Part shown: positions 1 through 64,000 of the stretch, in pieces
How the letters are laid out: every line of letters starts with the position of its first letter
Position numbering within the stretch: the first letter of the stretch is position 1
Source: Kineosporia corallincola
Lineage (GTDB): Bacteria > Actinomycetota > Actinomycetes > Actinomycetales > Kineosporiaceae
DNA: 64,000 bases
Assembly: GCF_018499875.1 (NCBI RefSeq)
Contig: NZ_JAHBAY010000004.1
Coordinates: forward strand, 124,001 to 188,000
Reading direction: 5' to 3'
The notes under the pieces: generated by a model
What the model was told of the DNA's origin: nothing
What the model saw: only the letters and a program-made list of their open reading frames with translations
Database searches by the model: none
Made by a program: the position numbers and the translations under genes

Positions 1-221
1 GGCCGTCGTCGCGGGATCCGGAGTGGAAACCGCGACGTGCTGGGGCATCCGGGCCCGGATCAGGGGCCGGCCCGGATGGAGACGGCGGCGCCGGGGTGGA
101 GTGAGGGCCATCCCGGTGCCGCCGTTCGACCGGACCGTTCCGGGAGTCACGCGGGTCCGGACCCGCCCGGCCTCCGGATATGCGGACCGGCGATCGCGAG
201 AGCACGGGGGTCTTTCTTCTT

Positions 222-265
222 TTTTGACACCACCCTGGGCGCCTTGCCGGTGTCAAAAACGAAAG
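222..265 (+). repeat. dispersed 44-bp palindromic repeat, copy A
   Basis: This 44-bp segment matches the reverse complement of 17510-17553 at 40 of 44 positions by eye. Its core is a hairpin with arms TTTTTGACACC (221-231) and GGTGTCAAAAA (249-259). The T-run precedes the stem and the A-run follows it, which is the reverse of an intrinsic terminator in either orientation. Both copies sit in intergenic DNA. It could be a protein-binding palindrome, a REP-like element or the remnant of a miniature transposable element. Confidence 0.7.
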
Positions 266-295
266 CCACCTCCCTGTGGGTCGGGCCGAGGGGCA

Positions 296-359
296 GTCGT
301 GTCGCAGAGGCGTCGTGTCGCAGAGGCGTCGTGTCGCGGGGGCGTCGTGTCACAGGGGA
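296..359. repeat. tandem repeat, 4 units of 16 bp
   Basis: Four consecutive units of consensus GTCGTGTCGCAGAGGC are present. The first two are identical, the third differs in the AGA positions, and the fourth is more diverged. The array is intergenic and lies 39 bp beyond the stop of the hydrolase gene. Nothing marks it as an iteron or CRISPR array: the units are short and have no spacers. Confidence 0.75.
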
Positions 360-398
360 GGTATGCGCGGGGCAGGTAGCGGCTGAGGTGCGTGGCCC

Positions 399-1259
399 TC
401 AGATCAGGAAGTCGCGCAGCACTTCGCGCAGGCGCGGCACGTTGCCGAGCAGCAGGTGCCCGCCCGACGGCATCAGCTCCAGGCGTCCTTGCGGGATCCG
501 GGCCGTGATCGCCTGCGCGTCGGCGGGTTTCGGAAGCGGTGAATCGACAGCGGTGAGAACGAGGGTGGGCGCTGCGAGCTGTTCCCAGGGCAGCTCGTCG
601 CGCAGTGTCTCGGGAGCGGTGACGGTGTTGTCGAACAGCATCCCGGCCCGGCGGGGCGTCACCGGCAGCATGGTGAGCATGATCTCGCGTAGCTCGGCCC
701 GGCCCGCGGTGTCCAGCCGGTTCCAGGGGATACCGCCGGCCCGGGAAACCAGCCGGGGCGCGAGCGTGGCCAGCCAGGTGGGCACCTCGGTGTGCAGCAT
801 CAGGCGGAGGGCGGCCGTGGGTGGCAGCCGCAGCGGGCGTTCGGCGGGCAGCACCGGCGACTCCAGCACGAGTCGCCGCACCCGCTCCGGATGCCGAAGG
901 GCCAGACGCACCGCGGTCGTCGAGCCGGCCGACAGCGACACCACGTCCACGCGGTCGAGGCCGAGGTGGTCGAGCAGCCCGGCCAGGTGATCGGCCTGAC
1001 CCGAGGTGCTCGCCCCGGCCGGGAGCCGCGACCCCAGGTAGCCGTAGCGGGAGACCGCGATCGTGCGGAACCCCGGCCCCAGCCGCCGCCCGGCCCAGTC
1101 CACGGCCTGGTCCCAGCCCCCGTTGCTTCCGTGGACGACGAGAACCGGTCGCCCCCGCCCGATCTCCAGGAACTCCACCCCGTCGTGCACGGCCAGCGGG
1201 GCCGGCGGCGTGAGCAGCCTGATGCGGGCGGCCGCCAGGTCGTGCCGGTACCGGTTCAT
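399..1259 (-). CDS. alpha/beta hydrolase
   Basis: This 286-aa protein has the alpha/beta hydrolase plan. An oxyanion-type HGSNGG loop lies near residue 43. A nucleophile elbow reads SLSAG with Ser110 as the likely nucleophile, and a late GGH supplies the probable catalytic His268. The elbow has Ser in place of the usual first Gly. The ATG at 1259 was chosen because GAGGGG lies about 7 nt upstream; longer in-frame extensions lack homology-like character. It is divergent from the small gene at 1321. The substrate cannot be inferred; esterase, epoxide hydrolase or C-C hydrolase are all possible. Confidence 0.85.
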   Translation of the reverse strand: MNRYRHDLAAARIRLLTPPAPLAVHDGVEFLEIGRGRPVLVVHGSNGGWDQAVDWAGRRLGPGFRTIAVSRYGYLGSRLPAGASTSGQADHLAGLLDHLGLDRVDVVSLSAGSTTAVRLALRHPERVRRLVLESPVLPAERPLRLPPTAALRLMLHTEVPTWLATLAPRLVSRAGGIPWNRLDTAGRAELREIMLTMLPVTPRRAGMLFDNTVTAPETLRDELPWEQLAAPTLVLTAVDSPLPKPADAQAITARIPQGRLELMPSGGHLLLGNVPRLREVLRDFLI

Positions 1260-1320
1260 CGTCGTCCCCTCGTCCGCCTGCCAGGATAATCCGGGCGGCA
1301 AACGGGAGCAGGAGGCCGTC

Positions 1321-1542
1321 ATGCCGTTCGAGGACTTCGAGGGGTGGCGGCGTGAACTGATGTTCGCCGGCAACATCCTCCAGCGCGACGACCCGCCCGG
1401 TGACGTGGATCCCGACGGCCGGCGCTACTGGCGGCTGGTCGACATGCTGGATGGCTCCGAGGTCGGAGGTGGCGCGGGCCGACCGGGACCGACCGGGCGC
1501 GTCGAAGCCTTGTGGCGCCGATTGCGCTGGTCAACGGGCTAG
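1321..1542 (+). CDS. small hypothetical protein (73 aa)
   Basis: I do not recognise this short gene. It begins at an ATG preceded by AGGAGG at 6 nt, one of the best ribosome binding sites in the window. The protein starts MPFEDFEGW, is charged and Trp-rich, and has no signal peptide or membrane segment. Residues 50-59 are Gly-rich. It is divergent from the hydrolase with 61 bp between the start codons. The evidence is the ribosome site and position, not homology. Confidence 0.5.
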   Translation: MPFEDFEGWRRELMFAGNILQRDDPPGDVDPDGRRYWRLVDMLDGSEVGGGAGRPGPTGRVEALWRRLRWSTG

Positions 1543-1581
1543 GGTCGGGTCCGGACCTGGTGCCATGACTCGGGGGGCGTG

Positions 1582-2040
1582 ATGCACGAGATCGCAGGGC
1601 CGATCTTGCTCGTGGAAGACGGCGACGAGGCGGAACTCACCCGCTGGGCCTTCGCCCGGTGCGGCGTGCCCAACCGGATGGTCCTGGCCCGCGACGGCGT
1701 CGAGGCACTGGAACTGCTGTTGCCCGAGGACGGTTCGCAGGCCCTGGAGCCGGCGGTCGTGCTGATGGACATCAACATGCCCCGGATGAACGGCCTGGAG
1801 GCGCTTCGCATGCTCCGGGCCGATCCGCGCACCCGCTCGCTGCCGGTGGTGATGCTGTCCAACTCGGCGGCCGAGCGCGACATCGTGGAGAGCTCCGCGT
1901 CGGGGGCCAACAGCTACGTGCAGAAGCCGATCAACGGCGACGACCTGCTGGAGGTGGCCCGCCAGGTGTGCTCGTACTGGCTGGGTCTGCACCGGCGGGC
2001 GGTCGACATCAGGGGTGCGACGCAGGTGTCGCACCCCTGA
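1582..2040 (+). CDS. receiver-only response regulator (Rcp1-like)
   Basis: This single-domain response regulator of 152 aa has the full phosphoacceptor set. The acidic pair is E12/D13, the phosphoacceptor Asp63 lies in LMDINMP, Ser93 takes the Thr/Ser switch position, and Lys115 lies in QKP. There is no output domain after the receiver. The long insert before the phosphoacceptor (around ELLLPEDGSQ) resembles the Rcp1 class, partners of phytochrome-like kinases. No histidine kinase is adjacent, so it is an orphan here. A GTG lies 3 nt upstream of the chosen ATG; the G-rich ribosome site fits the ATG better. The last codons form a terminator hairpin. Confidence 0.9.
   Translation: MHEIAGPILLVEDGDEAELTRWAFARCGVPNRMVLARDGVEALELLLPEDGSQALEPAVVLMDINMPRMNGLEALRMLRADPRTRSLPVVMLSNSAAERDIVESSASGANSYVQKPINGDDLLEVARQVCSYWLGLHRRAVDIRGATQVSHP
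2011..2038 (+). terminator. hairpin terminator overlapping the end of the response regulator gene
   Basis: Arms AGGGGTGCGAC (2011-2021) and GTCGCACCCCT (2028-2038) pair perfectly over 11 bp around a 6-nt loop, with no U-tract. The second arm runs into the TGA stop, so the hairpin is coding. It lies between convergent genes and could stop transcription from both sides. Confidence 0.7.
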
Positions 2041-2054
2041 CGTGAACCAGTAGG

Positions 2055-3542
2055 TCAGGACTCGTCAGCCGCCGCAGCGGTTTTCGCCTCACCGGTGCGG
2101 TGCACGACCAGCCCGGCCCCGGCCGCCAGCAGCGCCGCGACGGCGCAGATGGTGAACAGCACCCGGTAGCCGGTCAGTGAGGGCACCTCGATGCCCGGGC
2201 CGAGCGACATCGTGATCGCCGCCAGCAGGCTGCCGCCCAGGGCGCTGGCCAGCGTGCTGCCGAGCGAGCGGGCCAGGGTGTTGATGCCGTTGGCCGCCGC
2301 CAGGTCGTGGGCCGGGGTGTGGTGGTTGATCAGGCTGGGCAGGGCCGCGTAGCCGATGCCGCTGCCCAGGCCGATCACCGTGCTGCCGACCACGATCTGC
2401 CACAGGTCGGCCACCAGGGTGATCCGGACCAGCAGGCCGAGCGCGATGATCGTGCCGCCGAGGGCGAGCACCCGGCCCGCCCCCCACGAGCCGATCAGCC
2501 GGGCGGTCACCGGAGAGAGCAGCAGCATCAGCACACCGCCGGGCATCAGGCACAGCCCCGCGGTGAGCACGGACGAGTCGAAGCCGTAGCCGGTGGCTTC
2601 GGGGGCCTGCACGTAGTTCGCCGTCCCCACGAAGGTGGCGAAGAGCGCGAACCCGATGAAGATCGAGGCCACGTTGGTGATGGCCACCGGGGGGTTCGCC
2701 ATGGCCCGCACGTTCACCAGCGGATTCGTGGTGCGCAGCTCGGTCAGGGTGAGCAGGAACAACAGGACGACGGAGAGCACGAGAAGACCCAGCGTGCGCA
2801 GCGAGGTCCAGCCCCAGTCGGTGCCCTGCGAGAGCGGCAGGATCAGGCTGACCAGGCCACCGGCCAGCAGCAGGGCGCCGAGCACGTCGACGCTGCCCTC
2901 CCGGCTGGGCTTCGGCTCGGGCACCAGCAGCCGCACCAGCACGACGCTGATCAGGGCGCCGATCGCGCCGATCCAGAACAGCACGCGGTAGCTGAAGTTG
3001 TCGGCGATCAGCCCGGCCAGCGGCAGCCCGAGGGCACTGCCGATGCCGAGCATGGCCGAGATCAGGGCCACCGCCGAGCCCTTGCGGGAGGCCGGAAGAG
3101 TGGCGGCGAGCAGGCTGATCCCGAGCGGGATCGAGGCGCTGGCCAGGCCGGACAGCGCCCGCCCGGCGATCATCACCTCGACGTTCGAGGTCAGGGCCGC
3201 CATCAGCGAACCGACCGTCAGGGCGGCCAGGCTGATCATCAGCAGCAGGCGCCGTCCGTACATGTCGGCCAGACGGCTGAGGATCGGCACGGCGACGGCA
3301 CCGGTGAGCAGGGTGGCCGTGAGCATCCACTGCGTCGCGGTGGCGGAAGCCCGCATGTCGGTGGCGATCTCGGGCAGCACCGGGATCACCAGGGTCTGGC
3401 TGAGGGCCGCCATCAGGGCGCCGAGACCGGTGGCGACGATCTCGACGGTGGAGCGGAACCCGCCGGCCTGTTCCGGGTCCAGGCGGGGGTCGAGGTCGGT
3501 GTCACCGGGGTGGGTGCCGACCTCGTCGGAGGCGTGAGCCAT
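2055..3542 (-). CDS. MFS drug exporter, EmrB/QacA (DHA2) type
   Basis: This 495-aa integral membrane transporter has about 14 predicted hydrophobic helices. The MFS loop after the second helix reads RLADMYGRR and the GxxxGxxxG-type exporter motif region reads GIGSALGLPLAG, pointing to the DHA2 proton antiporters for drugs or metabolites. The start at 3542 is supported by AAAGGGA 8 nt upstream; the frame extends further but without a ribosome site. It is divergent from a TetR regulator, with two operator-like palindromes in the 93-bp gap. That is the classic arrangement for repressor-controlled efflux. The substrate is unknown. Confidence 0.92.
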   Translation of the reverse strand: MAHASDEVGTHPGDTDLDPRLDPEQAGGFRSTVEIVATGLGALMAALSQTLVIPVLPEIATDMRASATATQWMLTATLLTGAVAVPILSRLADMYGRRLLLMISLAALTVGSLMAALTSNVEVMIAGRALSGLASASIPLGISLLAATLPASRKGSAVALISAMLGIGSALGLPLAGLIADNFSYRVLFWIGAIGALISVVLVRLLVPEPKPSREGSVDVLGALLLAGGLVSLILPLSQGTDWGWTSLRTLGLLVLSVVLLFLLTLTELRTTNPLVNVRAMANPPVAITNVASIFIGFALFATFVGTANYVQAPEATGYGFDSSVLTAGLCLMPGGVLMLLLSPVTARLIGSWGAGRVLALGGTIIALGLLVRITLVADLWQIVVGSTVIGLGSGIGYAALPSLINHHTPAHDLAAANGINTLARSLGSTLASALGGSLLAAITMSLGPGIEVPSLTGYRVLFTICAVAALLAAGAGLVVHRTGEAKTAAAADES

Positions 3543-3556
3543 CGGGTCTCCCTTTG

Positions 3557-3617
3557 CAAACGCATGTTTACTTGAAAGGTAGGGCCGTCGTCGGCCGGTA
3601 GTCAAACGATCGTTTAC
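3557..3617. promoter_or_regulatory. two operator-like sites between exporter and TetR genes
   Basis: CAAACGCATGTTTAC (3557-3571) and CAAACGATCGTTTAC (3603-3617) share the frame CAAACG-N-GTTTAC. The second contains the perfect 12-bp palindrome AAACGATCGTTT. Their placement in the divergent gap suggests TetR binding sites that control both genes; this is inference from symmetry, repetition and context. Confidence 0.65.
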
Positions 3618-3635
3618 ATGCGTGATACTTGACGG

Positions 3636-4295
3636 ATGACGGCGACATCAGGGCAGCACCGGCCACGGGTGCGGGATGCCGGGGCCACCCGTGCCGACCT
3701 GCTCAGGGCGGCCCGCCGCCGGTTCTCCGCCCTCGGCTACGAACGCACCACCAGCCGCGACATCGCCCGTGACGCGGGCGTCAACGTGTCGCTGATCTAC
3801 CGGTATTTCGGTTCCAAGGAACAGCTTTTCGAGGTCGTGCTGGAAGAGACGGCGGACCTGTTCCAGCGCCTGGAGACCCAGACGCTGGAGCAGCTGGTCG
3901 AGCAGTTCGTCGACGGGCTCACCGGTGGCGGCACGCCTGACCCGCACTACGGCGGCAAGCATCCGTTGCTGGTGATGCTGCGGGAGACGAGTGACGACAG
4001 CCGCACCTCGAAGCTGCGGCACCAGACCCTGGGCGCGGTGATCTCGCACTTCGCCGAGGTGATCGCGCGGCGGCACCACACCGACCCGACCCCGCAGCAG
4101 ATGGCCGCGGCCCGGCTGCGGGCCGGGCTGCTGTTCTCCACCTTCGCCGGCGTGGTCACGTTGCGCGCCGCCATTCCGGGTGACGAGTTCTCCTGCGCCG
4201 GCCCCGACGACCTGCGCGCCGAGCTGACCAGGATCGCCACCGAGGTCGTCGCCGGCCCCTTGACTCCCGCGCCGGAGCTGCCGAAGAGAACCTGA
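3636..4295 (+). CDS. TetR family transcriptional regulator
   Basis: This 219-aa repressor has a standard N-terminal TetR helix-turn-helix: helix pair around residues 38-57 (TTSRDIARDAGVNVSLIYRY) followed by FGSKEQLF. The C-terminal two-thirds is the variable ligand-binding and dimerisation domain. It is divergent from the MFS exporter and most likely represses it and itself through the palindromes at 3557-3617. The start ATG has only a weak ribosome site. Confidence 0.92.
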   Translation: MTATSGQHRPRVRDAGATRADLLRAARRRFSALGYERTTSRDIARDAGVNVSLIYRYFGSKEQLFEVVLEETADLFQRLETQTLEQLVEQFVDGLTGGGTPDPHYGGKHPLLVMLRETSDDSRTSKLRHQTLGAVISHFAEVIARRHHTDPTPQQMAAARLRAGLLFSTFAGVVTLRAAIPGDEFSCAGPDDLRAELTRIATEVVAGPLTPAPELPKRT

Positions 4296-4326
4296 CCATC
4301 TCTTCAGCTCGCGTCCGGGGGCAAAC

Positions 4327-5292
4327 GTGGGTGTGACGACGACCCTGACGTGTCAGGCGTGCCTGCGTCCGCTGGGGCAGGACCAGAGCTTCTGCGAGAA
4401 CTGCGGCACGCGGGCCGCGGACCGGCCCGCGCCCCCGCCGGTGCCCCCGCCCTCCCGGCCGGACCGGATCCCGTTGCCGCGTCAGGTGCAGATGCGGGAG
4501 ATCCTCACCCCGAACCGCGCCCGCACCGTGGAACGACGCGGAAAGCACACCGGGGCCTGGGTTTTCCTGTTCGTGGTGCTACTGGTGGCCGGGCTGACGG
4601 TGGTCGTGCTGCGGCTGGCCGGCGCGTCCGGCCCGGGCACGGAGGCCGAGAGGCAGGCAGCGGCCCTGGCCCGGGCGCAGGCGGAGCTGCGACCCCAGCT
4701 GGACCGGTTCATGCTCAGCCGGGCCGCCTTCTTCGCCGGTGAGCGCCGCTACCTGCCGACCGTGACGAGGGTGCGCGCCGCGCTGACCGAGTACAACCGG
4801 CAGCTGGTCGCGGTGGAGAACGAGATCGACGCGATCAACGCCGCCCACGCCGGCCGGTGCGGGGACTCGTGCGCGTCGCTGGACTACCCGGCCTACCCGG
4901 CGCGGCCTGCCCTCACCCAGGAGCTGAGAGATCTGGCCGCGGTGGAGCGGCGGATGGACGAGCTGCACACCGAGCTGGTCACGATGCACGTGTCCGGCGG
5001 GATGATCATCGCCTACAGCGACCTGCTCAGCGCCGTGGACCTGATGGGGCAGGACGCGGAGCAGAACCTGGACGCGCTGAACGACATGCTCGGGCCGCAG
5101 GACGAGGACTACGGCGGCGGTCTCGGCGCGCTCGACGTGGCCGATCTGCGCGGCAACAGCGCGCTCCCGGCCATTCTCCGGATGAACGCCGACCTGCTGC
5201 GACTGCTCGAACGGGTGCAGCTGCCGGTCGGCACGCTCGACCTGCCGGGCGGCCGCGACCGGTTCCGCGCCGACCACAGCACCAGTCTCTGA
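4327..5292 (+). CDS. zinc-ribbon membrane protein
   Basis: This 321-aa protein opens with a zinc-ribbon made of Cys9-x2-Cys12 and Cys23-x2-Cys26. A Pro-rich linker follows (residues 33-50), then a single transmembrane helix at about 77-97. The rest is a long helical extracytoplasmic region with coiled-coil character (LARAQAELRPQLDRF). Two further Cys near GRCGDSCAS may form a disulfide. The family is unknown; the architecture resembles membrane proteins with a cytosolic zinc-ribbon sensor. It starts at GTG 4327 about 30 bp after the TetR gene, so cotranscription is possible. Confidence 0.8.
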   Translation: MGVTTTLTCQACLRPLGQDQSFCENCGTRAADRPAPPPVPPPSRPDRIPLPRQVQMREILTPNRARTVERRGKHTGAWVFLFVVLLVAGLTVVVLRLAGASGPGTEAERQAAALARAQAELRPQLDRFMLSRAAFFAGERRYLPTVTRVRAALTEYNRQLVAVENEIDAINAAHAGRCGDSCASLDYPAYPARPALTQELRDLAAVERRMDELHTELVTMHVSGGMIIAYSDLLSAVDLMGQDAEQNLDALNDMLGPQDEDYGGGLGALDVADLRGNSALPAILRMNADLLRLLERVQLPVGTLDLPGGRDRFRADHSTSL

Positions 5293-5332
5293 TCGCGTTC
5301 CGCACAGCGGGAGCGTGAGCTTTCCCTCATCG

Positions 5333-5359
5333 TTGAACGCTCAATATTTGTTGATTCAA
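5333..5359 (+). promoter_or_regulatory. AT-rich palindromic elements upstream of the first doxX
   Basis: TTGAACGCTCAA (5333-5344) and TTGATTCAA (5351-5359) are small palindromes sharing TTGA/TCAA halves in an unusually AT-rich patch 50-80 bp before the first DoxX gene. A related inverted pair (AGTTGAG and CTTCAACT) occurs near 5982-6016, upstream of the second DoxX gene. A shared regulator of both copies is possible but unproven. Confidence 0.35.
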
Positions 5360-5411
5360 GTTTTTCGATCGGTCATCGTGGTGGGCGTCGTGACCCGTCG
5401 AAAGGACTGTT

Positions 5412-5846
5412 GTGAACAACGCCATGCTGCGTGACCTCGCCAAGCTCGTCACCCGGCTCGCCCTCGGCGTCATCTTCATCGCCCACGGCTGGCAGAAGTT
5501 CAACGAGTGGGGCATGAGCGGCACCGCCTCCTCGTTCGACCAGATGGGCGTTCCCGCACCGACTCTCAGCGCCTGGTTCGCCGCCGTGGTCGAACTGGTC
5601 GGTGGCGCCCTGCTGATCGCCGGGCTCGCCGTGCCGATCGTCGGAATCCTGCTGCTGCTCGACATGCTCGGTGCGCTCTTCATCGTGCACCTCGACGCCG
5701 GCCTGTTCGCCAGCACGGGTGGCTACGAACTGGTGCTCGCCCTGGGGGCGTTCTCGCTCCTGCTCGCCGCCGTCGGTGCGGGGCGTTTCAGCCTCGACCA
5801 GGTGGTGCTGCCTCGCCTCACCCGCGGCACCGTCGCCGCCTCCTGA
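5412..5846 (+). CDS. DoxX family membrane protein, copy 1
   Basis: This 144-aa, four-helix membrane protein has the DoxX hallmark near the N-terminus (FIAHGWQKF) and the conserved AWFAAVVELVGG and LVLALGAFSLLL segments. DoxX proteins are thought to support membrane redox or thiol-stress functions in actinobacteria, but their chemistry is not settled. GTG start with GAAAGGA upstream. It is closely similar to the next gene, so the pair arose by tandem duplication. A strong hairpin follows, so it is probably a separate transcript. Confidence 0.93.
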   Translation: MNNAMLRDLAKLVTRLALGVIFIAHGWQKFNEWGMSGTASSFDQMGVPAPTLSAWFAAVVELVGGALLIAGLAVPIVGILLLLDMLGALFIVHLDAGLFASTGGYELVLALGAFSLLLAAVGAGRFSLDQVVLPRLTRGTVAAS

Positions 5847-5864
5847 TCCGGCGGAACTCTCACA

Positions 5865-5909
5865 ACGGTGGACGACGACGGGCCGCGCGCGCCCGTCGTC
5901 GTCCACCGT
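5865..5909 (+). terminator. hairpin terminator after doxX copy 1
   Basis: Two 18-bp arms (5865-5882 and 5892-5909) pair perfectly around a 9-nt GC loop, with no U-tract. The arm contains GTGGACGACG, also present in the hairpin at 14086-14126. Confidence 0.85.
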
Positions 5910-6123
5910 CGTGGCGTCTTGTTGCCTGGAGCAACACCCAGTCGGGGTACAGGGAACTCTCAGAGTGACGAGTGTTAAGCGCAGAGTTGAGGTGCCGATA
6001 ATTGTCTCTTCAACTTTCGCTAGGGCAAGGCCGGGAAAACTGGGCGCATCAATCGGCCGATGGGAGCGCGACGGGGCGCTCCGCCGGTTCCCCCTCCAGT
6101 CTTGACCGGTTGAAAGGATTCTC

Positions 6124-6570
6124 GTGAATTCCCTCTTGCTGCGCGATATTGCCGTTCTGCTCGCCCGGGTCGCGGTCGGTGTCGTCTTCATCGCCCATGG
6201 GTGGCAGAAGTTCAGCACCAACGGAATGGACGCCACCGCCAAGGGTTTCGATGCGATGGGCATCCCGCTGCCCACCGTCAGCGCCTGGTTCGCCATGCTC
6301 GTCGAGCTCGGTGGCGGCGTGCTGATGATCGCCGGGCTGGCCGTGCCGCTGGTCGGCCTGCTCCAGGCGTTCAACATGCTCGGCGCCCTGTACTTCGCCC
6401 ACCTCGACGCCGGTCTGTTCTCGCAGGACGGCGGTTTCGAGTACGTGCTCATCCTGGCCGCGATCACCCTGCTCATCGGCGCGGTCGGTGCCGGCCGCCT
6501 GAGTATCGACCAGGTGATCTCGCCGCGGCTCGCCCGTGGTGTCGCCGCCCCGGCCGGGGCGGCCGCCTGA
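6124..6570 (+). CDS. DoxX family membrane protein, copy 2
   Basis: This 148-aa DoxX paralogue aligns with the preceding copy over its whole length, sharing FIAHGWQKF, the AWFA and VELGGG region, the LDAGLF loop and a matching C-terminal SIDQV segment. It has four predicted membrane helices. GTG start with GAAAGGA 8 nt upstream, the same ribosome site as copy 1. It has its own 277-bp upstream region, so the copies may be controlled separately. A perfect hairpin terminates it. Confidence 0.93.
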   Translation: MNSLLLRDIAVLLARVAVGVVFIAHGWQKFSTNGMDATAKGFDAMGIPLPTVSAWFAMLVELGGGVLMIAGLAVPLVGLLQAFNMLGALYFAHLDAGLFSQDGGFEYVLILAAITLLIGAVGAGRLSIDQVISPRLARGVAAPAGAAA

Positions 6571-6583
6571 GTTTCCGTGCACG

Positions 6584-6617
6584 GACGACGCCGGGCCGTG
6601 AGGGGCCCGGCGTCGTC
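6584..6617 (+). terminator. hairpin terminator after doxX copy 2
   Basis: Arms GACGACGCCGGGCC (6584-6597) and GGCCCGGCGTCGTC (6604-6617) pair perfectly over 14 bp with a 6-nt loop, directly after the stop codon. There is no U-tract. Confidence 0.85.
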
Positions 6618-6777
6618 GGCGTTCCGCCGGGTCGTTGACCTTCAGGCTGGTCGAAGGCCCACCATGGCCGGGTGCCCACTTCTGACCAGCTGATGTCCAT
6701 CGGTGCCTGGACGACGAGGGGGTGTGGTGGCCGCCGAGGCCGCCCGCCTGGGCCCGCACGGTACGGATCGGGTGACA

Positions 6778-6799
6778 CCGGCGCCCGGACGGGCGCCGG
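6778..6799 (-). terminator. hairpin terminator after lysyl-oxidase-like gene
   Basis: Arms CCGGCGCCC and GGGCGCCGG pair perfectly over 9 bp with a 4-nt loop, 11 bp beyond the stop of the minus-strand gene at 6810. Confidence 0.65.
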
Positions 6800-6809
6800 C
6801 GTCCTCGGG

Positions 6810-8435
6810 TCAGCCCTTCACACCCTGGTACGGGTACACCTTGATCGTGCGCTTGCCGCCGGGCTTTCCGCCGATCTTGATCTTGCGCAGTGCCGAGTTG
6901 TTGGCGTAGGTCGACTCGGCCAGTTTCTTGTCCGGGTTGGCCAGCGTCTGGATGTAGTAGACGCCCGCCTTCACCTTGGTGATGTTGAACGACTGGCCCG
7001 GCAGGTCCTGCGAGTAGGTGTCGCCCCAGCCGGTGCTGAGCACCTCGCGGATGCTGAGCAGGTTGGCGTTGCCCTGGCCGCAGGCGGTGTACAGGTCGGT
7101 CGACTCGGGCTGCCACTGGGCGCCGTCGACGGTCAGGTCGACCGAGTCGGTCGGGGCCAGGCAGAAGGCCTCCTTGCCGCTGACCACGGCCTTCTTCTTG
7201 GTCGAGTCGAGCAGCCGGTACGAGGCGAAAGCCTTGAAGTGCCAGTGGTTGTGGCCGGTGCGCGGGTCCCACTCCATCTCGCCGGCCGGGCTGTAGCCGA
7301 CCTGCTTGCCGTCCTGGTCGAAGAAGTACTGGTAGGCGTCCAGCACGCTCTTGCCCTTCTTCCGGAAGCCGTCGACCACCAGTGGCGACGGGCCGGCGTT
7401 CCAGACGGTGGCGCCGAACGTCAGGTAGGTCTTGTTCTTCTTGCTGGTCCGGTCGAGGCGGATCTGATACGCGGGCAGCGAACGGAGGTCGGGCTTGGGC
7501 AGGTCGTCCGCGGCGGCCGCGGACAGCCGGTTACCCGTGGGCGCCGACTTCGCCGGCACGTTGGGCTGCCCCAGAGCGGCCTTGCGCCCGGCCTCCCGGG
7601 CGGCGTGCTGCGGCGACAGGTCGGTGGCGGTCATGTCGATGCCGGTCATGCTCAGGCCGTGGTTGTGGTTCATGTCGTGGGTGGAGGCGGTGCCGAAGCC
7701 CGAGCCCTCCTTCACCGTGGACACCTTGATCTTGATCGTGGAGGTGCCCTCGGCGGTGGTCAGGCCCAGGGCCTTGCGCCACGGCTTGCTGACCGTCGCG
7801 GTCAGCGTGTAGGTGCCGTCCTTACCCCCGAAGAACAGCGGGTTGTCCCAGTTCCCGAGCACCGGCGTGGCCCAGCCGGCGGGCAGGCCGAACACGTGCC
7901 CGAGCGCGTAGGGGTGGCTCCCGCACTCCTGCGGGTAGGGCGACTCGGCCACCGCCTCGGCCGTGACCCGGTTCTGCTCGGCCGAGCTCGGGCAGAAGTC
8001 CATCTTCTGGCTCAGCACCGACTTGCCGGCCGGGCCCTTGACCCTGACGTCGAAGAACTTGGTCAGCGTGGACGGGCTCGCGGTGATCCCGGCGGGCAGG
8101 GTGGTGACGACCCCGCCCGAGCTCAGCGTGGTGGTGATCGGGTCCTTGTACGACTTGCCGCGGTGGGTGCGGATCTCCAGGTCCTTCGGGGCGACGGCGT
8201 AGAAGCCCAGGCCGTACAGCCCGATGTCCTCACCCTTGTAGCGCTGCACGGTCTGGGTCTTGACCGGTACCACCAGGTCGAGCGCGGCGGACGACGTGGC
8301 GGCGGTGCTCTGGCCGGAGACACGCTCGGCCGCGGTCACCCCGGCCGCGGTGACCACCGATCCGGCCAGCACCGCGGACAGCGCCACGGTGGCGGCAGGA
8401 GCGGCGCGTCTGAAGAAACGGCGACTGACGATCAC
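6810..8435 (-). CDS. secreted lysyl-oxidase-like copper protein
   Basis: This 541-aa secreted protein opens with an RR-containing signal peptide (residues 1-36, RRFFRR followed by a hydrophobic run). The C-terminal part is a lysyl oxidase fold with the copper-binding GHNHWH motif (His395, His397, His399) and nearby conserved Cys and Lys residues. Lysyl oxidases deaminate lysine side chains to aldehydes using copper and a lysine-tyrosyl quinone cofactor. The bacterial members' natural substrates are poorly known. The N-terminal 300 residues are a separate region with Cys pairs. GTG start with a G-rich ribosome site. Divergent from the ThDP enzyme gene. Confidence 0.85.
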   Translation of the reverse strand: MIVSRRFFRRAAPAATVALSAVLAGSVVTAAGVTAAERVSGQSTAATSSAALDLVVPVKTQTVQRYKGEDIGLYGLGFYAVAPKDLEIRTHRGKSYKDPITTTLSSGGVVTTLPAGITASPSTLTKFFDVRVKGPAGKSVLSQKMDFCPSSAEQNRVTAEAVAESPYPQECGSHPYALGHVFGLPAGWATPVLGNWDNPLFFGGKDGTYTLTATVSKPWRKALGLTTAEGTSTIKIKVSTVKEGSGFGTASTHDMNHNHGLSMTGIDMTATDLSPQHAAREAGRKAALGQPNVPAKSAPTGNRLSAAAADDLPKPDLRSLPAYQIRLDRTSKKNKTYLTFGATVWNAGPSPLVVDGFRKKGKSVLDAYQYFFDQDGKQVGYSPAGEMEWDPRTGHNHWHFKAFASYRLLDSTKKKAVVSGKEAFCLAPTDSVDLTVDGAQWQPESTDLYTACGQGNANLLSIREVLSTGWGDTYSQDLPGQSFNITKVKAGVYYIQTLANPDKKLAESTYANNSALRKIKIGGKPGGKRTIKVYPYQGVKG

Positions 8436-8756
8436 GGGATCCCCCCTCGGGAGTGTGGTGAGGCGTCCGTTTTGTGCGCCTCGCCGAGACCCTACGGTCG
8501 CACCGGGGTGGGCGAATCAGCCTGCGGGATGATCGGATACCGCGCGAAAGTGCCCCGGAATCCACCTGAAGGAGGAGTATCGGCCGGGTGCCGGGATCGT
8601 GGTGGTTGCCGGTCTGCCGTTGCGGCCCGCGCGTTCCGGAGAATAGTGAGGGGCGGACCAGGACGCCTGGGTGCGGCGCCGTCGACGGCTGCCCGCTTCC
8701 CGCCCGAGACAAGGGCGACGGCCAGGACGTCGTCGCACGTCGCCTCCGGAGGACCC
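8436..8756. promoter_or_regulatory. 321-bp divergent intergenic region
   Basis: This gap separates the divergent lysyl-oxidase-like and ThDP-enzyme genes. It must carry both promoters. An isolated AAGGAGGAG at about 8569 looks like a ribosome site, but the frame behind it (GTG 8588) gives a low-complexity peptide that overlaps the ThDP gene, so I do not call a gene. No clear palindrome seen. Confidence 0.4.
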
Positions 8757-10553
8757 GTGACCCAGACCGTCGCCGATTTCGTTCTGTCCCGCCTGCGGGA
8801 ATGGGGTGTGGAACAGGTTTTCGGCTATCCCGGTGACGGCATCAACGGCCTGATCGGGGCCTGGGGCCGGGCCGACGACCAGCCGCAGTTCGTGCAGTCG
8901 CGGCACGAGGAGATGTCCGCGCTCCAGGCGGTGGGCTACGCCAAGTTCACCGGCCGGCCCGGTGTCTGCGTGGCCACCTCCGGCCCGGGCGCCATCCATC
9001 TGCTGAACGGCTTGTACGACGCCAAACTCGACCACGTGCCGGTGGTGGCGATCGTCGGCCAGACCGAGCGCAGCGCGATCGGCGGGGCCTATCAGCAGGA
9101 GGTCGACCTGCTGAGCCTGTTCAAGGACGTGGCCAGTGAGTACGTGCAGATGGTCACGGTGCCGCAGCAGTTGCCGAACGTGCTGGACCGGGCGTTCCGC
9201 ACGGCCCAGGCCCGGCAGGCGCCGACCTGTGTGATCATCCCGGCCGACGTGCAGGACCTGCCCTACGAGCCGCCGGAGCACGCGTTCCGGCAGGTGCCCT
9301 CCAGCCACCCGGTGACCAGCTGGCCCACCGTGTCGCCCGACGATGCGAGCGTGCGGGCCGCGGCCGAGCTGCTGAACTCCGGCTCGAAGGTGGCGATGCT
9401 GATCGGGCAGGGCGCGCGCGGCGCGAAGGCCGAGGTGATCCAGGTGGCCGACGTGCTCGGTGCCGGGGTGGCCAAGGCCCTGCTGGGCAAGGACGTGCTC
9501 GGCGACGACCTGCCGTTCGTCACCGGCGCGATCGGCCTGCTCGGCACCCGGCCGAGCTACGAGCTGATGCGCGACTGCGACACCCTGCTGACCGTCGGCT
9601 CGAACTTCCCCTATTCGCAGTTCCTTCCGGAGCTGGACCAGGCCCGCGCGGTGCAGATCGACATCGACGGCAAGTACCTCGGCCTGCGCTACCCCTACGA
9701 GCTCAACCTGGTCGGTGACGCCGCGGCCACCCTGCGCGCCCTGCTGCCGCTGCTGCGCCGCCAGGAGGACCGCTCCTGGCGGGAGACCGTGGAGCAGAAC
9801 GTGTCCCGCTGGCGTGAGACCGTCGACCGGGAGGCCGCGGTGGCGGGTGACCCGATCAACCCGATGGCGTTGTTCCGCGAGGGGTCCCGGCGGCTGCCCG
9901 CCGACGTGATCGTCACGTCCGACTCCGGATCGGCCGCCGACTGGTACGCGCGCTGCGTGGAACTGACCGGGGAGATGCGCGGTTCGCTGTCCGGCACGCT
10001 GGCCACGATGGGCGCGGCCGTGCCCTACGGCATCGGGGCCAAGTTCGGGCAGCCGCACCGGCCGGTGGTGGCGTTCGAGGGTGACGGCGCGATGCAGATG
10101 AACGGCCTGGCCGAGCTGCTGACCGTCGCGCGCTACTGGAAGCAGTGGGCCGACCCGCGGTTCGTCACGGTGGTGCTGCACAACAACGACCTGACCCAGG
10201 TGACCTGGGAGCTGCGCTCGATGGGTGGATCACCGAAATTCGTCGAGTCACAGTCGCTTCCGGAGGTTTCGTACGCCGACTTCGCCACCGGCATCGGGCT
10301 GGAGGGCATCACCGTGGACCGGCCGCAAGACCTCGGCCGGGCCTGGGACCAGGCCCTGACCTGCGGCCGGCCGGCGGTGCTCGACGTGCGCGTGGACCCG
10401 GACTTCCCGCCGATCCCGCCGCACGCCACGCTGGAGCAGGCCCGGGCCACGGCGGCGGCGCTGCTCAAGGGCGACGAGAACCGGCGCGGGGTGATCTCGG
10501 CCGGGATCCGGACCAAGATGCAGGAGCTGCTGCCGCACCGGAACCAGGACTGA
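8757..10553 (+). CDS. thiamine-diphosphate-requiring enzyme (pyruvate oxidase / acetolactate synthase-like)
   Basis: This 598-aa protein has the three-domain ThDP enzyme architecture. The N-terminal Pyr domain has the RHE glutamate (about residue 51) that activates ThDP. The central domain follows, and the C-terminal PP domain has the GDG-to-N motif beginning near residue 442 (GDGAMQMNGL and later HNN). It belongs to the pyruvate oxidase/acetolactate synthase superfamily. Without regulatory-subunit neighbours, a biosynthetic acetolactate synthase role is unlikely, and a pyruvate:quinone-oxidoreductase-like or related decarboxylase activity is more plausible. The frame is open far upstream, but GGAGG 5 nt before the GTG at 8757 fixes the start. 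Confidence 0.88.
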   Translation: MTQTVADFVLSRLREWGVEQVFGYPGDGINGLIGAWGRADDQPQFVQSRHEEMSALQAVGYAKFTGRPGVCVATSGPGAIHLLNGLYDAKLDHVPVVAIVGQTERSAIGGAYQQEVDLLSLFKDVASEYVQMVTVPQQLPNVLDRAFRTAQARQAPTCVIIPADVQDLPYEPPEHAFRQVPSSHPVTSWPTVSPDDASVRAAAELLNSGSKVAMLIGQGARGAKAEVIQVADVLGAGVAKALLGKDVLGDDLPFVTGAIGLLGTRPSYELMRDCDTLLTVGSNFPYSQFLPELDQARAVQIDIDGKYLGLRYPYELNLVGDAAATLRALLPLLRRQEDRSWRETVEQNVSRWRETVDREAAVAGDPINPMALFREGSRRLPADVIVTSDSGSAADWYARCVELTGEMRGSLSGTLATMGAAVPYGIGAKFGQPHRPVVAFEGDGAMQMNGLAELLTVARYWKQWADPRFVTVVLHNNDLTQVTWELRSMGGSPKFVESQSLPEVSYADFATGIGLEGITVDRPQDLGRAWDQALTCGRPAVLDVRVDPDFPPIPPHATLEQARATAAALLKGDENRRGVISAGIRTKMQELLPHRNQD

Positions 10554-11099
10554 TCAGCCCAGCAGCCGGGCCGCGAGTTGTGGCAGGCGGCGGCGCATCT
10601 CGGCGTCGTCGTCGAAGTCGAACTCCTCGCCCAGGTTCGGGCAGCTGTTGCGGGCCAGGGACTGGCTGCGGCTGTTCCATTCCGTGTGGAAGTTGTCGCC
10701 GTGCCCGGTGACCTGCTCGAAGGCCTCCCTGGCCAGGTAGTTCACCGACTCCATGAACAGCCGCTCGCCGTCTTGCTCCAGCACGGCGGGATGGCCGGCC
10801 AGACTGTCCGGCCCGGCCAGCACCCGGTCGAACCAGGCCTGGCCGTAGGTGATCAGCCCGGCCCGGAAGTCGATGAAGGAGTCGTCGGAGCAGCCACCGC
10901 CGATCAGGTACGCGGCACCCCAGACGTCCCACCGGTAAAGGGCGTTCGCGGCGTCGTCAAAATGTTTCTGGAAGAGGACGATGTCTTCGGGGGAGTGCCG
11001 GACGAGCTCGTCGTGCAGCGTCTCCTCGATCGGCCGGCCGGTGGCGTCGGCCGCGGCGCGGGCCGCGCCGACGACCACCCAGAACGTGTCGCTGTCCAT
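10554..11099 (-). CDS. DUF4240 domain protein
   Basis: This 181-aa protein shows the DUF4240 pattern: N-terminal FWVVVGAA, a helical region and the diagnostic WGAAYLIGGGCSDDSF block. Function is unknown. Its stop abuts the stop of the convergent ThDP gene. It starts 14 bp after the RTX gene on the same strand, so the two may be cotranscribed. A GTG 6 nt upstream is an alternative start; neither has a strong ribosome site. Confidence 0.8.
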   Translation of the reverse strand: MDSDTFWVVVGAARAAADATGRPIEETLHDELVRHSPEDIVLFQKHFDDAANALYRWDVWGAAYLIGGGCSDDSFIDFRAGLITYGQAWFDRVLAGPDSLAGHPAVLEQDGERLFMESVNYLAREAFEQVTGHGDNFHTEWNSRSQSLARNSCPNLGEEFDFDDDAEMRRRLPQLAARLLG

Positions 11100-11113
11100 G
11101 GACACGGATCATG

Positions 11114-11971
11114 TCAGTTCTGGCGGATGACGTCCTTGCCCGGCCCGCCGTGGATGGTGTCGGTGCCGGGGCCGCCGTACAGCCGGTCGTTGCCGCTGTT
11201 GCCCCAGAGCGTGTCGGCGCCCTTCTTGCCCCAGACGGAGTCGTTGCCCGGGCCGCCGTAGAGGGAGTCGGCGCCGGAGCTGCCGTAGAGCCGGTCGTCG
11301 CCGGCGTCACCGCGCAGCGCCGCGCCGTCGGTGGCGTAGAGGATGTCGTCGCCGGCGCCGCCGTTGCCGGAGTCGCTCACCCGCAGCACGTCGTCACCGG
11401 TGCCGCCGAGCGCCGAGCTGTTGTCGCCACCGGGACCAGCCACGATGACGTCGTCGCCGGGGCCGCCCCAGATCGCGCTGCCGTCGATGCCGCCGTCTTC
11501 CTGGCGGCTGGTGATGGTGTCGTCGCCACTGCCGAGCCAGAACTTGTTGTAGTCGAAGGCCTGGTGGGACGGGTTCTCGAACACCACCTCGTCGTCTTCG
11601 TCGAGGAGCTCGAACACGCCGGTGTCGAGCGGCGAGGGGGTGTCGTAGATCTCCAGCGTGCACTGCACCCGGGTGTAGTCGGCCGTTTCCGGGTAGACGC
11701 ATCCGCTGCCGGCCTGGATCTCCCAGACGTCCTTGAGGGTGTAGGTCCGGTAGTAGTGGTCGTCGCTGGTGGTGATCTTGCCGACGGTGACCTTGAGGTG
11801 GTTGGCCTGGCCGAGCGCCGCGGTGAAGTGCACCCGGTCGCCCTCGATGCGGACCTGGGCCGGCGCCTCGTCGGCGGCGAGCGCGGGCGTGGTGGCGGCC
11901 AGGGCGCTCGCCCCGGCCGCGAGCAGGGTGACGGGCAGGGCCGCATGACGAAAACTCTTGCGTGTGAGCAT
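11114..11971 (-). CDS. secreted RTX (hemolysin-type calcium-binding) repeat protein
   Basis: This 285-aa protein has a signal peptide (residues 1-32, ending TTPALA) and a globular N-terminal domain. About ten glycine- and aspartate-rich nonapeptide repeats of the GGPGDD type then fill the C-terminal 130 residues. Such repeats form a calcium-binding beta-roll. There is no type I secretion system here and the signal peptide indicates Sec export, as in many Gram-positive RTX-like proteins. The ATG at 11971 has GGAG upstream; a longer frame lacks one. Role unknown. Confidence 0.85.
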   Translation of the reverse strand: MLTRKSFRHAALPVTLLAAGASALAATTPALAADEAPAQVRIEGDRVHFTAALGQANHLKVTVGKITTSDDHYYRTYTLKDVWEIQAGSGCVYPETADYTRVQCTLEIYDTPSPLDTGVFELLDEDDEVVFENPSHQAFDYNKFWLGSGDDTITSRQEDGGIDGSAIWGGPGDDVIVAGPGGDNSSALGGTGDDVLRVSDSGNGGAGDDILYATDGAALRGDAGDDRLYGSSGADSLYGGPGNDSVWGKKGADTLWGNSGNDRLYGGPGTDTIHGGPGKDVIRQN

Positions 11972-12189
11972 GGTTGACTCCAGAGCCGAGAATCCGGTCG
12001 CGTCTGGACGGCGCGAGAGTGAGATGCCGGTCACTCTACGCTCGCGCTCTGTCGCCCGGGCCGGGTTCCGGCTCTTCGGGCAGGGTTTCGCTCGTTGTCA
12101 CCCGAACGGTGGACGGCGAAGGGGCAGTCCTGGGGTGGCGGGTGCCGATGATCAGGTGAGAAGGGCTGTGCGGAGCAGGGATTGGGCCG

Positions 12190-12969
12190 TTACTTGCGGG
12201 CCACGCCCCCGCTCATCGCCACGTCGGCGTCGGTGGCCCGCTCGTCGTCGAGGCGGCCGAGCTCGGGGCGCCAGCGGTGCACCAGTGAGACGCCGGGCTC
12301 GATCATCTGCATGCCGGTGAAGAACTCGCGCACCTGGGCGGCGCTGCGGGCCACGGCGAACATGCCGCGGGCGTTGTAGGCGTCGACGGTGCGCAGGATG
12401 CCCGGGTCGTGATCGGCCGTGACCATCGACAGCACCAGGAAACTGCCGGCCGCGAGTGGCTCCAGCAGGCGCCGCACCACGTCGTGGGCCACGTCGTCGG
12501 GCACGAACTGGAGCACCGCGACGATCGACAGCGCGACCGGGCGGGTGGGGTCGATCAGCTCGGTGAAGGCCGGTGCCTCCAGGATCGACTCCGGTGAGCG
12601 CATGTCCGCCTCGACGTAGCGCACCCGTTCGGCGTGCCCGGGCGTCAGCAGAGCGGTGCCCTCGCGCAGCACGACCGGGTCGTTGTCGACATAGACCACG
12701 CTGCTGTCCGGGCCGGTCACCTCGTGCAGGTTCGGCGAGGTCGGGATGCCGGAGCCGATGTCGAGGAACTGCCGCACGCCCTCGGCCTGGGCCAGGTAGC
12801 GCGCCGTGCGCTGCACGAAGAGCCGGTTCTGGCGCATGGATGTGGGCAGATTCGGCCACCCGGCCACGGCCTGGGCCGCGGCCTCACGATCGGCCGGGTA
12901 GTTGCTCGTGCCGCCGAGGATGAAGTCGTACACGCGTGCGGGATGTGCGACGTCCGTGCGCAGGTCCAC
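12190..12969 (-). CDS. DUF574-type SAM-dependent methyltransferase
   Basis: This 259-aa protein belongs to the actinobacterial methyltransferase family formerly DUF574 (Methyltransf_19). It shows the N-terminal ARVYDFILGG signature, the SAM-binding FLDIGSGIPTSPN, and VVYVDNDPVVL for the ribose hydroxyls. Substrates of the family are largely unknown. GTG start with little ribosome site; a leaderless transcript is possible. A terminator-like hairpin region of unclear role lies upstream at 13168-13244. Confidence 0.88.
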   Translation of the reverse strand: MDLRTDVAHPARVYDFILGGTSNYPADREAAAQAVAGWPNLPTSMRQNRLFVQRTARYLAQAEGVRQFLDIGSGIPTSPNLHEVTGPDSSVVYVDNDPVVLREGTALLTPGHAERVRYVEADMRSPESILEAPAFTELIDPTRPVALSIVAVLQFVPDDVAHDVVRRLLEPLAAGSFLVLSMVTADHDPGILRTVDAYNARGMFAVARSAAQVREFFTGMQMIEPGVSLVHRWRPELGRLDDERATDADVAMSGGVARK

Positions 12970-13427
12970 CCAGCGAACCTAACACCGTTACATGCCAAAC
13001 ATAGGTGAAACCGTGCAAATGCATGGATGTGCGGCGCGCCACCGTGGGCAGATGGGATTTGTGGGGTGTTTGACCGTCACCACGGTTCACGGCCATGACA
13101 CAGACTTGCAACGCGTCAAGGAGCGCCGGACCTCGCTCTCCCGCCTTTATGGGGGATGAGGCTCGCTCGGCACCCGGGGAGGGGCGGGTGCCGGGCCTGA
13201 TCCGGCTGCGGGAACGCCTGGTCACGGAAATCGTGACCAGGCGTCATGATTCGTCACCGTTGGGTGACAAAGCGTGAGTCTTCCACGCCCTGCTGCCATA
13301 CTGCGCCGGTGTCGTTGCCCCCGGTGGACCGTCAGTGGCAGTTTCTGCCCCTACGTCACGTGATCGTCGGTCCTGCGCTGATCGCGGTCGATCGTCGTCT
13401 TCCCGGTGCCCTGAGGGCGGGGGTGAC
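12970..13427. other. 458-bp intergenic region with two stable hairpins
   Basis: This gap lies between divergent genes, so no transcript is expected to end here, yet it contains two hairpins. The first is CGGCACCC/GGGTGCCG at 13168-13193. The second is a perfect 13-bp stem, ACGCCTGGTCACG/CGTGACCAGGCGT, at 13214-13244. The second resembles an intrinsic terminator stem. A small non-coding RNA, a structured 5' leader or a protein-binding palindrome would each explain them. The open frame at 13095-13277 has no ribosome site and no protein-like character. Confidence 0.45.
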
Positions 13428-14081
13428 ATGGACGGCGACGCCGGCGTGAAGGTGGTTCTGGTCGACGACCACCCGGCGATCCTCGCCGGGGTGCAGGCCT
13501 GGATGGCGATGGCGACCCCCGCGGTCGAGGTGATCGCGGCCGGGTCGGACCTGTCCGTGGCCTGGCTGGAACCCGGCCGCTCGGTGCCGGTCGTGGTGAT
13601 GGACCTGCAACTGGGCGGGGCCCCGGCCTACGCCGACCTGTCCCGCCTGGTCGAGCACGGGCGGCAGGTGGTGGTGTACTCGATGCGCGAGGACAGCGAC
13701 ACCGCCCTGACCTGCCTGGAGATCGGCGCCTTCACCTACCTGACCAAGGCCGAGGGCCAGGCGCACCTGGTCGACGCGGTGCGGGCCGCCTCCGAGTCCC
13801 GGCCCTACGTGTCGCCGTCGCTGGCCGGGGCGATGGGGGTGGACAACCGCCGCATCCGCCCCGACCTGGCGCCCCGTGAGGTCGACGTGCTGCTGGAGTG
13901 GTTCCGCTGCGAGTCGAAGGACCTGGTGGCGCAGAAGCTCGGCATCTCGGCCCGCACCGTGTCCACCTACATCGACCGGGTGCGCATCAAGTACGCCAAC
14001 ACCGGGCGACCCGCGTCGACCAAGGCCACGCTGGTCGCCCGGGCCATCCAGGACGGTCTGGTGTCGCTCGACGACCTCTGA
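13428..14081 (+). CDS. LuxR/NarL family response regulator
   Basis: This 217-aa regulator combines a receiver domain with a C-terminal LuxR-type helix-turn-helix. The acidic pair is D13/D14 in LVDDHP, the phosphoacceptor is Asp59 in VVMDLQ, and Lys107 is conserved. The DNA-binding region, about 150-205, includes LAPREVDVLLEW and KLGISARTVSTYIDRV. No sensor kinase is adjacent, so it is an orphan here. The ATG at 13428 was chosen for the G-rich ribosome site; the frame upstream is low complexity. A hairpin terminates it. Confidence 0.92.
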   Translation: MDGDAGVKVVLVDDHPAILAGVQAWMAMATPAVEVIAAGSDLSVAWLEPGRSVPVVVMDLQLGGAPAYADLSRLVEHGRQVVVYSMREDSDTALTCLEIGAFTYLTKAEGQAHLVDAVRAASESRPYVSPSLAGAMGVDNRRIRPDLAPREVDVLLEWFRCESKDLVAQKLGISARTVSTYIDRVRIKYANTGRPASTKATLVARAIQDGLVSLDDL

Positions 14082-14085
14082 AACT

Positions 14086-14126
14086 GTGGACGACGACGAG
14101 CTTCTCGAAAGCTCACCGTCGTCCAC
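14086..14126. terminator. bidirectional hairpin terminator between convergent genes
   Basis: Outer arms GTGGACGACG (14086-14095) and CGTCGTCCAC (14117-14126) enclose an inner stem GAGCTT/AAGCTC. It lies between the stops of the response regulator and the metallo-hydrolase genes and can serve both strands. The outer arm equals that in the 5865 hairpin. Confidence 0.8.
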
Positions 14127-14139
14127 CATTTCTGCCCCT

Positions 14140-14877
14140 CTAGGCCGCGCGCGCCGCTGCCACCGCCTCGGCGATCGGCATCCGCAGCGCCGGGCCGTGC
14201 CCCGGCAGGATCAGCACCGCGCCGGTCCGCACGAAACCGTCCAGGCTCCGCGCGGCCTGCGCCAGGTCTTCCTGGAAGTCGGTGTGCAGCAGCTGCGGTC
14301 CCTGGAGCCGGGACGTGCCGTGCGCCGTGACCAGGGCGTCCCCGGTGACCAGGGCACCCAGGGCGGGGAAGTGGTAGCCGACGTGCCCGCTGGTGTGTCC
14401 CTCGGCCGCGACCGGCACCGGCGAACCCGGCAGGTCCAGCGGCCCGTCGTGCGGAAAGGCCTGCGCCGTGGGCAGACTGGTGTCCATCTTGCCGACGAAC
14501 AGCGGCGCGACCTGCCGCAGCCAAGTGCGCCAGGGGCGGTGGTGCAGGTGGCTCAGCACCTGCTTCAGGCTGATCTGCTCGAGGAACTCGCGCCGGGCGT
14601 GCGCGGCCTCCCGCTCCGACGTGTACACCGGAACGCCGTGACGCTCGGCCAGCCAGGGCAGCCCGCCCAGGTGGTCGAGATGGGCGTGCGTGATCAGGAT
14701 GCCGCGCACGTCCTGCGGCCTGCGGCCGATCGCCCGGATCGACTGCTCCACCAGATCCCGCTCACCCGGGTACCCGCCGTCGATCAGGGTGACCCCGGTG
14801 TCGTCGCCGTACAGCACCCAGTTCGTGTTGCGGTGGTGGGCGAACCACAGATTCTCAGCGACCTCTTCCACGGGCAT
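14140..14877 (-). CDS. MBL-fold metallo-hydrolase
   Basis: This 245-aa protein carries the metallo-beta-lactamase metal site THAHLDH (His64, His66, Asp68, His69). A later GHTSGH and a GDALVTAH provide further ligands, and a terminal GHG supplies the last histidine. The overall pattern matches glyoxalase II-like hydrolases rather than true beta-lactamases. The ATG at 14877 has GGAGG 9 nt upstream. It is divergent from the FUSC membrane protein. Substrate unknown. Confidence 0.88.
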   Translation of the reverse strand: MPVEEVAENLWFAHHRNTNWVLYGDDTGVTLIDGGYPGERDLVEQSIRAIGRRPQDVRGILITHAHLDHLGGLPWLAERHGVPVYTSEREAAHARREFLEQISLKQVLSHLHHRPWRTWLRQVAPLFVGKMDTSLPTAQAFPHDGPLDLPGSPVPVAAEGHTSGHVGYHFPALGALVTGDALVTAHGTSRLQGPQLLHTDFQEDLAQAARSLDGFVRTGAVLILPGHGPALRMPIAEAVAAARAA

Positions 14878-14951
14878 CCGTGTTGTCCTCCGTGTTGCTG
14901 GGGGGTATGGCGTTACCGCGCCCATTCTCGGGGCGTCGGCATGATGAAGCG

Positions 14952-15974
14952 GTGAGCCACCTGTTACATCTGCACCCACCGCCGCCGAACGTACGTATCG
15001 CGGCTGCCCGTTCGGTCACCTCGCTGGGGGTGCCGCTGCTCGTGCTCTACGCGTTCGGTCGCGTCGACCTCGGCATCTACGCCACCTTCGGCGCCTTCGC
15101 CGGTGTCTACGGCGGCACCGGCCGGTTCCCCGGGCGGGTGCGGGTACAGCTGATCGCCGCGACCATGCTGCTGCTCGCCGTGGCCAGCGGCGTGGTCACC
15201 GCGCTCAGCCCGCACCGGGCCTGGCTCGCCGTTCCGGTGGTGGCGGTGTGGGCGGCGCTCGCGGCGCACCTGTCCGACCGGTTCGGATGGCGGCCGCCCG
15301 GGCCGATGTTCGCCACCTTCGCCGCGGCCGCCTGCTCCGCCGTGCCGATGACCGGCCACGGCATCGCACCCGCCGTGGGCACGGCCCTGGCCACCGCCGG
15401 CCTGGCCGTGGCGCTGGCCGCGGCCGAGGTGCGGCTGTTCGGCGCCGACCGGCTGACCGGCCCGCCGCCGGACGCCGAGCACCCCTGGCACCGGCAGGTG
15501 GTCCAGATGGCGCGCTGCGCCGCGGTGGTCGTGGTGGCCGGGACGATCTCGACGGCGGCCGGCATCGCCCACCCGTACTGGGCGATGGTGGCGGCGGTCG
15601 TGCCGATGGCCGGGCACACCTACCTCTCGCAGATCACCCGCGGGCTGCACCGGGTGATCGGCACCGCCGCCGGGATCGCGGTGGCCGCCCTGCTGCTGGC
15701 CCTGGACCTGCCCGAGCCGGCGATCGTGCTGCTGGCGGCGGCGTTGCAGGGAATGGCGGAGCTCTACGTGGTGCGCAACTACGGCGTCGCCCTGCTCGCC
15801 ATCACGCCGCTGGCGCTGCTGCTGGTGCAGGTGGCCGACCCGCAGCCGATCGGCCCGCTGGTCGGGGCACGGCTGGCGGAGACCTGCATCGGCGTCGGTG
15901 TGGGGCTGGTCGCGGTGATCGTCACCCGTGAGCGGTCGCGCCGGGCGGGAGGTCCGGCACAATCCGGGACATGA
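14952..15974 (+). CDS. FUSC family (aromatic-acid-exporter-like) membrane protein
   Basis: This protein of about 340 aa has two blocks of hydrophobic helices separated by a hydrophilic stretch, as in the FUSC/fusaric-acid-resistance family. An N-terminal six-helix set is followed by HPYWAMVAAVVPMAGHTY, the motif region that begins the second helical half. Members export aromatic acids or act in envelope functions, but the substrate here is unknown. The start is uncertain: I use GTG 14952; an ATG at 14907 is in frame. It is followed within 25 bp by a DUF4126 gene and then an SDR, a probable operon. Confidence 0.8.
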   Translation: MSHLLHLHPPPPNVRIAAARSVTSLGVPLLVLYAFGRVDLGIYATFGAFAGVYGGTGRFPGRVRVQLIAATMLLLAVASGVVTALSPHRAWLAVPVVAVWAALAAHLSDRFGWRPPGPMFATFAAAACSAVPMTGHGIAPAVGTALATAGLAVALAAAEVRLFGADRLTGPPPDAEHPWHRQVVQMARCAAVVVVAGTISTAAGIAHPYWAMVAAVVPMAGHTYLSQITRGLHRVIGTAAGIAVAALLLALDLPEPAIVLLAAALQGMAELYVVRNYGVALLAITPLALLLVQVADPQPIGPLVGARLAETCIGVGVGLVAVIVTRERSRRAGGPAQSGT

Positions 15975-15996
15975 TGTTTCATCCTGGGGATGCCCG

Positions 15997-16599
15997 GTGA
16001 TCGCCGCGCTCACCGGTTCCGGACTGGCGGCGGCCGCGGGACTGAACGCCTGGATCCCGTTCGTGCTGGTGGCCATGGTCGCCCGGCTCAGCGACCTGAT
16101 CGAGCTGCCGTCGCAGTACAGCTGGGTGGACAGCAACTGGGCGATCGCCGCCGGCGCGTTCATGCTGCTGGTCGAGCTGGTGCTGGACAAGATCCCGGCG
16201 GTCGATCACGTCAACGACCTGGTGTCCACGGCGATCCGCCCGACCGTGGGAGGCTTGATCTCCAGCGCCACGTTCAGCGCGCAGAACCTGGACAACAGCC
16301 AGTGGATGCGTGACAACCCGTGGGCCGGTGCGCTGATCGGTGTGGTGGTGGCAGGTCTGACGCACGCGACCAAGTCGGCCGCCCGGCCGGTGGTCAACGT
16401 GAGCACGGCCGGATTCGGGGCGCCGGTGGTCTCGACCATCGAGGACATCCTGTCGGTGGTGGTGAGCCTGCTGGCCATCTTCGCGCCGATCGTGATCGTC
16501 GCCGTGCTGATGATCCTGGCCTGGCTCATGTTCGTGATCTGGCGACGCTGGATCGCCTGGCGGGAACGCCGGGCGGTCAGGGTCGCGAATTCTTCCTGA
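15997..16599 (+). CDS. DUF4126 membrane protein
   Basis: This 200-aa integral membrane protein has the DUF4126 signature GSGLAAAAGLNAWIPFV at the N-terminus and the central DKIPAVDHVND motif. It has four or five hydrophobic helices ending in a basic tail (WRRWIAWRERR). Function unknown. GTG at 15997 with GGGGA upstream. It sits between FUSC and SDR genes on the same strand with gaps of 22 and 12 bp. Confidence 0.88.
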   Translation: MIAALTGSGLAAAAGLNAWIPFVLVAMVARLSDLIELPSQYSWVDSNWAIAAGAFMLLVELVLDKIPAVDHVNDLVSTAIRPTVGGLISSATFSAQNLDNSQWMRDNPWAGALIGVVVAGLTHATKSAARPVVNVSTAGFGAPVVSTIEDILSVVVSLLAIFAPIVIVAVLMILAWLMFVIWRRWIAWRERRAVRVANSS

Positions 16600-16611
16600 G
16601 GAAGGGCTGAC

Positions 16612-17376
16612 ATGCCGAGAAGAGTCATCGTCTCCGGTGCCAGCAGTGGCATCGGGGCACGGATCGCCGAGGACTTCGGGGCGGCCGGTGACGACGTGGT
16701 GCTGGTGGCCCGCCGGCGCGACCGGCTGGACGAGGTGGCGGCCGCGGTGCTGAAGGCCGGTGCCGCCTCGGCCACCGCGGTGGAGGTGGACCTGACCGAG
16801 ACCGCCGACGTGCTCGGGGCCCTGACCGCGGCCGTGGCGACCGGGCCGTTCGACGTGGTGGTCGCGGCGGCCGGCGGGAACGCCGCTCTGGACGCCGACG
16901 CTGCCGCCGAGCGCGGTGGGACGGCCTGGGCGGCCTGGCACTGGGAGGGCAACTTCCGGGCCAACGTGCTCACCGCGGTGAACCTGGTCGAAGGACTGCG
17001 GGAGCTGGACGGCATCGCCCGGGGCGCCGCGATCACGCTGTTCAGTTCCATTGCGGCATACCGTGGTTCAGGCAGCGGGTCGTACGCGGGCAGCAAGGCC
17101 GCGCTGCACCCCTACGCCTACGACCTGGCCGGCGCACTGGGCCGGACCGGCGCCCGGGTCAACGTGGTGGCGCCCGGCTACATCGCGGACACCGAGTTCT
17201 TCCGCGGGCAGATGTCCCAGACCCGCCACGAGACGCTGACCGGTCAGACACTGATCGGGCGGGCCGGCACGCCTGAGGACGTTTCGGCGACGGTGCAGTG
17301 GCTGTCGTCGCCTGCGGCCCGGCACGTGACGGGGCAGATCATCCAGGTCAACGGAGGCGCCGCGCTGGGGCACTGA
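16612..17376 (+). CDS. SDR family oxidoreductase
   Basis: This 254-aa short-chain dehydrogenase has the NAD(P)-binding SGASSGIGARIAE at the N-terminus. It also has the catalytic Ser in LFSSIAAY, the YAGSK Tyr-Lys pair, and a C-terminal QIIQVNGGAALGH typical of the classical subfamily. The canonical NNAG is replaced by AAAGG. Ribosome site GAGGAAGG precedes the ATG. It is probably cotranscribed with the two upstream membrane proteins. Substrate unknown. Confidence 0.92.
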   Translation: MPRRVIVSGASSGIGARIAEDFGAAGDDVVLVARRRDRLDEVAAAVLKAGAASATAVEVDLTETADVLGALTAAVATGPFDVVVAAAGGNAALDADAAAERGGTAWAAWHWEGNFRANVLTAVNLVEGLRELDGIARGAAITLFSSIAAYRGSGSGSYAGSKAALHPYAYDLAGALGRTGARVNVVAPGYIADTEFFRGQMSQTRHETLTGQTLIGRAGTPEDVSATVQWLSSPAARHVTGQIIQVNGGAALGH

Positions 17377-17390
17377 CCCCGGCGCCCGGA

Positions 17391-17446
17391 CACTGACACT
17401 CCAGGCAGCGCCCCACTGGCTTCTCCCGGCGCCTGGAGTGTCAGTG
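17391..17446. terminator. 16-bp stem terminator between convergent genes
   Basis: CACTGACACTCCAGGC (17391-17406) pairs perfectly with GCCTGGAGTGTCAGTG (17431-17446) around a 24-nt loop. It follows the SDR stop and faces the convergent GNAT gene. Confidence 0.8.
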
Positions 17447-17509
17447 GGGGTCCGGCCTCGGCGTAGGCGGCGACCAGGGTATGGGACTGGTTGTCCGGCA
17501 CCAGAGGGT

Positions 17510-17553
17510 CTTTCGTTTTTCACACCGGCCAGACGCCCAAGGTGGTGTCAAAA
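17510..17553 (-). repeat. dispersed 44-bp palindromic repeat, copy B
   Basis: Reverse complement of the element at 222-265 with four mismatches. One mismatch falls within the palindrome and creates a non-pairing position, so the stem is weaker than in copy A. It lies in the 222-bp gap between the convergent SDR and GNAT genes, downstream of the terminator at 17391-17446. Confidence 0.7.
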
Positions 17554-17598
17554 CACGAAGGGCCTCTCCCGTAGCCTCTCGCGTCGGAGTCCAGCCGG

Positions 17599-18078
17599 TC
17601 ATGAGGAAGCGCGCCCTAGCTCCTTCTTGAAGTAGACGGCGGAGTCCTCGTAGTCCAGATGCCGGTAGAACCCGGCGGCCCGGCGCGTGGCCAGGCTCAG
17701 GTAGGCGCAGCCGGCCGCCCGGGCCCAGTCCTGCGCCGCGCGCATCAGCCCGGCGCCCAGTCCGTGGCCGCGCGCGGACTCGTCGACGATCAGCTCCTCG
17801 ACCCAGGCGATCAGGCCGTTCGCATGGAACGCGTGATGAGCCAGGACGTGCACATAGCCGAGAACGCGCTCGCCGTCGGCACTTCTGGCCAGCAGCAGGG
17901 CCTGGCGGGGGTCGGTGATGATCTCGCCGTACGACTCGGCGAAGGCGGCTCGGCGGGGGACGTACGAAGTGGCCAGGGCCGAGGCCAGCGGCCAGATCGC
18001 CGGCAGATCCGCCGGGGTGGCGGGGGTGACGCTGATGGTGTGGACGGTGTCGTCGTCGGGCGGCGGAGGCTCGGTCAC
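17599..18078 (-). CDS. GNAT family N-acetyltransferase
   Basis: This 159-aa GNAT enzyme has the acetyl-CoA binding motif ESARGHGLGAGLM followed by a late AAGFYRHLDY segment. GNATs transfer acetyl from acetyl-CoA to amines; the acceptor is unknown. The GTG start at 18078 overlaps the stop of the upstream membrane protein as GTGA, implying translational coupling. The frame extends upstream but only through that neighbouring gene. Confidence 0.88.
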   Translation of the reverse strand: MTEPPPPDDDTVHTISVTPATPADLPAIWPLASALATSYVPRRAAFAESYGEIITDPRQALLLARSADGERVLGYVHVLAHHAFHANGLIAWVEELIVDESARGHGLGAGLMRAAQDWARAAGCAYLSLATRRAAGFYRHLDYEDSAVYFKKELGRASS

Positions 18079-18371
18079 CGGGGGAGGCCGTTGCGGGCCG
18101 AGGGGATGGAATTCCCCTGATCCTGGTGCGTCTCGTCGAGAGCCCGAGGGTCGGTGGCGTCGGGCGGGGACCAGGTGAGGGCATGGACGGTGCTGGCCAG
18201 CAGCGTGGTGAACGCTACGAGGAAGAAGGACGACCAGAACGACCCCGACCAGAACCATTGCAGGATCGCCATGACGGTGGCGAACACCGCCGCACGGCTC
18301 AGCACGTCCTTGGTGCGGTTCATGGCCACTCGGCGCCGCCAGGCCAGATAGAGCTCCCATCGATCCCGCAT
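18075..18371 (-). CDS. small two-helix membrane protein
   Basis: This 98-aa protein is basic at its N-terminus (RDRWELYLAWRRR). Two hydrophobic helices follow, FATVMAILQWF and SSFFLVAFTTLLASTV, and then a polar tail. No family recognised. Its last codon overlaps the GNAT start, so the two form a coupled pair. Confidence 0.65.
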   Translation of the reverse strand: MRDRWELYLAWRRRVAMNRTKDVLSRAAVFATVMAILQWFWSGSFWSSFFLVAFTTLLASTVHALTWSPPDATDPRALDETHQDQGNSIPSARNGLPR

Positions 18372-18426
18372 GGCACAAGTCTCTCAGTAGGTGCATACCG
18401 AGCCAATCGGCTAGCCGGCCACGCGG

Positions 18427-18933
18427 CTACTCGCCTGTGGATCCGTCGATGGCCTCGCGGATCAGGTCGGCGTGGCCGTTGTGGCGGGCGTACTCGTCGA
18501 TCATGTGCAGCAGAATCCAGCGCAGGGTGAGGGGGCGGCCGTGGGTCGGGTGCGCCAACGCGTCGTCCAGGGCCAGTTCTGCGGTGATACGGCGGGAGTG
18601 GTCGACCTGGGTGTGCCAGGTGGCGCGGGCCGATTCTCCGGTGGCCGTGGCGAGGTGGGTGAATTCTTCTGCCGGATCATCGGTTTCGGTGTAGAGCTCG
18701 GGCGGGGACTGCTGCGCGGCGATGACCTGGAAGTACCACCGCTCGACGGCCGCGAGATGCCGGAGGAGCCCGATCAGGGTGAGGTGCGAGGTCGGTACCG
18801 ATCGGCGGCGGAGCTCAGCGTCGTCTTCAAGTGAGCACTTGCGGGCCAGGGCATCACGCTGAAAGTCGAGGAAGGCGAGCAGCAGTGCCCGCTCGTCGGT
18901 GCTGTGCGAGAGGTGCCAGCGGGAATCGTCCAT
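18427..18933 (-). CDS. DinB-like / DUF664 family protein
   Basis: This 168-aa four-helix protein resembles the DinB/DUF664 superfamily. The pattern LTLIGLLRHLAAVERWYFQ and the late TLRWILLHMIDEYARHNGHAD place the metal-binding histidines (in LRHL, LHM and RHNGH). Members include mycothiol-dependent transferases in actinobacteria, but many are uncharacterised. ATG at 18933 is preferred over an upstream TTG. Confidence 0.85.
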   Translation of the reverse strand: MDDSRWHLSHSTDERALLLAFLDFQRDALARKCSLEDDAELRRRSVPTSHLTLIGLLRHLAAVERWYFQVIAAQQSPPELYTETDDPAEEFTHLATATGESARATWHTQVDHSRRITAELALDDALAHPTHGRPLTLRWILLHMIDEYARHNGHADLIREAIDGSTGE

Positions 18934-19074
18934 GGTTCGCAGCCTGCCAGGCGGGTACGACAAAATGGGCTTTTCGGCCAGGGCTCACCCCTGGCGGTCC
19001 GGCCGTTAGCCCACGGTGAATCTTGGCCGGGCCGCGCCGGTGGTGCTTGTCGCCCGGCGCCGGTAACCGCCACC

Positions 19075-20163
19075 GTGGTCGCTGTGACGACGGTGGCGGT
19101 TGCTACGGCTGAGGAGCCGGATCTCGCCGACCAGTGGCTGAGCACAGGCGGACAGCCGGGGGCGCGTGTCTATCCGAAACGCTCTGACCTGCGGCGCGCC
19201 GCCGCGCGCCGGGCCGCCGGGAGCCGTCCGGCCGGTGGTCGCCCGGCGGGGCCGGGTGGTGGGCAGCGGCCGCCGTCGCCTGTGGCCGCGCCCGTGACGG
19301 TGCCGGCGGGTGTGACGGTGTCGGCGCCCGTGACGATGCCGCCGCCCGTGACGGTGCCGGCGGGTGAGACGGCGCGGGCGGAAGCATCGACGCAGGCGGA
19401 GGAGCCGGCGCGGGCCGAGGTGCCGGCGCGGGCTGAGGTGCCGGTGTCGTCCACCGCGCCCCTGGCCGGGCCGACAGCGGTGGCGGGGGTGCCCGGTGTG
19501 CCGCGCGCGATGCCGGCGCTACCGGTGGTGGGGCGCAGAACGGTCCGGATGCTGGTTCTGGCGCTGGTGGTCGGGGGGCAGGGGGCCGGCGCGTCGTACC
19601 TGGCGCAGAACGGGATCCCGCTTCCGGGGCCGGACGGTGGGGCTGCGATGCGGGCGTCGGCGTTCGTGGCGGTCCCCGAGTTGCGGGCGGCGGCGGTGGA
19701 GACCGGTTTCGAGCTGGAGGCGGCGCGGGTGCGGCAGCGGCTCCGGGCTCAGCGTGACGCCGCGCCGGCCAAGGCGGACGCGGCTCTCGCGCAGGCCAGG
19801 GCGGCGCAGGCGCGGCTCCGGGCGGCGGCGGAACGTCGTCGCAAGGCGCTGCGCGAGGCCCGCCGCGACCCCCGGCCGGCGGCGAGACTGATGGCCGCCG
19901 ACCGCGGCTGGCCGCAGTCCCAGTTCTCCTGCCTGGACTCGCTGTGGACCAAGGAGAGCAACTGGAACTACCTGGCCAGCAACCCGTCGTCGGGCGCGTA
20001 CGGCATTCCGCAGTCGCTGCCCGGCAGCAAGATGGCCTCGGCCGGGGACGACTGGCGCGGCAATCCGGTCACGCAGATCCGCTGGGGGCTGGACTACATC
20101 GCCGAACGGTACGGAACCCCCTGCGGAGCATGGAATTACAGCCAGGTGCACAACGCCTACTGA
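19075..20163 (+). CDS. membrane-anchored lysozyme-like (transglycosylase) protein
   Basis: The C-terminal 90 residues form a lysozyme-like domain of the aggregation-promoting-factor/SLT class, with a probable catalytic Glu in TKESNW (near residue 294) and a conserved GAYGIPQSLPGSKM stretch. Upstream are a long basic and Pro/Val-rich region with repeats (VTVPAG, APVT, AEVPA), a membrane helix near residues 159-178, and an Ala/Arg-rich coiled coil. The helix should orient the enzyme domain outside and the repetitive segment inside. The start is uncertain: GTG codons at 19075, 19084 and 19093 are equivalent and none has a clear ribosome site. Likely role is peptidoglycan cleavage. Confidence 0.75.
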   Translation: MVAVTTVAVATAEEPDLADQWLSTGGQPGARVYPKRSDLRRAAARRAAGSRPAGGRPAGPGGGQRPPSPVAAPVTVPAGVTVSAPVTMPPPVTVPAGETARAEASTQAEEPARAEVPARAEVPVSSTAPLAGPTAVAGVPGVPRAMPALPVVGRRTVRMLVLALVVGGQGAGASYLAQNGIPLPGPDGGAAMRASAFVAVPELRAAAVETGFELEAARVRQRLRAQRDAAPAKADAALAQARAAQARLRAAAERRRKALREARRDPRPAARLMAADRGWPQSQFSCLDSLWTKESNWNYLASNPSSGAYGIPQSLPGSKMASAGDDWRGNPVTQIRWGLDYIAERYGTPCGAWNYSQVHNAY

Positions 20164-20184
20164 GCTGTCGAACGGTGGACGACG

Positions 20185-20733
20185 TCAGCGGCTCAACGGC
20201 ACCCGGGTGACGACGGTGAAGCCTCGGCGCCGGTACCAGCTCAGGGGCCAGTCGTCCTCGTCCGCCCCTACGACGCTGGTGCCCACGCCGATCCCGGCCA
20301 GGTGGGCGGAGACGGCCGACAGCAGCGCGTTGCCGAAACCCCTTCCGCGCCAGGCCGGGAACACGTCGACCTCCTGCAACCGGGCCCAGGCCGGGTCGGT
20401 GAGCCGGAAGAACCCGACGGCGCCCACGACGTCCCCGGTCGTTCGGGCGAAGAGCATGGTCAGACCCAGGTGGACGGTGCGTTCGCGCAGGGTCGTGACC
20501 ATGGCCCGCGCCAGTTCCGGTCCGACGCCGAAACCGGCCTCCACCTCGATCCGGAACCGCTCGTACCGGGCCCAGTCCGCCTCGCCGCTGATCGGGGTGA
20601 GGGAGAGTTCGGTGGTGGCCGGGTGGGTGGCGCGGGTCAGCAGGCTCTTGCCGGGGGTGGTGGGGTCGGTCAGCTCGTGGGTCGCGGGAAACAGGCGGCG
20701 CTCGGACTCGAGGGCGTGCTCGGCAGGATGCAC
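20185..20733 (-). CDS. GNAT family N-acetyltransferase
   Basis: This 182-aa protein shows the GNAT fold, with DVFPAWRGRGFGNALL as the acetyl-CoA binding segment and WYRRRGF near the C-terminus. Acceptor unknown. The GTG at 20733 lies only 23 bp from the divergent start of the D-cysteine desulfhydrase-like gene and has no ribosome site, so one or both transcripts may be leaderless. Confidence 0.85.
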   Translation of the reverse strand: MHPAEHALESERRLFPATHELTDPTTPGKSLLTRATHPATTELSLTPISGEADWARYERFRIEVEAGFGVGPELARAMVTTLRERTVHLGLTMLFARTTGDVVGAVGFFRLTDPAWARLQEVDVFPAWRGRGFGNALLSAVSAHLAGIGVGTSVVGADEDDWPLSWYRRRGFTVVTRVPLSR

Positions 20734-20756
20734 CGGGCCGAGCGTAGTCTCCCCCG

Positions 20757-21704
20757 ATGACCTCCACCGCGCCGCGTCTGGGCAGTTATCCCACACCGCT
20801 GGAACCCGCGCCCCGTCTGGCGGCGGCACTCGGCCTGCATCCGGGTGACCTGTGGATCAAGCGGGACGACCTGATCGGCCTGGGCGGCGGCGGCAACAAG
20901 GTGCGCAAGCTGGAGCACACCCTGGCCGCGGCGCTGGCCGACGGGGCCGGGGTGGTGATCACCAGCGGTGCGGCGCAGAGCAACCATGCCCGGCTGACGG
21001 CGGCCGCGGCGGCCCGGGCCGGTCTGCGGGCCGTGCTGGTGCTGACCGGGCAGGCGCCGGCGGTGCCGGTCGGAAACCTGTTGCTGGATCACCTCTTCGG
21101 TGCCGAGATCGTCTGGGCCGGTGACCTCGCCCCGGCCGCGCTGGGGGAGCGGGTGGCGCAGGAGGCCGAGCGGCTGCGGGCGGCGGGAGACACCGTCGCG
21201 GTGATCCCGTTCGGCGGGTCGAGCCCGCTCGGGGCCCTGGGGTATGCCGAGGCCGGCACCGAATTGCTGGGCCAGGAACCAGAACTCGACCGGGTGGTGG
21301 TGGCGGTCGGGTCGGGCGGCACGATGGCCGGCCTGGTGCACGCCCTCGGTGCGGCCCGGGTGCTCGGTGTGGACGTGGGGGCACTGGCCGACCCGGTGGC
21401 CGCCGTCGCCGGGCTGCTTCACGCGATGGGCGGTGCGGCGGACGGGCTCGTGATGCGCCGCGACCAGGTGGGTGAGGGCTATGCGGTGGTGACACCGGCC
21501 GTGCGCGAGGCGATTTCGCTGACCGCCCGCACCGAGGGCGTGGTGCTCGACCCGGTCTACACCGGCCGGGCCGCGGCCGGGCTGGTGGCCGCGGTGGCCG
21601 ACGGCACGGTCCGGGCCGGGGAGCGAACCGTCCTGCTGCACACCGGTGGGCTCCCCGGCCTGTTCGGGCACACCGACGCCGCCTCGCTGGCCGGTGACGG
21701 GTGA
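20757..21704 (+). CDS. PLP-dependent D-cysteine desulfhydrase / ACC deaminase-like protein
   Basis: This 315-aa fold-type II PLP enzyme has the cofactor lysine in GGGGNKVRKLE (Lys48), the SGAAQSNHAR phosphate/substrate loop, and a later GSGGTMAGL glycine loop. Related enzymes degrade D-cysteine or open 1-aminocyclopropane-1-carboxylate; D-cysteine desulfhydrase is the more common actinobacterial member. The specificity-determining residues cannot be judged by eye. ATG start, possibly leaderless. Confidence 0.85.
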   Translation: MTSTAPRLGSYPTPLEPAPRLAAALGLHPGDLWIKRDDLIGLGGGGNKVRKLEHTLAAALADGAGVVITSGAAQSNHARLTAAAAARAGLRAVLVLTGQAPAVPVGNLLLDHLFGAEIVWAGDLAPAALGERVAQEAERLRAAGDTVAVIPFGGSSPLGALGYAEAGTELLGQEPELDRVVVAVGSGGTMAGLVHALGAARVLGVDVGALADPVAAVAGLLHAMGGAADGLVMRRDQVGEGYAVVTPAVREAISLTARTEGVVLDPVYTGRAAAGLVAAVADGTVRAGERTVLLHTGGLPGLFGHTDAASLAGDG

Positions 21705-21706
21705 CG

Positions 21707-22372
21707 TCAGAAGACGGTCGGGCGCGAGGCCAGCAGGTGTGCGTAGGGCCGGGTCTCGTGAGGTGGGCGCGGTGCCCGCACGGTCTGCGACACCACCGGT
21801 AGTCCCGCGTCGGTGAGGGCCCGCGCCACCTCGTCCGGCACCAGACGCTGGAGCGGCAGGTCGACCTCGTGGTCCAGCCAGCTGGTCATGCCGAGGGGTG
21901 TCTCACGCACGCTGAAGGCCAGCAGGACCAGCCCACCGGGACGCAGCGCCCGGCGGAAGCCGTTCAGCATGACGGAAAGATGCTCGGGCGGAACGGTGTT
22001 GAAGGAGAACAGGGCCACGATGCCGTCGAGGCTCTGGTCGGTCACGCCGAGGTCGAGCACCGAGGCCTCGCGGAACTCCAGATCCGGGTACGTCTCCCGG
22101 GCCCGGCCGAGCATCGCCGGGGAGAGGTCGAGCCCGAACGCATGCAGGCCGAGGTCACGCAGGAACCGGGTGACGTGCCCCGGTCCGCAGCCCACGTCGG
22201 CCACCCGGCCGCCCGGGGTCCCGCCCGCCTCCCGCACCAGCTCGGCGAACAGCGTCAGGAAGGCGCGGTCGAAGGGACGTTCCCGCAGCCCTTCCCGCGA
22301 CGCTTCGGTGTAGGCCCGCGCCACGGTCTCGTAGGTGGCGCGGGTCGAGGTCAGGAACTCCGGTTCGCTCAC
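21707..22372 (-). CDS. class I SAM-dependent methyltransferase
   Basis: This 221-aa methyltransferase has motif I VADVGCGPGHVT, motif II GLDLSPAML and the later LRPGGLVLLAF. Substrate unknown. Its stop lies 2 bp from the stop of the convergent PLP enzyme. Confidence 0.9.
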   Translation of the reverse strand: MSEPEFLTSTRATYETVARAYTEASREGLRERPFDRAFLTLFAELVREAGGTPGGRVADVGCGPGHVTRFLRDLGLHAFGLDLSPAMLGRARETYPDLEFREASVLDLGVTDQSLDGIVALFSFNTVPPEHLSVMLNGFRRALRPGGLVLLAFSVRETPLGMTSWLDHEVDLPLQRLVPDEVARALTDAGLPVVSQTVRAPRPPHETRPYAHLLASRPTVF

Positions 22373-22485
22373 GAGGGCGCATTATCCGGTGCGTTCAGCC
22401 GACCGGCTGTGGAACCGGGCGGGCGGTGGCCCGGGTCGGAGCGTCTCGTCAGGACCGGTGACCAATGGCAAGGTAACGTCACCAT

Positions 22486-23175
22486 ATGTCGAACCTACCC
22501 GCCGCAGTGCTCACGCAACTGCTGGGCGTGCGGCTCGAGAACGCGTCCCTGGAGCAGTTGCTGGGACGCTACGTCGCCATCGCCCAGGACGGTCTGCCGG
22601 GCATGGACGAGGTGTCGATCACCCTGATCCGCAACGAGAGACCGTTCACCGCCGCCCACACGGGCGAACTCGCGCTGGCCGCGGACGAGCTCCAGTACGG
22701 CTACGGCTACGGCCCCTGTCTCGACGCCGGGCAGTCCGGTGAGGTGCTGACGATTCCCGACATGACCCGGGAGACCCGCTGGCCGGAGTACGCCTCCAAG
22801 GTGGCCGCGCAGGGCGTCCTCAGTGCGGTGTCGGTGCCGTTGCCGCTACAGACCGACCTGATCGGCGCGCTGAACTGGTACGGCCGATCGACCGGGGTTC
22901 CGGAGGCCGAGCTGGGGGCCGGGGTGGAGCTGGCCTCGCACGTCGCGGTGGCCGTCGGCAATGCCGTGACCTACAGCGACAGTGCGAAGTTCGCGGCGGA
23001 CATGCGGGCCGCGATGGCCAGCCGGGCCGTGATCGAGCAGGCCAAGGGCGTGATCATGGCGCAGAACCGGTGCGGTCCGGACCAGGCCTTCGAGATTCTC
23101 CGGACCGCGTCGATGGGGCGCAACGTCAAGCTGCGCGACCTGGCCCGGCAGATGGTGCTGAAACTGCACGACTGA
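22486..23175 (+). CDS. GAF and ANTAR domain regulator
   Basis: This 229-aa protein combines an N-terminal GAF sensor domain (about 20-155) with a C-terminal ANTAR domain. The ANTAR part reads RAAMASRAVIEQAKGVIM followed by the second helical repeat. ANTAR domains bind paired hairpins in nascent RNA and antiterminate transcription. The ligand and target RNAs are unknown. ATG start 12 nt after an AAGG. Confidence 0.92.
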   Translation: MSNLPAAVLTQLLGVRLENASLEQLLGRYVAIAQDGLPGMDEVSITLIRNERPFTAAHTGELALAADELQYGYGYGPCLDAGQSGEVLTIPDMTRETRWPEYASKVAAQGVLSAVSVPLPLQTDLIGALNWYGRSTGVPEAELGAGVELASHVAVAVGNAVTYSDSAKFAADMRAAMASRAVIEQAKGVIMAQNRCGPDQAFEILRTASMGRNVKLRDLARQMVLKLHD

Positions 23176-23191
23176 CCACGATAATCCGGGC

Positions 23192-24103
23192 ATGGGTAAC
23201 CGGGAGATCATCGCGCTGGGCACCTCGTGCCAGGTGCCCACGCGCGAGCGCAGCCACGTGGCCACGCTGGTGCGGCTGGGGGACGTCACGGTTCTGGTGG
23301 ACTGTGGCGAGGGCACCCAGCGGCAGATGTTGCACGCGGGGGTGCGCAGTTCGCAGATCGACGCGCTGTGCCTGACCCACGAGCACGGCGACCACACCTT
23401 CGGCGTGCCCGGCCTGCTGAACCGCCGCCGGGTGGACGATCTGCCCGGCCCGCTGCCCGTGCTGGCGCCGCAGGCGTCGCTGGAGCGGCTCTCGCTGCTC
23501 ACCGGGTTCGCCACCGGCGGCCCCGACCCGCTGCACCGCTGGGTGCCGGCCCCCGATCACGGGCCGGTGGAGGTGATGCGGCTCGGCACCTGGAGCGTGT
23601 GGACCGCGCCCCTGCACCACCGGGTGCCGACCGTGGGTTACCGGTTCGTGGAAGACGACTCGCGCCGGGTTCTGCCGGAACTGGCTGCCCGACAGGGCAT
23701 CTCGGGTCCGGAGATCGGTCGCCTGCAACGGGGTGAGTCGGTGCGGGGCACCAGCATGGACGACGTCAGTGTGCACCGTGCCGGCCAGCGGGTGGCGGTG
23801 CTGATGGACACGGCCCTGTGCGACGGTGCGCTGGCCCTGGCCGACGGCTGCGACCTGCTGGTGTGCGAGGCCACCTACACCACGGCGGAGACCGGCCGGG
23901 CCGCCGAGCACCGGCACCTGACGGCGGCGCAGGCGGCCGGGCTGGCGGTCCGGGCCGGTGCCCGGCGGCTGGTGCTGACCCATTTCTCCTCGCGTTACGA
24001 GAAACTCGACGTGCACGAGAAGGAGGCGTCGGACGTCCACCCGGATGTCGTGGTGGCGCGGGACCTCCAGGTGGTGCCGGTGCCGGCCCGCGAGATGTCG
24101 TGA
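23192..24103 (+). CDS. rnz: ribonuclease Z
   Basis: This 303-aa metallo-beta-lactamase-fold nuclease shows the RNase Z pattern: LGTSCQVPTRER at the N-terminus, VDCGEGTQRQML, the zinc site LTHEHGDHTFGVPGLL (His63, His65, Asp67, His68), and the later MDT aspartate and HFSSRY histidine. RNase Z matures tRNA 3' ends by endonucleolytic cleavage. It lies 16 bp after the GAF-ANTAR gene and could be cotranscribed with it. Confidence 0.93.
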   Translation: MGNREIIALGTSCQVPTRERSHVATLVRLGDVTVLVDCGEGTQRQMLHAGVRSSQIDALCLTHEHGDHTFGVPGLLNRRRVDDLPGPLPVLAPQASLERLSLLTGFATGGPDPLHRWVPAPDHGPVEVMRLGTWSVWTAPLHHRVPTVGYRFVEDDSRRVLPELAARQGISGPEIGRLQRGESVRGTSMDDVSVHRAGQRVAVLMDTALCDGALALADGCDLLVCEATYTTAETGRAAEHRHLTAAQAAGLAVRAGARRLVLTHFSSRYEKLDVHEKEASDVHPDVVVARDLQVVPVPAREMS

Positions 24104-24153
24104 GGGCGACACGGTCGTTCAGTCCTGGGGCCTCATCTGGTTAGGCTCGGCCG

Positions 24154-24969
24154 GTGCGTCCTTCCCCTCACGTACTCGACCTGTTCGCCGTTCCCGAAGA
24201 CCCCGAGCCGTTGCCCGGCGGCCAGGGGCACAGCGTGCTCGCCGGTGACCTGGTGCTCAGTCCGGGCCGCGACCCGGGCACCCAGGAGTGGCTCAGCCCG
24301 CTGCTGGCCCGGTTCGCCGTCCGGCTCGACGTGGACCCCGCCCGGCACCGCCGCGACCTGCGGGTGGCGGTGCCGGTGCCGGCCCGCGACGGCTCGTGGG
24401 TGGTGGACGGCTGGGCCGCCAGCCGGTACGAGCCGGGCACGGTGACCTGCCGGGACCTGGACGTGGCGATCGCGGCCGGGCACGTGCTGCACGCCCGGCT
24501 GGCCTCCCTGGTGCGCGAGCGCCCGGCCGGGCTGGCCCGGCGCAACGACCGCTGGGCCAGGGCCGAGCGGGTGGCGTTCGGTGAGGAACCGGTGCCGTCG
24601 CTGCGTCCCGAGGTGGCCGGGCTGGTGTCGCACGCCCTGGACGCCGCGGGTGACGACGGGCTGGGGCCGGACCAGCTGGTGCACGCCGACCTGGCCGGCA
24701 ACCTGCTGCTGGACGCCGACGGGGCGCCGGTGGTGATCGATTTCGCTCCGGCCTGGCGCCCGGTGCTGTGGGCCGACGCGGTCTGCGTGCTGGACAGCGT
24801 GCTCCGGCGGGTCGCGCCGCGGAAGGTGCTGGTGGACTGGGCCTCCGGGCCGGCCCGGGTGGCGATGCTGCGGGCGGTGGTGTTCCGGCTGGTGTCGGAC
24901 GACCCGCAGGACGTGGACCTGGACGGTTACGCGGACGTGCTGCGGTCGATCATGATCGCGACCACCTGA
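24154..24969 (+). CDS. kinase-fold (APH-like, TIGR02569-type) protein
   Basis: This 271-aa protein has a phosphotransferase-like C-terminal half, with the catalytic-loop pattern LVHADLAGNLL and the metal-binding DFAPAWRP. These match a conserved actinobacterial family (TIGR02569) related to aminoglycoside phosphotransferases. The N-terminal lobe lacks an obvious P-loop. It is not a demonstrated resistance gene; a housekeeping kinase of unknown substrate is likelier. GTG start. Confidence 0.75.
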   Translation: MRPSPHVLDLFAVPEDPEPLPGGQGHSVLAGDLVLSPGRDPGTQEWLSPLLARFAVRLDVDPARHRRDLRVAVPVPARDGSWVVDGWAASRYEPGTVTCRDLDVAIAAGHVLHARLASLVRERPAGLARRNDRWARAERVAFGEEPVPSLRPEVAGLVSHALDAAGDDGLGPDQLVHADLAGNLLLDADGAPVVIDFAPAWRPVLWADAVCVLDSVLRRVAPRKVLVDWASGPARVAMLRAVVFRLVSDDPQDVDLDGYADVLRSIMIATT

Positions 24970-25091
24970 GGCCGGCGACCGGGCAAAGTTCCCTGTCGGG
25001 ACAAACCTCACATTCGGGTTGTGTGCGCGTTTCGAACATGTGAGTCTCCTGTGAGGCGTCGCGAGTGGCGACACTGACGTTGGAGTCGCCG

Positions 25092-26558
25092 GTGCGAACT
25101 GTCTTTTCGTCACGCCTCGTCGCCGTTGCGGTGTCGGTGCTCCTGATACTGACCGGCTGGACCGGTCTTTCCGGCACCGCCCGGGCCGCCGAGGCGCCGG
25201 TCCCGATCGAACTCGGCACACCGGTGACGGTCGAGCTGCCGGAGTCCACCTCGAAGGCGCAGTACACGTTCACCACGACCGGCCTGGCCGGCGGGCACGC
25301 CCGGCTGGCCGTGCTGGTCGACGAGATCACCGTGCCCTTCGGTGTGTACGCGGTCTTCACCGGCTCCAGCTCGTATTCGGAAATGGCCTCCGGCACGACC
25401 TACTTCGAGGTCCCGATCCGGGCCGACGGCACCTGGACGGTGGCGGTGAGTGCGGTCAAGCTGCACTCCGGGCACACTCCCGGCACCGGAACCGCCCGGC
25501 TGACCGTCGAACTGGCGCAGGACGAGACCACCACCGTCGAGGTGGGAACACCCTTCACCGAGCAGTTCACGAACCGCGGTGTGGACGTCTACGCCGAGGT
25601 GCCGCTGATCGCCGGCCGCCGCTACGGCTACGACGTGCGGGAGGTCTCGGCCACCGGGCTGTACTCCTACGACAGCGTGCGGGCCACCCTGATCTCGCCG
25701 GACGGGGCCACCGAGATCGACCTGGGCCGTGCCACCGACGCCCCCACCTGGGCGGAGACCCGCGCCCTCACCCAGGGCGGCACCTGGACCCTGCACCTCG
25801 ACCCGGAGCGGGCCACCACCGGATCGATCACCGCCGCCCTGGTCGAGCTGGAAAAGGTTCCCGGTGGGACGCTGAAAACCGGTGCGGTGCAGACCGTCGA
25901 GTTCACCGAGCCGGGCCAGGTGGTGAGCCTCGACCTGACCGGCACACCCGGACGGCGCCCGGTGCTCGAGTTCGTCTCGCGTGACCTGGCCTACGGCGGC
26001 GGTAACAACGACGTGCCGGCGCTCGGCGTCACCCTGACCCGCCCCGACGGCACCTACGCCCGGGACTACGAGTCCCGCGAGAGCTACCTCGAGATGGAGA
26101 CCTACGACGTGGCCGGCACCTGGTCGCTGGCCCTCGACCCGCAGTGGCGCGCCACCGGATCGGTCACCGTCCGGCTGGTCGAGGTCGAAGACCTGCACGC
26201 CGCACTGCCTCTCGGTCGCCGGGGCACCGTGACGTCGTCGGTGCGCTGGCAGGACGCCTTCCTCACCGTCGACGGCGCCGAGGGCCAGGCGCTGCGCTTC
26301 GAGGTGTCGGACCAGTCCTGGTCGGCCGATGGCCAGGGACCCGGGACCGGGTCGATCGACCTGAAGTTCCTGCGGCCGGACGGGTCCGAGGCGGGTTATC
26401 GGGTGCTCTACCGTCCCGGCGTGGTGGAAGACACGGCCGTCGTGTTCGAGAGCCCGGTGTTCGACGTGCCGGGGACCTGGACGGTGTGGGTCGACCCGGG
26501 AGGCGACAGCACCGGCTCGCTGAGCGGCAGGGTGAGCCTGGTGCAGCCCGCGTCGTGA
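25092..26558 (+). CDS. secreted beta-rich repeat protein
   Basis: This protein of about 488 aa has a signal peptide (hydrophobic run VAVAVSVLLILTGW, then ARAAEAP). Four tandem beta-rich modules of roughly 110-120 aa follow, each ending in a GTWT or GTWS plus hydrophobic strand. The modules resemble PPC-type pre-peptidase C-terminal domains, but no catalytic domain is attached. No membrane anchor or sorting signal follows. GTG at 25092 has GGAG 7 nt upstream, favoured over GTG 25065. Role unknown. Confidence 0.75.
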   Translation: MRTVFSSRLVAVAVSVLLILTGWTGLSGTARAAEAPVPIELGTPVTVELPESTSKAQYTFTTTGLAGGHARLAVLVDEITVPFGVYAVFTGSSSYSEMASGTTYFEVPIRADGTWTVAVSAVKLHSGHTPGTGTARLTVELAQDETTTVEVGTPFTEQFTNRGVDVYAEVPLIAGRRYGYDVREVSATGLYSYDSVRATLISPDGATEIDLGRATDAPTWAETRALTQGGTWTLHLDPERATTGSITAALVELEKVPGGTLKTGAVQTVEFTEPGQVVSLDLTGTPGRRPVLEFVSRDLAYGGGNNDVPALGVTLTRPDGTYARDYESRESYLEMETYDVAGTWSLALDPQWRATGSVTVRLVEVEDLHAALPLGRRGTVTSSVRWQDAFLTVDGAEGQALRFEVSDQSWSADGQGPGTGSIDLKFLRPDGSEAGYRVLYRPGVVEDTAVVFESPVFDVPGTWTVWVDPGGDSTGSLSGRVSLVQPAS

Positions 26559-26885
26559 CGGTATCGGGCCCGGGTCGGGCCCGGGTCGGGCCCGGGTCGA
26601 GTAGGCGTCGAGCCTGGGGCGGACCTACGTCGAGCCCGCGTCCTGACGGCGCGGGGCCGGGAACATGCGGACGGATCGATGTGCTGGTCCGGCCGCATGC
26701 TCCGCCGAATTTGGGGAAATGCCAATCTGGTCGGATTTCCGGTATAGTCCTGGACCGGGAGGAGTGTTGATCAAATGTGCTGGAGGCAAGTGACTCTCGC
26801 AAGCCGGGTGACGGTCGCACCCTGTCGTAATGAGGACAGTGCTTCCGAAAACTGACTCATCGGCGGGGTGTTCGATCAAGGTGCG
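26559..26885. other. 327-bp intergenic region with short repeats
   Basis: It begins with a tandem repeat and becomes lower in GC. A TATAGT at 26743-26748 could be a -10 hexamer, and GGGAGGAG just downstream resembles a ribosome site. The reading frames behind it are only 9-26 codons (for example from ATG 26775), so I do not call a gene. A short leader peptide or a decayed gene cannot be excluded. Confidence 0.4.
26564..26596. repeat. tandem repeat, 3 exact units of 11 bp
   Basis: TCGGGCCCGGG is repeated three times without interruption just after the stop of the secreted repeat protein. Each unit contains the palindrome CGGGCCCG, so the array could fold into alternative hairpins and act as a terminator. 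Confidence 0.8.
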
Positions 26886-27251
26886 TCATTCGAAGCGAAT
26901 GCCGCCGTGGATGTCGCGGGCCTGCACCGCATGACCGCCCACGTTCCCGTGCACGGTGTTCGTCGTCGTTCGCCCGGTGTCGTCGTGGTCCGGGCGGTGC
27001 GTGTTCCAGGCCGATTCCAGCCAGGTGCGGAAATCGGCGTCGCTTGAGACGCTTTCATGCAGTAGTGCGATGAGCGCTGCACGTGCTCGTGTATCCATGG
27101 GGCGGTGAAGAACGTCGTCGAGGGCCTGCTGCGCCGGATGCCTCCGGCGCAGGTGATCTCGCAGGCCGGAGGTGAATTCGGCGAACGCGGCGGGGCGGTC
27201 GGCCGCGGCTGTCAGTTCGGCCACCACCTGGCTGATCAGGTCGTTGGTCAT
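26886..27251 (-). CDS. small effector-like protein with C-terminal amyloid-type motif
   Basis: This 121-aa protein has a predicted all-helical N-terminal domain (residues 1-85). A short Thr/Asn-rich linker then leads to a C-terminal motif VQARDIHGGIRF (residues 109-120). The nearby NB-ARC ATPase at 28342 carries VQARDVSGGIHF near its N-terminus. This arrangement, a helical cell-death-type domain ending in a short motif that matches an adjacent NLR, fits bacterial amyloid-signalling (BASS/RHIM-like) effector pairs. The helical domain would correspond to the Bell or effector-associated type. No enzymatic residues are visible. ATG with GGGAGGA 6 nt upstream. Divergent from the ATPase operon. Confidence 0.75.
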   Translation of the reverse strand: MTNDLISQVVAELTAAADRPAAFAEFTSGLRDHLRRRHPAQQALDDVLHRPMDTRARAALIALLHESVSSDADFRTWLESAWNTHRPDHDDTGRTTTNTVHGNVGGHAVQARDIHGGIRFE

Positions 27252-27376
27252 CGGGTCCTCCCGGCGCCTGGGGGTGGACGGATTCGTTGTCCTGGGTGAT
27301 CCTCGCTGGTAGCGACATTTTACTCAGTGTGTAATTTCTGCCATGCGTTCGGCCACAATCAAAAACGGGGGTTACT
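27252..27376. promoter_or_regulatory. divergent promoter region of the NLR locus
   Basis: The 125-bp gap between the effector-like gene and the ATPase operon is relatively AT-rich. It contains an imperfect inverted repeat TTACTCA/TGTGTAA (27321-27335, one mismatch) as a possible operator. It must drive both arms of the locus. Confidence 0.5.
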
Positions 27377-27658
27377 GTGACGGGGAGTAATCCGGGGAAA
27401 TGGAGCGCGGACAGCTCTGCCAATTTTCTGCGGCGGCTGGGCAAGTCGTCGCACGAGCTGGGACAGACGGCGGGCAATGTGAGCTGTCCCGACATCTGGG
27501 AACTCGACAACGGTGACATCGCGGTGATCGGCACCGAGCTCAGCCACAGTTACACCGGCAGGCTGCCGGACGGGGTGTCGATCGACCCGGGCGAGAGCCT
27601 GGTCGTCATTCCGCGCCGCACCATCGTGGCAGCCAAGACCGACATCCCGGACCAGTGA
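27377..27658 (+). CDS. small conserved protein upstream of DUF6879
   Basis: This 93-aa protein contains the stretch DIWELDNGDIAVIGTELS and the later VVIPRRTIVAAKTDIPD. From memory, it resembles a small family encoded directly before DUF6879 proteins in streptomycetes; function unknown. GTG start with a G-run upstream. The stop overlaps the next start as TGATG, so the two are coupled. Confidence 0.7.
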   Translation: MTGSNPGKWSADSSANFLRRLGKSSHELGQTAGNVSCPDIWELDNGDIAVIGTELSHSYTGRLPDGVSIDPGESLVVIPRRTIVAAKTDIPDQ

Positions 27659-28329
27659 TGGGGCCGGCCGTGCCGATCGACCTGCGTGGTGGCGAGATCC
27701 AGCAGCTCGCCGACTATTACGCCGATTTCGAGCAGAGGATGGCGGGCTGCCAGGAGTTCTGGAAACTGGAGCGCGGGCAGACCTTCGCCGAACCGGCGGA
27801 CGAGAGCTGGCTGGCGTTCGAGGCCGGCGACTGGGATACCGCCGCGCGGCTGATCGAGCGCCGCCGGGCCGATCTCGAGGCCTACCACCGCGAGCTGCGG
27901 CAGGCCGGCACCCGCACCGCCCGGGTCCGGGTGGTGGAACGGCCGCTGTCGGCCTACCTGCAATGGGAGCTGCGGTTGCTCCGGATCCGCGACGAGGCGG
28001 GCGGGCCGATCCGGGTGCTCGACGCGGGTGCGGTGGCCGGGCTGGAGACGGGCGGGCCGCTGCCGGAGATCTACACGATGGACGAAACCGTGATGTACGA
28101 GGCTGTTTACGATGATTCGGGAGTGCTCGACCATGCCGTGCGCTACCGGGACGCCGATGTCGTGAGGGCGGGCCGGGAGCTGATCGGCGACCTGTACCGC
28201 CGGGCCGAGCCGATCGCCGCCTTCTTCGGGCGGGAGATCGATCCGGCGCAGCCGGTGCTCCCGGACCGCCCGGCCCTGCCGGCGGACTATCTGCGTTCGA
28301 GGGGCCGTCCTGCACCCATCCGGTCGTGA
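27658..28329 (+). CDS. DUF6879 family protein
   Basis: This 223-aa protein has the DUF6879 pattern: a Phe/Trp/Leu-rich N-terminal half (FWKLERGQTF, DESWLAFEAGDW), the RVVERPLSAYLQWEL segment, and a YTMDETVMYEAVYD strand region. Function unknown. ATG at 27658 (a GTG 3 nt upstream is an alternative). It is coupled to the small gene before it and lies 12 bp before the NB-ARC ATPase, so it belongs to the same transcript. Confidence 0.75.
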   Translation: MGPAVPIDLRGGEIQQLADYYADFEQRMAGCQEFWKLERGQTFAEPADESWLAFEAGDWDTAARLIERRRADLEAYHRELRQAGTRTARVRVVERPLSAYLQWELRLLRIRDEAGGPIRVLDAGAVAGLETGGPLPEIYTMDETVMYEAVYDDSGVLDHAVRYRDADVVRAGRELIGDLYRRAEPIAAFFGREIDPAQPVLPDRPALPADYLRSRGRPAPIRS

Positions 28330-28341
28330 GCGGGTGCCGGG

Positions 28342-30798
28342 ATGAGCGCCACCGGGCCGCACGACGACGCGGATCAGGAGAACCAGGTCGAGGCAGGCCG
28401 TCTCGACGATCTGGTGCAGGCCCGCGACGTTTCCGGGGGCATACACTTCTACGGGAGACCGGCCCGGCGGGCCGACGGAAGCACCGTCCCCCGCCAGCTT
28501 CCCGGCGACGTCGGCGTGTTCGTCAACCGGCTCGGTGAGCTGGCCTCGCTGGGCGAGCTCGCCGCCGCGCACGCCGCGCATGCCGCACACACCGCACACA
28601 CCGCATCGGGCACCGGCGCCTCCACGGTCATCGTCGTCACCGGATCGGCCGGCGTCGGAAAGACCGCTCTGGCCCTGCACTTCGGGCACCGGGTGGAGGA
28701 GCTCTTCCCGGACGGGCAGATCTACTACGACCTGCGCGGCTACGGTGAGAGCAGACCGCTGGAGGTCGCGGACCTGCTCGACCGGGTGCTGCGCGACCTC
28801 GGTCTGCCCGCCGACCGGATCCCCGCCGACCTGCAAGAACGCTCAGCCTTACTGCGCAGCCTGCTGGCCCGCCGCCGGGTTCTGGTGGTGCTCGACAACG
28901 CTGCCTCGGCAGCCCAGGTGAGGCCGCTGATACCGGGCACGGTCGGTTCGCTGCTGCTGGTCACGAGCCGTAGCGCCCTGCCTGCCCTGGCGGTGCGTGA
29001 CGGTGCGCGCCGGGTGCATGTCGACGTCCTCTCCGACCGGGACGCGGTCGATCTGCTGACCCGGGTCACCACCGCCGGCCACCGGCGTGACGACGAGCGG
29101 TCGCTGGCCGAACTCGCCCGGCTGTGCGCGAATCTGCCGCTGGCCCTGCGGATCGCGGCCGAACGGGCCAGCGCACGGCCGACCATGGAGCTCGGCGAGC
29201 TGATCGGCGACCTGCGGGACTCCACCTCGCTGTGGGACGCCCTGAGCATCGGTGACGAGGGTGAGGAGGAGGCGGTGCGGGCGGTGTTCGCCTGGTCCTA
29301 CCGGGCGCTCACGCCACAGGCGGCCGGCCTGTTCCGGGCCCTCGGGGTGTATCCCGGAACCGACATCGCCCTGATGCCGGCCGCGGTGCTGCTCGGCGAA
29401 ACGGTCACCCGGACCCGGCGGGCTCTCGACCTGCTGCTCGGTGCCTGCCTGCTGAGTTCACCGCACCCGGGCCGCTTCCGGTGCCACGACCTGCTGCGGG
29501 CCTACGCCGTGGACCAGGCGCGCGAGGCGGAGAGTGAGGCCGAGCGGACCCGGATGCTGGAGCGGCTGGTGCGGTGGTTCACCCTCACCGTCGACCAGGC
29601 GGCCCTGGTCCTCGCCCCCGGCGACCGCTTTCCGCTGACGCCCGGCACGCCCGGAACGGTGGAGCCGCTGTCGTTCGCCTCCCCGGTCACCGCGCTGGAA
29701 TGGTTCGAGACCGAGCGTGACAACCTGATCGCCTGCTGCACCGCGGCTTTCGCCGCCGGACTGGCCCTGACCGCCTGGGAGCTGGCGATGACGGCCGGGG
29801 CCCTGCACGCGAGCCACTTCATGTTCGCGGACTGGGAGGTGATGAGCCGGACCGCGGTGGCCGCGGCGGAGACGCTGCGCGAACCCGGCAGGCTGGGGCA
29901 GGCACTCGACAACCGGGGCAAGTACCTGTTCCGCACCCGGCAGCTGGAACCGGCCCGGGCGGTGCACGAACGGGCCCTGGCGGTGCGCGAGGCCACCGGC
30001 GACCGGCCCGGGCAGGGCGAGTCGCTCAATGCCCTGGGCCTGATCGGGTTGCGCACCCGCGATCTCGACGCCGCCCGGCAGAGTTTCGCCCGGGCGGCCA
30101 CGATGTTCGCGGCGGCCGGCGACGAGAGGTGGGTGGGCATCATGACGTCGAACGCGGCGGAGTCCGAGCTGGAGGCGATGGATCCGGACGCCCCCGATCG
30201 GGCCGGGGCGGCCGCGCTCGTCGCCGGGCTGAGCGATCTGCCCGGAACCTTCGCCCGGCTGGGCGACCCGGGCCTGCGGGGCAACGCCCTGTGGCTGCTG
30301 GCCTGGGCCCAGCGCCTGGCGGGTGATCTGCCGGCCGCGAGGGCGTCCGTCGACGAGGCCCTGGGCATCGCCGAGGACGTCGGCAGCAGGGCCTGGGAGG
30401 GGTTCTGGCTGCTGGAGTCGGGACGCGTGCACCTCGCGGCGGGGGAGCTGCCGCAGGCCCTCCAGTGCTGCGCCGCCTCGGCGTCCCTGCAACGGCAGCT
30501 GGCCGACCGCAGCCGGGAGGCGATGGCCGTCGCCCTGAACGGGGAGGTGCTGGCCGCCGCCGGCGGCGGGGATCCGGCCGAGGCCCTGGCCTTCCTGCGG
30601 CAGGCCGCGCGCATGCACCGTGACCTGGGCGACGACTGGAACGAGGCACTCGCGCTGGTGCGGGCGGCCGAGGTGGCGCCCGCACCGGACGCCGCTGAGG
30701 AAGAGGCGTCCCGGGCTCTGCGGCTCGCCGGGCCCTTCGCCGACGCCCGGGCCCAGGCCCTGCGCCGGCGGGCCCGGGCACTGGCGGACCCGGCGTGA
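28342..30798 (+). CDS. NB-ARC/TPR STAND ATPase (bacterial NLR)
   Basis: This 818-aa STAND protein carries the motif VQARDVSGGIHF at residues 25-36 and an Ala/His-rich linker at about 75-90. An NB-ARC domain follows: Walker A GSAGVGKT at 101-108, Walker B VLVVLD at 180-185, a LLVTSR sensor and a LPLALRIAAE motif. The C-terminal half is helical TPR-like repeats that would sense a ligand. Such proteins oligomerise on activation. The N-terminal motif matches the C-terminus of the divergent small protein at 26886, suggesting that the ATPase nucleates it. There is no SARP/BTAD domain, so it is not an AfsR-type activator. The trigger is unknown. Confidence 0.88.
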   Translation: MSATGPHDDADQENQVEAGRLDDLVQARDVSGGIHFYGRPARRADGSTVPRQLPGDVGVFVNRLGELASLGELAAAHAAHAAHTAHTASGTGASTVIVVTGSAGVGKTALALHFGHRVEELFPDGQIYYDLRGYGESRPLEVADLLDRVLRDLGLPADRIPADLQERSALLRSLLARRRVLVVLDNAASAAQVRPLIPGTVGSLLLVTSRSALPALAVRDGARRVHVDVLSDRDAVDLLTRVTTAGHRRDDERSLAELARLCANLPLALRIAAERASARPTMELGELIGDLRDSTSLWDALSIGDEGEEEAVRAVFAWSYRALTPQAAGLFRALGVYPGTDIALMPAAVLLGETVTRTRRALDLLLGACLLSSPHPGRFRCHDLLRAYAVDQAREAESEAERTRMLERLVRWFTLTVDQAALVLAPGDRFPLTPGTPGTVEPLSFASPVTALEWFETERDNLIACCTAAFAAGLALTAWELAMTAGALHASHFMFADWEVMSRTAVAAAETLREPGRLGQALDNRGKYLFRTRQLEPARAVHERALAVREATGDRPGQGESLNALGLIGLRTRDLDAARQSFARAATMFAAAGDERWVGIMTSNAAESELEAMDPDAPDRAGAAALVAGLSDLPGTFARLGDPGLRGNALWLLAWAQRLAGDLPAARASVDEALGIAEDVGSRAWEGFWLLESGRVHLAAGELPQALQCCAASASLQRQLADRSREAMAVALNGEVLAAAGGGDPAEALAFLRQAARMHRDLGDDWNEALALVRAAEVAPAPDAAEEEASRALRLAGPFADARAQALRRRARALADPA

Positions 30799-31659
30799 TC
30801 AGTCGTCCGGCCCGGGCGGGTCCTCGGTGTCGACCAGCCACAGCGGACCGTCGGCGCACTCCACCCGCAGCCCGGGGGCGGGCTGCGTGCTGGAGGCGTT
30901 CACCCGCACCGGGCGCCCGGCCACCTGCGCCACCGGCCCACGTCCGCCGCCGAGGAAGGCAGCGGCCCGGATCCGGTGGTGCACCTCCTCGCGCGGCGCG
31001 TCCCAGGTGATCGAGAACCAGTCCGGGGTGGGGAAACCGGCGTAGGAGGCCAGGGACTCGTCCTGCTCGTCACCCGGGTCGCCGGCGGCGAGCCGTTGCA
31101 GGGCGATCGGGAGCAGCCGGGCCAGGACCGGTCGGGTCGCCTCCCAGACGTCGTCGGGAACCACCCGGTCGGGCACCTCGATGCCGCGGGAGGCGGCCAG
31201 CACCGGCCCGCCGTCCGGCCGCTCGTCGACCCGGTGCAGGGTGAGCCCCAGCGAGGTCTCACCGGACCGGATGGCCCAGGGCACCGGGGAGGGACCGCGC
31301 CACTGCGGCAGCAGGGCGGTGTGGATGTTGACCGTGCCCAGTCGAGGCAGGTCGAAGACGGCCCGGGGCAGGCGCCAGTTGAAACCGAACACCAGGAACA
31401 GGTCAGGCCGGTAACCGCTCAGAAGAGGCTGCAACGAATCGGCATTCGCCGGGAACAGCAGGTCTGTCCCGCCCGGCACCGACGCGGCGAGATCGGTCAC
31501 GGCCGGTCGCATCTGCGGGTCGGGCGGCGAATTCGGCCGCATGGAGCGGCTCATCGTGAACGCGACCACCTCGTGCCCGAGGCCGGCGAGCAGGTCGGAG
31601 AGGAACCGGAACTGCGGCACGCCGTACGACGCCAGGACGACGCGGAGTCCGGAGGTCAT
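30799..31659 (-). CDS. formyltransferase family protein
   Basis: This 286-aa protein has the formyl/glycinamide transferase core: NIHTALLPQWRG (catalytic Asn and His), WAIRSGETSLG and the conserved Asp in VDERPDGGP. The family includes methionyl-tRNA formyltransferases and sugar or amino-acid formyltransferases that use N10-formyltetrahydrofolate. The C-terminal region is short and does not clearly match the tRNA-binding domain, so the acceptor is uncertain. Its stop abuts the ATPase stop (convergent). Confidence 0.82.
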   Translation of the reverse strand: MTSGLRVVLASYGVPQFRFLSDLLAGLGHEVVAFTMSRSMRPNSPPDPQMRPAVTDLAASVPGGTDLLFPANADSLQPLLSGYRPDLFLVFGFNWRLPRAVFDLPRLGTVNIHTALLPQWRGPSPVPWAIRSGETSLGLTLHRVDERPDGGPVLAASRGIEVPDRVVPDDVWEATRPVLARLLPIALQRLAAGDPGDEQDESLASYAGFPTPDWFSITWDAPREEVHHRIRAAAFLGGGRGPVAQVAGRPVRVNASSTQPAPGLRVECADGPLWLVDTEDPPGPDD

Positions 31660-31853
31660 GACAAGAAAGTAGTGGCCGACCGCCGCCGACGGGCCGGTTC
31701 ACCATCACCGTCACGGAAAACCCGGGCAGCCGGGCGATTTGGCGATCCGTGTCGCACTCAAGGTGAGGATGCGGTCACGGGTTGTCCCGCCTTGTCCGGT
31801 CGGGCGGCGGTGTTGCGGGTTGACATCGGCCGCCAGCACGGGCAGCCGCCGTC

Positions 31854-32822
31854 TCACCGGGCGTACCACCGGGCCAGCCGGTCGAAGCCCTCCTCCAGCC
31901 CGACCGCGGGCGTCCAGTCCAGCACGGCCCGGGTGGTGCGCTGCTCGAACCAGTGCGCGGTGGCCAGCTGCTCGGCCAGGAACCGGGTGATCGGCGGGTC
32001 GTCGTGCCGCTTGCCCAGCGCCCATGCCCCCTCCACCGCGGCCCCGGCCAGCCAGGCCACCGGGAACGGCACCCGGCGGGCCGGCGGCTGCACCCCGGCC
32101 GCGTCACACAACCGGGCGAACAGGTCGGCCACCGGCCGGGGTTCGCCGTTGGTGACCACCAGCGCCCGGCCCCGCGCGCTCTCGGCGTGGTCGAGCGCGG
32201 CCACCGTGGCGTCCACGGCGTTGTCCACGTAGGTGGTGTCGATCAGCGCGGCCCCGGAACCGATCAGCGGCAGCCGGCCCTGCCGGGCCCGCTCCACGAT
32301 GCGCCCCACCAGCTGGGTGTCGCCCGGCCCCCAGACCAGGTGCGGGCGCACGGCCACGACGGCCAGCCCGGGCCCGTCGGCGGCCAGGGCGATGCGCTCG
32401 CCGGTGGCCTTGCTGCGGGCGTAGTTGCCGCGGGCCCGGCGCGGGTCCGCAGGCCCGGCCCCGGCCCCGGTCAGGGCGTGACCGTGATGGGCCACGGACG
32501 GCGACGACACCTGCACCAGCCGGGGCGTGCCGGCCTGCTTGAGGGCACCGACCAGGTTGCGCACGCCCTCGATGTTGGCGGCGGCGTACTCCGGCCAGGG
32601 ACCGGTCACGTTCACCTTGGCGGCCAGGTGCACCACGGCATCCATGCCCTCGACGGCCCGGCCGATCGCGGCCTGGTCGGTGATGTCACCGGTGATCTCG
32701 CGAACCCCGGTCAGGGACGACGGACGGCGCTGGAAGACCGTCACGTCGTCGCCGCGTGCGGCCAGTTTCAGGGCCACCCCGCCGCCGAGCATGCCGCTGG
32801 CGCCGGTGACGAGAACCTTCAT
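31854..32822 (-). CDS. oleD: OleD-like NAD(P)-dependent beta-hydroxy acid / ketone reductase
   Basis: This 322-aa extended SDR has the GASGMLGGGVA dinucleotide loop, VVHLAAKVNV, and a YARSK active-site Tyr-Lys pair. Within the ole pathway, OleD reduces the beta-keto acid from OleA to a beta-hydroxy acid. Identification rests on the family and on its position directly after oleA and oleBC. The ATG overlaps the oleBC stop as ATGA. It is the last gene of the operon. Confidence 0.88.
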   Translation of the reverse strand: MKVLVTGASGMLGGGVALKLAARGDDVTVFQRRPSSLTGVREITGDITDQAAIGRAVEGMDAVVHLAAKVNVTGPWPEYAAANIEGVRNLVGALKQAGTPRLVQVSSPSVAHHGHALTGAGAGPADPRRARGNYARSKATGERIALAADGPGLAVVAVRPHLVWGPGDTQLVGRIVERARQGRLPLIGSGAALIDTTYVDNAVDATVAALDHAESARGRALVVTNGEPRPVADLFARLCDAAGVQPPARRVPFPVAWLAGAAVEGAWALGKRHDDPPITRFLAEQLATAHWFEQRTTRAVLDWTPAVGLEEGFDRLARWYAR

Positions 32823-35425
32823 CGCGAGCCGGCCAGCTTTCCCGCCGCCCAGGCGGCCACGTGGGTGCGGTCGATCTTGGAGTTGTGCCGGATGTCGGTC
32901 TTCAGGGCATCGGTGACCAGCACCGCGGCCAGCTCGACCGCGGCCGCCGAGCGCACCCGGGCAGCCAGGTTGAGAGGCGCCACACCGCCGGGGGCGTCGG
33001 CCTCCAGCACCGCGACCAGGTGCTGCGAACCGGCCGGGCCGACCCCGACCAGTGCGGCCCGGTGCACCCCGGGTACCGCCTGGATGCGCTGCTCCACCCC
33101 GTACGGCGTGACGAAACCGCCCGCCGGGCTGAGCACGTGCACCAGCCGGCCCTCGACCCAGAGGCGGCCCTCGGCGTCGAAGTGGCCCACGTCGCCGGTG
33201 CGGTGCCAGCCGTCCGGCGTGGAGGTGACCTTCTGGGTGAGCCAGAGCTGGTCGTAGCGTTCCTTGAGATGCCGCGCCCGCACCAGGATCTCGCCGGTGA
33301 CGCCGTGCTTGGTTGTGGTGTCGCCGGAGTCCGCGGCGCCGTGCGCGTCGAGCGGGCTGATCACGATCTCGACGCCGGGCAGCGGCCTGCCGACCAGCAC
33401 GCCGTTGCCGGGGCCGACGGCCTCCAGCCCGGGCAGGTCGACGTCGGTGAGCAGCAGCGCCTCGGTCATGCCGTAGGGCGTGTGAAGCCCGGCGGAGGGC
33501 AGCAGCTCCTGCACCTGGCCGAGCAGCTCGGCGGGCACCGGGGCGCCGGCCGACAGCAGCAGCCGCACGTCACGCAGGCCCGCCCGGTCGCCGTCGGCCA
33601 TCCGGCCGGCGGTGGCCAGGACGTTCGCCAGTGCGGCCGGTGAGGCGAACACCACCGTGGCGTCGATCGCCCGCACCGCCTGGGCCAGGGCCTTCGCCGA
33701 CAGGGTGCGCGGCGCGGTGACGTCCATGTCCGGCACCGCCGAGGTGATCCCCAGGCCCGGGCCGAACAGGGCGAACGGCGCGAAGGCGGCGACGAAGCGG
33801 TCGTCGTCCACCGGGTCGTCGTTGCCCGTGCGCAGCCCGTAGGCCGACAGCAGCGCGTCGCGGATCGCCTCGACCTGGCGGTACGTGTACACGACCCCCT
33901 TGGCGGGGCCGGTCGAGCCGGAGGTGAAGAGCACCAGCGCCTCGGCCTCCGGCGGCGGGCCGGGCGGCAGCTGCGTGGGGGTGGTGCGACGCAGGTCGTC
34001 GAGGGTGGTGGTGACCCCGAGCACCCGGGAGAGCCGGGAGTCCGCCTTCACCCCGACGCCGATCCGGCGGCCCGGCCAGCGCAGGGCGCGGGCGGCCAGC
34101 AGACCGCGGTCGACGGCGATCACGTGCTTCACCGCCGCGCCGCGCACGGCCCGGTGCAGTCCGGGCAGGCCCAGTCCGGCGTCGGCGATCACGGCGACGG
34201 CCCCGATGCGCAGGCAGGCGTAGAGCGCGACGGTCAGGTCGGCACCCGGCGGCACCAGCAGCGCCACCCGGTCACCGGCCCGCACACCCTGATCCAGCAG
34301 GCCCGCGGCCACCCGGTTCACGTCGGAGGAGAGCTGCCGCCAGCTGGTCGCCCGCCAGCTCCCGAGCTGGTCGTTGCCGGCGCCGCTCGGTTCCAGCAGC
34401 ACGGGTCGCGGGTCGTCCGCCCGCTCGTCCAGCGGCGCCCACAGCTCGCGCCGGGGTGTGGTCACCCCGGTGGGTCGGCGCGGGGTCACAACAGTGGACG
34501 ACGGGGAGCTGATCGCGGGTGTCACGTCGTCCGTCAGCCACCGCACCACCGCCTCGGCGACCGGCGCGTCCTCGGCGACCAGGTGACCGGCCTTCTCGAA
34601 CCGGTGCACCTGGGCCTGCGGAAGACGCGAGCGCAGGTCACGCAGGTAGAGGTCGGTGAACACCGGGTCGCGCGGGCCCCACAGCATCAGCGCGGGCAGC
34701 TCGGCCAGGCGCGGCAGGCCCTGCACGATGTCTTCGAGGGCGTCCCAGCTCGGGTGCGTGGGGTCGACCGGGATGTCTTCGACGAACTCGTCGATGCCGG
34801 TGCGCCGGTCGGCTCCGCGGTAGGGGTCCAGGTAGCCCGCCCGCACCCGCGACGGCAGCCACGGGTGGGCGATGCCCAGCGTGGCCTGGAGGAAGATCGG
34901 GGTGGTCGCGGTGACCAGGCGGCGTACGCCGGGCAGCCGGGCCGCGGCGATCAGGAACGGCAGGGCCGAGCCGGGCGGCTGGTGCACGGCGGTGTTCAGC
35001 ACCGCGACGCCGGCCAGCCGGTCGGTGTGGCGTACCGCCCAGCCCAGCGAGATCGCGCCGCCCCAGTCGTGCCCGAGCGTGACGATCGGGCCCTGGAGGT
35101 CGAGGGCGTCGGTGAGCCGGTCCAGGTCGTCGAGGCGGGTGCCGAGCCGGCGCCGCACGCCGGTGCGGTCGGACAGGCCCATGTTGAGCTGGTCCATGGC
35201 GACCACCCGCCAGGGCTGCCCGGACTCGGTGGCCGCGGCGATCACGTGCCGCCACAGGTACGACGAGGTCGGGTTGCCGTGCACGCACAGCAGCGTGCCG
35301 ACGGGCGTGCGGCCGTCCAGGGCGTCCTGGTTGTCGAGCACGTGCCAGGTGTGGCCGTCGGGCGTGGTGACCTTGCGGACCCAGCGCGGGTCGACGCCGT
35401 GCGGCGTGCCGGTCGGCGTGCTCAC
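32819..35425 (-). CDS. oleBC: fused OleB-OleC (hydrolase plus AMP-ligase-like) protein
   Basis: This 868-aa protein is a natural fusion. Residues 1-330 are an alpha/beta hydrolase of the haloalkane-dehalogenase type, with nucleophile Asp120 in LGHDWGG, matching OleB. A Ser/Thr/Pro linker follows (SSPSSTVVTPRR, about 330-355). The remainder is an acyl-AMP ligase-like domain with the P-loop LFTSGSTGPAKG near residue 500, matching OleC. In the pathway, OleC converts the beta-hydroxy acid to a beta-lactone and OleB removes CO2 to give the olefin. The GTG at 35425 overlaps the oleA stop. An OleBC fusion is known from Micrococcus and other actinobacteria. Confidence 0.9.
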   Translation of the reverse strand: MSTPTGTPHGVDPRWVRKVTTPDGHTWHVLDNQDALDGRTPVGTLLCVHGNPTSSYLWRHVIAAATESGQPWRVVAMDQLNMGLSDRTGVRRRLGTRLDDLDRLTDALDLQGPIVTLGHDWGGAISLGWAVRHTDRLAGVAVLNTAVHQPPGSALPFLIAAARLPGVRRLVTATTPIFLQATLGIAHPWLPSRVRAGYLDPYRGADRRTGIDEFVEDIPVDPTHPSWDALEDIVQGLPRLAELPALMLWGPRDPVFTDLYLRDLRSRLPQAQVHRFEKAGHLVAEDAPVAEAVVRWLTDDVTPAISSPSSTVVTPRRPTGVTTPRRELWAPLDERADDPRPVLLEPSGAGNDQLGSWRATSWRQLSSDVNRVAAGLLDQGVRAGDRVALLVPPGADLTVALYACLRIGAVAVIADAGLGLPGLHRAVRGAAVKHVIAVDRGLLAARALRWPGRRIGVGVKADSRLSRVLGVTTTLDDLRRTTPTQLPPGPPPEAEALVLFTSGSTGPAKGVVYTYRQVEAIRDALLSAYGLRTGNDDPVDDDRFVAAFAPFALFGPGLGITSAVPDMDVTAPRTLSAKALAQAVRAIDATVVFASPAALANVLATAGRMADGDRAGLRDVRLLLSAGAPVPAELLGQVQELLPSAGLHTPYGMTEALLLTDVDLPGLEAVGPGNGVLVGRPLPGVEIVISPLDAHGAADSGDTTTKHGVTGEILVRARHLKERYDQLWLTQKVTSTPDGWHRTGDVGHFDAEGRLWVEGRLVHVLSPAGGFVTPYGVEQRIQAVPGVHRAALVGVGPAGSQHLVAVLEADAPGGVAPLNLAARVRSAAAVELAAVLVTDALKTDIRHNSKIDRTHVAAWAAGKLAGSR

Positions 35426-36435
35426 CAGATCACCGGGAGCACGCCGGCCGTGAACCCGGCCGCGCCGCAGACCAGCAGGATCTTGTCGCCCTTGGTCAGC
35501 AGTCCCTGCTCGGAGGCCAGCGACAGCGACAGCGGGATGCTGGCGGCGGCGTTGTTGCCGAACCGGTCCAGCGTCACCGACACCTGGTCGCGCGGGTAGT
35601 CGATGGCCGCGCAGAGCGCCTCGGTGACGCCCTTGGACACCTGGTGCGGGAAGATCCGCTTCACCTCGTCGAGGTTCCAGCCCAGCTCCGCGATCGTCTT
35701 CTCGATCAGCGGCGGGATGTGCTCGACGGCCAGGCTCTGGAGGGCCGAGCTGTCGCACTCGAAGAAGTAGCGCGAGTTGTCGTGCGGCATCAGGTTGCCG
35801 CCGGCCAGCACGGTGGACAGCTCCCACTGGGAGCCGTCGGAGACGAAGCGGCCGGGCAGCAGCCCGGTGTTCTCCTCGTCGGAGGCCTCCAGCAGCACCG
35901 CGGCACCGGCGTCGCCCAGGGTCAGCGCGGCCAGCTTCTTGCGCAGGTCGGCCGAGCTGTCGATCTGCCAGTTGACGGTGGGGGAGAGCACCTCGCCGGC
36001 GACGACCAGCACGCGCCGGGCGCGCCCGGTGGCGATCGAGGCGGCGGCGAAGTCCAGGCCGTTGAGGAAGCTGTTGCAGGCGTTCTTGATGTCGGCGAAC
36101 GTGGCGTTCCGCGCGCCCATCTTGTGCTGCACGATGGCCGAGGTGGCGGGCTCGGACACGTCGTGCGACGCCGAGGAGTAGATCAGCAGGTCGACCGAGA
36201 GCGGGTCGACGTCGGCGTTGGCCAGTGCGGCCAGGCCGGCCTGCGAGGCGAGGTCGGACGAGGTGGTGCCGGGCACCGCGTGACGCCGCTCACGGACCCC
36301 GGTGAGTCGCTCCACCAGCCCGCTGGGCATGGCGAAGTTCTGACTGCGGGCCGTAACGGTATCTTCGACCTCGGCCGAGCTGATGACGCCGTCCGGTATC
36401 GCGTGACCGGTGCTCACGACCGCAGAGTTGATCAA
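35422..36435 (-). CDS. oleA: OleA-like thiolase (3-oxoacyl-ACP synthase III family)
   Basis: This 337-aa thiolase-fold protein has the catalytic triad Cys120 (IKNACNSF), His264 (FPHQVS) and Asn294 (FGNNAAAS). Its length and its position upstream of oleBC-oleD identify OleA, which joins two fatty acyl-CoAs head to head to a beta-keto acid. The start is TTG at 36435 with AAGGTGAG upstream; in-frame sequence before that is low complexity and outside the family. It opens a three-gene operon. Confidence 0.9.
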   Translation of the reverse strand: MINSAVVSTGHAIPDGVISSAEVEDTVTARSQNFAMPSGLVERLTGVRERRHAVPGTTSSDLASQAGLAALANADVDPLSVDLLIYSSASHDVSEPATSAIVQHKMGARNATFADIKNACNSFLNGLDFAAASIATGRARRVLVVAGEVLSPTVNWQIDSSADLRKKLAALTLGDAGAAVLLEASDEENTGLLPGRFVSDGSQWELSTVLAGGNLMPHDNSRYFFECDSSALQSLAVEHIPPLIEKTIAELGWNLDEVKRIFPHQVSKGVTEALCAAIDYPRDQVSVTLDRFGNNAAASIPLSLSLASEQGLLTKGDKILLVCGAAGFTAGVLPVIW

Positions 36436-37261
36436 AACTGGCTCACCTTGACGACTGTGGGGAATGAAGGTCCGGACCCGACGCCGTTGTCTCCGGGCCG
36501 AGGCCGTCTGCCATCCTGACACGGAATTGAGGTTCCGCTGCTCGTGGGGCTCCCGCGATGCAGGTTGGTTACCGACTTGAGTACCGCCATGTAGGCACGA
36601 CGAGCGAGCTCCGGCCGGTGTTCCAGGGGTGAATTGCACCTTTGGACACTTCTTCGGTGTCCGGGTGTGCGTGGCGCTCGCACACCGGGTCACCCGTTCG
36701 GAGTGTCACCACCGGTCACCCGGACGGGTTCGTGACCCGATCGAGATGTCCCGGCGTCCCGGTGCCCCGGCGCGGGGGCGCCTCGAATGGTGGACGACGA
36801 AAACCCGGCCGACAATGCGCCCGACGCCGGTGCGGCAGTTGCTGAGCGTTCATTCCCTGTCCCTCCGGGTGTCGGAGCGCCCGTCGTCGGCCGACACCTG
36901 TTGCTCGACGACGTGTTTCGCGCCACCCCGGTCCTCGGCTCTCGGCATCTGGCGAAAGTCGTTGGAGACCGGCAATAGTCGACGGAGCGTGATTGATCAT
37001 GTCGATAATTGTTGCTGGCGGGCAGATCTGGGAACCCGGCCTTGCATCCGGCGGGTGAATGGGTGAAGATGATCAGCGTATCGGCTTCCGATGGGCGCCG
37101 GGCTCCGGCCTGCCCCTGCCCGGGTTCTGACCGATGCCCCCATTTTTTCGGCAACAGGTCGCCGCTCCCACTCCCCGTGAAGGTCGTCCGGGCTTCCGTC
37201 GCCCAGCGTTCCCGCGAGTGAGACCTACCCAACCCCAACAGTTTTCGCGAAAGCAGCCGCC
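36436..37261. other. 826-bp intergenic region upstream of the ole operon
   Basis: No gene called. The longest frames are low complexity; the best candidate, 36787-36978 (63 aa, MVDDENPAD), has no ribosome site. Two hairpins are visible: one near 36661-36688 (CCGG-GTGTGCG arms) and a larger imperfect one at about 36686-36740 (CGGGTCAC with GTGACCCG). The region is less GC-rich near 36980-37070. It must hold the promoters of the divergent ole operon and the gene at 37262. Confidence 0.45.
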
Positions 37262-37810
37262 ATGACCGCCATCACCCCGGGCACCGCCCCGGTCGAGCTA
37301 GCGCTGATCCCCCGGCAGGGGCGTCACACCGCGCACGACCCGTTCGACCCGGACGCCCGGCACGAGGAGACGTTGTCCCGCCTGCTGTCGCAGGTCCCCG
37401 GAAGGGCGCCGCTGTACGACCGGCCGCTCGCGCTGAAGCAGCGCATCGCCCGCGACAGCAGCAACCTGGAGCGCCTGCGCCGCGCCCTGCCACAGCTGCG
37501 CGACCCCCGCCGCCGCGCCGAAACATCGCACGCCATCAGAACTCTCACTGCCGACATCGCCGCCCACGAGCGCGCCCTCGACCGCCTGGTCGACGAGGGC
37601 CGCACCCGCCGCTGGGGCCCGGCCGACTTCGAGCCGGGCGACCGGGTGCGCTACATGGCAGCCTGGTACGACGTGGTCGGCGTCGGCCCGGAAGGGCTCA
37701 CCGTGGTGTTCCGCCGGGGCCTCAACGGCGTCAGCTGGGACGTGCCCGCCGAGTACTCCCGGGTCACCGGCCGCGACCGCAACGGCGTCGAAGACCTCGA
37801 CGCCGCCTGA
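37262..37810 (+). CDS. hypothetical protein
   Basis: This 182-aa protein is unrecognised. Residues 48-110 form a basic helical, probably coiled-coil region (LKQRIARDSSNLERL). Residues 120-160 form a small beta-rich domain with FEPGDRVRY and VVGVGPEGLTVVFR, reminiscent of KOW or SH3-like barrels. No signal peptide or membrane helix. The upstream ribosome site is weak. A hairpin terminates it. Confidence 0.65.
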   Translation: MTAITPGTAPVELALIPRQGRHTAHDPFDPDARHEETLSRLLSQVPGRAPLYDRPLALKQRIARDSSNLERLRRALPQLRDPRRRAETSHAIRTLTADIAAHERALDRLVDEGRTRRWGPADFEPGDRVRYMAAWYDVVGVGPEGLTVVFRRGLNGVSWDVPAEYSRVTGRDRNGVEDLDAA

Positions 37811-37835
37811 GCCCCGGACCTGATCACCGCCAGGC

Positions 37836-37879
37836 ACGACGAAACGGCCGGTCCTGTCACGGGCCGGCCGTTTCGTCGT
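37836..37879. terminator. 16-bp stem terminator between convergent genes
   Basis: ACGACGAAACGGCCGG (37836-37851) pairs perfectly with CCGGCCGTTTCGTCGT (37864-37879) around a 12-nt loop, between the hypothetical gene at 37262 and the convergent NmrA-like gene. Confidence 0.85.
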
Positions 37880-37898
37880 CATCGGTCGAGGGGGTGGG

Positions 37899-38759
37899 TC
37901 ACAACGTGCGCAGGTAGTCCGCGAAGCGCAGCGGCGACTGCCTCAGCGCGGAGGTTCTGGTGAAGTCGCCGCGGTAGGCGGGCACCTGGGTGAACCACTC
38001 GAACATCGCCCGCTGGTCGTCGTCCGTGATGCCGGCGATGTCGACGGCCTCGAAACGGGTCTTCTGGCCCGTGCGTTCGGAGAACGCCTCGGCGATCTGC
38101 TCCGGGGTGAGCTGGTCGGCCGCGATCTCCAGCTGCCCGCCGGGGATCGAGTCGGGCAGCAGCACGGCGGTGGCCCCGATCGCCCCGATGTCTTCGACCG
38201 AGATCATCTGCAACGGCACGCCCGGCGCCAACGGGAACCGGAACACCCGCTCGTCGCCGCCCGGTTCGGGCCGGGCTGCACCCCGCAGGTTGTCCATGAA
38301 GAACACCGGCCGGATCACGGTCAGGTTCAGGCCGGCCTCGCGCAGGTGTTCCTCGATTGCCCACTTGCTCTCGAAATGCGGGATGCCGGTGGCCCGGTCG
38401 GCACCGCCGACCGAGCTGTAGACCACGTGCGACACCCCGGCCTCGCGGGCCGCGTCACCGATGGCGCGGCCCTGACGCACCTCGCCGGCCGGGCCGTCCT
38501 CGGCGAACGTGGTCATCGCGAACAGCGTGTCGGCACCCCGGAGTGCGGAGACCAGCGACGCCGGGTCCGCCAGGTCTGCCCGCACCACGGAAGCGCCCTG
38601 GTTCCGGACTCTTACGGCTCTCTCGCTGCCGGGGTCGCGGACGAGGGCGCGCACGGCGGCCCCTCTGGCGAGCAGATGACGGGCGACTGCGCCTCCCTGC
38701 TGCCCGGTGGCCCCGATCACGGCCACTGTTCCGGTGTTGCCTCCCTGCGAAACCGGCAT
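37899..38759 (-). CDS. NmrA-like NAD(P)-binding protein
   Basis: This 286-aa protein of the NmrA/atypical SDR family has the GATGQQGGAVARHLL dinucleotide loop and the family pattern FESKWAIEEHLREAGLNLTVIRPVFFMDN. It has no canonical Tyr-Lys pair at the SDR position, so it may bind NAD(P) as a sensor or be a reductase of unknown substrate. ATG at 38759 has AGGAGG upstream. Confidence 0.88.
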   Translation of the reverse strand: MPVSQGGNTGTVAVIGATGQQGGAVARHLLARGAAVRALVRDPGSERAVRVRNQGASVVRADLADPASLVSALRGADTLFAMTTFAEDGPAGEVRQGRAIGDAAREAGVSHVVYSSVGGADRATGIPHFESKWAIEEHLREAGLNLTVIRPVFFMDNLRGAARPEPGGDERVFRFPLAPGVPLQMISVEDIGAIGATAVLLPDSIPGGQLEIAADQLTPEQIAEAFSERTGQKTRFEAVDIAGITDDDQRAMFEWFTQVPAYRGDFTRTSALRQSPLRFADYLRTL

Positions 38760-38893
38760 TTTCGACTCGCCTCCTGTTGACCCGTCTTTCACGAGCGGCC
38801 CGAGTCTAGGAGTGTTGACCCCGTGATGCCCGGGCACATGGCCGAACGCGCCGCGCCACCGTCGCCGCGTCGTCGCACCGTCACGGCGCGGCC

Positions 38894-40189
38894 TCAGAAC
38901 GTGAGCTGCGGGAAGTCCTGGCGTGCCCGGGCGAATTCGCTGGGTGAGAATCCGTCACCGAAAGCCTCTGCGGCCCGGGCACTCAGGTCTTCCCCGGCGG
39001 CGGCGCTGGTGAACAGCACGTACTCGCCCATCGTCATGTCGCGGGTGTAGGCCGGGGCCTGGCCGTCGGTTCCGGCGGTCGGGAAGTAGCGCGCGGTGAG
39101 CTCGAAGTAACGGCGCATCACGTCGGGGCCGCCGCCACCGTCTTTCCACAGCGGCAGGAACCAGTCGCGGAACCAGGCGGCGTCGTGCGCACCCGCGGGC
39201 AGGTCGTCGCGGCTGCTGAGGAAGGCCTGCTCGGTGCGGTCGGCGTCGTCGGGGTGCGCGGTGTTGGCGTAGAAGTCGTGCACGCAGAACTCGGCCCACT
39301 TGGAATCGCCCCACAGGGCCAGGGCGGGCGAGCCGGACGTGCCCTGGCCGGCCAGCTCCACCTGGTGGCAGGCCTCGTGCACGATGATGTCGCGCAGCTG
39401 GGTGTCGTGCTCGCTCCAGGTGCCGTAGCCGACGTCGATCGTGGTGCGGTGACCGGAGCTCTCCTGGAACCGGGTGGCCACCGTGCCGCCGCTGTGCGTG
39501 CCCTGGTGCATGAAGAACAGCGCCGGCTCGGGGGCACCGAAGTTCTCGCAGGTCTGCGTGCCGAGCGAGCGGTCTGCGGCGCAGGTGCCGTACGAGGTCT
39601 TGACGTACTGCCAGACCTCGGTGGCGAACGGCGTGATCCAGTCGGTGCCGGAGGCCTGCCGCAGCGGTTCGTCGTAGTACACCGCCACGTCGGTGTCGCA
39701 GCTGATCCGGGTCATCGTGTCGGTGTGCTCGGCGACGTCGTCGGTGAGGGTGGCGGGGGCGTCGTCGGTGCAGGCCGCCGACGAGGTGGTCGGGGCCGCC
39801 TGCGTGGTGGTCGCCGTGGGAGTGGTGGCCGGCACCGTGCCCGTCGCCGTGCCCGGCACCGTGACGGTCTGCGTCGCCGTGGGCGTCGGGTCGGAGGACG
39901 GCGTGGGGGAGGACGGGCTGCCGGTGGCCCCCGGCCCGGTGGTGGCCGGGACCTGGCCGGCGCCGGACAGGCCGGAGCCCTCGTCGTCCGTGCTCTGCCC
40001 GGAGTCACCCGAGAGCTCGGCGCGCGCGTCGTGCGGACGGGCGAACGGCCCGTGCTGCGTGGCCATCTTCGCGAGTGCGGGGGAGGCCATGAGCGCGACG
40101 CCCAGCCCGATGACGCCCGCGGCCGTGCCGGTGGAGTACAGCAGTCGCCTGCGGGTACCTGGGATGGGGTGGGCCCTGCGGCGTCCCAT
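38894..40189 (-). CDS. secreted putative zinc metalloprotease
   Basis: This 431-aa secreted protein has an RR-containing signal segment (RRRLLYSTGTAAG then a hydrophobic stretch to about residue 40). A long Ser/Thr/Pro-rich linker follows (80-135). The globular domain contains HEACH (His271, Glu272, His275), a gluzincin-type HExxH motif; the third ligand is not obvious. Several Cys suggest disulfides. The start at 40189 is set by GGAGG. Substrate unknown. Confidence 0.75.
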   Translation of the reverse strand: MGRRRAHPIPGTRRRLLYSTGTAAGVIGLGVALMASPALAKMATQHGPFARPHDARAELSGDSGQSTDDEGSGLSGAGQVPATTGPGATGSPSSPTPSSDPTPTATQTVTVPGTATGTVPATTPTATTTQAAPTTSSAACTDDAPATLTDDVAEHTDTMTRISCDTDVAVYYDEPLRQASGTDWITPFATEVWQYVKTSYGTCAADRSLGTQTCENFGAPEPALFFMHQGTHSGGTVATRFQESSGHRTTIDVGYGTWSEHDTQLRDIIVHEACHQVELAGQGTSGSPALALWGDSKWAEFCVHDFYANTAHPDDADRTEQAFLSSRDDLPAGAHDAAWFRDWFLPLWKDGGGGPDVMRRYFELTARYFPTAGTDGQAPAYTRDMTMGEYVLFTSAAAGEDLSARAAEAFGDGFSPSEFARARQDFPQLTF

Positions 40190-40445
40190 GGGTCGTCCTC
40201 CGTCTTCAGACCATTCGATTGCCCTCTGCCCGGCACGGGGCGCGCACAGGGGGTCATCAACCGAATCGCCATCTGTCCTAGCCGGGTGTCGGTAGAACCC
40301 TAAGACGAATTCAAGAATGACTGGTGATTGGTGATCACTGCGTGTCAGAAGCCAACAGGAATCACCTTTTTCACATGAGTTTCTCGGGTATCCCCTGAAA
40401 CCTCCGGTGAATCCAGGGTTACTGGCGCGTTGACGGACGAGTTCG

Positions 40446-40964
40446 TCAGATCGACCTGCGCGCATGCGGTTTCAGCTCGACCGTCAGCACCACCTCGAAG
40501 CAGTTGCCGCGGGCCAGGCCGGTCACGCCGACATTCGCCCGGGTGACGGCACCGTGCTCGCCGAACACCTCGGCCAGCACGTCGGAGACGCCCTCGCCGA
40601 CCTCGTGGTGCCGGTCGAAGTCCGGGGTGGCGGCCACGAACCCGAGCGCGGAGACCGGGCCCAGCACGTGGTCGAGCGATCCGGTGGCCAGGCGGATCAT
40701 GCCCAGGCAGTTGATCGCCGCCTTGCGGGCCGCGGCGTAGCCCTGCTCGACCGTCAGGTTGTCGCCGAGACGCCCGGGGTGCAGCACGGTCCCGTCCCGG
40801 TCCTCCGGTGTCATGCCACCGAGCACCAGGTGCGATCCGGTGCGGTGGAAAGCCTTGATGGTCTTGCCGTACCGGGCCCCGTAGGGCGGGTTCGCGTAGT
40901 CCGGCACGGGATGCTCGAGCTGGTCGGCGCGGGCGTTCGGGCCGATCGGGCCAGGGAGGTTCAT
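40446..40964 (-). CDS. RidA family protein
   Basis: This 172-aa protein matches the RidA/YjgF family in its second half: the DNLTVEQGYAAARKAAINCLG helix and ARGNCFEVVLTVEL. RidA proteins deaminate reactive enamine or imine intermediates. It is longer than the usual 125-130 aa because of an N-terminal region. The canonical active-site Arg is not certain here. ATG with a weak ribosome site. Confidence 0.8.
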   Translation of the reverse strand: MNLPGPIGPNARADQLEHPVPDYANPPYGARYGKTIKAFHRTGSHLVLGGMTPEDRDGTVLHPGRLGDNLTVEQGYAAARKAAINCLGMIRLATGSLDHVLGPVSALGFVAATPDFDRHHEVGEGVSDVLAEVFGEHGAVTRANVGVTGLARGNCFEVVLTVELKPHARRSI

Positions 40965-41017
40965 GAACCGAGCGTACAGATTGGATCCACTTGATGAAAC
41001 GCTGGATCCTTACTGCC

Positions 41018-41680
41018 TCAGAGGCAGGTACCCAGGGAGCTCGCGCCGGACGACGTCCCCCGGCTGCCCTGCTGGAACGCCTCGGTGCGCTGGGCGCCGC
41101 TGCCGTGGGCGCCCTCGGCGAACCACGGCACGTCGGGCTGGTCGCCCACCGAAGCCAGCGAACCGAGCAGCTCGTCGAGGTCGCCGTCTTCGAGCAGGAG
41201 CGCCTCGCCGCGCACCGAGTCGCCCAGGTAGGCACCGGCCATGCAGTCGGCCTGGAGCTCGTGCTGGATGGTGAGCTGGTGCGTGATGCCCAGCGAATCC
41301 TGCACGGCGTGGGCATATTCGTGCCCGATCAGGTAGTAGACGAAGGCGTCGCCGATCGTGTCGTACTGCCCTTCGACGAAATTCACGTCATAGGCGATGA
41401 AATTGCCGCTGGGACAGAAGAAGGCGTTGTTCAGCACGAACGGCTCGCCGCCGCACTCGCCGTCGGACGGCTCGTCGTAGGCGAACAGGTCTTCCACCGG
41501 CACGAACTGCCCGCCCTGCGACTCGAAGAACGACGTCCAGTAACTCTCGACGCTGCTGCGGGCGTCGGTGACGTCGCTGTCGAACTCGTCGGCCGGGGCG
41601 GAGGCGGGGTCGCTGCCGCCGCACGCGGCCAGGAGCAGGGCGGCGGACACCAGGCAGCCGACGCGACGAAAGACGCTCAT
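41018..41680 (-). CDS. lipoprotein neutral zinc metallopeptidase
   Basis: This 220-aa lipoprotein has a lipobox LLLAAC (Cys20) after a short signal peptide. A putative neutral zinc metallopeptidase domain follows, with HEYAH (His120, Glu121, His124) and a conserved downstream ELQADCMAGAY. It is expected to be anchored on the outer face of the membrane. Function unknown. The ATG at 41680 has a weak ribosome site. Confidence 0.85.
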   Translation of the reverse strand: MSVFRRVGCLVSAALLLAACGGSDPASAPADEFDSDVTDARSSVESYWTSFFESQGGQFVPVEDLFAYDEPSDGECGGEPFVLNNAFFCPSGNFIAYDVNFVEGQYDTIGDAFVYYLIGHEYAHAVQDSLGITHQLTIQHELQADCMAGAYLGDSVRGEALLLEDGDLDELLGSLASVGDQPDVPWFAEGAHGSGAQRTEAFQQGSRGTSSGASSLGTCL

Positions 41681-41718
41681 AACGTCAGAGAATAGGACAG
41701 ACTGATCAACTCGGCCCG

Positions 41719-42618
41719 TCAGCGGCCTGCCGGCACCGGTCGCGAGCGGGAGCCGGGCGCGTCGAGCAGTCGCCGGGCCACCGGCTGCCCGAGCAGGATG
41801 CCGGCGAAGACCAGCACCAGGCCCGCGAACTGCCGCGGGCCGAACGGTTCCGAACCGGCCAGCACGCCGAGCAGCACGCCGGACACCGGGTTGAGCAGGC
41901 CGATCAGGCCGACGGTCCCGGCGCTGAGGGCGCGCAGGCCGTGGAACCAGACCACGAAGGCGAAGGCCGTGGCCACGAAGGTGACGTAGCCGTACCCGGC
42001 GAGCCGTTGCGCGGTGATGGCCGGGGGTGCGCCCTCCAGGGCGATCGCGACCGGCAGGATCAGCAGGCCGCCGGCGATCAGCTGCCACGAGGTCAGGGCG
42101 AGGATGTTCTGCCGTGGGCTCCAGCGGGTGGTGAGGATGTGCCCGACGGCCGAGAGCATCATGGCGGCCAGGCCGGCCAGCACGCCGCGGTAGTCCACCC
42201 CGGCGGAGTCGCCGAGCAGCATGACCGCCACCCCGGCGATGCCCACCACCGCCCCGGCCAGGGCGAGCACCTGCGGGCGCTCGGCCAGCAGCGGCCAGGC
42301 CACCAGCATCATCGTCACCGACGACGTGGCCATCAGGGTGGACGCGACGCTGGCCGGAAGCAGCTGCGCGGCAACGTAGACCAGGGTGAAGAAGGCGCCG
42401 AAGTTGATCGTGCCGAGCACCAGCGACCGCCACCACCACGAGCCCCGGGGCAACTGCCGGGTGATCAGCAGCAGGAGCAGCCCGGCCGGCAGGGCGCGCA
42501 GGGCGCCGCCGTAGAACGGGTGGTCGGCGGGCAGGGTGTGCCGGGTGACGTAATAGGTGGCGCCCCAGGCGACGGGTGCCAGGGCGGTGAGCGCGACCCT
42601 GCGCGTATTAGCTTCCAT
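41719..42618 (-). CDS. EamA family transporter
   Basis: This 299-aa membrane protein has ten predicted helices and the duplicated EamA arrangement, with WGATYYVTRHTLP in the first half and a matching second repeat (LAGLAAMMLSAVGHILTTRW). DMT-superfamily EamA members export metabolites or drugs. It is divergent from a MarR regulator over a 34-bp palindrome that includes its start codon, so MarR repression of the exporter is likely. A TACTGT lies about 10 nt before the ATG, compatible with a leaderless transcript. Confidence 0.9.
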   Translation of the reverse strand: MEANTRRVALTALAPVAWGATYYVTRHTLPADHPFYGGALRALPAGLLLLLITRQLPRGSWWWRSLVLGTINFGAFFTLVYVAAQLLPASVASTLMATSSVTMMLVAWPLLAERPQVLALAGAVVGIAGVAVMLLGDSAGVDYRGVLAGLAAMMLSAVGHILTTRWSPRQNILALTSWQLIAGGLLILPVAIALEGAPPAITAQRLAGYGYVTFVATAFAFVVWFHGLRALSAGTVGLIGLLNPVSGVLLGVLAGSEPFGPRQFAGLVLVFAGILLGQPVARRLLDAPGSRSRPVPAGR

Positions 42619-42645
42619 GGAAGGTAACAGTACCTTCCATGGAAG
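42612..42645. promoter_or_regulatory. 34-bp MarR-type operator between eamA-like and marR genes
   Basis: Arms CTTCCATGGAAGGTA (42612-42626) and TACCTTCCATGGAAG (42631-42645) are a perfect inverted repeat around ACAG. Each arm contains the 12-bp palindrome CTTCCATGGAAG, so two half-operators of equal sequence are present. The first overlaps the transporter's start codon. TATATAG just downstream may be the -10 of marR. Binding by the adjacent MarR is inferred. Confidence 0.8.
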
Positions 42646-42660
42646 CTATATAGTGGCCCG

Positions 42661-43146
42661 ATGGACCACGTCGACAGGGTTCAGGCCGAATGGGCCCGCG
42701 AACGTCCCGATCTGGACTCCGGCCCGGTCGGGGTGATCGGCCGCCTGCACCGGCTGGCCAACGCCCTGACTCTCGAACTGGTCAGGGTCTACCGAGAACA
42801 CGGGCTGGGCGAGGCCGAGTTCGACGTGCTGGCCGCGCTGCGCCGCGCCGGGGCGCCGTACGAGAGGACGCCCGGTGAACTCGCGCAGTCGACCATGGTC
42901 ACCACCGGCGCCATGACCAAGCGCCTGGACCGGATGGTCGAGGCCGGGTTCGTCACCCGCCGGGCCAGCGAGGTGGACGGCCGCGGCCGGGTGGTCGCCC
43001 TCACCGCCCACGGTCGTGGTGTGATCGACCGGGCCTACGAAGACCATCTTGCCAACGAGCAGCGGCTGCTCGCGCACTTCACGCCGGAGGAACGAAAAGC
43101 CCTCGAAGCGCTGCTCACCGGGTGGCTGCGGCGCTTCGAGGGCTGA
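42661..43146 (+). CDS. MarR family transcriptional regulator
   Basis: This 161-aa winged-helix regulator has the MarR layout. The recognition segment reads STMVTTGAMTKRLDRMVEAGF and the wing reads VDGRGRVVALT. It is divergent from the EamA transporter and likely represses both genes through the palindrome at 42612-42645. TATATAG lies about 9-14 nt before the ATG, so the mRNA may be leaderless. Confidence 0.92.
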   Translation: MDHVDRVQAEWARERPDLDSGPVGVIGRLHRLANALTLELVRVYREHGLGEAEFDVLAALRRAGAPYERTPGELAQSTMVTTGAMTKRLDRMVEAGFVTRRASEVDGRGRVVALTAHGRGVIDRAYEDHLANEQRLLAHFTPEERKALEALLTGWLRRFEG

Positions 43147-43179
43147 CAGGGCCTGACAAGGCTTACGGGGCTTACCGTC

Positions 43180-44709
43180 TCAGCCCAGGGCCTCGGCCTT
43201 CGAGCAGGACTTCTGCCCGCTGCACGCGCGGAGCTTGTGCACCGTGGCGTCGAGCTGCTTGATCCGCTTCGCCGACAGACTGCCCGCGATGTTGTCGGTC
43301 TCGTTCGGGTCTTTCTTCAGGTCGTAGTACTCGCGGTCACCGCTGTTGTACTTGACGTAGAGGAAGTCCTTGGACCGGATGGCCGCGTAGTCCGGCGGGA
43401 TCGGGCTGCGGAAGATGCCCTGGTCCGGGTCGTTGTCGTCGAGCCCGATGCCCTTGTGCTCGACCAGCAGCTGTTTCCGGTCGGTCACCGGGGTGCTGCC
43501 CCCGCTCCACAGCGGCACCAGGCTCTGCCCGTCGATGTGGCTGGGCGAGGTGGTGTTGGCCATGTCGGTGAACGTCGGCCGCAGGTCGATGTTGGAGGCC
43601 ATCGCGTCGGTGGTCCGGCCGGCCGGGACGTCGGGGCCCAGCACCACCAGGGGCACGTTGATGTCGGTGTCGAACGCCGTCATCTTGCCGGAGACCAGCT
43701 TGTGCTCACCCATGTGGTAGCCGTTGTCGGAGCTGAACACGATGTAGGTGTTGTCGGCCACGCCGCTGGCCGTCAGCTGCGCCCGCAGCGCGGTGATCAT
43801 CTCGTCGACCGAGGCCAGGGTCTGCGCGCGGCGGCGGTACTCCTCGTCCATGGTCTTGGCCGAGGCCTTGGAGATCTTCTGGTTGGCCATCCAGGTGGCC
43901 GGGTTCTTGTTCTTCTTGTCGTACGTGGCGGTGCGCGGCGCCTTCAGGTTCGGGTAGAGCTCGGCGTGACGCGGCGCGGGCACGGCCGGCTTGTGCGGCG
44001 TGAACACCGACATCTCCAGGAAGAACGGCTCGTCGCTGCCGGCCGAGCGCTTGATGAAGTCCTGGCCCTTGGCCGAGATGACGTCGGTCAGGTAGTCGTC
44101 TTCGGCCTTGCCGTAGTGCGTGACCTCACCGTTCTCGTTGAGGTTGTAGTTGAAGCCGTTGTAGCCGCTCGCGCTCAGCGCCCACTCGTCCCAGCCCACC
44201 GGGTTGGTGGTGGTCGGCTTCTTCGGGCTGCCGGGCTGGTACTCGTTGAGGAACTTGCCCATGATCGCCGTCTGGTAGCCGGCGCCCTGGAGGTCGGTGG
44301 CGAAGGTGTCCTGGTCGAGGCCCTGGCCCTTGAACACCACGTAGCCGCCGCCGGTCTCCACGGTGTTGGTGAAGATGCCGGTGTTGTGCGGGTACATGCC
44401 GGTGAAGATGGTGGAGCGGGAGGCGCAGCACAGCGAGTTGCTGACGTAGTAGTCGCTGAAGCTGGTGCCCTCTTCCTGCATCTGCTGCACCGAGGGCAGA
44501 TATTTCAGCAGGCCGCTGTCCATGTCGTCGACCAGGACGAACACGATGTTCGGCTTCTCGCTGCTCGAGGTGGCCTTCGCGGCGGTGCCGGTGCTCGTGC
44601 CGGTGGCCTGTGGCGCGGCGGTGTCGTTGTCTGCGGCGGTGGCTGAGGAACAAGCGGTCAGGGCCAGCATCAGGGCGGCGCCCAGAGTGGCCACCCGTTT
44701 CTTCAGCAC
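43180..44709 (-). CDS. lipoprotein sulfatase with CCASR active-site motif
   Basis: This 509-aa sulfatase has a lipobox (ALTAC) and a type I sulfatase core: N-terminal VFVLVDDMDS metal ligands, the active-site stretch SLCCASRST, and the later SSDNGYHMGEH. Sulfatases need a formylglycine at the first Cys (Cys94 of the mature-start numbering), and the canonical motif is CxPxR. Here the Pro is Ala. The second sulfatase downstream has the normal CCPSR. The Ala form is tolerated by anaerobic sulfatase-maturating enzymes but is weak for the aerobic FGE. GTG start with GGAGGAG. The substrate is unknown. Confidence 0.88.
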   Translation of the reverse strand: MLKKRVATLGAALMLALTACSSATAADNDTAAPQATGTSTGTAAKATSSSEKPNIVFVLVDDMDSGLLKYLPSVQQMQEEGTSFSDYYVSNSLCCASRSTIFTGMYPHNTGIFTNTVETGGGYVVFKGQGLDQDTFATDLQGAGYQTAIMGKFLNEYQPGSPKKPTTTNPVGWDEWALSASGYNGFNYNLNENGEVTHYGKAEDDYLTDVISAKGQDFIKRSAGSDEPFFLEMSVFTPHKPAVPAPRHAELYPNLKAPRTATYDKKNKNPATWMANQKISKASAKTMDEEYRRRAQTLASVDEMITALRAQLTASGVADNTYIVFSSDNGYHMGEHKLVSGKMTAFDTDINVPLVVLGPDVPAGRTTDAMASNIDLRPTFTDMANTTSPSHIDGQSLVPLWSGGSTPVTDRKQLLVEHKGIGLDDNDPDQGIFRSPIPPDYAAIRSKDFLYVKYNSGDREYYDLKKDPNETDNIAGSLSAKRIKQLDATVHKLRACSGQKSCSKAEALG

Positions 44710-45119
44710 GTGATTCTCCTCCGCAGATTTCCCGCTGCCTTTTTCACCACCCGGCCGTCGAATCATAAACTGCGCGAACCGGTGCTCATGCCGCATCTGC
44801 TCATGGTGACTTCTCAGCTTCCTCACCGGAACTGAGGGGCCCGGTTGATCGTTTCCGCGTGCTGCCGGGACTTTGAGCAGGTCAGTGCCTGGAATGTGTT
44901 CTCCGTGGCAGCACTTCGGCAACTTCCGGGCCATTCCCGGGCGTCACGCGGCGTGCGCGGGCATCCCGGATGCCGGTCGCCGCGCGGTGTGGACCTGGTC
45001 ACAAGCCATCCGGCGACCCTAAACGGCGCCGCCGCCCCGCCACGCCGGAGCGGCCGCGCTTTCACCGGACCGATCAGCTGTGTAACTTTCAGCAGCCGAA
45101 CGGTGCGGTGAGTGACTAA
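44710..45119. other. 410-bp intergenic region between the two sulfatase genes
   Basis: No gene seen. TATGAT on the minus strand near 44763-44770 may be a -10 for the first sulfatase, with no convincing -35. I see no strong hairpin. The stop of the second sulfatase lies at its right edge, so the two genes may be separate transcripts. Confidence 0.4.
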
Positions 45120-46649
45120 CTAACTGGTGGCCGTGGTGCAGGCCGACTGCCCTTCGCACTTCTTCGCCCTGACCACCAGACGGTGCAGCTTCTTCAGCCG
45201 CCGGGCCGACAGCGAGCCCGCGATGTTCTTCAGCTCGGACGGGTCCCGCACCCGGTCGTAGTACTCCCGTCGTCCGTTGTCGTACTCCACGTAGAGCCAC
45301 TTCCTGCTGCGCAGCGCGAAGTAGTCCGGCGGGTTCGGGCTGCGGAAGATCCCGGCGTCCGGGTCGTTCCTGTCGTAGTCCGGGCCGGTGTGCTCGACCA
45401 GCACGTACTTGCGGGCGGAGGCCTTCGTGGCCTGGCCCCGCCACAGCGGCGCCAGGCTCAGCCCGTCCACGTTCTTCGGGGTGGACGCGTTCGCGATGTC
45501 ACCGAAAGTGGCCCGCAGGTCGATGTTCGAGGCCATCGCGGTGACCTTGCGGCCCTTCGGCACGTCCGGCCCGACCACCACCAGCGGCACGTGGATGTCG
45601 GTGTTGTAGGCCGTCATCTTGCCGGAGATCAGCGAGTGCTCACCCATGTGGTAGCCGTTGTCCGACGTGAACACGAGGTAGGTGCTGTCGGCGACGCCGC
45701 TGCGCCGCAGCTGGGCCCGCACGTCCACGATCATGTCGTCGATCGCCTGCATGGTCTGCGCCCGCTTGCGGTACTGCCGGTCCATCTTCTTCTTCTGCGC
45801 GGCCGTGAGTTTCTTCGACGCCCAGGCCGCCACGTTCTTGTTGATCCGGTCGTACGACTTCACCCGCGGTGCCTTCAGGCCCTTGAACAGATTCTGGTGC
45901 CGCGGCGCCGGCACGTACGGCTTGTGCGGCGTGAACACCGACAGCTCCAGCAGGAACGGCTCGTCGGCCGCCGCGGCACGCCTGATGAAATCCTGCCCCC
46001 GGCGCGAGATCACGTCGGTCAGGTAGTCCCTGGCCCGGCTGCCGTAGTGCTTGACCTTGCCGTTCTGGTTCAGGTTGTAGTCGAAGCCGCTGTATCCGCT
46101 CGCGGCCAGTGACCATTCGTCCCAGCCGGCCGGATTGCTCTTCGTCGGCTTCTTCGTGCTGCCGGGCTGGTACTCGTTCATGTACTTGCCCATGATCGCG
46201 GTGCGGTAGCCCACCTTCTGGAGGTCGGTGGCGAAGGTGTCGCGGTCCAGGCCCTTGCTCTTGAACACCTGATAACCGCCGCCGCTGGACAGCGAATTGG
46301 TCTTGATCCCGGTGTGGTGCGGGTATTTCCCGGTGAATATGGTGGAGCGCGACGGGCAGCACAGGGAATTGGTGACGAAGTAATTCTGGAACGTCACTCC
46401 CTGCTTCTTCATCTTCTGCACGGCCGGCGCGTATTTCATCATGTTCAGCGACATGTCGTCGGTCAGCACGAACACGATGTTCGGATGCTTCACCGACGCA
46501 GCCCTGGCCGGCCGGGCCGATCCGGATGCCGGAGGCTGGGCGGATGCCGAAGCGGATGTCGAAGCGGACGGCGCCGCGCAGCCCGTCAGTGCGGTGACCA
46601 GGAGTCCTGCCAGGACCGTCGTCAACCGGTATGGCCCGTGTTTCAGCAT
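45120..46649 (-). CDS. lipoprotein sulfatase with canonical CCPSR motif
   Basis: This 509-aa sulfatase is a close relative of the preceding one, with lipobox ALTGC, VFVLTDDMS, the canonical active-site SLCCPSRST (first Cys about residue 97) and TSDNGYHMGEH. Cys modification to formylglycine by FGE is expected, but no FGE lies in the window. Tandem duplication with divergence explains the pair. ATG with GGAGGTG upstream. Substrate unknown; arylsulfatase or sulfated-glycan sulfatase are possible. Confidence 0.9.
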   Translation of the reverse strand: MLKHGPYRLTTVLAGLLVTALTGCAAPSASTSASASAQPPASGSARPARAASVKHPNIVFVLTDDMSLNMMKYAPAVQKMKKQGVTFQNYFVTNSLCCPSRSTIFTGKYPHHTGIKTNSLSSGGGYQVFKSKGLDRDTFATDLQKVGYRTAIMGKYMNEYQPGSTKKPTKSNPAGWDEWSLAASGYSGFDYNLNQNGKVKHYGSRARDYLTDVISRRGQDFIRRAAAADEPFLLELSVFTPHKPYVPAPRHQNLFKGLKAPRVKSYDRINKNVAAWASKKLTAAQKKKMDRQYRKRAQTMQAIDDMIVDVRAQLRRSGVADSTYLVFTSDNGYHMGEHSLISGKMTAYNTDIHVPLVVVGPDVPKGRKVTAMASNIDLRATFGDIANASTPKNVDGLSLAPLWRGQATKASARKYVLVEHTGPDYDRNDPDAGIFRSPNPPDYFALRSRKWLYVEYDNGRREYYDRVRDPSELKNIAGSLSARRLKKLHRLVVRAKKCEGQSACTTATS

Positions 46650-46917
46650 CTCGACACCTCCGGAACCCGGTGCGCCGGGCTCGGGGGCGCCCGGCGCGAG
46701 GGGCACGCAGTCAGGGGGTATCGAGGTTACTTAACTGGTTTGGTGCAGTTTTCGGTGTGGCGGTGCTGGTCGCGCTCCGGCACCGTGGCCGTGCCGCTTC
46801 TTCACCGAAAGCGCCACCGGATCACAACGAATGAACAACGGTGGGCGCCGATGCTGACCAGTGCGATTCACCGGCCGCGCGACCGCCCGGCGAAAGTTCC
46901 GGCCCCGCCGGTGAAAA

Positions 46918-47340
46918 TCAGGGGTGCGCTTCGTGACCAGGCTGTCCGGGGGTGCGGGTCTCCTCCTTCATCCGGGCCTCCAGCAGGTGCCGCCGGCCGC
47001 CGGCCAGCCGGTCGCGGGCGTGCCGTTCCAGGTCGCGGGCCGGGGCGTAGTAGCCGTCGTCGTACTCCTCGACCACCTGGAACGTCCACCGCCCGGGCAG
47101 CACGTTGCGGCCGATCAGCTCGCGGTCGAGGCGGTCGGCCGGCTCGTCGTGCCCGGCCGCGCGCAACGCCTCGGACGCCTCGCTGAACTGCCGGTCGGCC
47201 CGTCCGCTGAGCTGATGGAACGCGTACAGGTGCCCGCGGGCCTGCTCGACCGTCTCCAGCGCCTCGGACAGCTTGCCCAGGGCCTCGACCGTCTCGTCGC
47301 TGACACCCGCGGGAACACGGTGGGTCTCGTCGATCGTCAT
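46918..47340 (-). CDS. conserved actinobacterial hypothetical protein
   Basis: This 140-aa, mostly helical, charged protein contains RGHLYAFHQLSG, GRNVLPGRWTFQVVEEYDDGYY and a C-terminal GGRRHLLEARMKE. Near-identical central motifs occur in uncharacterised actinobacterial proteins I recall; function unknown. No signal peptide. Divergent from the FAD oxidoreductase. Confidence 0.8.
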   Translation of the reverse strand: MTIDETHRVPAGVSDETVEALGKLSEALETVEQARGHLYAFHQLSGRADRQFSEASEALRAAGHDEPADRLDRELIGRNVLPGRWTFQVVEEYDDGYYAPARDLERHARDRLAGGRRHLLEARMKEETRTPGQPGHEAHP

Positions 47341-47401
47341 GACCCCTATACCTAGAGCAGACGGCGGCGCGGTGCGTGTTGATCACGGCGACAATGGCGT
47401 C

Positions 47402-48538
47402 ATGAGTTCCACGGATGTCGCGATCATCGGGGCCGGCGTGATCGGCACCACCCTGGCCGCAGCCCTGGTGCGCCGGGGCCGCACGGTGACGCTGATCGAG
47501 GCGGACCGGCCCGGCGCGGGCACCAGCTCGAACAGCTACGGCTGGGTGAACAGCCACCACAAGCATCCGCTCGAATACCACGAGCTCAACGTGCAGGGGG
47601 TCGGGGCCTGGCGGCGGCTGGCCGAAGAACGGCCCGGCGTGGTCGCTTTCACCGGCCATCTGGAGATCGCCGAGAGCCAGGAGCACCGGCGCACCCTGAC
47701 CGGGCGCACCGAGCGCCTGATCGGGCTGGGCTACCCGGCGCGCTGGATCACAGCGGCCCGGGCCCGTGAGCTCACACCGGTCAAAATGGTGGACGACGCC
47801 CTGGTGGCTCTGTTCGAGGGCGAGGGCCATGCCTTTCCCGCGCGCCTGATCGACGAGCTGACCAGGGAGGTGGGGCCGGTGCGGCGGGGCACCGCGACGG
47901 CGGTCGAGATGCAGGAAGACGGGGTGACCGTGCTCCTGGCCGACGGCGGGGAGGTGGACGCGGACGTCGTGGTGGTGTGCGCGGGCACCGGCACCGAGCA
48001 GCTGATCGCCTCGGCCGGGGGTGCGCTGCCGCTGGTGCCGCCCCGGGTCGACTCGCCGTCGTTCGGTTACCTGGCCGACGTGCGGGTGCCGGACCACGGC
48101 GTCACCGCACTGGTGACCACGGACGTCCTCAATCTGCGCCCCAACGGGAACGGGCTGCTGCTGGTGCAGGCGCTCGACCTGGACGGCACCGCCGAGCCCG
48201 GGGTGCCGGCCCCGGCGGCGGTGGTGCGGGAGTTCGGGCGGCGGGTGGCGGCGCTGCTGCCCGGCACGTCGCCGCGGGTGGTGGACGTGCGGGTGGGGCA
48301 CCGGGTGATCCCGGCCGACGGGCTGAGCGCGGCCGGCCCGATGGCGCCCGGCTCGCGGGTGTGGGCGGTGGCCACGCACAGCGGGGTCACGCTGGCGCCC
48401 TGGCTGGCCGGGGTGATCGCCGGTGAGCTGTGCGGCGACGAGCCGGATCCCCGGCTGGCGGCGTTCCGGCCGGAGCGCTTCCTGATGTCCTCCGGGAACC
48501 CGGACCAGGCTGCTCCCCGGGTTCCCGGAGAGCAGTAG
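47402..48538 (+). CDS. FAD-dependent oxidoreductase (DAO family)
   Basis: This 378-aa protein has the FAD-binding GAGVIGTTLAAALVRRG and the second conserved IEADRPGAGTSSNSYGW, typical of D-amino-acid oxidase-like enzymes. Substrate unknown. It is bounded by a start at 47402 and a terminator hairpin within its final codons. Its neighbours are the hypothetical gene 46918 (divergent) and a diguanylate cyclase-like gene (convergent). Confidence 0.88.
   Translation: MSSTDVAIIGAGVIGTTLAAALVRRGRTVTLIEADRPGAGTSSNSYGWVNSHHKHPLEYHELNVQGVGAWRRLAEERPGVVAFTGHLEIAESQEHRRTLTGRTERLIGLGYPARWITAARARELTPVKMVDDALVALFEGEGHAFPARLIDELTREVGPVRRGTATAVEMQEDGVTVLLADGGEVDADVVVVCAGTGTEQLIASAGGALPLVPPRVDSPSFGYLADVRVPDHGVTALVTTDVLNLRPNGNGLLLVQALDLDGTAEPGVPAPAAVVREFGRRVAALLPGTSPRVVDVRVGHRVIPADGLSAAGPMAPGSRVWAVATHSGVTLAPWLAGVIAGELCGDEPDPRLAAFRPERFLMSSGNPDQAAPRVPGEQ
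48490..48530. terminator. hairpin terminator inside the end of the oxidoreductase gene
   Basis: CTCCGGGAACCCGG (48490-48503) pairs perfectly with CCGGGTTCCCGGAG (48517-48530), 14 bp with a 13-nt loop, ending 6 bp before the stop codon. The convergent gene starts its stop 2 bp later, so this coding hairpin can serve both strands. Confidence 0.75.
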
Positions 48539-48539
48539 G

Positions 48540-49529
48540 TCACTCGTGGCCGGTGGGCAGCAGATCCGGGCGGAACACCTGAACCTGACCCCGGCCACGG
48601 GTTTTCGCGGCGCGCAGGGCGATGTCCGCGCGCACCAGCAGCTGGGCCATGTCGGTGCCGGGCTCGATCGCGACCACGCCGATGCCGGCGGCGAGCGACA
48701 CCTGCCTGGCGTCGTCCACCATCAGGGTCGACACGGCGAACACGATCCGGTCGGCGATCTGCTCGGCCGTGGCCCGGTCGATTCCGTGCAGCAGCACGGC
48801 GAACTCGTCGCTGCCCAGGCGGGCGACCACGTCGTCGCCGCGCACCACCTCGCGCAGCAGGTCGGCGACCCGCAGCAGCACCTCGTCGCCGAAGGCGTGG
48901 CCGTGGGTGTCGTTGACCCCGGTGAAGTCGTCGAGGTCGATGAACAGCACGGTGTCGTCGGAGGCCCGGGTCTCCAGGGCCTCACGCAGGCCCTCGGTGA
49001 AGGCCTGCCGGTTGCCCAGCCGGGTGAGGCCGTCGTGCAGATGGCTCTGGTCCAGCTGGGCGTGCAGCAGGCTGGTGCGGTAGGCCAGCATCACCTGGTT
49101 CAGGATGCCCTGCGCGGTGAACACCACCGCGGCGTCGAGATGTCCCGGGCAGCCCAGGGCCATCGTCACCTCGGGGGCGATGTCCGGGTAGGTGATCATC
49201 AGCCAGGTGCAGGTCACCCCGGCGGCCGCGTTCAGCGCCTCGTGCACCTCGGGCACATCGGGATCCGCCCCGGCGGGCACCACCAGCGCACCCGGCCGGT
49301 CCGGGAAAGGCCCCAGCCAGGGTCCCATTCCGTAACCCTCGGCGGTGCGGGCCAGGCGCACCGCGCGCAGGCCGGGGGTGTCGTCGACCAGGTCGCTCAT
49401 CGCGCCCCATCCGGCCATCCGGATCAGGGTGGCGTCGGTGACCGGGGTGTTGAGCAGTTCGGCGCCCACCCGGCAGAGCAACTCCGCGTGGCGTCGGGTC
49501 GTCCTGATGCCGTTCATCCCGGGTCGCAT
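48540..49529 (-). CDS. GGDEF-domain protein with GSDEF signature
   Basis: This 329-aa protein has an unrecognised N-terminal sensor-like region of about 160 aa and a C-terminal GGDEF domain: LFIDLDDFTGVNDTHGHAFGD and the signature LGSDEFAVLL. The second Gly of GGDEF is Ser, which may weaken GTP binding. A diguanylate cyclase or a degenerate c-di-GMP/GTP-binding sensor are both possible. No signal peptide or membrane helix. It follows the propeller gene by 53 bp. The start (49529 or 49517) is uncertain. Confidence 0.85.
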   Translation of the reverse strand: MRPGMNGIRTTRRHAELLCRVGAELLNTPVTDATLIRMAGWGAMSDLVDDTPGLRAVRLARTAEGYGMGPWLGPFPDRPGALVVPAGADPDVPEVHEALNAAAGVTCTWLMITYPDIAPEVTMALGCPGHLDAAVVFTAQGILNQVMLAYRTSLLHAQLDQSHLHDGLTRLGNRQAFTEGLREALETRASDDTVLFIDLDDFTGVNDTHGHAFGDEVLLRVADLLREVVRGDDVVARLGSDEFAVLLHGIDRATAEQIADRIVFAVSTLMVDDARQVSLAAGIGVVAIEPGTDMAQLLVRADIALRAAKTRGRGQVQVFRPDLLPTGHE

Positions 49530-49582
49530 CGTCGCCGTGGTGTCGTGAGTTGAGTTCTCGTGCCGGACGAACCACGAAAGGG

Positions 49583-50779
49583 TCAGCCGAAGTCGCTCCA
49601 GCAGCCGAAGCCGGTGCCGTCGGGCCGGCCGCCCACCGGGTCGATGTTCAGGCTGCCGCCGATGTTCGGCCCCAGTTCCCCGGTCAGGGCGCCGCTGCCG
49701 TCCACAGCGGTGGCGGTGAGCAGCCAGGTGTAGCAGCTCGGGGTCACCGGTTCGCCGGAGTCGTCCGTCCCGTCCCAGCGAAAGCCGCCGAGGGTGCCGA
49801 GCCGGCCGGGGGAGGTGAGGGTGCGCACCGGTGAACCGGAGCCGTAGATGACCAGTTTCGCGGCCTTCACGGGCTTGGTGACGTCGAAACGCGGCTTCCA
49901 CGGTTGTCCCACCTCGAGTTTCTCGGTGGTCTGCTGCGAGATGACCCAGGGTGGGCGGGCACCCGCGTCGAAGGCCAGCGTCCGCGACCGCATCCGGCCG
50001 TGCGCGTCGATGCCCACGATGCGCCGGCCGTCGATCGCGTACGGCGGGCGCAGGGTGGAGCGGTGCTGCCCGGATTCCGGTTCGGCCAGGTCGATCACGT
50101 GCACGTAGCCGTCGCGGGCCGACCACGACAGGGTGTCGTTGTTCAGCCGCAGATCGGTGGCGCGACGGCCGGCCCGGACGATTCTGCGCTCGTAGCCGAG
50201 GTTTCCGAGAACATGGATGCTGCCGGAGGTGTCGAGCCAGGCCGACCACGGCCCCCACACCGCCACCGGCCCCGCCGCGTCCTGCCGGGCCAGCACCTGC
50301 CGCCCGGTGTCGCCCGGGTCGAGGTAGCGCTGCCGCACCTCTCCCGCCTGCGTGCGCCAGACCACGTGCGGGCCGAAGATGTCGGTGTCGGCGGCGCCGG
50401 TGTCGAGCACCACCCTGGCCCGGTTCTTCGGCGCGGCCACGAAAACCGCTGATCCGACCAGGGAATAGGGCCCAGACTGCTTGATATGGTGTTTTCCTGG
50501 TGGCAGTCCGCCGAGCCGGATCGCGGGCAGGGGGCCGTGGCGCACGGTGTACACGTCGGCGGCGCTGCGGCGCAGCACGTGTGTGCCCGAGACACTGACC
50601 GAGCCGGTCGCCACCGTCAGCAGCCGTCCGGCGCTGAGGCTCACGTCACTGGGAGGGTTTTCCTGGCTGACGGGGGCGAGGATGGTGGGGGTCGCGTCGT
50701 CCATGCTTGGCTGGGCAGAACAGAGGACGGCGAACACCACCAGCGCACGGCGTGCCCGTGCGAACTGCCCGCTGAACAC
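49583..50779 (-). CDS. secreted propeller-like protein with FlgD-type Ig domain
   Basis: This 398-aa protein has an N-terminal hydrophobic signal (ARRALVVFAVLCSA). A beta-rich central part has repeated strands such as VVWRTQAGEVRQRYLD and LSWSARDGYVHVIDL, suggesting a beta-propeller. The C-terminus is a FlgD-like Ig module (KLVIYGSGSPVRTL, WDGTDDSGEPV). Exported, function unknown. GTG with a G-rich ribosome site. It lies 33 bp after the STAND ATPase and may share its transcript. Confidence 0.7.
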   Translation of the reverse strand: MFSGQFARARRALVVFAVLCSAQPSMDDATPTILAPVSQENPPSDVSLSAGRLLTVATGSVSVSGTHVLRRSAADVYTVRHGPLPAIRLGGLPPGKHHIKQSGPYSLVGSAVFVAAPKNRARVVLDTGAADTDIFGPHVVWRTQAGEVRQRYLDPGDTGRQVLARQDAAGPVAVWGPWSAWLDTSGSIHVLGNLGYERRIVRAGRRATDLRLNNDTLSWSARDGYVHVIDLAEPESGQHRSTLRPPYAIDGRRIVGIDAHGRMRSRTLAFDAGARPPWVISQQTTEKLEVGQPWKPRFDVTKPVKAAKLVIYGSGSPVRTLTSPGRLGTLGGFRWDGTDDSGEPVTPSCYTWLLTATAVDGSGALTGELGPNIGGSLNIDPVGGRPDGTGFGCWSDFG

Positions 50780-50812
50780 CCCGACCCCCCACCGCCTGTG
50801 CCGCCTGCCCGG

Positions 50813-53800
50813 TCACGGTAGCGGCGGGCCCGGGGTGGAGGGGGGATGCGGGGCGGTGATGAGATCGAAGACCTGACCGCCCAATTCGGGCTCGACGGAC
50901 AGAATCGCGCGAACCGTGACGTTGAAGCCCCCGACGGCCGCGGCGGCCGCGAGCCGGCGGGCCCTGCCGGTGTCGCCGGTGGCCAGGACGGCCTTGGCGA
51001 TGGTGGCCAGGACCTCGGCCTTGCGGGAGTCGTCGGGCAGGTCGGCGGCCAGGGCGAGGGCGGTGTCGGTCTGGCCCTGGGTGGCGGCGGCCTCGGCGAT
51101 GTCGGCGAGTGCGCTTGTTCTCCGGGCGGGGTCGGCGAGTTCGGCGGACAACTGGAGCGCCTCGGAGATATGTCCGGCCCTGGCGGCATGGCGCACCAGG
51201 TTGACGACGAGCGTCGACCGGATCCCGGGATTCTTCAGGTCGCCGAGCAGCAGGACGGCGCTGTCGACGTCCCCGCGGGCGAGCACGGCCTCGATGACCT
51301 CCGACCTGGCCTGGTCCTGGGAGTAGTCGTGGTCGATCATGTCGATCAGGTGCCGCGTCTGTTCGATGTCACCGGCCAGGAGCGGGATGAGGGCCAGCTG
51401 AGGGACGAGGGACTTCCATCGGTGGGAAGGACCGATGGCCGCCACCAGGCGCCGCACCGTGTCGAACTGGCCGGCCCGGGCTGCCTCCCGGGCGACGGCG
51501 GCCAGTGTCGGGGTGCGTTCGTTGAGATCGTCCAGTGAGAGGGCGATCTCGGCACTCTGGTTGATCCGGCCGTGCTCGGCCAGTGACCGCGCCACGTTGC
51601 CGAGGGCCGGTGTGCCGCCGGCTGCTGCGATGGTGTCGACGATCTCCTCCACCTGTGTGGCGAAGCGCGCTGCTCGCTGTTGCTGGCCGGCCTCGATCGC
51701 GGAGAGAGCAAGATCGGTGAGAATGATCGCGCGGTTGGTGGGTTCGTCGATCTGGGTGGCGATCTGCTCGGCCTGGTCGATCAGCCCGGCCCGGGCGAGG
51801 GCGCTCGCGTTCTCGGGGCGGTGCGCCATCCAGGAGGAGAGGTCGACCGCGGCCCGGGCGAGACGGGCGGCGGTGGCGTGCTGTTGTGCGGCGGCGGCGA
51901 TCTCGGCGATCTCGGACAGGAAGTCTGCGGCGTCGTGCGGGTCTACGAAGCGCTTCAGCATCTCCTCCGCCAGCGTGAACCGGCCGGCTTCGGCGATGGT
52001 CCGGATCGCGCTGTAGAGCATCTCGTCGCCCAGGGTGTCGTAGAGCTCGGCGACTGTCTGCTCGGCCAGCGCGACCTCTCCGAGAGGGACGGCCAGTTGG
52101 AGCAGCGAACTGAGCACCATGTACCGGTCCGACTGGTCGTACGGCAACTCCAGAAGAGCCTGGATCTGGACGAGGCACCGCCGAGCAGCGTTCGACAGCC
52201 CGGCCCGCAGGGATATCTCCCCGATCTGGCACAGGGCGGACGCCCGGGAGGCGATGTCACGCACGCTCCGGGCGAGATCCATGGCCTGGGCCAGGGTTCG
52301 GTGTGCGGATTCCTGGTCGCTGCCCGTCGCCGGGGTCAGGGCAAGCCGGGCCAGGGCGGCAGCCCTGCGGTCATCCTCGTCGATGACGCCGACCACTCGG
52401 CCGGCCTCGGCCAGAATCTCCTGCGCCAGATCGGATCTGCCGAGCATGTCTGCGTTCTCGGCCACGTCGACGAGTGCGTTTACCCGATCGGTGCGGTGCG
52501 GGATCGCCTCGGCGCAGGCGAGGGCAGCCTCGATCTGTCCGGCCCCAGCTGCGTGCTGGGCCACGAAGTTCAGGGCCTGCGACTGAACCTGCGGATCGCT
52601 GGTTGTGCCGGCGATCCGGTAGGCCCGCTGGTACTCTCCGGCCTCGGCCAGGGCTACGACGAGATCGGTCACCGCGCTCGCCCACCCGTTCGTCCCCACC
52701 AGCGCCGAGCGGATCAGCCGCTCCGCCTCCTCGTACCGTCCCACCGCGATCAGGGTCAGCGCATGGCTTCTCGGCCCGATCGCCTCGCTCAGGGCCAGGG
52801 CCTGGCGGGTGCGGCCGAGCTTGGCCCAGACCACCGGGAGCTGCTCCGGGGTGTGCCGGTTGCGGTGTTTCAGCTGTTCCTGGTGCCAGGTCAGGCGCAG
52901 CACCTGGCTCAGGTCGGGCGCCGGGTCGGCGGCGATGGCCTTCAGCGCCGTGCGGGTCTCGGCCAGGGCGGCGGCGTCGCCGCCGGTGAGGGCCCGCATC
53001 AGGTTGTGCCGGGCCGACGATCCGGCCAGGGCGGTGAGGCGGTCGGTGTCCGCGGTGTCGGCCAGCAGCCGGAAGTAGCCGCCGAGCAGATAGGCGGGGG
53101 CCGGGTCGGGCCAGCCCCGGGTGTGGTGGTCGTGCGCCCAGGCGTGCAGCCGGGCCTGATAGGCCAGCAGGCGGTCGCGGCCGAAGTAGCCGGTGGCCGT
53201 GACCTGCAACTCCTGGTGGCCGAGCAGGAACACCACGGTGCCGGTGGCGTCGTCGGTCTGGCTGAGGAACGTGCGCCCGCTGTCGGTGTGCAGCACGGCC
53301 TCCACGTCCCAGCGCGAGGCGTCCGCCAGATCGGCCAGGTCGGCCACGGCCAGGCCGCCCCGGGCGGCGGTGAGCAGCCCCAGCACGTCCTGCTCCAGCT
53401 GGGTGCCGTCGAGCAGGCCGGTCAGTTCCTGCCGACTGAGACGGGCGACGTCCTCGGCGTGCGGTGAGGGGGCGAGCTCGCGCACCACGTCCGGGTCGCG
53501 CAGCGGATGTCCCAGCGAGACGTCGTGCGGCAGCGGGGGATTGGGTCGGCCGGCCACGATGACCCGCATCCCGGAGGGAGGGTGCCGGGGCAGCAGCCCG
53601 GCGATGCTGCGGGCCTGCGGACCGCGCAACTGGCTGCGGTCCTCGTCCAGCCCGTCCACCAGCAGCACCAGCCGCAGGCCGTCCCGGGCGCAGGCGCTCG
53701 CGGCCTGGTCGAGCAGGTGGTTCAGGTACACCTCGCGCCCGGCCTCGTCCACCAGGTCGGGCGTCGCGATGCCGAGCAGGTCGGCGAGCTGGCCGGTCAC

Positions 53801-54166
53801 CGCCGTGACGAAGGCCGCCCGGGTGTCCTGCGAGCTCAGCCGCGCGGTGATGAAGAACGCGACCAGCCGCACCCCGGCCAGCACGTCGGCCGGCGGGCGC
53901 AGGAAGAAGTCACCGAGCAGCGCGGTCTTGCCGCTCCAGGCCGGGGCCTGCCACCACAGGTAGGCGGGCCCGTCGTCGGCGAGGCAGAACCGGGCCAGCA
54001 CCCGCAGTTCCTCGTCGCGGTCGCGCAGCCGGCCGGGCGCCAGGTCGCGCACCTGACGCCGGTAGGTGGAGCCGGTCCAGAACGGGGCCTCGTCCGCGGA
54101 ACCGGCGGGGGCCAGCGTGACCTGGCCGATGTAGGCGGCGTTGACCTGGGCGCCGGGGTGGTTCAG
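50813..54166 (-). CDS. STAND ATPase with helical repeats (second NLR-like protein)
   Basis: This NLR-like ATPase has Walker A (APAWSGKT), Walker B (LVLLVDGLDED) and a very long C-terminal solenoid of about 30-35-residue helical repeats with patterns such as ALARAGLIDQAEQIA. The first ATG/GTG in frame is GTG 54052, but the frame stays open upstream and encodes NAAYIGQVTLAP, a motif similar to the C-terminus of the upstream gene. I therefore set the start at CTG 54166, which overlaps that gene's stop as CTGA and has GGGG upstream. The start codon is inferred. From 54166 the protein is 1117 aa. It probably senses a ligand through the solenoid. Confidence 0.78.
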   Translation of the reverse strand: MNHPGAQVNAAYIGQVTLAPAGSADEAPFWTGSTYRRQVRDLAPGRLRDRDEELRVLARFCLADDGPAYLWWQAPAWSGKTALLGDFFLRPPADVLAGVRLVAFFITARLSSQDTRAAFVTAVTGQLADLLGIATPDLVDEAGREVYLNHLLDQAASACARDGLRLVLLVDGLDEDRSQLRGPQARSIAGLLPRHPPSGMRVIVAGRPNPPLPHDVSLGHPLRDPDVVRELAPSPHAEDVARLSRQELTGLLDGTQLEQDVLGLLTAARGGLAVADLADLADASRWDVEAVLHTDSGRTFLSQTDDATGTVVFLLGHQELQVTATGYFGRDRLLAYQARLHAWAHDHHTRGWPDPAPAYLLGGYFRLLADTADTDRLTALAGSSARHNLMRALTGGDAAALAETRTALKAIAADPAPDLSQVLRLTWHQEQLKHRNRHTPEQLPVVWAKLGRTRQALALSEAIGPRSHALTLIAVGRYEEAERLIRSALVGTNGWASAVTDLVVALAEAGEYQRAYRIAGTTSDPQVQSQALNFVAQHAAGAGQIEAALACAEAIPHRTDRVNALVDVAENADMLGRSDLAQEILAEAGRVVGVIDEDDRRAAALARLALTPATGSDQESAHRTLAQAMDLARSVRDIASRASALCQIGEISLRAGLSNAARRCLVQIQALLELPYDQSDRYMVLSSLLQLAVPLGEVALAEQTVAELYDTLGDEMLYSAIRTIAEAGRFTLAEEMLKRFVDPHDAADFLSEIAEIAAAAQQHATAARLARAAVDLSSWMAHRPENASALARAGLIDQAEQIATQIDEPTNRAIILTDLALSAIEAGQQQRAARFATQVEEIVDTIAAAGGTPALGNVARSLAEHGRINQSAEIALSLDDLNERTPTLAAVAREAARAGQFDTVRRLVAAIGPSHRWKSLVPQLALIPLLAGDIEQTRHLIDMIDHDYSQDQARSEVIEAVLARGDVDSAVLLLGDLKNPGIRSTLVVNLVRHAARAGHISEALQLSAELADPARRTSALADIAEAAATQGQTDTALALAADLPDDSRKAEVLATIAKAVLATGDTGRARRLAAAAAVGGFNVTVRAILSVEPELGGQVFDLITAPHPPSTPGPPLP

Positions 54167-54654
54167 CCGTCCGAACGCCCCGGCCGCGAAGGGTCCGGCG
54201 GCACCTGACCGATGGTGACGTTGCCCATCGTGACCGCGGCGGCACTGCCGTGATCGGCGTGCACGCCCCCGGTCACGGTGATCGCCCCGGGCCCGGAAAC
54301 CCGCTCGGCGTGCTGGATCTGCTGGATCAGCGTGGTGACGGCGGCGGCGAACAGCTCGTCCTTGCGCGCGGCGGCGGTCAGTTCCATCTCCAGCCGCTGC
54401 CGGGTCAGGTCGTCGACCCCGGAGACCCCATCGCCCCCGGAGACCCCGGACTGCTGGGCCTCGTCCTCCAGGTCGGCCAGCACCGCCTGCCCGGCCAGCT
54501 TGCCGGCGACCACGCCGTGCAGTTTCTCCAGGCCGGCGTCGAGCGCCAGGTCGACCTCCGCGTCGAGCCGCCCACCCGCGTAGCGGGCCTTCCGCACGGC
54601 CCAGGCGATCAGATATCCGGCGACGACCCCTGCTTCGATGACCAAGAACCCCAC
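54163..54654 (-). CDS. small membrane protein with C-terminal amyloid-like motif, paired with STAND ATPase
   Basis: This 163-aa protein has an N-terminal transmembrane helix (residues 4-20), a helical central region (30-120), and a Gly/Val-rich C-terminus with AAVTMGNVTIGQV (139-151). The neighbouring ATPase has a similar IGQV motif at its inferred N-terminus. This fits a membrane-anchored effector or adaptor for the STAND protein. No enzymatic domain is visible. Its stop overlaps the inferred ATPase start. Confidence 0.7.
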   Translation of the reverse strand: MGFLVIEAGVVAGYLIAWAVRKARYAGGRLDAEVDLALDAGLEKLHGVVAGKLAGQAVLADLEDEAQQSGVSGGDGVSGVDDLTRQRLEMELTAAARKDELFAAAVTTLIQQIQHAERVSGPGAITVTGGVHADHGSAAAVTMGNVTIGQVPPDPSRPGRSDG

Positions 54655-54731
54655 CCCTGATGACGAACCACGCGACGACAGGTCATGGTGTCAGTTAAGG
54701 GCGGTATGTGTCTTCTGCTCAACGGTCGGAC

Positions 54732-56675
54732 TCACTGCCCCAGCGCCGCTCGCATCGCCGTCGCCAGCGGCTTCTCCAGCGCCGTCGATCCGACCGCGTT
54801 CAGGTGGTTGAAGTCGTAGTAGGCCAGCCGCCCGTCCACCACCGCCGAGCACTCCGAGGTGCCGCAGAACACCGGCCACGGGTCGAGCACCGTCACCCAG
54901 GGCAGCGACTGCGCGAACCGCTGCGACACCGCCCGGCTGTCGCCCGCGATCCGCTCCACCTCGGACAGCGATTCCGAACAGCCGAAGTTCAGCCACCCGC
55001 CCGCGCAGGCACTGGAGCGCGGGGAGCCCTCCTCGGCGAAGGCCGGGGTGTCCAGCGCGAACACCACCGGGATGCCGGCCTCGTGCAGCTCGGTCAGGGC
55101 CGGGCGCAGCGTCTCCAGCCAGTCCGGGTTACGCCTCAGGTGCGGGGCCAGCCACTGCGACAGCACCACCAGTGCCGGCCGGTCCTGCGATCCGGTGGCC
55201 CGGTCGAGCAACATCGCGGCGATGCCCGCGCAGTCGTTGCCCTCCTGCGACGGCGGCGCGGTGCGGGAGAAGCCGCAACCCGACCCGGTCAGCGCGGTGG
55301 TGCCGTAGCCCAGCCGCCCGGCCGCCGCGATCACGCCGTCGGAGAGCATGTCCGCGTGCGAGTCGCCGACGAGCAGGACCGTGCCCTTCTCGTCGTCCAC
55401 CGATGATGTGCAGCGCGCGATGTCGGCCACCTGCACGGCGGTGCCCTGGATCATGCAGCCGTTGCGTCGTCCCCACGTGGTTGTCTGCTGGTCGGACGCG
55501 TACCGCGCCGCGCCCGGGATCACCGCCGGCCCGAGCACGCTGACCGCGAGCGCCAGCGCGGTGACGACGGCACTGGTGACCAGCCCGGCGCCGAGCACCC
55601 GGCGCGAGCGGGCGGAACGGAACCGCAGCGGCTGCTCCACCAGCCGGTAGCCAAGGTAGGCGGGCACCAGCGAGAACGCCGCCGCGAGCACCGGGGCGAG
55701 CGGGGCGTCGGGCCACAGCAGCTCGGCGAACACGATGGCCGGCCAGTGCCACAGGTACACGCTGTACGACAGATCCCCGAGCCACACCAGCGGCCCGACC
55801 GACAGAACCCGCTGCACGACACCGGTTTCGAGCGTCCCCGAGACGATCAGCGCCGCGGTCGCCAGCACCGGAATCAGCGTGGCGGGGCCGGGCCAGACCG
55901 TCGAGTCGTCGAGCAGCAGGTTCATCCCGACGAGCCCGGCCAGGCCGGCCAGGCCCAGCAGCCCCGAAACCCGGCTCAGGGCCGGCAGGTGACCCCGGCG
56001 GCGTCCACCCAGGGTCAGCAGCGCCCCCACCCCGAACTCCCAGGCCCGCGTGAAAGACGAGTAGAAGGCCAGATCGCTGCCCGACATCGCCAGGCACACC
56101 ACGAAACTCGCCGCGCTGAGCGCGGTCAGCGGCAACGCCACCCGCCGCCACCGCAGGCACAGCACCAGCACAGCCGGAAACACCAGGTAGAACTGCTCTT
56201 CCACGGCCAGCGACCAGACGTGCAGCAGCGGATTCGTGGTGGCGGCCGGATCGAAATACCCTCCGGTCGAGCGCAGGATCGCGATGTTGCCCGCCGCCAG
56301 CATCGCCCCGATCGCCGTCTGCGCCACCATCGCCTGCGGCCCCAGCGGTGAGAGCAGCAAGAACGTCAAACTGAGGACGACGAGGACCATCACGGTCATC
56401 GCCGGCCACAACCGTTTCACCCGGCGCGCGTAGAAGCGGGCAAAACCGAAACTCCCCGCCGCGTGCTGCCTCCGGATCTGCGAGGTGATCACGAATCCGG
56501 AGATCACGAAGAACACATCCACCCCGGCGAAACCGGCCGGGACGAACGGGATCTCCGCGTGATACAGCACCACCAGCAGCACGGCGAGCGCTCGCAGGCC
56601 CTGGATGTCGCGGCGTGGGGCGGTGTGCGGGGTGGATGAGGCGATCGCGCCCTCCGGGGTGGCCGCAATCGGCAT
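54732..56675 (-). CDS. OafA/YrhL-type acyltransferase with C-terminal SGNH domain
   Basis: This 647-aa membrane protein has an N-terminal acyltransferase-3 domain: RDIQGLRALAVLLVVLYHAE, FFVISGFVITSQI, and about ten helices. A C-terminal SGNH-type domain follows, with GDSHADM and a DFNHLN His box. Such proteins transfer acetyl or other acyl groups onto cell-surface polysaccharides. It is divergent from the heptose/glycan operon and may modify its product. ATG with AGGAG upstream. Confidence 0.92.
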   Translation of the reverse strand: MPIAATPEGAIASSTPHTAPRRDIQGLRALAVLLVVLYHAEIPFVPAGFAGVDVFFVISGFVITSQIRRQHAAGSFGFARFYARRVKRLWPAMTVMVLVVLSLTFLLLSPLGPQAMVAQTAIGAMLAAGNIAILRSTGGYFDPAATTNPLLHVWSLAVEEQFYLVFPAVLVLCLRWRRVALPLTALSAASFVVCLAMSGSDLAFYSSFTRAWEFGVGALLTLGGRRRGHLPALSRVSGLLGLAGLAGLVGMNLLLDDSTVWPGPATLIPVLATAALIVSGTLETGVVQRVLSVGPLVWLGDLSYSVYLWHWPAIVFAELLWPDAPLAPVLAAAFSLVPAYLGYRLVEQPLRFRSARSRRVLGAGLVTSAVVTALALAVSVLGPAVIPGAARYASDQQTTTWGRRNGCMIQGTAVQVADIARCTSSVDDEKGTVLLVGDSHADMLSDGVIAAAGRLGYGTTALTGSGCGFSRTAPPSQEGNDCAGIAAMLLDRATGSQDRPALVVLSQWLAPHLRRNPDWLETLRPALTELHEAGIPVVFALDTPAFAEEGSPRSSACAGGWLNFGCSESLSEVERIAGDSRAVSQRFAQSLPWVTVLDPWPVFCGTSECSAVVDGRLAYYDFNHLNAVGSTALEKPLATAMRAALGQ

Positions 56676-56838
56676 TCCATCTCCTGAACCGAGCCGTTCT
56701 GTGTCTGCCGATGCTAGGTGACGCAGCTACGAGAAGACCGACCCCTCCATGGCGCTTGCGGTAAGTAATGCTTCGGTCACGCTAAGGTGGTGACCGGTTC
56801 GGCACACCACCGCGATGCGCGAGGGGGATCGCTTTCGG

Positions 56839-58152
56839 GTGAACGGGATCGAAGGGCATGACGGCTGCTACCTCGCCGAGCACGGCACGGCGCCCGGGGC
56901 CGTCCCTGGCGTGCACGTTCCCACCCTTCGCCGTCGCCTGATCCACCCGGTGCGGGCGCGCACGTTCCGCACGATCGTCCGGGCCGGCCACGGCACCCGG
57001 GTCATCCCCGGCCCACAGCCGGGTCCGGAGCGGTCCGTCGTCGTCATCCGCACCGACGAGATCGGCGACCTCGTGCTCACCCTGCCCCTGTTCAGGGCGC
57101 TGCGGCAGGCATGGCCCGGCACCCGCGTCACCCTGATCGCCCGCCCTGGTCCCGCCTCCTTGCTACGGGGTACGTCAATGGTGGACGATGCGGTCGACTG
57201 GCACCCGCTGCCGGGCCGGCAAGACACCGTGCTGGGGCAGGGCCGCAGCCTGGCGTTCGCCCGGCAGGTGCTCCGCCGCTCCGGCCACCGGTTCGACCTG
57301 GCCGTGCTGCCCCGCCGCGACTTCGAGAGCCGCGGCGCCCGGCAGATCGCGGCCGCGATCGCCGCGCGCACCGTCGGCTTCGACACCACCGACCGGCCGA
57401 TGACCCGGTGGGAGTTCGACGAGCGTGGCCTTCTGCACCAGCCGGTCTGCTCCGGCGACGGCACCGCCCACGAGTTGCGGCACACCGAGCGGCTGGCCGC
57501 CGCGCTCGGCGTCCCCCTCGACCAAGACGAGCGGCCCGGCCTGCACCTGCTGACCCGGGCGGAGCGCGAGCAGTCCCGCCGGAAACTCGGTGACCGGGCC
57601 GGCGCCAGGCTGGTCGTCACCCTGGGAGCCGGCGCCCCCAAGCGCTGCTGGTCGCCGGGCAGCTACGCCGCCGTGGTGGCCGCCGCCCATCGCACCGCAC
57701 CGGTGCACGTCGTGATCGTCGGGGGGCCGGAAGACCGCGCGGCCGCAGTCACTTTCCGGCAGGCGTTGCCGCCGGGCATCCCGGTGACCGACACCACCGG
57801 CACCACCACCCTGCGTGAGACGCTCGCTCTGCTCGCCCACAGCGACGCCTACCTCGGTGGCGACACCGGCGTGATGCACCTGGCCAGCAGCGTGGGTGTG
57901 CCCTGCCTGGTGGTGAGCTGCCATCCGAAGCACGGTGACCCACACGCCAACAACGCCCTCAACCGTTTCGGCCCCTGGTCGGCGGGTTCCCGCGCGGTGA
58001 CGCCGGACGAACCCGCGCCGGGATGCACCGACCAGTGCCGGGCAACGGCGCCCCACTGCATCCAGACCGTGCCCGAGCCTGAGGTGGCCCGGCAGCTGCT
58101 CTCGCTCTTGGCTTCCGTCGAACCGTCCCGACAGGTGGAGACCGACCCATGA
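56839..58152 (+). CDS. glycosyltransferase family 9 (heptosyltransferase-like)
   Basis: This protein of about 437 aa has the GT9 core: VVVIRTDEIGDLVLTLPLFRAL in the N-terminal domain and a C-terminal GGDTGVMHLASSVGVP, the nucleotide-sugar binding signature of ADP-heptose:LPS heptosyltransferases. The first 50 residues lie outside the family and the start is uncertain: GTG 56839 has a G-rich ribosome site, ATG 56815 does not. The acceptor is probably a surface glycan. First gene of the operon, with ATGA overlap to the next. Confidence 0.82.
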   Translation: MNGIEGHDGCYLAEHGTAPGAVPGVHVPTLRRRLIHPVRARTFRTIVRAGHGTRVIPGPQPGPERSVVVIRTDEIGDLVLTLPLFRALRQAWPGTRVTLIARPGPASLLRGTSMVDDAVDWHPLPGRQDTVLGQGRSLAFARQVLRRSGHRFDLAVLPRRDFESRGARQIAAAIAARTVGFDTTDRPMTRWEFDERGLLHQPVCSGDGTAHELRHTERLAAALGVPLDQDERPGLHLLTRAEREQSRRKLGDRAGARLVVTLGAGAPKRCWSPGSYAAVVAAAHRTAPVHVVIVGGPEDRAAAVTFRQALPPGIPVTDTTGTTTLRETLALLAHSDAYLGGDTGVMHLASSVGVPCLVVSCHPKHGDPHANNALNRFGPWSAGSRAVTPDEPAPGCTDQCRATAPHCIQTVPEPEVARQLLSLLASVEPSRQVETDP

Positions 58153-59291
58153 AGATCGCCCTGATCAGTACCAAGGCCACCAACATCGGCGACGACCTGA
58201 TCCGCCGGGGGGTGCGGCGGCTGGTCGTCTCCGCCCTCGCCGACAGCTACGACGGTGAGCTGCTCTGGAAGGTCGTCAACAAGCACCAGCCCTGGACGGT
58301 GTATCTCAAGAGTCAGGCCGCGCGCAGCGTCGTGGCCCGGATGCCCTTCGGGCAACGCCAGGTCACCGAGGCACTCACCCGGATCAGCCGCAGGACGGGC
58401 CGCGACACCGTGTTCACCGACGCCGATCTGGTGATCCAGTGCGGCACCCCGGTGATGTGGTTCGGCGTGCACGAGTCCGAGTGGCAGGGGCCGATCTACG
58501 ACGACGCCCTGGGCCGCGAGGGCCGGCCTCCCACGCTGAATCTCTCGGGCGGTTCCTGCTTTCCGTGGATCGCGGCCCGGCCGGTGCAGCTGATCGGCGC
58601 CGACCGCATGGCCATCTCCACCATGCTCGACCGCTCCGACCTGTTCACCGCCCGCGACCGGCTGGCGGCCGAGGTGGCCGGTTCATTGGGCCGCCCGACC
58701 GAGGTGTTCTCCTGCGCCGCCATCCATTCCGGCGGTGCCGTGCCAGCCCCCGGTGACGGCGGCGTGCTGCTGGTCAACGTGATGCGCCGCGGTGGGCACT
58801 TCGACTGGGGTCAGAACCTCAGCTCGGAGAGCTGGCTGGCCACCGTCGACAAGGTGCTCGCCGAGCGCACCGGCCGCGACCGCATCCTCTTCATCTGCCA
58901 CTCCGACGACGAACTGGCCCTGGCCCGCTCCCGCTGGCCGCAGCACGAGGCGGTGCTGCCGCGCAACACGGAGGAGTATTTGGAGGTCGCCCGCCGGGGC
59001 CGGATCGGGCTGGTCAATCGCATGCACGCGGCCGTCACCCTGGCCGGCCTGGGCATCCCGGCGATCGGGATCGGCACGGACACCAGGCTTCTCATGGTCG
59101 AGCAGGCCGGGCAGCCCATCCGCTACGTCGGTGACGCCGAGGCCGACGAGCTGATCGAGGCCCTGGCCGACCTCGACACCCATCGCCTGGTCTACCGGGA
59201 GGCCCTGCTGGAGAACGAGCGCCGGTCGTTCGAGGCACACCGACAGCACCTGCTCGATTCGGGCATCCTCGGCCGGGCCGCCGGCCGGTGA
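58149..59291 (+). CDS. polysaccharide pyruvyl transferase family protein
   Basis: This 380-aa protein has the family pattern: an N-terminal ISTKATNIGDDLIRRG and a C-terminal GLVNRMHAAVTLAGLGIPAIGIG. Members add pyruvate ketals to sugar hydroxyls on exopolysaccharides or S-layer-anchoring polymers. The ATG overlaps the preceding stop as ATGA and the stop overlaps the next GTG, so it is embedded in the operon. Confidence 0.82.
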   Translation: MKIALISTKATNIGDDLIRRGVRRLVVSALADSYDGELLWKVVNKHQPWTVYLKSQAARSVVARMPFGQRQVTEALTRISRRTGRDTVFTDADLVIQCGTPVMWFGVHESEWQGPIYDDALGREGRPPTLNLSGGSCFPWIAARPVQLIGADRMAISTMLDRSDLFTARDRLAAEVAGSLGRPTEVFSCAAIHSGGAVPAPGDGGVLLVNVMRRGGHFDWGQNLSSESWLATVDKVLAERTGRDRILFICHSDDELALARSRWPQHEAVLPRNTEEYLEVARRGRIGLVNRMHAAVTLAGLGIPAIGIGTDTRLLMVEQAGQPIRYVGDAEADELIEALADLDTHRLVYREALLENERRSFEAHRQHLLDSGILGRAAGR

Positions 59292-60799
59292 ACGGCCGCG
59301 TCTACCGAAACATCGGATGGAACGGCCTGTTCCTGCTGGTGCAGACCGCGCTGGCGCTGGCGGTGGTGCCGCTGTTGCTGCACGGTGTGGGGGAGGCCGG
59401 CTTCGGCGTCTACTCGTTCTTCCTCGCCCTGCTGGCCGCCAGCACCCTGATCCAGGCCGGGCTGGACCTCGCGATGTCGCGGTCCGTCGCCCGCTTCCGT
59501 GGTGACGGCGACCGTGACCGGCTGCACGCGGAGCTCTCGTTCGGCTACGCCTTCGCCCTGGTGGCGGGGTTCGTCGAGGCCGGCACCGTGCTCGGGCTGA
59601 CGCATTTCACCTCGCTGGTGAACGAGCAAAACACGGCCGTGACCGGAGCGCTGAGCCTGGTGTTCGCGGCGTCGCTGATCATCACCGGCCCGCTGTCGGT
59701 GGCCCTGGCCGTGCTCTCCGGCCTGGAACGCTTCATGATCCGCAACACGATCCAGATCCTGCCCGTGGCAGCGGGTCTCGTCGCGGCCCTCGCACTGCAG
59801 ATCTGGGACGCCGGTGAGCTCGGGATCGTGGTCTACGCGGCTTCCGTGGAGATCACCCGGGTGCTGGCGTACCTGGGAAACCTGTTCTGGGTGAACCGCC
59901 TGCTGCCGCACCTGTCCGGGCTGGCAGCCCGGGGCCTGTACCGGCGCGACGTGATCGCCTTCCAGGCAAAACAACTCGGCAACCAGCTCGCCGACTACCT
60001 CTTCTACACCTCCGACCGGCTGATCCTCCAGGGGGTGGCCGGTGCGGTGGTGGTGGCGCACTACGCGATCGCGGAGCGCCCGAACACCCTTGCCCAGGCC
60101 GTGATCTCGACGCCACTGGTGGCGATCGTGCCGTCGATGGTGACCGCGCTGGCCTCGGGTGACCGCGACTACCTGCGGCGCATGCTGACCTCGGGAACCC
60201 GGCTGTACCTGTGGGTCACGCTGCCGGTGCTGATGGCGATGCTGGTCTCGGCGCCCGACCTGATCACGCTGTGGGTGGGAGAAGGTTACGACGACAGCGC
60301 CCGCATCGCGCAGGTTTTCGTGATCTGCATGCTGGCCGCCGGGCCGTTCAAGATCTACAGCCACTACCGGCTGGCCGAGGGCACGAACGGGTTCATGACC
60401 GTGGCCAAGCTGTCGTTCGCTCCGCTCAACGCCGTCACCAGTTACTTCCTCGCGGTGCAGTGGGGGCTGATCGGCGTGGTGGTGCCCACGGCCGTGTTCT
60501 ACGCCGTGATCTATCCCGGGTTGTGGATCGCCAGCATGATCCGGCGCGGCGAGCTGCTGCCCTACGCCCGCACCTGCGCCCGGCCGATGCTGGCCGCATG
60601 CCTGTCCCTCGTCGTGATGGCCTCTCTCGAAGCACTTCTGAGTGGTCCGGGACTGCTGGCGGCGGTAGGGACGGCCGGGCTCAACGTCGTCCTCAGTTTA
60701 TTGATCTTCGCCTTCGCCGGTGGAGGTCTGCGTGCGCTGCGCACCCGCGCGGATGTCAACGTCGTCGAAATCCCTGATCCCTCACCGGTGAAGGTCTGA
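59288..60799 (+). CDS. Wzx-like polysaccharide flippase
   Basis: This 503-aa membrane protein has about 12-14 helices in the MVF/MATE-related flippase pattern: an N-terminal amphipathic YRNIGWNGLFLLVQ segment and the conserved YTSDRLILQ. It would flip a lipid-linked oligosaccharide made by this cluster. GTG start overlaps the pyruvyl transferase stop. Confidence 0.85.
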   Translation: MNGRVYRNIGWNGLFLLVQTALALAVVPLLLHGVGEAGFGVYSFFLALLAASTLIQAGLDLAMSRSVARFRGDGDRDRLHAELSFGYAFALVAGFVEAGTVLGLTHFTSLVNEQNTAVTGALSLVFAASLIITGPLSVALAVLSGLERFMIRNTIQILPVAAGLVAALALQIWDAGELGIVVYAASVEITRVLAYLGNLFWVNRLLPHLSGLAARGLYRRDVIAFQAKQLGNQLADYLFYTSDRLILQGVAGAVVVAHYAIAERPNTLAQAVISTPLVAIVPSMVTALASGDRDYLRRMLTSGTRLYLWVTLPVLMAMLVSAPDLITLWVGEGYDDSARIAQVFVICMLAAGPFKIYSHYRLAEGTNGFMTVAKLSFAPLNAVTSYFLAVQWGLIGVVVPTAVFYAVIYPGLWIASMIRRGELLPYARTCARPMLAACLSLVVMASLEALLSGPGLLAAVGTAGLNVVLSLLIFAFAGGGLRALRTRADVNVVEIPDPSPVKV

Positions 60800-60815
60800 G
60801 CTGAGAAGGATGGGC

Positions 60816-61880
60816 ATGGACATCGTCATCGCCGAGTCGCTGCGCCAGTCGGCGCGGGTGAAGACCCGGGCTGTGGACACCGCCGGGCCCCAGGTGGCCG
60901 AGGCCGCGCGCCGGCTGGCGGACTGCCTGGGCGGCGACCATCGCGCCTTCATCATCGGCAACGGCGGATCGGCCGCCGACGCGCAGCATTTCGCCGCCGA
61001 GTTCACCGGCAAGTTTCAGCTTCCCCGTCAGCCGCTGCCGGTGCTCGCGCTGAGCACCGACACCAGCGCCCTCACCTGCATCGGCAACGACTACGGTTTC
61101 GAGGCGATCTTCTCCCGGCAGGTGGAGGCCTTGGCCCGCCCCGGTGACGTGCTGATCGCGATCAGTACCAGCGGCAACTCCGAGAACGTGGTGCGCGCTG
61201 CCGAGGTCGCCCAGGAGAACGGTGTTTTCGTGATCGGGATGACCGGGGAGCGCACCGGTCTGCTCGACGCCCACGCCGACCTGATGATCAAGGCGCCGTC
61301 GTCGAGCACGGCTCGCATCCAGGAGTGCCAGATGACGATGCTGCACATCATCTGTGACCTGACCGAGCGCATCCTGCTGAGGGCCGGGAGCCCGGCCGTC
61401 ACCACGTCCGGGCTGCTGCCGCACGAGCTGCTCGAGATGCGGGAGGAATGGCGCCGGCAGGGCCTGAGTGTCGTCTCCACGAACGGCTGCTTCGACGTGA
61501 TCCACGCCGGGCATCTCGATTCTCTGTCGCGGGCGGCGTCTTTCGGTGACGTGCTGGTGGTGCTGATCAACTCGGACGAGTCGGTGCGCCGGGCGAAGGG
61601 CGAGAACCGGCCGATCAACCCGCAGCGGGCCCGGGCCGGTCTGCTCCAGGCCCTGGGGCCGGTGGATCACGTGTTCGTGTTCGAGCAGGACGACCCGGCC
61701 GAGGTGCTGGCCGAACTGCGGCCTGACGTGCACTGTAAGGGCGAGGAGTACGCGTCCGGGCGGTTCCCGGTGCCGGAGAAGGAGGTCGTCGAGCGGTTCG
61801 GCGGCCGGATGGAGTTTCTGCCGCGCACGATCGACGTGTCCACCACGGCGATCCTCGACCGGCTGGAGGTGATCCGATGA
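60816..61880 (+). CDS. gmhA-hldC: fused sedoheptulose-7-phosphate isomerase (GmhA) and heptose-1-phosphate adenylyltransferase (HldC)
   Basis: This protein of about 354 aa is a fusion. The N-terminal SIS domain (1-195) has the GmhA signature GNGGSAADAQHFAAEFTG and SGNSENV. The C-terminal half has a nucleotidyltransferase domain (205-354) with TNGCFDVIHAGHLD and the HxGH motif of the RfaE2/HldC family. GmhA makes D,D-heptose 7-phosphate; HldC activates heptose 1-phosphate with ATP. In most organisms HldC is fused to the kinase HldA as HldE, so pairing with GmhA is unusual. ATG 60816 is preferred over 60810 because AAGG abuts the first ATG. Confidence 0.85.
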   Translation: MDIVIAESLRQSARVKTRAVDTAGPQVAEAARRLADCLGGDHRAFIIGNGGSAADAQHFAAEFTGKFQLPRQPLPVLALSTDTSALTCIGNDYGFEAIFSRQVEALARPGDVLIAISTSGNSENVVRAAEVAQENGVFVIGMTGERTGLLDAHADLMIKAPSSSTARIQECQMTMLHIICDLTERILLRAGSPAVTTSGLLPHELLEMREEWRRQGLSVVSTNGCFDVIHAGHLDSLSRAASFGDVLVVLINSDESVRRAKGENRPINPQRARAGLLQALGPVDHVFVFEQDDPAEVLAELRPDVHCKGEEYASGRFPVPEKEVVERFGGRMEFLPRTIDVSTTAILDRLEVIR

Positions 61881-62854
61881 GGAACGAGTGGCTCACCCCG
61901 CGCCGGGCCCTGGTGGTCGGCGACGTGATGCTCGACGTGTTCACCGAGGGCCAGGCGAGCCGTCTTTCGCCGGAGGCCCCGGTGCCGGTGGTGTTGCAGG
62001 ACCGGCGTAGCTGCACCGCCGGCGGCGCGGGCAACGCGGCGGTCAACCTGGCCATGCTGGGCGACGAGGTCTGTCTCGTGGCGGCGGTCGGGGCGGACGC
62101 GGAAGGCGAACTGGTGCGGGAGAGCCTGGCCGGCCGGGGCGTCGACGTCTCCGGCCTGCATACCGGCCCGGGGCCGACCACCAGCAAGCACCGCGTGGTG
62201 GCGCGTGGGCAGCAGCTGGTGCGGCTCGATGTCGAGGACCCGTCGCTGATCGACGACGACGTACGGCGCGCCTGCCTCGACGAGGTGCGCGCCCGGGTGG
62301 AATCCGTCGACGTGGTGATGATCTCGGACTACGCCAAAGGGATGTGCCGGGCGGAACTGTGTTCCGAGGTCATCCGGATCGCGAACATCGCCGGTGTTCC
62401 CGTGGTCGTCGACCCGAAAGGTACGGACTACGGCCGCTATCGGGGTGCCACGCTGATCACGCCCAACCTCGACGAGCTGGCGGCGGCCACCGGGGAACAC
62501 CACACCACGCTGCACGACCGGGCACGGGAGCTGGTCGACCTGCTGGGGTGCGCGGTGCTGGTGACCCGCAGCGCCGAGGGGATGTCGCTGTTCGACGGCT
62601 TCTCGCCGGAGGTGCACCTGCCCACACAGGCCCGCACGGTCTACGACGTGACCGGCGCCGGCGACACGGTGGCGTCGGTGATCGCAGCGTTCCTGGCCCG
62701 GGGCCTGAGCCTGGACCGGGCCTGTGCCGTGGCGAACGCCTGCGCGGGGGTGGTGGTGGGACGGCGCGGCACCAGCCCGATCACCCGGGAGGAACTTCTG
62801 GAGGCCTGGGACGGCCTGTCGCACAGGGATTCGGCGCTGGAGTCGGCACTGTGA
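61877..62854 (+). CDS. hldA: HldA/RfaE1-like heptose-7-phosphate kinase (PfkB family)
   Basis: This 325-aa PfkB-type sugar kinase has VVGDVMLDVF, the SPEAPVPVV and GGAGNAAVNLAMLG substrate motifs, and DVTGAGDTVAS with catalytic Asp. RfaE1/HldA adds the 1-phosphate to D,D-heptose 7-phosphate. It stands alone rather than fused to the adenylyltransferase, which here is joined to GmhA. ATG overlaps the previous stop. Confidence 0.86.
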   Translation: MRNEWLTPRRALVVGDVMLDVFTEGQASRLSPEAPVPVVLQDRRSCTAGGAGNAAVNLAMLGDEVCLVAAVGADAEGELVRESLAGRGVDVSGLHTGPGPTTSKHRVVARGQQLVRLDVEDPSLIDDDVRRACLDEVRARVESVDVVMISDYAKGMCRAELCSEVIRIANIAGVPVVVDPKGTDYGRYRGATLITPNLDELAAATGEHHTTLHDRARELVDLLGCAVLVTRSAEGMSLFDGFSPEVHLPTQARTVYDVTGAGDTVASVIAAFLARGLSLDRACAVANACAGVVVGRRGTSPITREELLEAWDGLSHRDSALESAL

Positions 62855-63342
62855 TGCCTGTGACACGTGCTGTTCTTTTCGACCGCGACGGCACGCTGAT
62901 CCGCGACGTGCCCTACAACGGTGATCCCGACCTGGTCGAGCCGATGCCCGGGGCGGTCGAATGCGTGCGTGCCCTGCGTGAGCTCGGCCTGGACCTGGGC
63001 GTGGTCACGAACCAGTCGGCGGTGGGCCGCGGGCTGATCCATTTCGAGGACGTCGAGATGGTCAACCTGCGGGTGGAGAGGTTTTTCGGGCCGTTCGGCA
63101 CCTGGCAGATCTGCCCGCACGCGCCCTGGGACGGGTGCGAGTGTCGTAAACCGCTGCCGACCATGGTGGTTCAGGCGGCGCGCCGACTGGGGGTGAGGCC
63201 GGCGGAGTGCGTGATGATCGGCGACGGCCCGCAGGACGTCGAGGCGGCACGGGCGGCGGGTGCGGTTCCGTTGCTGCTGGGGTCGGGGCTGCGCTGGCCG
63301 GATGTGCCGGCGATGATCACGGGGACACGGGTGATGGTGTGA
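62854..63342 (+). CDS. gmhB: GmhB-like D,D-heptose-1,7-bisphosphate 7-phosphatase
   Basis: This 162-aa HAD phosphatase has the nucleophile motif LFDRDGTLI, VVTNQS, the zinc-binding Cys/His cluster CPHAPWDGCECRKP, and the late IGDGPQDVEAA. These match histidinol-phosphate/GmhB HAD-IIIA phosphatases. In this operon it would remove the C7 phosphate of heptose 1,7-bisphosphate. The start is ATG 62854 (TGATG overlap) or GTG 62851. Confidence 0.87.
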   Translation: MPVTRAVLFDRDGTLIRDVPYNGDPDLVEPMPGAVECVRALRELGLDLGVVTNQSAVGRGLIHFEDVEMVNLRVERFFGPFGTWQICPHAPWDGCECRKPLPTMVVQAARRLGVRPAECVMIGDGPQDVEAARAAGAVPLLLGSGLRWPDVPAMITGTRVMV

Positions 63343-64000
63343 GAATCAAATCGGGCGAGTCGGTCTCGGTCGAGACCGATGGCATCGAGGTGGTGCACCG
63401 CGACGATCCGGCGCCGGTGCTCACCGTCGTGGTCTGTGCCTACAACGATCAGGAGCGGGTGAAGCCGACCGCGGCGAGCATCGCGCGGCAGTCGAGTCTC
63501 AGCGGCGTCCAGACGCTCCTGATCGACGGCGCCTCCAGCGACGGCACGATCGAGGCAGCCCGGGCACACCTGCCCGGCCTGACTGTGTCGTCGGAGCGGG
63601 ACGGCGGGGTGTACCAGGCGATGAACCGTGCGCTGGTGCTGGCGCGGGGCGAGTACGTGTACTTCTTGAACTGCGGCGACGTGCTGCACGACGACCGGGT
63701 GCTGGAGCGTCTGGTCACCGAGCTGCGGCTGCTGACCCGGCCGGTGCCGTTGCTGGCCTGCCGGGTCCGGCATCTGGACGGCGGCCGCGGCGCCCCGTTC
63801 GTCACCCGCACCATCCCGTTCAGCCTGTGGCGGCTGCTGCTCGGCCGGCAGGACTACAACCACCAGGCGATGATCTTCCACCGAGTCACTTCGCTGGCCG
63901 CGGGCGGCTTCTCGATGCTGCACGGGGTGGCGGGCGACTATCACCTGATCCTGCGGCTGGCGCTGATGCGGGCGCCGATGACGCGGGAGATGGTGCTCAG
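63339..64000 (+). CDS. glycosyltransferase family 2 (partial, runs off window)
   Basis: From GTG 63339, overlapping the GmhB stop as GTGA, the frame is open to the end of the window (220 codons). It has the GT2 features VVCAYNDQERV at the N-terminus, LIDGASSDGT, SERDGGVYQAMNRAL, and FLNCGDVLHDD (variant DxD region). It probably adds a sugar in the surface glycan pathway; donor and acceptor unknown. The C-terminus is missing. Confidence 0.85.
   Translation, partial: MRIKSGESVSVETDGIEVVHRDDPAPVLTVVVCAYNDQERVKPTAASIARQSSLSGVQTLLIDGASSDGTIEAARAHLPGLTVSSERDGGVYQAMNRALVLARGEYVYFLNCGDVLHDDRVLERLVTELRLLTRPVPLLACRVRHLDGGRGAPFVTRTIPFSLWRLLLGRQDYNHQAMIFHRVTSLAAGGFSMLHGVAGDYHLILRLALMRAPMTREMVL

Follow-up and report, generated by a model that had tools for sequence, protein, structure and literature searches.

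A conserved gene set of Kineosporia corallincola, with a motif shared by an NLR and a Bell-like small protein, resembles amyloid death-signalling systems

Two-gene amyloid signalosomes consisting of an NLR and a Bell protein with BASS motifs were reportedly described in bacteria by Dyrka et al. in 2020. Such NLR/Bell signalosomes are covered by section 9 of PMC7889193 and by sections 6 and 13 of PMC8086366. The BASS motifs are paired, one at the N-terminus of the receptor and the other at the C-terminus of the effector (PMC7889193 section 9). Experiments have shown aggregation of BASS3 peptides (PMC8086366 section 13), and GFP-BASS3 forms foci (PMC9815663). In mammals, necroptosis signalling through the RHIM and, in fungi, the NLR/HeLo-type signalosomes such as HET-S and HELLP also have copies of one short motif on receptor and effector and a similar templating model (PMC7889193, PMC7885112); we liken them to the present locus by layout and model, not by sequence relation. 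The outcome of amyloid-type NLR signalling in filamentous bacteria is said to be unexplored (PMC7889193).

The locus lies in a 64,000-nt stretch of K. corallincola DNA (the window). Its features are as follows.

26886..27251, minus strand: candidate Bell-like small effector, 121 aa, of a profile-defined family, with the C-terminal motif.
26892..26960, minus strand: effector-side motif NTVHGNVGGHAVQARDIHGGIRF, residues 98-120, with the core VQARDIHGGIRF at 26892-26927.
27252..27376, no strand: divergent intergenic region, read from the sequence, with the small gene's ribosome-binding site, GGGAGGA.
27344-27317, minus strand: promoter-like site, 9/12, a consensus match only.
27377..27658, plus strand: cassette gene 1, 93 aa, of no named family, with a CPDxWxLxNGDxxVIG core.
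27655..28329, plus strand: cassette gene 2, DUF6879 (PF21806; Pfam E 1e-35), overlapping gene 1 by 4 nt.
28342..30798, plus strand: NLR/STAND protein, 818 aa, with the motif, NB-ARC (residues 94-283) and TPR.
28414..28449, plus strand: receptor-side motif VQARDVSGGIHF, NLR residues 25-36.
30799..31659, minus strand: formyltransferase-family enzyme (Formyl_trans_N), 286 aa, with the N-H-D residues kept.

Both frames on which the original prediction was built, 26886-27251 (minus) and 28342-30798 (plus), were found in place. As in the NLR/Bell signalosomes, the NLR of this actinobacterial locus carries an N-terminal motif, and a nearby small protein carries the same motif at its C-terminus. What is new compared with the known layout is a constant gene-1/DUF6879 cassette and a frequent, linked formyltransferase-family gene. 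The original prediction had already set the two extra genes of the ATPase operon apart from the minimal layout, and these proved to be a constant cassette in the relatives as well. Its receptor/effector pair held as well, but the module was incomplete: across the NLR from these genes, and tail to tail with it at zero gap, the formyltransferase-family gene was also linked. The locus belongs to a conserved set of four to five genes with a resemblance to the fungal amyloid death-signalling systems. No published description of the partner genes in this set was found, and PADLOC profiles gave only weak TPR/ATPase matches to the locus (E 2e-4 or worse) and no known anti-phage system.

The small protein ended in VQARDIHGGIRFE, one residue past the motif first quoted for it. 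Nine of the 12 positions of the motif were identical to NLR residues 25-36, as predicted, and no ungapped 12-mer comparison of the two proteins gave more than 9. When both proteins were shuffled 400 times, the best comparison had 8 identities in 9 of the shuffles, 5-7 in all the others and never 9 (0/400). A profile of 23 small-protein C-termini, including that of the window, scored the NLR motif at 29.6 bits, against 9.7 for the best of 180 scored shuffles. The consensus of the shared motif was VQARD-x-x-GG-[IV]-x-F. A degenerate DNA pattern for its core had three matches in the 8.2-Mb genome, two of them at the locus. The strict motif was found on one of the eight NB-ARC homologues of the genome (E 1e-10), the NLR of the locus; L292 was seen over 1140 of its 1569 residues, and L288, another homologue, had a motif variant with QAH. 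The motif pair is beyond chance and, in this genome, peculiar to the locus. Across 394 genomes a degenerate DNA pattern for the motif was too loose (114/394 matched) and was useful only for spacing: among the matches listed, no other two of one genome lay within 100 kb.

The 26886 frame, taken as a gene in the original prediction, is very probably one, because a GGGAGGA ribosome-binding site lies 4 nt upstream of its ATG and relatives occur in many genomes. By profile search the family was present in 33 of 394 sampled genomes of the class. The N-terminal part is probably helical. This domain had been considered not assignable, but it can be placed in a profile family consistent, in membership and motif position, with Bell as described in the literature; we call the family Bell-like, a name taken from PMC7889193 and matched by description, not by a Bell HMM. 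In 13 aligned members, N98, G102, G106, Q110-D113, G116 and I118 were invariant, and the motif was the best-conserved part of proteins otherwise 23–41% identical. Searches of Pfam, NCBIfam, PADLOC and PHROGs with the small protein gave no useful match, and a plasmid search at E 1 gave none. Pfam search of the 13 members returned seven families, none of them common to two members and each with a single, weak match. Searches of known structures with the DUF6879, Bell-like and gene-1 profiles had a best E no lower than 0.41. The best 19-residue mean hydropathy was 0.84 for the protein of the window and 0.57 for the copy of the same genus, compared with 0.37 to 1.46 (median 1.1) for 22 members. 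Membrane action of the window's protein is uncertain, because this N-terminal hydrophobic stretch is weak.

To survey homologous loci, 80 were collected with the neighbour gene 27377-27658 as the query. An intact NLR followed the DUF6879 gene in 42 of them, and all 42 carried the motif. The same or a close motif was present on all 10 cassette NLRs from other searches (the window, L016, L046, L151, L152, L154, L157, L159, L161 and L166). Among loci with enough flank, a Bell-like protein with a matching C-terminal motif was found in 12 of 48 with an NLR and in 0 of 22 without (Fisher p 0.013, shared ancestry not removed). The predicted sharing of a short motif by a STAND ATPase and a neighbouring effector was borne out by this enrichment, with 36 of the 48 NLR loci lacking a counted Bell-like neighbour. 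Two loci were dropped from the count by hand: L202, where the Bell-like gene has a different motif and sits on the opposite strand, 1 kb past the NLR, and L232, with a weak profile match without the motif. The gene was divergent in nine of the 12 loci (L185, L186, L193, L197, L205, L206, L208, L211 and L212) and downstream in three (L216, L224 and L226), and therefore the divergent layout is not the oddity it had seemed. A Bell-like gene with a matching C-terminus was also present at L016 and L081.

Distant Bell genes were sought in 20 hand-picked genomes (the organism's own, G007, 11 of named loci, and all seven of the sampled class in which the operon was present without a Bell pair beside it). 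Eighteen of the hand-picked genomes had the operon and no recognised adjacent pair; a strong Bell match (E below 1e-20) lay elsewhere in 11 of them, and only 5 of these 11 kept the QARD core. The mean identity of true pairs was 9.5/13, compared with 8.9 when permuted (p 0.0035, 12 loci, shared ancestry not removed); matching at the single variable position was not significant (p 0.26 with 12 loci, 0.085 with 15). At L281 an NLR was fused, with the motif as the link, to the second half of a Bell-like domain, and at L152 the motif was near the C-terminus of a protein of another kind, which has two strongly hydrophobic segments. Despite changed gene order, members of the module stayed together in seven named families and that of the window.

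Relatives of cassette gene 1 were present in 46 of 394 class genomes. A by-eye suggestion that it is related to DUF397 was rejected (hhalign probability 0.3). The cassette was followed by an NLR in 49 of the 80 loci and by a DUF6082 protein in 15, and by both in none. A DUF6082 protein occurred in 11 of 22 NLR-less cassette loci, compared with 0 of 48 NLR loci. The cassette was present on two plasmids, and on a Kitasatospora plasmid DUF6879, the motif and the NLR were within one 1014-aa protein. An apparent DUF6879-DUF6082 fusion in L218 was discarded, because the frame crosses an ambiguous base. Judged by these neighbourhoods, receptors of this type have the gene-1/DUF6879 cassette as a constant partner.

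The formyltransferase gene adjoined the NLR in 32 of 48 NLR loci, compared with 3 of 22 NLR-less loci with enough flank (p 7e-5 flank-controlled and 6e-7 without flank control, shared ancestry not removed), and did so in four arrangements. The 30799-31659 protein matched Pfam Formyl_trans_N at E 1.2e-17, and N111, H113 and D149 were invariant in 24 aligned sequences. The closest sequences with solved structures were those of methionyl-tRNA formyltransferase (Fmt), with 5uai as the best match and 1fmt near the top, and the protein has the catalytic N-H-D in common with them. On the other hand, its 79.5 bits did not reach the NCBIfam fmt equivalog cut-off of 201.5, and two relatives scored 127.1 and 114. 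A third copy in the genome, 26% identical, may be the housekeeping enzyme. A search at E 1e-30 gave 5 matches in 4 of 394 genomes. An epimerase/3beta-HSD-family gene adjoins the formyltransferase gene, and in L303, from another genome, a formyltransferase relative lies beside an apparent NRPS gene, judged by eye.

The NLR was AfsR-like from residue 44 on (score 296, cut-off 1430), its NB-ARC and TPR part being homologous to that of the AfsR-type SARP/NB-ARC/TPR regulators. Those regulators have a SARP DNA-binding domain. No N-terminal SARP/BTAD domain was found in this NLR, which has the motif in its place, with the motif and a linker alone before NB-ARC.

The core of the RHIM is I/V-Q-x-G, and the corresponding residues at this locus are VQAR. 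The BASS3 (RHIM-like) peptide of PMC8086366 Table 2, the sole BASS sequence compared, scored 1.0 bit with the motif profile, a score that 66 of 176 scored shuffles also reached. Because the profile did not detect this peptide, which the motif here does not resemble, the label 'RHIM-like' in the original prediction is not supported. 'Amyloid-signalling-like' is still the best analogy for the pair.

Several other explanations were weighed. The motif is short and lies in GC-rich coding DNA, and the loose pattern matched many genomes, as a coincidence would allow; this is hardly credible, however, against the shuffles, the profile score, the motif on every intact NLR, the three genome-wide core matches and the lack of any other close pair, and the homologous pairs would have to be chance too. 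It is very unlikely that the match is a relic, in which the NLR and the small protein split from a fused ancestor and kept similar linkers without function. The partial fusion in L281 would fit such an origin, but decay is expected of relics, whereas the motif is the best-conserved part of divergent small proteins, is kept on 42 of 42 NLRs and occurs in the apparently unrelated L152 protein.

The NLR could instead regulate development or secondary metabolism in the manner of AfsR, with the small protein and the formyltransferase as metabolic or regulatory partners, not immune effectors. The AfsR-like NB-ARC/TPR part, the epimerase-family neighbour and the L303 arrangement are in line with this, but the 93 residues before NB-ARC leave no room for a SARP DNA-binding region, the members are kept together across families while gene order changes, and the cassette is also on plasmids; we regard it as unlikely. 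It is possible, though not probable, that the partners are the same but hold together by a homotypic adaptor of a non-amyloid kind, the shared segment being no more than a beta-strand or an oligomerisation tag. The two copies, short and rich in Gly with alternating hydrophobic residues, are compatible with either a tag or an amyloid, and the BASS3 peptide was not recognised. Against the tag stand the position and pairing of the motif, which are those of BASS motifs, and the aggregation and foci of BASS3.

We favour, with some reserve, the view that the locus encodes an NLR signalosome of the amyloid-signalling type known from bacteria, in expanded form. It would be an expanded form of the known NLR/Bell layout, because the motif was on 42/42 NLRs and the Bell-like pairing was 12/48 versus 0/22. 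The TPR end of the NLR would sense a trigger, and NB-ARC, as in its family, would bind nucleotide and oligomerise, clustering the N-terminal motifs. These would template the matching C-terminal motif of the Bell-like protein, its partner by comparative genomics, and the clustered Bell-like domains might halt the cell, through membrane damage or in some other way. The gene-1/DUF6879 cassette would most likely be the input or licensing unit, because elsewhere the same cassette precedes a DUF6082 protein, not an NLR. The formyltransferase, linked by gene neighbourhood, may be an accessory of the NLR version that modifies some substrate.

A bolder and doubtful proposal is a previously undescribed NLR class in which the formyltransferase and the cassette are working parts. 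The cassette would be a portable sensor or licensing unit, driving the NLR-templated Bell-like effector or, directly, the DUF6082 protein, and the formyltransferase would make or mark a molecule, such as an aminoacyl-tRNA or a small signal bearing a formyl group, which is either monitored by the NLR or attacked in the response.

Amyloid-type NLR signalling connects bacterial, fungal and animal cell death. The module would be a sharply defined version of it in several actinobacterial families, with a receptor, an effector, two constant partners and an enzyme of known fold. The swap of NLR for DUF6082 behind a common cassette hints at which part senses and which executes. The formyltransferase offers an experimental handle, because its substrate can be sought directly, and DUF6879 and DUF6082, both families of unknown function, gain a testable context.

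The original prediction gave the coordinates, lengths and motif of the pair correctly, except that the 121-aa protein ends with an extra residue, E, after the motif. The match between its motif and that of the NB-ARC/TPR protein (NLR), at 9 of 12 positions, stood as described, and 9 was reached in none of 400 shuffles of both proteins. As read from the sequence, the small gene had a strong ribosome-binding site, and the 125-bp divergent gap held a promoter-like site (consensus match only).

Pfam recognized NB-ARC and TPR in the 818-aa protein and DUF6879 in the 224-aa protein, and gave no useful match for the 121-aa and 93-aa proteins. NCBIfam related the NLR, starting at residue 44, to AfsR, with a score far under the cut-off. 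PADLOC gave weak ATPase/TPR matches on the module, and PHROGs a single weak match, of the ATPase to a family of unknown function.

Relatives of the small protein were found in 33 of 394 genomes of the class by a two-sequence profile search. Features common to many of them were an Ala/Gly-rich N-terminal stretch, a DPxF...W segment and, at the C-terminus, a tail conforming to N-x-[VI]-x-G...VVQARDIxGGIxF or a variant of it. At a hydropathy of 0.84, the N-terminal stretch of the window protein was less hydrophobic than the family median (1.1 for 22 members, which ranged from 0.37 to 1.46). According to two publications (PMC7889193; PMC9815663), Bell effectors are small, predicted helical proteins with a hydrophobic helix, a C-terminal motif and an NLR neighbour. 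The family fits this; the comparison was by description, and we therefore call it Bell-like.

In the same genus, genome G007 (locus L016) had both motifs and the same four genes, identically ordered and oriented. When the genome collection was searched using a profile for the 93-aa protein (gene 1), 407 relatives emerged; the 80 best were retrieved as loci, in which gene calls rest on frames and profiles. An NLR-profile match lay within 2.5 kb behind gene 1 in 49 of these 80. In all 42 intact single-frame NLRs the DUF6879 gene preceded the NLR, and [VI]Q[AT][RG]x[VI]xG[GD][VI] was present N-terminal to NB-ARC. Ten NLRs from other searches, also linked to the cassette (gene 1 and the DUF6879 gene), all had the motif or a close form (VQAG in two, VQAE in one).

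The pair was enriched in homologous NLR loci, as the idea of a matched effector and ATPase had implied. Among loci with enough flank (10 were too short for inclusion, and two doubtful matches were removed by hand), a Bell-like gene with the C-terminal motif occurred in 12 of 48 NLR loci versus 0 of 22 NLR-less loci (Fisher p 0.013; this and the other statistics take loci as independent, although they are related). It was divergent, as in the window, in nine of the 12 and downstream in three. In a tree of 53 NLRs, the ten divergent rows were confined to one half, by a weakly supported split (49/87), and the four downstream rows all lay in the opposite half. A remoter four-gene version (L081) had every gene in the same direction.

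The original prediction had not included a further gene after the NLR gene:

30799-31659, minus strand (opposite to the NLR gene): formyltransferase-family protein

Its active-site N, H and D were invariant in 24 aligned members. The nearest sequences of known structure were methionyl-tRNA formyltransferases, but it scored under the cut-off of that family. Relatives occurred in 32 of 49 NLR loci versus 3 of 31 NLR-less loci (p 6e-7), or 32 of 48 versus 3 of 22 with short loci set aside (p 7e-5). Four arrangements of the NLR and formyltransferase genes occurred. All five genes occurred together in the window and in 10 of the 12 Bell-bearing loci, with the NLR frame broken in L186 and the formyltransferase frame short in L205. 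At E 1e-30 the family had just five matches, in 4 of 394 genomes; three lay beside a motif-bearing NLR (window, G028, G383), and one adjoined an NRPS-like gene (by eye).

The fifth match, a second copy in the window's genome (L301, G000:C25:12495-13346), 59% identical, had neither NLR nor cassette, and its nearby genes were methyltransferase-like (by eye). In L016 a GNAT-like acetyltransferase gene (2874-3827, by eye) followed the NLR at the place of the formyltransferase in other loci. Adjoining the module, window positions 31854-36693 held an epimerase/3beta-HSD-family gene and, by eye, genes for a hydrolase-ligase fusion and a ketosynthase, reminiscent of an olefin pathway (OleABCD-like).

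Where the NLR was absent, a DUF6082 protein, also new relative to the original prediction, stood behind the cassette in 15 of 28 loci, versus 0 of 49 NLR loci (11 of 22 versus 0 of 48 with enough flank). Its N-terminus appeared membrane-like by eye. These 15 loci span L218 to L253 (e.g. L221:6871-7614), and none had a formyltransferase relative. The cassette with DUF6082 is a second flavour of the system.

The NLR and Bell-like protein could be a fixed one-to-one pair, or the motif could be used in a modular way. Motif identity was slightly higher in true pairs (9.5/13) than in permuted pairs (8.9/13; p 0.0035, with relatedness still included), and matching at the sole freely varying motif position was not significant (p 0.26 and 0.085). 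Many loci had no Bell-like neighbour and unlinked copies matched more poorly, which counts against fixed pairing. Modular use was supported by several loci. One frame in L281 joined the second half of the Bell-like domain, the motif and the NLR. DUF6879, motif and NLR were fused in a single 1014-aa protein on a Kitasatospora cathayae plasmid (L046:5251-8295, NZ_CP115452.1). L152, with no recognized Bell-like gene, had instead a protein that contained two hydrophobic segments and carried the motif close to the C-terminal end. Among 18 hand-picked genomes having the operon without a recognized adjacent Bell pair, 11 had a strong Bell-like match elsewhere, with the QARD core kept in five. The window's genome itself had a second, unlinked Bell-like/NLR pair (L105, G000:C11:255412; L288, G000:C18:5861-7603), whose shared core was QAH, not QARD.

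In L235 and L242 the cassette adjoined another NB-ARC/TPR protein (Pfam basis: L242) and a formyltransferase gene; the N-terminus of this NB-ARC/TPR protein, GRVYQASGDQHIxEHHHH, is possibly a different signalling motif. The DUF6879 gene of L192 (10423-12210) adjoined DUF397-like and HTH genes, which suggests a tie to that regulator type.

The literature searched contained no mention of DUF6879, DUF6082 or any of six motif strings. The gene set was not described in titles and abstract starts on Bell, BASS3 or bacterial NLRs, nor in those found for formyltransferase with NLR or STAND. Part of it may be in the tables of the primary paper on bacterial motifs (Dyrka 2020), so we do not claim the BASS label for the exact motif.

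Comparison of the loci established the motif pairing, linkage beyond that in NLR-less loci, and the fusion and swapping of parts. The TPR of the NLR may act as a sensor, with ATP-dependent clustering of the NLR; the receptor motif would then template the effector, and the outcome would be membrane damage or arrest. The cassette was constant and the third gene variable (NLR or DUF6082), and we therefore think that the cassette acts upstream, as input or licensing, and that the NLR/Bell pair or the DUF6082 protein is the output. However, gene 1 was the fetching query, which makes its constancy partly a matter of construction; this does not apply to the presence of DUF6879 and NLR genes after it.
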